From positions 4,342 through 14,505 of the forward strand of contig MEQN01000118.1 in the NCBI GenBank assembly GCA_001770235.1: a stretch of 10,164 nt of DNA, read 5' to 3'. Of the stretch, positions 1-10,164 are shown piece by piece. The position numbers and the translations under genes are program-made. This stretch comes from Betaproteobacteria bacterium RBG_16_58_11. Lineage in GTDB: Bacteria; Pseudomonadota; Gammaproteobacteria; Burkholderiales; Thiobacteraceae. Position 1 is the first letter of the stretch. Every line of letters starts with the position of its first letter. Below the pieces are notes generated by a model, which was given only the letters and a program-made list of their open reading frames with translations, did not search any database and had not been told where the DNA came from.

Positions 1-1665
1 GAGTTGCAAGCTGCGTTTGCCGTTGAATTCGTTCACGTCGAGACGGTACACCGCTTCTATCTCAATGGGCAGAGTGTCCGCGCGGAAGAACAGCATGGCT
101 TCAAATTGCGCGCCATCGCGTTCGAGCCTGAGCTTGGTGTGCTTCTCACCCACGATGCGTTGGCTTACGACGGTGAAGCGATCGACGAATTGCGGTTCGG
201 GAAACCCTTGGCCCCAGACTTGGCGGGCGAGGGTTTGCGCGGTATCGAGTTGCGCATCTATCGTGGGTAGTGAGCCATCAGTTTCAATAATGCGTGCGAG
301 CTGTGCCGGGGTGAGCCATTCGGCGGCGACGGCTTCGAAGGCGGATTCGAATTGCGGCAAAGCCGCTTCATCCAGAGTGACGCCCGCCGCCATGGCGTGG
401 CCGCCGAATTTTTTCAGCAAAGCCGGATGGCGTTTGGCCACGAGGTCCAAGGCATCGCGTAAATGGAAGCCGGCGATCGAGCGGCCGGAGCCCTTCAATT
501 CACCCGCGTTGCCTTGCGCGAAGGCGATCACCGGGCGGTGGTATTTTTCCTTGAGGCGGGAGGCGAGAATGCCGATCACGCCTTGATGCCACGCCGGGTC
601 GAATAAGCTTAAAGCGTTGCGATCGCCCACTTCAATTTTGTCCAATTGCGCCAGCGCGGTTTCCTGCATACCAGCTTCGATCTCGCGCCGTTCGCGGTTT
701 AATTCGTCCAATTTGATGGCGATGGCTTGCGCGCGTGCTTCGTCGTCGGTGGAGAGCAGCTCAATGCCGAGCGCCATGTCGGTGAGGCGGCCAGCGGCAT
801 TGAGCCGGGGCCCGAGGGTAAAACCCAAATCCCAGGTCGAAGCACGCTGCGGGCTGCGCTTGGCTACTTGATACAAAGCGCGAATCCCCGCGCACGCCTG
901 GCCGCCGCGAATGCGCTTAACACCTTGGCGCACCAAAATGCGGTTGTTGTCGTCGAGCCGCACCACATCCGCCACGGTGCCGAGCGCGACGATGTCCAGC
1001 AGCTTGGCCAGATTCGGCTCGGCTTTGTCTGCAAACGCGCCACGGCGGCGCAACTCGGCGCGCAAGGCGAGCATGACGTAAAACATCACGCCCACCCCAG
1101 CGAGATTTTTACTCGCGAATTCGCAGCCCGGCTGGTTCGGGTTCACGATCACCTCGGCATCGGGCAAAGTTTCCGCCGGCAAGTGATGATCGGTGACGAA
1201 GACCTGCATGCCGAGGCGGTGCGCCTCATCCACCCCGGCATGGCTGGCGATGCCGTTATCGACGGTGATAATAATGTCTGGCTTCATATCCGCAGCTAAC
1301 CGCACGATCTCCGGCGTCAACCCATACCCATATTCAAACCGATTCGGCACCAGATATTCGACCGTGGCGCCGAATTCGCGCAAGCTCCGCAAGCCCACCG
1401 CACACGCGGTCGCGCCGTCGGCATCGTAGTCGGCGACGATGAGCAAGCGCTTCTTCGCGGCAATCGCATCGGCCAACGCGATTGCCATGGCTTCGGCGTT
1501 TTTTAAGCTGGCGAGGGGAAGCAGACCGGCGAGCTCGGCTTCCAGTTGCTGTGGGTCGGTGATGCCGCGCGCGGCGTAAATGCGCGCGAGCAAGGGGGAG
1601 AGGCCATGCTGCGTGAGGCGATCGAAATCAAGCTGGGGAACAGGGCGGATGGTGATGGTTGTCAT
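1..1665 (-). CDS. recJ: Single-stranded-DNA-specific exonuclease RecJ (3' end cut by window edge)
   Basis: RecJ degrades single-stranded DNA 5' to 3' in the cytoplasm and serves RecF-pathway recombination, mismatch repair and base-excision repair. About 555 residues are present. The DHH phosphoesterase core shows DYDADGA (about residues 80-86), VDNGI (about 136-140), TDHH (about 159-162) and DIVALGTVADVV (about 225-236), which supply the metal ligands of the family. GPRLNAAGRL follows near 286-295. The DHHA1 half shows GSGRSIAGFHLRDAL (about 393-407) and KFGGHAMAAG (about 420-429). The C-terminal OB-fold is under way (VNEFNGKRSLQL) when the window ends. RecJ proteins are usually about 560-580 residues, so only some 10-25 are missing. 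The ATG at 1665 gives MTTTITIRPVP, a normal RecJ N-terminus; no convincing ribosome binding site precedes it. No frameshift or missing catalytic residue was seen. Identification is firm. Confidence 0.97.
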   Translation of the reverse strand, partial: MTTITIRPVPQLDFDRLTQHGLSPLLARIYAARGITDPQQLEAELAGLLPLASLKNAEAMAIALADAIAAKKRLLIVADYDADGATACAVGLRSLREFGATVEYLVPNRFEYGYGLTPEIVRLAADMKPDIIITVDNGIASHAGVDEAHRLGMQVFVTDHHLPAETLPDAEVIVNPNQPGCEFASKNLAGVGVMFYVMLALRAELRRRGAFADKAEPNLAKLLDIVALGTVADVVRLDDNNRILVRQGVKRIRGGQACAGIRALYQVAKRSPQRASTWDLGFTLGPRLNAAGRLTDMALGIELLSTDDEARAQAIAIKLDELNRERREIEAGMQETALAQLDKIEVGDRNALSLFDPAWHQGVIGILASRLKEKYHRPVIAFAQGNAGELKGSGRSIAGFHLRDALDLVAKRHPALLKKFGGHAMAAGVTLDEAALPQFESAFEAVAAEWLTPAQLARIIETDGSLPTIDAQLDTAQTLARQVWGQGFPEPQFVDRFTVVSQRIVGEKHTKLRLERDGAQFEAMLFFRADTLPIEIEAVYRLDVNEFNGKRSLQL

Positions 1666-1671
1666 TGCACG

Positions 1672-1700
1672 ATTATGCCACCTATCGATCTCCCTATAAG
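1672..1700 (-). promoter_or_regulatory. Weak candidate recJ promoter
   Basis: On the minus strand CATAAT (1677-1672) matches the sigma-70 -10 consensus at five of six positions. It lies six bases before the recJ ATG. The hexamer 17 bases further upstream is CTTATA, a poor -35 match (about three of six). If CATAAT is a real -10, transcription would start at or next to the ATG, giving a leaderless message. This would fit the lack of a clear Shine-Dalgarno sequence. The match is short and could be chance. Confidence 0.25.
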
Positions 1701-1794
1701 CAATGACTAAACCATAAAACGTTGGTGCTTCACGGGTGTTGACTCGGTTTTTCGGGGCCCCTCTGCACCGCCGAGTAGCACAGCCATGCCGGGG

Positions 1795-1985
1795 AATTCG
1801 GCGAGGACTTGTTTGAGCGCGTGGCCGCGAAGCGGATCGCGGGAGTTCCGCAGCCGCCCGGTATGGCGAGCAACGCAGGGAACCCGAAGGGCGGTAAAGG
1901 GGGTGTCTTTTTCTTGGGTTACTTTCTTTTGGACAAGCAAAAGAAGGTAACTGCCCCGCCGGGGCATGACCGGCCCTTAACAATT
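1795..1985. repeat. Dispersed hairpin-rich repeat of the QKKVT/KEKDTP type
   Basis: The stretch contains GAGCAACGCAGGGAACCCGA (1867-1886), then CTTGGGTTACTTTCTTTTGG (1913-1932) running into an inverted copy. From memory, this combination recurs many times per chromosome in various beta- and gammaproteobacteria. It is often mis-annotated as small hypothetical proteins containing strings such as LLLVQKKVTQEKDTP. The minus-strand frame here at 1707-1967 carries exactly that string, and the plus-strand frame reads FFLGYFLLDKQKKVT. The element boundaries are estimates because no second copy lies in the window. Its function is unknown; it encodes no transposase. Confidence 0.55.
1918..1951. repeat. 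14-bp inverted repeat with 6-nt loop, core of the dispersed repeat
   Basis: GTTACTTTCTTTTG (1918-1931) and CAAAAGAAGGTAAC (1938-1951) are reverse complements except at one position, which would be a G:U pair in plus-strand RNA. The loop is GACAAG. There is no T tract after either side, so it does not look like a standard intrinsic terminator, although it could slow polymerase or protect 3' ends. Confidence 0.8.
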
Positions 1986-1997
1986 GCGCGTAGCGCA
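1985..1997 (-). terminator. Very weak candidate terminator hairpin after pbpC
   Basis: About 20 bases beyond the pbpC stop, the minus strand reads TGCGC-TAC-GCGCA followed by ATTGTT. The five-base stem and broken T tract make this a marginal intrinsic terminator. A second GC stem lies at 1953-1965 and the 14-bp hairpin at 1918-1951, so the transcript 3' end may be set by any of these or by Rho. Confidence 0.2.
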
Positions 1998-2016
1998 CAA
2001 AAGCCGAGGATCACTC

Positions 2017-4356
2017 TCACCTCACACTCACCAACTCGCCATAGCCGCGTACTTCAAATCGAATCTGATCGACGATCTTTCCGCTTTCATCCATCAGCGC
2101 CAGTTGATGCCGGCCCGGTGCGGGCGATAACCATGCCGTGTTGCCGCGCGACCAGCGTTCCAGCGGTTTGCCATCGAGCTGCCAGTTGTAGCTGCCCGGC
2201 GCGCCTTCCGCGCGCAGCGGTATGCCTTGATGCGCATCGGGAATCGCAGGGTCGAGTGCGATGATCGTGCCATCGGTCGGGTAGGTGATGCGCATCGCAG
2301 TCTGTGCGGGGCTGCGCCAAGCGATGATCTTGTCCGGCTCGGTGCCGGGGATAAACCAATCTTGACGCGCGATCTCGATACCTTCCTGGAAGCGCACCGG
2401 TCGCCGCACGACGCCCTTGGGCGGATGCGGCGCTTGGCTGGATTGTTCGGCATGAAGTTGATTCATGATATCGGCCCAGATCGGCGCTGCACCGGTGACG
2501 CCGGAGACATCGTGCATGGGGTTGCCGGCAAAATTGCCGACCCATACGCCGACGGTGTAGCGGTCGGAGAAACCAACGGCCCAGTTGTCGCGCATGTCTT
2601 TGCTGGTGCCGGTTTTGACCGCGCTCCAAGAGCGGGTGGCGAGCGGGTTATCGAAACCGAAGGTGACATAGCGCGCGCCGCGATCGCTCATGATGTCGGT
2701 GACGATGAAAGCCGCCGCCGGATCGATCACCGCGCGCGCAGGCTGCGTGCCACCCGGCGTCAAGCGAATGTCGCTCATGCGGCCTTGATTAGCCAAGGCG
2801 CGGTAAGCGTTAGCCAGATCGAGCAGTTTTACATCGGAAGCGCCGAGCGCTAAGGAAAAGCCATAGTGTTCGGGGTCGTCCACCAGGGTGGAAAAGCCGA
2901 GTTGCTTCATGCGTTCATGGAAGGCAGGCACGCCGGTTAAAACGATGGTGCGCACCGCCGGAATATTGAGCGAAGCGCCCAAGGCCGTGCGCACCGACAC
3001 CGGCCCCTTGTAATCGCGCTCATAGTTTTGCGGCACGTATAAGCCATTAGTGGTGGCGAGGTTGTAGGGCGTGTCGTCGAGCAGCGTGGCGGCGGTGAGT
3101 AAACGTTTTTCCAAGGCCAATGAATAGAGCAGCGGCTTGAGCGTGGAGCCTGCCTGGCGCGGTGCAACCACGCCGTCCACTTGCGGGCTGATGGAGAAGC
3201 GCTCGCTCGCGCCGACATAGGCCAACACTTCGCCGCTGACGTTATCCAATACCACCACCGCGCCATCTTGCACGCCGGATGCAACGAGCGAGGCCAAGTG
3301 GTGATCCAGACTTTCTACGGCAAGACGTTGCGTGTGGGCGTCGAGGCTGCTCATGACATCGCGTGTTTCAGTTGTGACCAAGCGCCGCGCCAGATGCGGC
3401 GCTAAGGCGTTGACGGGCTGCGGGTTAGGTTTCGCACCCAGCGCGATTTTGGCGTGATGGGTCAGCTTGTCGCAGTCGCCTGCCGCTTGAATCGCGCGCG
3501 CAATCGCGCATGCCCGCAGCGCCACTTGCTTGATCGGCGCGCCCGGTGCGCGGATCAGCGCGGCCAACAGACTGGCCTCGGATCGATCCAAGCCGCTCGG
3601 ATGTTTGTCGAACAGCCCCCAACTAGCCGCGCCGATGCCTTGCAGCTCGCCGCGATAGGTGATTCGGTTGAGATAGGTTTCCAGAATCTGCTGCTTGCTC
3701 CATTGCTGCTCCAATGCGCGCGCCGCCTGCATCTGCGTCCACTTTTGGCCCATGCTGCGGCCACCGGGTTGGCGCGCGAGACCGGCGTCGAGCAGAGCCG
3801 CCACTTGCATCGAAATCGAACTCGCGCCGCGCTCGGAGCGCCCCAAGGCGTTATCCCAAGCGGCCCCGGCAACGCCCACCCAATCCACCCCGCTGTGCGC
3901 GAAAAAGCGCTTATCTTCCGCAGCGGTCACCGCCTCGATCAGCGCGGGCGAGATGTCGCTCAAAGGCACCCAAGGCAGGCGGCGCGCGTTGGTATCCAGG
4001 CGCACCGTGGCGAGCGGCTCGCCGTGCCGGTCGCGCAACACGCCGTCGGAGGGACGATGCGCGGCTTGCACTTGGGAGAAGGCAGGCGGCGCGTTGGCTG
4101 CTTGCACGCTGCCGCTCAGCGTGAGCACGACGATAAAGCTAGAGATTATTTTTCGGGTAGAAAAAAAACGTAACCACGGGGAGCACGGGGGGCACGGGGA
4201 AAACCTATTGAGATTTCCGTGATAGAAATTTTCAATAAATAAGCCGTGCGAATGTACTATCTTTCCCATCGGATAAAGAGACTCATGTTCCAAAGCCTTT
4301 GGTTCTCCCCGTGAGCCCCGTGTCCCCCGTGGTTCAAAAGCAGTTTTCAGATTCAT
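2017..4356 (-). CDS. pbpC: Penicillin-binding protein 1C (bifunctional transglycosylase/transpeptidase)
   Basis: PBP1C polymerises lipid II into glycan strands and has a penicillin-binding transpeptidase domain; it works at the periplasmic face of the inner membrane. From the ATG at 4356 the protein is 779 aa. The GT51 domain shows AAEDKRFFAHSGVDW with catalytic Glu about 147, and GASSISMQVA (about 177-186). The transpeptidase shows the SxxK serine in GSTLKP (about 404), SLN (462-464) and KTGTS (581-585). A C-terminal PBP1C domain covers about 690-775. I chose 4356 because its ATGA overlaps the A2M stop, GGGAAG lies four bases upstream, and no ATG exists between the inserted element and the hydrophobic segment. 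A start at 4269 (750 aa) lies inside the element and has no RBS. Residues 8-63 come from the element; the hydrophobic segment (about IISSFIVVLTL, ending VQA) begins only near residue 68. Function is firm; the start is less so. Confidence 0.93.
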   Translation of the reverse strand: MNLKTAFEPRGTRGSRGEPKALEHESLYPMGKIVHSHGLFIENFYHGNLNRFSPCPPCSPWLRFFSTRKIISSFIVVLTLSGSVQAANAPPAFSQVQAAHRPSDGVLRDRHGEPLATVRLDTNARRLPWVPLSDISPALIEAVTAAEDKRFFAHSGVDWVGVAGAAWDNALGRSERGASSISMQVAALLDAGLARQPGGRSMGQKWTQMQAARALEQQWSKQQILETYLNRITYRGELQGIGAASWGLFDKHPSGLDRSEASLLAALIRAPGAPIKQVALRACAIARAIQAAGDCDKLTHHAKIALGAKPNPQPVNALAPHLARRLVTTETRDVMSSLDAHTQRLAVESLDHHLASLVASGVQDGAVVVLDNVSGEVLAYVGASERFSISPQVDGVVAPRQAGSTLKPLLYSLALEKRLLTAATLLDDTPYNLATTNGLYVPQNYERDYKGPVSVRTALGASLNIPAVRTIVLTGVPAFHERMKQLGFSTLVDDPEHYGFSLALGASDVKLLDLANAYRALANQGRMSDIRLTPGGTQPARAVIDPAAAFIVTDIMSDRGARYVTFGFDNPLATRSWSAVKTGTSKDMRDNWAVGFSDRYTVGVWVGNFAGNPMHDVSGVTGAAPIWADIMNQLHAEQSSQAPHPPKGVVRRPVRFQEGIEIARQDWFIPGTEPDKIIAWRSPAQTAMRITYPTDGTIIALDPAIPDAHQGIPLRAEGAPGSYNWQLDGKPLERWSRGNTAWLSPAPGRHQLALMDESGKIVDQIRFEVRGYGELVSVR
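4172..4205 (+). repeat. Left arm of the inverted-repeat element
   Basis: AACC is followed by three CACGGGG cores (the first overlapping AACC) with linker pairs AG and GG, then AAAACC. Period is nine bases. It matches the reverse complement of 4301-4334 at 29 of 34 positions. All three cores are identical between the arms; the differences are the four linker bases and one base near the inner end. Confidence 0.9.
4206..4237. repeat. Internal hairpin of the element
   Basis: TATTGAGATTTC (4206-4217) pairs with GAAATTTTCAATA (4225-4237), giving 12 pairs including one G:T and a single bulged T, around the seven-base loop CGTGATA. It abuts the left arm directly, so the folded element would be a long outer stem opening into side hairpins. 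Confidence 0.7.
4301..4334 (-). repeat. Right arm of the inverted-repeat element
   Basis: Read on the minus strand, this arm is AACC with three CACGGGG cores and linker pairs GA and CT, then AGAACC. It is the inverted partner of 4172-4205. In the pbpC reading frame it translates to an Arg-Gly rich string (PRGTRGSRGE); the left arm translates to a Pro/Cys-rich string (SPCPPCSPW). The nine-base period equals three codons. Confidence 0.9.
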
Positions 4357-7300
4357 TTCACTTCCCACGGGCGATTCGGCGTGTCCGCATACACTTGCGG
4401 CGCATACATGGCTTCCACATGCGTCGGCGGCATATTGAAGTTGCCTGGATTGTTCAAGCGCATTTCGTACTCCACCACCTGCTCGCCGCGGTACGGCAGA
4501 TACTCGTAATAGGCGCGATAGAAAGTGAAGGTGCGCTCGATAAACATCGGGGCGGCATGATCCCAGCGCGAGCGTTTCGTTACATCGTTGCCCGCTTGCG
4601 GTGCGGCTTGCTTCAAGCCGCCGCCGAGAATGGTTGCGCCGGCCGGAATCGGATCGCTCACCACCACCCAACCTTGCGGCTCATCGAGCTTGAAGCGCAG
4701 GCTCACTTTCACAATGTCGCCCGCGCGCCATTCACCTGGTGTTGCTTGCTTCACCGGGGTGAGGGTTTTTTCTATTTTGATGCCATGGTAGCTGGGCTGG
4801 TGGAGCGCGCCGTAGCCGGTGGCCAGCACTTGCACATAAGGCATACCCTTGCCTTGATGTTCCAGCCGCAGCGTGCCGCGCTCGGTGGTGAAGGGCAAAA
4901 CAAAATGCTCGCCCTGAGCAGTCGTGGCCCAATCCACTTCGCGGCTCTGGTCGCCGAAGCGCACCAGCGTCTTGCCGTTCAACTGGGATTTCGCCGCATG
5001 CAGCGCATATTTATCCAGTGCGAGCGAACCCCATACATTAGCCTGCGTGGTTTGCCAGTGGCCGTGGTGTTGACGCGCAATTGCGCCGCGCACGATACCG
5101 TCGAGGTCGGCCTGCAAGGCGGGTACATCGAGTGCGGTCAAGATCAGTTTGACCACGGTGACATCGCTCGCGTACATCAGCCACCAGCGGTCTTCATTGC
5201 CTTGGTTGCGTAATTCCAAGCCGCTGGCGGTGATGCGATAGCGCTGCTTCAATTCGGCCAGCGCCGGTTTCAGCAGGGCATCGCGGCGCGGCCATGTGCT
5301 GCGGTGCACTGTACGCACCCACACCGCCAAGGCATGCGTGGAGAGTTTGCTTAAATCGAGTTGCAGCGATTCGGCCAACTCGGGCGCGGCATAGTTGTAG
5401 CGTGACAGGGCGTCCAGCGCCATGATCTTGCGCTCGGTCAGCTCCATGCTGTCGTTGCGGTAATAGTCATAGCGTTGGGTGAGTTTGCCCGAGACGAAGT
5501 TGCTTAAACCCGCCAACATGCGTTCGCGCGCTTCACGCGGGATTTCCCAGCCGGCTTCATGCGTGGCGGACAAGACGAAAGAAGTCAGCACGTCATAGCC
5601 GTCGTTGCTGTCGGTCGGGTAGTAGGTCACCAGGCCGGACGGCGTGACATAGCGATCGATACTGTTGCGGATGATGGCCCATAGGCTTTCGTCGCGCAGC
5701 GAGACCGCTTTCGAGGTGCGCTGCTCCAGGCAGAAGAAGGGATAGCCCTGCATGTATTCGCGCACCGAGGCGGCGCTGGTGCCCAGCTTGGGCGAGATGC
5801 TGACCAGCACCTGGCCCTTGCCTGCCACCGCACCATTCGGCTTAACCAGGTCGAGCGTTTCCTGGCCTTTGAGATCGAAGGCGGTGGACTCAAAGCGCAA
5901 TTCGCTCAACGCCGGTTCGACGCGCTGCTTGATTTTGATGCTGTCGTTGCGGCCGCCGGATTCGGCAACTTCTACTTTCCATTCGAGTGAATTGATATTC
6001 AGCGGCGCGGTGATTTGCCAGCCGATGAGCTTGGCTTGTCCCGGCGTCAAGGTCACCTGCTGCTCGGTCAGCGCCTGCGCACCGGCTTGGCCGCTGGCTT
6101 TGACGCGCATCTCGCGCTCGGTCGTATTGCGCACGGTGAATTGTCCGGTGAAACGATCCGCTTCGCGCACCACCGGCGGCAAGGCCGAGAGCACCTGCAA
6201 ATCGCGGCTGGCGGTGATGGAAGCAAAACCGACGCCGAATTGATCGCTGGCGCCATCGGCTACCGCGACGATGCGAAAGCGCGTGAGCGAATCGTTCAAG
6301 GGCACGTCCACTTGTGCATCGCCCTGATCGTTGAGCCGGACCTGGGTTTGCCAGACCAGCAGCGTGTCGAACAATTCGCGTGTCGGCAGCTTGCCGCCGC
6401 CACCGCCCGGCGGCAGGGCTTTGCGCCCATAGTGGCGCTTGCCGATGACTTGCATTTGCGCGCTGGCGGATTGGAAGCCATAGCTGCGCTTGGCGAGCAT
6501 CGTGGTGAGCGCCTTCCAAGTATCGTTCGGCTGCAATTCGAGCAGCGCTTCGTCGATGGCGAACAGCGTGACATCGCGCTCCGCCGGCAGCGTGCGTTTA
6601 CCTTGGGCATCGAGCGCGCCTTCGACATGGATGGAAACACGCGCCTTTTCCCGCGTCTGATACGCCGATTTGTCGGTTTTCACGCTGACCTGCATTTCGT
6701 GTTTGCGCGCGCCGACGTTGATCTCTGCAACGCCGAGCTTGAAGGCCGGGCGCGCCAGATCGACCAAGGCGGTCGGGGAGGGTGCGGCGACCCGGCCGCG
6801 CACCAGGAACGCGGTGATATACACATTCGGCGTGTACTCGGGCTTGATCGGCAACTCGATCACCGGATTTTTGTTGGAGAGGGTCTGGGTGAAATAATCC
6901 ACCACGCCGCCGCTGCGCATCACGCCCACCAACACGGTTGCTTGCTTGAACGGCGTGCGCACTTGCAGCTTGGCAATCTCGCCCGGTTCATATTTTTTGT
7001 TCTCCGGAATCAGATCGATGCGGTCATGGTTCTCGGCCTGGAACCAGCTATCCTCGCCGCTGAAGGCCCACATGCTGCTGGTGGCTTTGGCGACGCGGCC
7101 TTGCGCGTCGCTCACGCTCGCTTGCAACACCAGTTCGCCGGTCATGGCGATTTTGAAGTTGCAGGGCAGGCGGCCTTGCTTGTCGGTTTTGCCTTTGCAC
7201 ACCTCGCCCAAATCGCTTTTGACTTCCTCGTGGTGATAGGAATAAAAGCCGCCCACGGTGCGCTTGCGGTGCGAAACCCAGCCGTGTTGCGAGGCGGTGG

Positions 7301-9758
7301 CCTGCACCGGCACACCGGCCACCGGCTTGCCGGCGGCGTCCAGCACCAAGAGTTCGGCGCTGGCTTTATCTTTGAGCGAGGCCCACGCATCGGATTTGAT
7401 CCCGATCGCGTAGGCGGCAGGCCACAAGGTGGTGCGCGCCTGCGCGGTGTAGGTTTCGCCATTCGGATCGCGATACTCCATATCCGCGATCAATACTTTC
7501 GGTGTGGTGATGGGTTTGGCGAAGCGCACCAGGGTGCGTGCGCTGCCTTGGGCGTTCAAGATGATGGCTTTATCTTCACCCGTGTCTTCGATCTCGGTGA
7601 CGACCTCTTCCTCGGGTTCGCGATCGAATGCGCGATACCAGTACGACCAGCGGTCGATCACCTCGCCGAAGACATGCTCGGGATACTGGGAAAATTGAAT
7701 CGAGGATTTGCCGATGCGATGACGCAGCGTAACGCGCTCATTGCCCGCCGCGCCGCCAGATAGGTAAGCCAGGCTTAAATCAATGGGTACGGATTCTGGT
7801 GCAATGCTCGGGCCTTTCGGCAACAGCACTTCCGATTTCAAAACAGGCAGGCGGAAATCTTCCACGCGGAACGTTGCCGATTGGCCGTAGCGCCCGAGTT
7901 GCACTTGATAGTGGCCGTGCTTCAATCCTGCGGGCAGCTTCCATACCGTAGCCGCGCTGCCGCGTTTATCCCAGGTGACGGGCACGCTTTGGCGCTCGCC
8001 GCTGCCTTGGTGAATGATGTCCACGCTCGCAGGCAGCGTATCGCTTGCGGGATAGCTCAAACCTTGGGCCGTGACTTGGCGCAGATAGTGTTTCATGTGC
8101 AGGGTTTCGCCGGGGCGCAACAAGTTGCGGGCCAGTACGCTGTGTCCCAGCAGCTTGCTCGGGGCTTGCCATTCTTCGATGCGGAAACGCCAGGTTTCGA
8201 TGCCGCGCGTCCAATCAGAGCGGACGAAGCTGAGGTCATCGCCTTTTTCGGCGAAGGCAAATAGGGGGCAGTTATATTGTTGTTGCGGCAGTGCGCCGAT
8301 CAAATGCGCGACCCCTTGCTCATCAGTCTTGCCTTGCAGCAATAGTTTGCCTTTGCAGTCGCGCACACGCACGCCGGCGCCCGCCACGGGTTTTGCCCGG
8401 TCGAGCGTGGTGACCCAGATCAAGGCTTCGGCATCGGAATAGTGCAAATGCGCCGACAGATTGGTAACCAGCGCGCCGGTGCGCACAAACATCGGTTTGT
8501 TTGCGCCGAGCAGCGAGTTGCCCAATTTCCGGCTTTCGGCTTCCACCAGATAGAAGCCGGGTTTGGGCAGGGGCAAGCCCACGACTTCCATGGTTTTCGG
8601 CCCGAATGATTTGGGCAGCACGCGGGTTTCGATTCCCTTGCGTTCTTTCAACATGGAATAGGCGCGCGCGTCAGCGCCTTCCGGCAAGGCTTTGGGGAGG
8701 CGGGTGCGCGGGTCGATGTTGTCCGGCGCGTCCTCGATGTAATCGTCGTACCAGTCAACGTTCCGGCGCCATCCGTCGTCGCGTTGCCATGCGCGCAATT
8801 CGGCCAGGCCGCGCATGATTTCCACATCGTCGTGCAGGCGTTGGGTGCGCACTTGGGCGCGGATGTCGGAAGCGGGCTTGGCCGTTTCGCCGGGCTTGGC
8901 GAGCGCGGGCTCCAGGTTGCGCAGCGTGATCGGCAAGGCCGCATCGCCATGCCGTTCGATGATGCCGAAATCGGCGGCGAACTTCACCAGCGGCGGGTAA
9001 GCCGCCATCTTGAAGCGGTAGGGTTGCGCCGGAGTGGTGCGGAACGCCGTGCCGCGAAAATCCTTGAGCGGGGAGGGCAGCACGAGCGTGAGCACGCTGG
9101 CGGCAGGCAGGTGCGCAAAGCGGATTTCCGCGCCATCGTGGTAACCGGTTTCCTCGACGGGTAGGGGGCGATAAATGCGACCGCGCGAGTCTTTCAAATG
9201 GATAGCTTGCGCTTGCTGCGGATCGAGCGCGGCAGTAAATCGGAAGGAGACTTGTCCCAATGGATTGCAGCCAGCGCCTTCATTTTCCCGGCTGCAGAGC
9301 AGATTGAAAGGCAATTCCGAGCGTGCGGTGTAGCGGAAGACTTGTCCGTCCCAGCTATCGGTTTCGTTACGCTTGCGATCGCCGGCAAGTTCCGCGTTGC
9401 GCCAGGCGATGCTCACGCGCGCCGCATCGGGGAAGCGCGTCTTGCAGCGCAGCGCGACCCACTCTGGTTTGTCATCAGCCGTAGCCAGTTGCAAGGCGGC
9501 TTTGCGCTCGCCGCTTTCCAGCACCGCGACCGGGATGCCGGAGCGGATGCCTTCCACATTGCAATACGCCTGCACGGCTTCGGTGGGCGCGCGCGATAAG
9601 CGCAGCAGGAAAACCTGATTCGCTTCGACCTCGGCGCCGGCGACGTTGGGCCGGATTTCCAGGACGCGCGGTTGCTGTGCGGCAAACAGCGCGGGTGCGA
9701 GCAGCAGGCCGAGCGCGAAAAGGACAGTGCGTAAATTGGTTTTGTTGAAAGCAAGCAT
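4353..9758 (-). CDS. Secreted alpha-2-macroglobulin family protein with thioester (YfhM/ECAM-like)
   Basis: Bacterial A2Ms are periplasmic protease traps: cleavage of a bait region triggers collapse and covalent capture through an internal thioester. This 1801-aa protein starts with a signal peptide (hydrophobic about 11-26, ending ALFA-AQQ) and has no lipobox cysteine, so it looks soluble in the periplasm. The macroglobulin domain modules begin near residue 255; an MG-type segment (GALVTNLSAHLHYSDAEALI) lies near 425. A linker with five glycines (1118-1122) sits just before the conserved A2M segment ELFDTLLVWQTQVRLND (about 1128-1145). The thioester motif CLEQ is intact, with Cys1343 and Gln1346 within GYPFFCLEQ. 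The helical thioester domain then runs to about 1610, and the C-terminal MG domain ends with NMPPTHVEAMYAPQVYADTP. The ATG at 9758 has AGAAAG eight bases upstream. Its stop overlaps the pbpC start. It is longer than the roughly 1650-aa E. coli YfhM. Confidence 0.93.
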   Translation of the reverse strand: MLAFNKTNLRTVLFALGLLLAPALFAAQQPRVLEIRPNVAGAEVEANQVFLLRLSRAPTEAVQAYCNVEGIRSGIPVAVLESGERKAALQLATADDKPEWVALRCKTRFPDAARVSIAWRNAELAGDRKRNETDSWDGQVFRYTARSELPFNLLCSRENEGAGCNPLGQVSFRFTAALDPQQAQAIHLKDSRGRIYRPLPVEETGYHDGAEIRFAHLPAASVLTLVLPSPLKDFRGTAFRTTPAQPYRFKMAAYPPLVKFAADFGIIERHGDAALPITLRNLEPALAKPGETAKPASDIRAQVRTQRLHDDVEIMRGLAELRAWQRDDGWRRNVDWYDDYIEDAPDNIDPRTRLPKALPEGADARAYSMLKERKGIETRVLPKSFGPKTMEVVGLPLPKPGFYLVEAESRKLGNSLLGANKPMFVRTGALVTNLSAHLHYSDAEALIWVTTLDRAKPVAGAGVRVRDCKGKLLLQGKTDEQGVAHLIGALPQQQYNCPLFAFAEKGDDLSFVRSDWTRGIETWRFRIEEWQAPSKLLGHSVLARNLLRPGETLHMKHYLRQVTAQGLSYPASDTLPASVDIIHQGSGERQSVPVTWDKRGSAATVWKLPAGLKHGHYQVQLGRYGQSATFRVEDFRLPVLKSEVLLPKGPSIAPESVPIDLSLAYLSGGAAGNERVTLRHRIGKSSIQFSQYPEHVFGEVIDRWSYWYRAFDREPEEEVVTEIEDTGEDKAIILNAQGSARTLVRFAKPITTPKVLIADMEYRDPNGETYTAQARTTLWPAAYAIGIKSDAWASLKDKASAELLVLDAAGKPVAGVPVQATASQHGWVSHRKRTVGGFYSYHHEEVKSDLGEVCKGKTDKQGRLPCNFKIAMTGELVLQASVSDAQGRVAKATSSMWAFSGEDSWFQAENHDRIDLIPENKKYEPGEIAKLQVRTPFKQATVLVGVMRSGGVVDYFTQTLSNKNPVIELPIKPEYTPNVYITAFLVRGRVAAPSPTALVDLARPAFKLGVAEINVGARKHEMQVSVKTDKSAYQTREKARVSIHVEGALDAQGKRTLPAERDVTLFAIDEALLELQPNDTWKALTTMLAKRSYGFQSASAQMQVIGKRHYGRKALPPGGGGGKLPTRELFDTLLVWQTQVRLNDQGDAQVDVPLNDSLTRFRIVAVADGASDQFGVGFASITASRDLQVLSALPPVVREADRFTGQFTVRNTTEREMRVKASGQAGAQALTEQQVTLTPGQAKLIGWQITAPLNINSLEWKVEVAESGGRNDSIKIKQRVEPALSELRFESTAFDLKGQETLDLVKPNGAVAGKGQVLVSISPKLGTSAASVREYMQGYPFFCLEQRTSKAVSLRDESLWAIIRNSIDRYVTPSGLVTYYPTDSNDGYDVLTSFVLSATHEAGWEIPREARERMLAGLSNFVSGKLTQRYDYYRNDSMELTERKIMALDALSRYNYAAPELAESLQLDLSKLSTHALAVWVRTVHRSTWPRRDALLKPALAELKQRYRITASGLELRNQGNEDRWWLMYASDVTVVKLILTALDVPALQADLDGIVRGAIARQHHGHWQTTQANVWGSLALDKYALHAAKSQLNGKTLVRFGDQSREVDWATTAQGEHFVLPFTTERGTLRLEHQGKGMPYVQVLATGYGALHQPSYHGIKIEKTLTPVKQATPGEWRAGDIVKVSLRFKLDEPQGWVVVSDPIPAGATILGGGLKQAAPQAGNDVTKRSRWDHAAPMFIERTFTFYRAYYEYLPYRGEQVVEYEMRLNNPGNFNMPPTHVEAMYAPQVYADTPNRPWEVK
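4357..4366 (-). promoter_or_regulatory. Ribosome binding site deciding the pbpC start
   Basis: On the minus strand GGGAAG (4366-4361) precedes the ATG at 4356 by four bases and lies within the last codons of the A2M gene. The match is partial and the spacing a little short, but together with the ATGA stop/start overlap it favours translation-coupled initiation here over the RBS-less ATG at 4269. Confidence 0.5.
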
Positions 9759-9766
9759 GATATGAA

Positions 9767-9772
9767 CTTTCT
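9767..9772 (-). promoter_or_regulatory. Weak ribosome binding site of the A2M gene
   Basis: AGAAAG on the minus strand lies eight bases before the ATG at 9758, a partial Shine-Dalgarno match at good spacing. The 52-bp gap to the upstream gene shows no convincing sigma-70 promoter or terminator, so co-transcription with the upstream gene is possible. Confidence 0.4.
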
Positions 9773-9810
9773 ATAGGCGGAATAAGGGCGTCTCAGGTGA
9801 TTCGGCGGCA

Positions 9811-10164
9811 TTAAGAAACGATGGGGGCGTACTGCTTCAGGGATTTGCGTCTGCGCCAGAAACGCCAGGCGGCGGCGCGATCGATGCTGAAGGTTTGCAC
9901 CGAGCGGGCGCTGACGGCATGTAGCGTAAGCTGGCCGATCTGGCCGTCGCGCAGCGCGCGCAATAGTGGTTTGGCCCACTCCGTTTCGAATTGAGCGAGA
10001 CAGGCATGCCAAGCGGCATAATCGCCATATTGCGCGGCGTGGCGCGGTTGATCCCACACGATCAAATGCTCAGCATTGGGCGCGGCCTGGTTGAGCCATG
10101 CATCGGCATTTTGCGGCAGGGGGTGAGCCGGGCTGTCGGCTGCGCGCGCGAGTCCGCGGGTCAG
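9811..10164 (-). CDS. C-terminal part of an RpfE-type / phosphoglycerate-mutase-like protein
   Basis: The frame is open to the right edge and ends at TAA (9811-9813), so 117 C-terminal residues are visible. The first residues seen are LTRGLARAADSPAHPLPQNA, and LIVWDQPRHAAQYGDYAAWH follows. Next comes FETEWAKPLLRALRDGQIGQLTLH, and a basic tail (WRFWRRRKSLKQY) ends the protein. The WDQPRHAAQYGDYAAW block followed by a PLL..LR.G.I..L segment is what I recall from proteins annotated as RpfE-type regulatory protein or cofactor-independent phosphoglycerate mutase in beta- and gammaproteobacteria. In such genomes the gene commonly precedes recJ. The biochemical role is not established, and catalytic residues, if any, lie outside the window. 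An internal TTG at 10065 is in frame but is not the start. Confidence 0.65.
   Translation of the reverse strand: MTRGLARAADSPAHPLPQNADAWLNQAAPNAEHLIVWDQPRHAAQYGDYAAWHACLAQFETEWAKPLLRALRDGQIGQLTLHAVSARSVQTFSIDRAAAWRFWRRRKSLKQYAPIVS

Follow-up and report, generated by a model that had tools for sequence, protein, structure and literature searches.

The window analysed here is a 10,164-nt stretch of a contig of Betaproteobacteria bacterium RBG_16_58_11. Its minus strand carries genes that, judging from their translations, are presumably recJ, a pbpC-like gene and an alpha-2-macroglobulin-like gene. The junction of the latter two holds a compact element, in which an inverted-repeat search of the window found two facing arms of 34 nt each (4172–4205 and 4301–4334), 85% complementary and 95 nt apart, just as a first-pass annotation had described. 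Sequence, repeat search and copy parses agree on three CACGGGG cores per arm, on the plus strand in the left arm (4175–4199; cores at 4175–4181, 4184–4190 and 4193–4199) and on the opposite strand in the right (4307–4331; cores at 4307–4313, 4316–4322 and 4325–4331). All six cores are intact, and the linkers, read from outer to inner, are AG and GG on the left versus GA and CT (complemented) on the right; all four paired linker bases therefore differ, again as annotated. The core period is 9 bp, which is less than one B-DNA turn and corrects the annotated spacing of one core per roughly helical turn.

The element also outgrows the span 4172–4334 first assigned to it. Conservation between copies extends past the cores by about 16 nt at either end (an A-rich stretch followed by TTAAC), placing the whole element at about 4159–4347. 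The left outer end (4159–4174) is an A-run followed by TAAC and is the outermost stretch conserved between copies; the right outer end (4332–4347) reads GTTCAAAAGCAGTTTT, and a similar motif adjoins many copies. Among 76 copy ends tallied in the host genome, position −5 is T in 66 and positions −3 to −1 match AAC in 70, 74 and 73, respectively; positions −16 to −10 are A-rich, and the consensus is gone beyond about −17. The variable centre (4200–4306, 107 nt) is without a GxxExxY gene, the gene type discussed below. On either strand the RNA fold of the element was stronger than those of shuffled sequences (z −6.35 and −6.94), and Rfam gave no match above gathering score in the window. The pbpC-like open frame (2017–4671) passes in frame through the element, as noted over 4140–4671, 9 bp being three codons, and the start codon of this gene may fall within the element.

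Copies in the host genome and its congeners

The first-pass annotation proposed a search for copies with the same arm plan, and the host genome (G000; 2.33 Mb in 160 contigs, 71% complete) is rich in them. It has 98 arm-sized matches. The core doublet CACGGGGNNCACGGGG occurs 140 times (69 + 71), compared with 1 + 0 when read backwards, and CCRCNRRGNNCRCNRRGNNCRCNRRG occurs 64 + 67 times, compared with zero for its reverse; because both vastly outnumber their own reversed versions, the core pattern is not due to chance. Parsing of fetched loci gave 63 elements in five genomes (40 in G000, 12 in G005, 6 in G006, 4 in G002 and 1 in G003). Two of the 40 were dropped as adjacent arms that had been mis-paired (interiors of 456 and 584 nt), leaving 38 in the host, their interiors ranging from 16 to 158 nt. 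Only 19 of 1519 host core bases were off consensus, 10 of them at base 6, a count biased toward intact cores by the parser's tolerance of one mismatch per core. Six unpaired host arms were inspected and proved to be one ordinary copy, two lone arms and three N-masked cases; a transposase-bearing element was sought among the arms inspected and none was found. Nor did CACGGGG arms enclose a transposase gene among the 38 parsed host copies; the doublets listed were 100 of the 140, so a rare larger copy may exist. Most copies lie near gene ends, according to a frame-based neighbour call that misjudged the window's own site and so gives no firm preference for operon junctions.

The centres of two CACGGGG copies (L008, L009) contain a second repeat, made of GGGATGGGCGGCTTG hairpins. 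The host genome also has further core families, CGCGAAG, CACAGAG and CACGGAG, on contigs C2, C6, C7, C12, C31 and C37.

Matches were present in seven of 41 genomes searched, and six of the seven, including the host, belong to one genus. Two congeners (G001 and G004) had no element match at E 0.001, versus the 38 parsed copies in the host. Ten joined flank pairs were used as queries against seven congeners, and at eight of the ten sites a single match ran across the join in at least one congener, where the element is absent; by hand count, 30 of 70 site-genome combinations are empty. None of the seven matched the window's own site, and another site gave split matches only; some split matches could accommodate 70 to 940 nt of inserted sequence. 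Empty sites, for which the first-pass annotation had asked, thus occur in relatives, but the precise boundaries asked for with them were not obtained: the alignments show absence of the element without fixing its ends, since short intergenic stretches diverge. No target-site duplication stood out among 57 copies scanned, the only excess falling in the A-rich ends (e.g., 11 versus 2.3 expected for 4 nt).

Arms around GxxExxY genes across phyla

In the congener G002, one copy (L041) encloses a GxxExxY gene (TIGR04256/PF13366, PD-(D/E)XK fold). Its arms are 9-bp arrays with three CACGGGG and three CACGGAG cores at the same spacing, making it a near relative of the window element, not an exact match. 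The suggested search for a gene between such arms thus gave a candidate partner, with cores partly CACGGAG, but the gene is not a recognised transposase. The host has a gene of the same kind (L043), apparently at the place equivalent to that of L041, with N-masked surroundings in which arms are unreadable; its second PF13366 gene (L049) is flanked on the right by CACGGAG/CACAGAG cores and on the left by a damaged arm. Four proteins, including that of L041, matched TIGR04256 and PF13366 with E values of 3e-37 to 5e-43 and scores far above the curated cut-offs, and the D and E-x-K residues are invariant in 74 GxxExxY sequences. By sequence, no convincing relative with a solved structure was found (one match, E 0.04); there were weak fold matches to tRNA splicing endonucleases. 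No other gene, including a Y1 transposase, was seen between CACGGGG arms among the copies read. Reverse transcriptase was rejected as a partner: three genomes that carry elements or GxxExxY (G003, G005 and G007) have no PF00078 match.

Most PF13366 genes of relatives are likewise flanked by inverted short-core arrays, the core sequence differing from gene to gene. A contig scan gave at least 571 relatives; the best 80 by query similarity were kept and, judging from record titles, come from Bacteroidota, Verrucomicrobiota, Planctomycetota, Chloroflexota, Acidobacteriota, Pseudomonadota, Cyanobacteriota and Methanosarcinales. With 529 same-locus controls for comparison, the strongest inverted match between flanks passed the 99th percentile at 64 of 77 scorable loci and the control maximum at 25; no arms were detected at 13. 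A core-specific test, which asked for inverted CRCNRRG arrays above the 99th percentile of same-locus controls, was positive at 60 of 78 query-similar loci, 9 of 15 relatives (two of 17 omitted, one masked, the other a further piece of a gene already included) and 15 of 28 class loci not chosen by query closeness (28 of 32 rows). Arms went undetected at 18, 6 and 13 loci of the three samples, respectively; several of these have T-ending cores (CACGAAT, CGCAGAT), not counted as perfect, and others are fragments.

The class survey found the triplet in 26 of 143 genomes, and PF13366 was present in 7 of 11 genomes with at least eight triplets versus 13 of 132 others (p 9e-5, the cut of eight being post hoc). 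Four genomes with 8 to 64 triplets (G061, G097, G122, G167) had no PF13366 match, nor did G005, which has 12 parsed copies and is 87% complete.

Phage carriage was considered and rejected: five relatives are on viral contigs, four of them at 32–37% identity, and one protein used as query against 50,697 phage records found none. On viral contigs and a Prevotella plasmid (L324–L327, L331), distant GxxExxY relatives lie, by eye, amid other, mostly AT-rich short repeats, which are perhaps the same plan with other cores. Judging flanks by eye, GxxExxY elements with differing cores seem to occupy one trpD-trpC junction in five genomes (L037, L038, L039, L048, L049), and two others (L046, L047) seem to sit at an ispD-ispF junction in two genomes.

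Core conservation and covariation with the protein

Four alignable pairs of orthologous copies (G000 versus G005 or G006) had mismatches at 3 of 146 core, 8 of 26 linker, 17 of 195 centre and 66 of 1182 flank bases; a fifth pair (L030/L189) was excluded because its element is rearranged. Linkers changed faster than flanks (p 9e-5), with the qualification that 26 linker bases are few and that the flanks are largely coding in appearance, so that their rate is not neutral. Two orthologous pairs differed by one exact 9-bp unit.

The arms preserve cores and spacing, not stem pairing. In the 71 of 121 loci that have at least three cores per arm on both sides, paired positions matched no better than unpaired ones at core base 4 and the linker bases, and linker lengths agreed in 125 of 142 paired versus 77 of 142 unpaired comparisons, for which slow indels may be an alternative cause. 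In 38 CACGGGG copies from four genomes, linker pairing was below that of shuffles (33 of 152 versus a mean of 49.3; P 0.0012, which is optimistic as these copies are related by descent). Outer linkers resembled the other arm's inner linker at 60 of 152 positions, compared with 33 of 152 for the pairing partner and 17 of 152 for the same-arm neighbour. Selection for a stem is thus unsupported, since linkers avoid pairing and paired positions do no better than unpaired ones, and the earlier suspicion that more than a stem is at work is upheld.

Core sequence covaries with the protein. Core base 5, which is A or G, was associated across 46 loci with residues 116, 21, 20, 17, 23 and 28, most of them on one face of helix 1. 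A base 5 classifier was trained on the 52 loci with readable arms among the 74 in alignment A2, and the test set was 33 loci (52 given, 37 with readable arms, thinned to <80% identity). Residues 20–21 predicted base 5 correctly at 27 of these 33 held-out loci, 14 of which had been viewed before these columns were chosen, compared with 19 for a majority guess; single residues gave 26 (residue 23), 25 (residue 20) and 22 (residue 21). At the 19 unseen loci, residues 20–21 were right at 14 (p 0.018; majority, 11) and the three best columns from the 46-locus association at 17 (p 6e-4); Gln21 was involved in four of the five two-column errors. Over 85 loci, Thr20 went with G at base 5 in 19 of 19, Lys, Arg or Asn21 with A in 38 of 42, and Glu, Gly, Gln or Asp21 with G in 27 of 28; His21 was split 3 and 3. 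The L041 protein has Ile20-Glu21 and base 5 G, as expected, although L041 was in the training set, and plasmid loci read later (L328–L330) fit the code by eye.

Residue 21 differed in 31 of the 33 closest pairs that differ at base 5 (three being an alignment gap), compared with 18 of 33 same-label pairs. These pair counts alone are not specific because columns 52 and 125 change about as often in the same 33 pairs, and the per-column association is the stronger evidence. For core base 4, an association with residue 17 was seen (z 5.4). High ranks for base 5 were also reached by columns 109 and 99, the first of which ranks high for base 2 as well (z 8.9); base 7 is an example of clade signal alone, distributed across the protein. 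As arms and protein are inherited together, shared descent may account for some of the covariation. Conservation of cores and spacing, together with this covariation, favors the first-pass proposal that the cores themselves are recognised; the candidate reader is a GxxExxY PD-(D/E)XK protein, not a recognised transposase.

Interpretation and comparison with known systems

The window copy (4159–4347) most likely derives, in gene-less, MITE-like form, from an element in which every core is read by a nuclease-fold protein that the element itself encodes. The best overall explanation, to which we give a probability of about 0.6, is that this copy and the complete element are moved by that PD-(D/E)XK protein. 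The complete form would consist of an arm, one ~125-aa GxxExxY gene and a second arm, ~480 bp from first core to first core, with each arm an array of at least three binding sites. The protein would bind directly, on DNA or RNA, recognising cores one by one; helix 1 would touch core bases 4 and 5, and the linkers would do no more than set the spacing. Bound at both ends, it would bring these together and cut, and the element would spread as complete copies plus, in trans, gene-less copies with matching cores. That these arms are part of GxxExxY elements, with their cores read by the protein, is highly probable. That the protein itself moves the elements is probable to a lesser degree, our confidence being reduced slightly because the cores of the gene-bearing copy are only partly CACGGGG.

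The predicted RNA hairpins on both strands invite a different account, in which the element is transcribed, the arms are RNA sites, and GxxExxY binds or cuts transcripts (control of its own mRNA, or excision in the manner of intervening sequences) while spread occurs by another route. The weak fold matches to tRNA splicing endonucleases and the similar arms of PF05635, a family named for 23S rRNA intervening sequences, point the same way, as do gene-bearing copies that lie between same-direction genes (annotated as fabD and fabG at L329 and as ade and a guanylyltransferase at L330). We consider this account unlikely. Similarly unlikely is movement by an unlinked enzyme, with GxxExxY (or PF05635) merely binding the arms, e.g., for protection or regulation. 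Such a role could explain the many-armed genomes without PF13366 (G061, G097, G122, G167) and the sharing of one arm plan by two unrelated proteins, but no further gene lies between CACGGGG arms among the copies read, element-bearing G003, G005 and G007 have no reverse transcriptase match, and the invariant D and E-x-K in 74 sequences are as expected for a working nuclease. That the copies are host-useful dispersed sites (transcript ends, chromosome organisation) under selection, with mobility in the past, accords with their location near gene ends and with the 3 of 146 core changes at orthologous sites; it is very improbable given the many empty sites in congeners and the absence of matches at E 0.001 from G001 and G004, compared with 38 host copies. 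Finally, a mere stem or terminator from chance composition, despite perfectly pairing cores and a good fold energy, is refuted by copy number, by the reversed-pattern control (140 versus 1) and by linkers that avoid pairing.

On the preferred reading, an uncharacterised cross-phyla protein family gains a concrete substrate. The reading also suggests an origin for short-core repeats in environmental genomes, and the recognition code is testable by a two-residue swap. To our knowledge, a PD-(D/E)XK nuclease as sole mobility enzyme would be a new kind, if the protein alone moves the element. Relative to the GxxExxY family entries (TIGR04256; Pfam PF13366, PDDEXK_3), which as shown list no function and no flanking repeats, the arms and the specificity code are new. 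The GxxExxY name occurs in the literature (PMC8934634); a limited search gave no paper matching PDDEXK_3 and none matching a query on intervening sequences.

We would put at even odds the wider proposition, whose novelty rests on that limited search plus recall, of a previously undescribed class of bacterial and archaeal mobile elements whose sole protein, a ~125-aa PD-(D/E)XK nuclease, reads tandem end cores via a changeable helix code and moves gene-less copies in trans, which would place it among the smallest self-moving elements, alongside a second class of the same plan with a PF05635 four-helix protein and 7-bp units. The PF05635 loci are the candidate for such a second class. Like GxxExxY, many of these 23S rRNA intervening-sequence (four-helix-bundle) proteins lie between inverted short-unit arrays, which exceeded the 99th percentile of 228 controls at 28 of 41 scorable loci (43 given; L054–L067, L236–L264). 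Unlike the cores, their units have a period of ~7 by eye and other sequences (e.g., GGGAGTA, GAGTTCT, AGTGTTC), and the family is unrelated to GxxExxY. Cyanobacterial heptamer repeats (STRR) may be remains of PF05635 elements.

Like bacterial MITEs, the element is short and gene-less, with terminal inverted repeats, many dispersed intergenic copies, presence/absence among congeners and a gene-bearing relative with near-identical ends (L041). It differs in its ends, which are built as arrays of short cores joined by free linkers, in its partner, a PD-(D/E)XK-fold protein, and in that no target duplication was found. REP/RAYT systems by definition pair short palindromes with a gene for a Y1 transposase; none was seen between CACGGGG arms among the copies read. 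The ends of Tn7 and Mu hold several transposase sites and, as here, these are inverted between ends; the present sites are 7 bp at 8–11 bp spacing, however, and the protein, of ~125 aa, has a PD-(D/E)XK domain in place of a DDE domain. I-Ssp6803I, a PD-(D/E)XK homing endonuclease, offers the parallel of a small single-domain nuclease fold on a selfish element. Whereas a homing endonuclease has one homed target, the present element occupies dozens of different sites and carries the conserved arms within itself.
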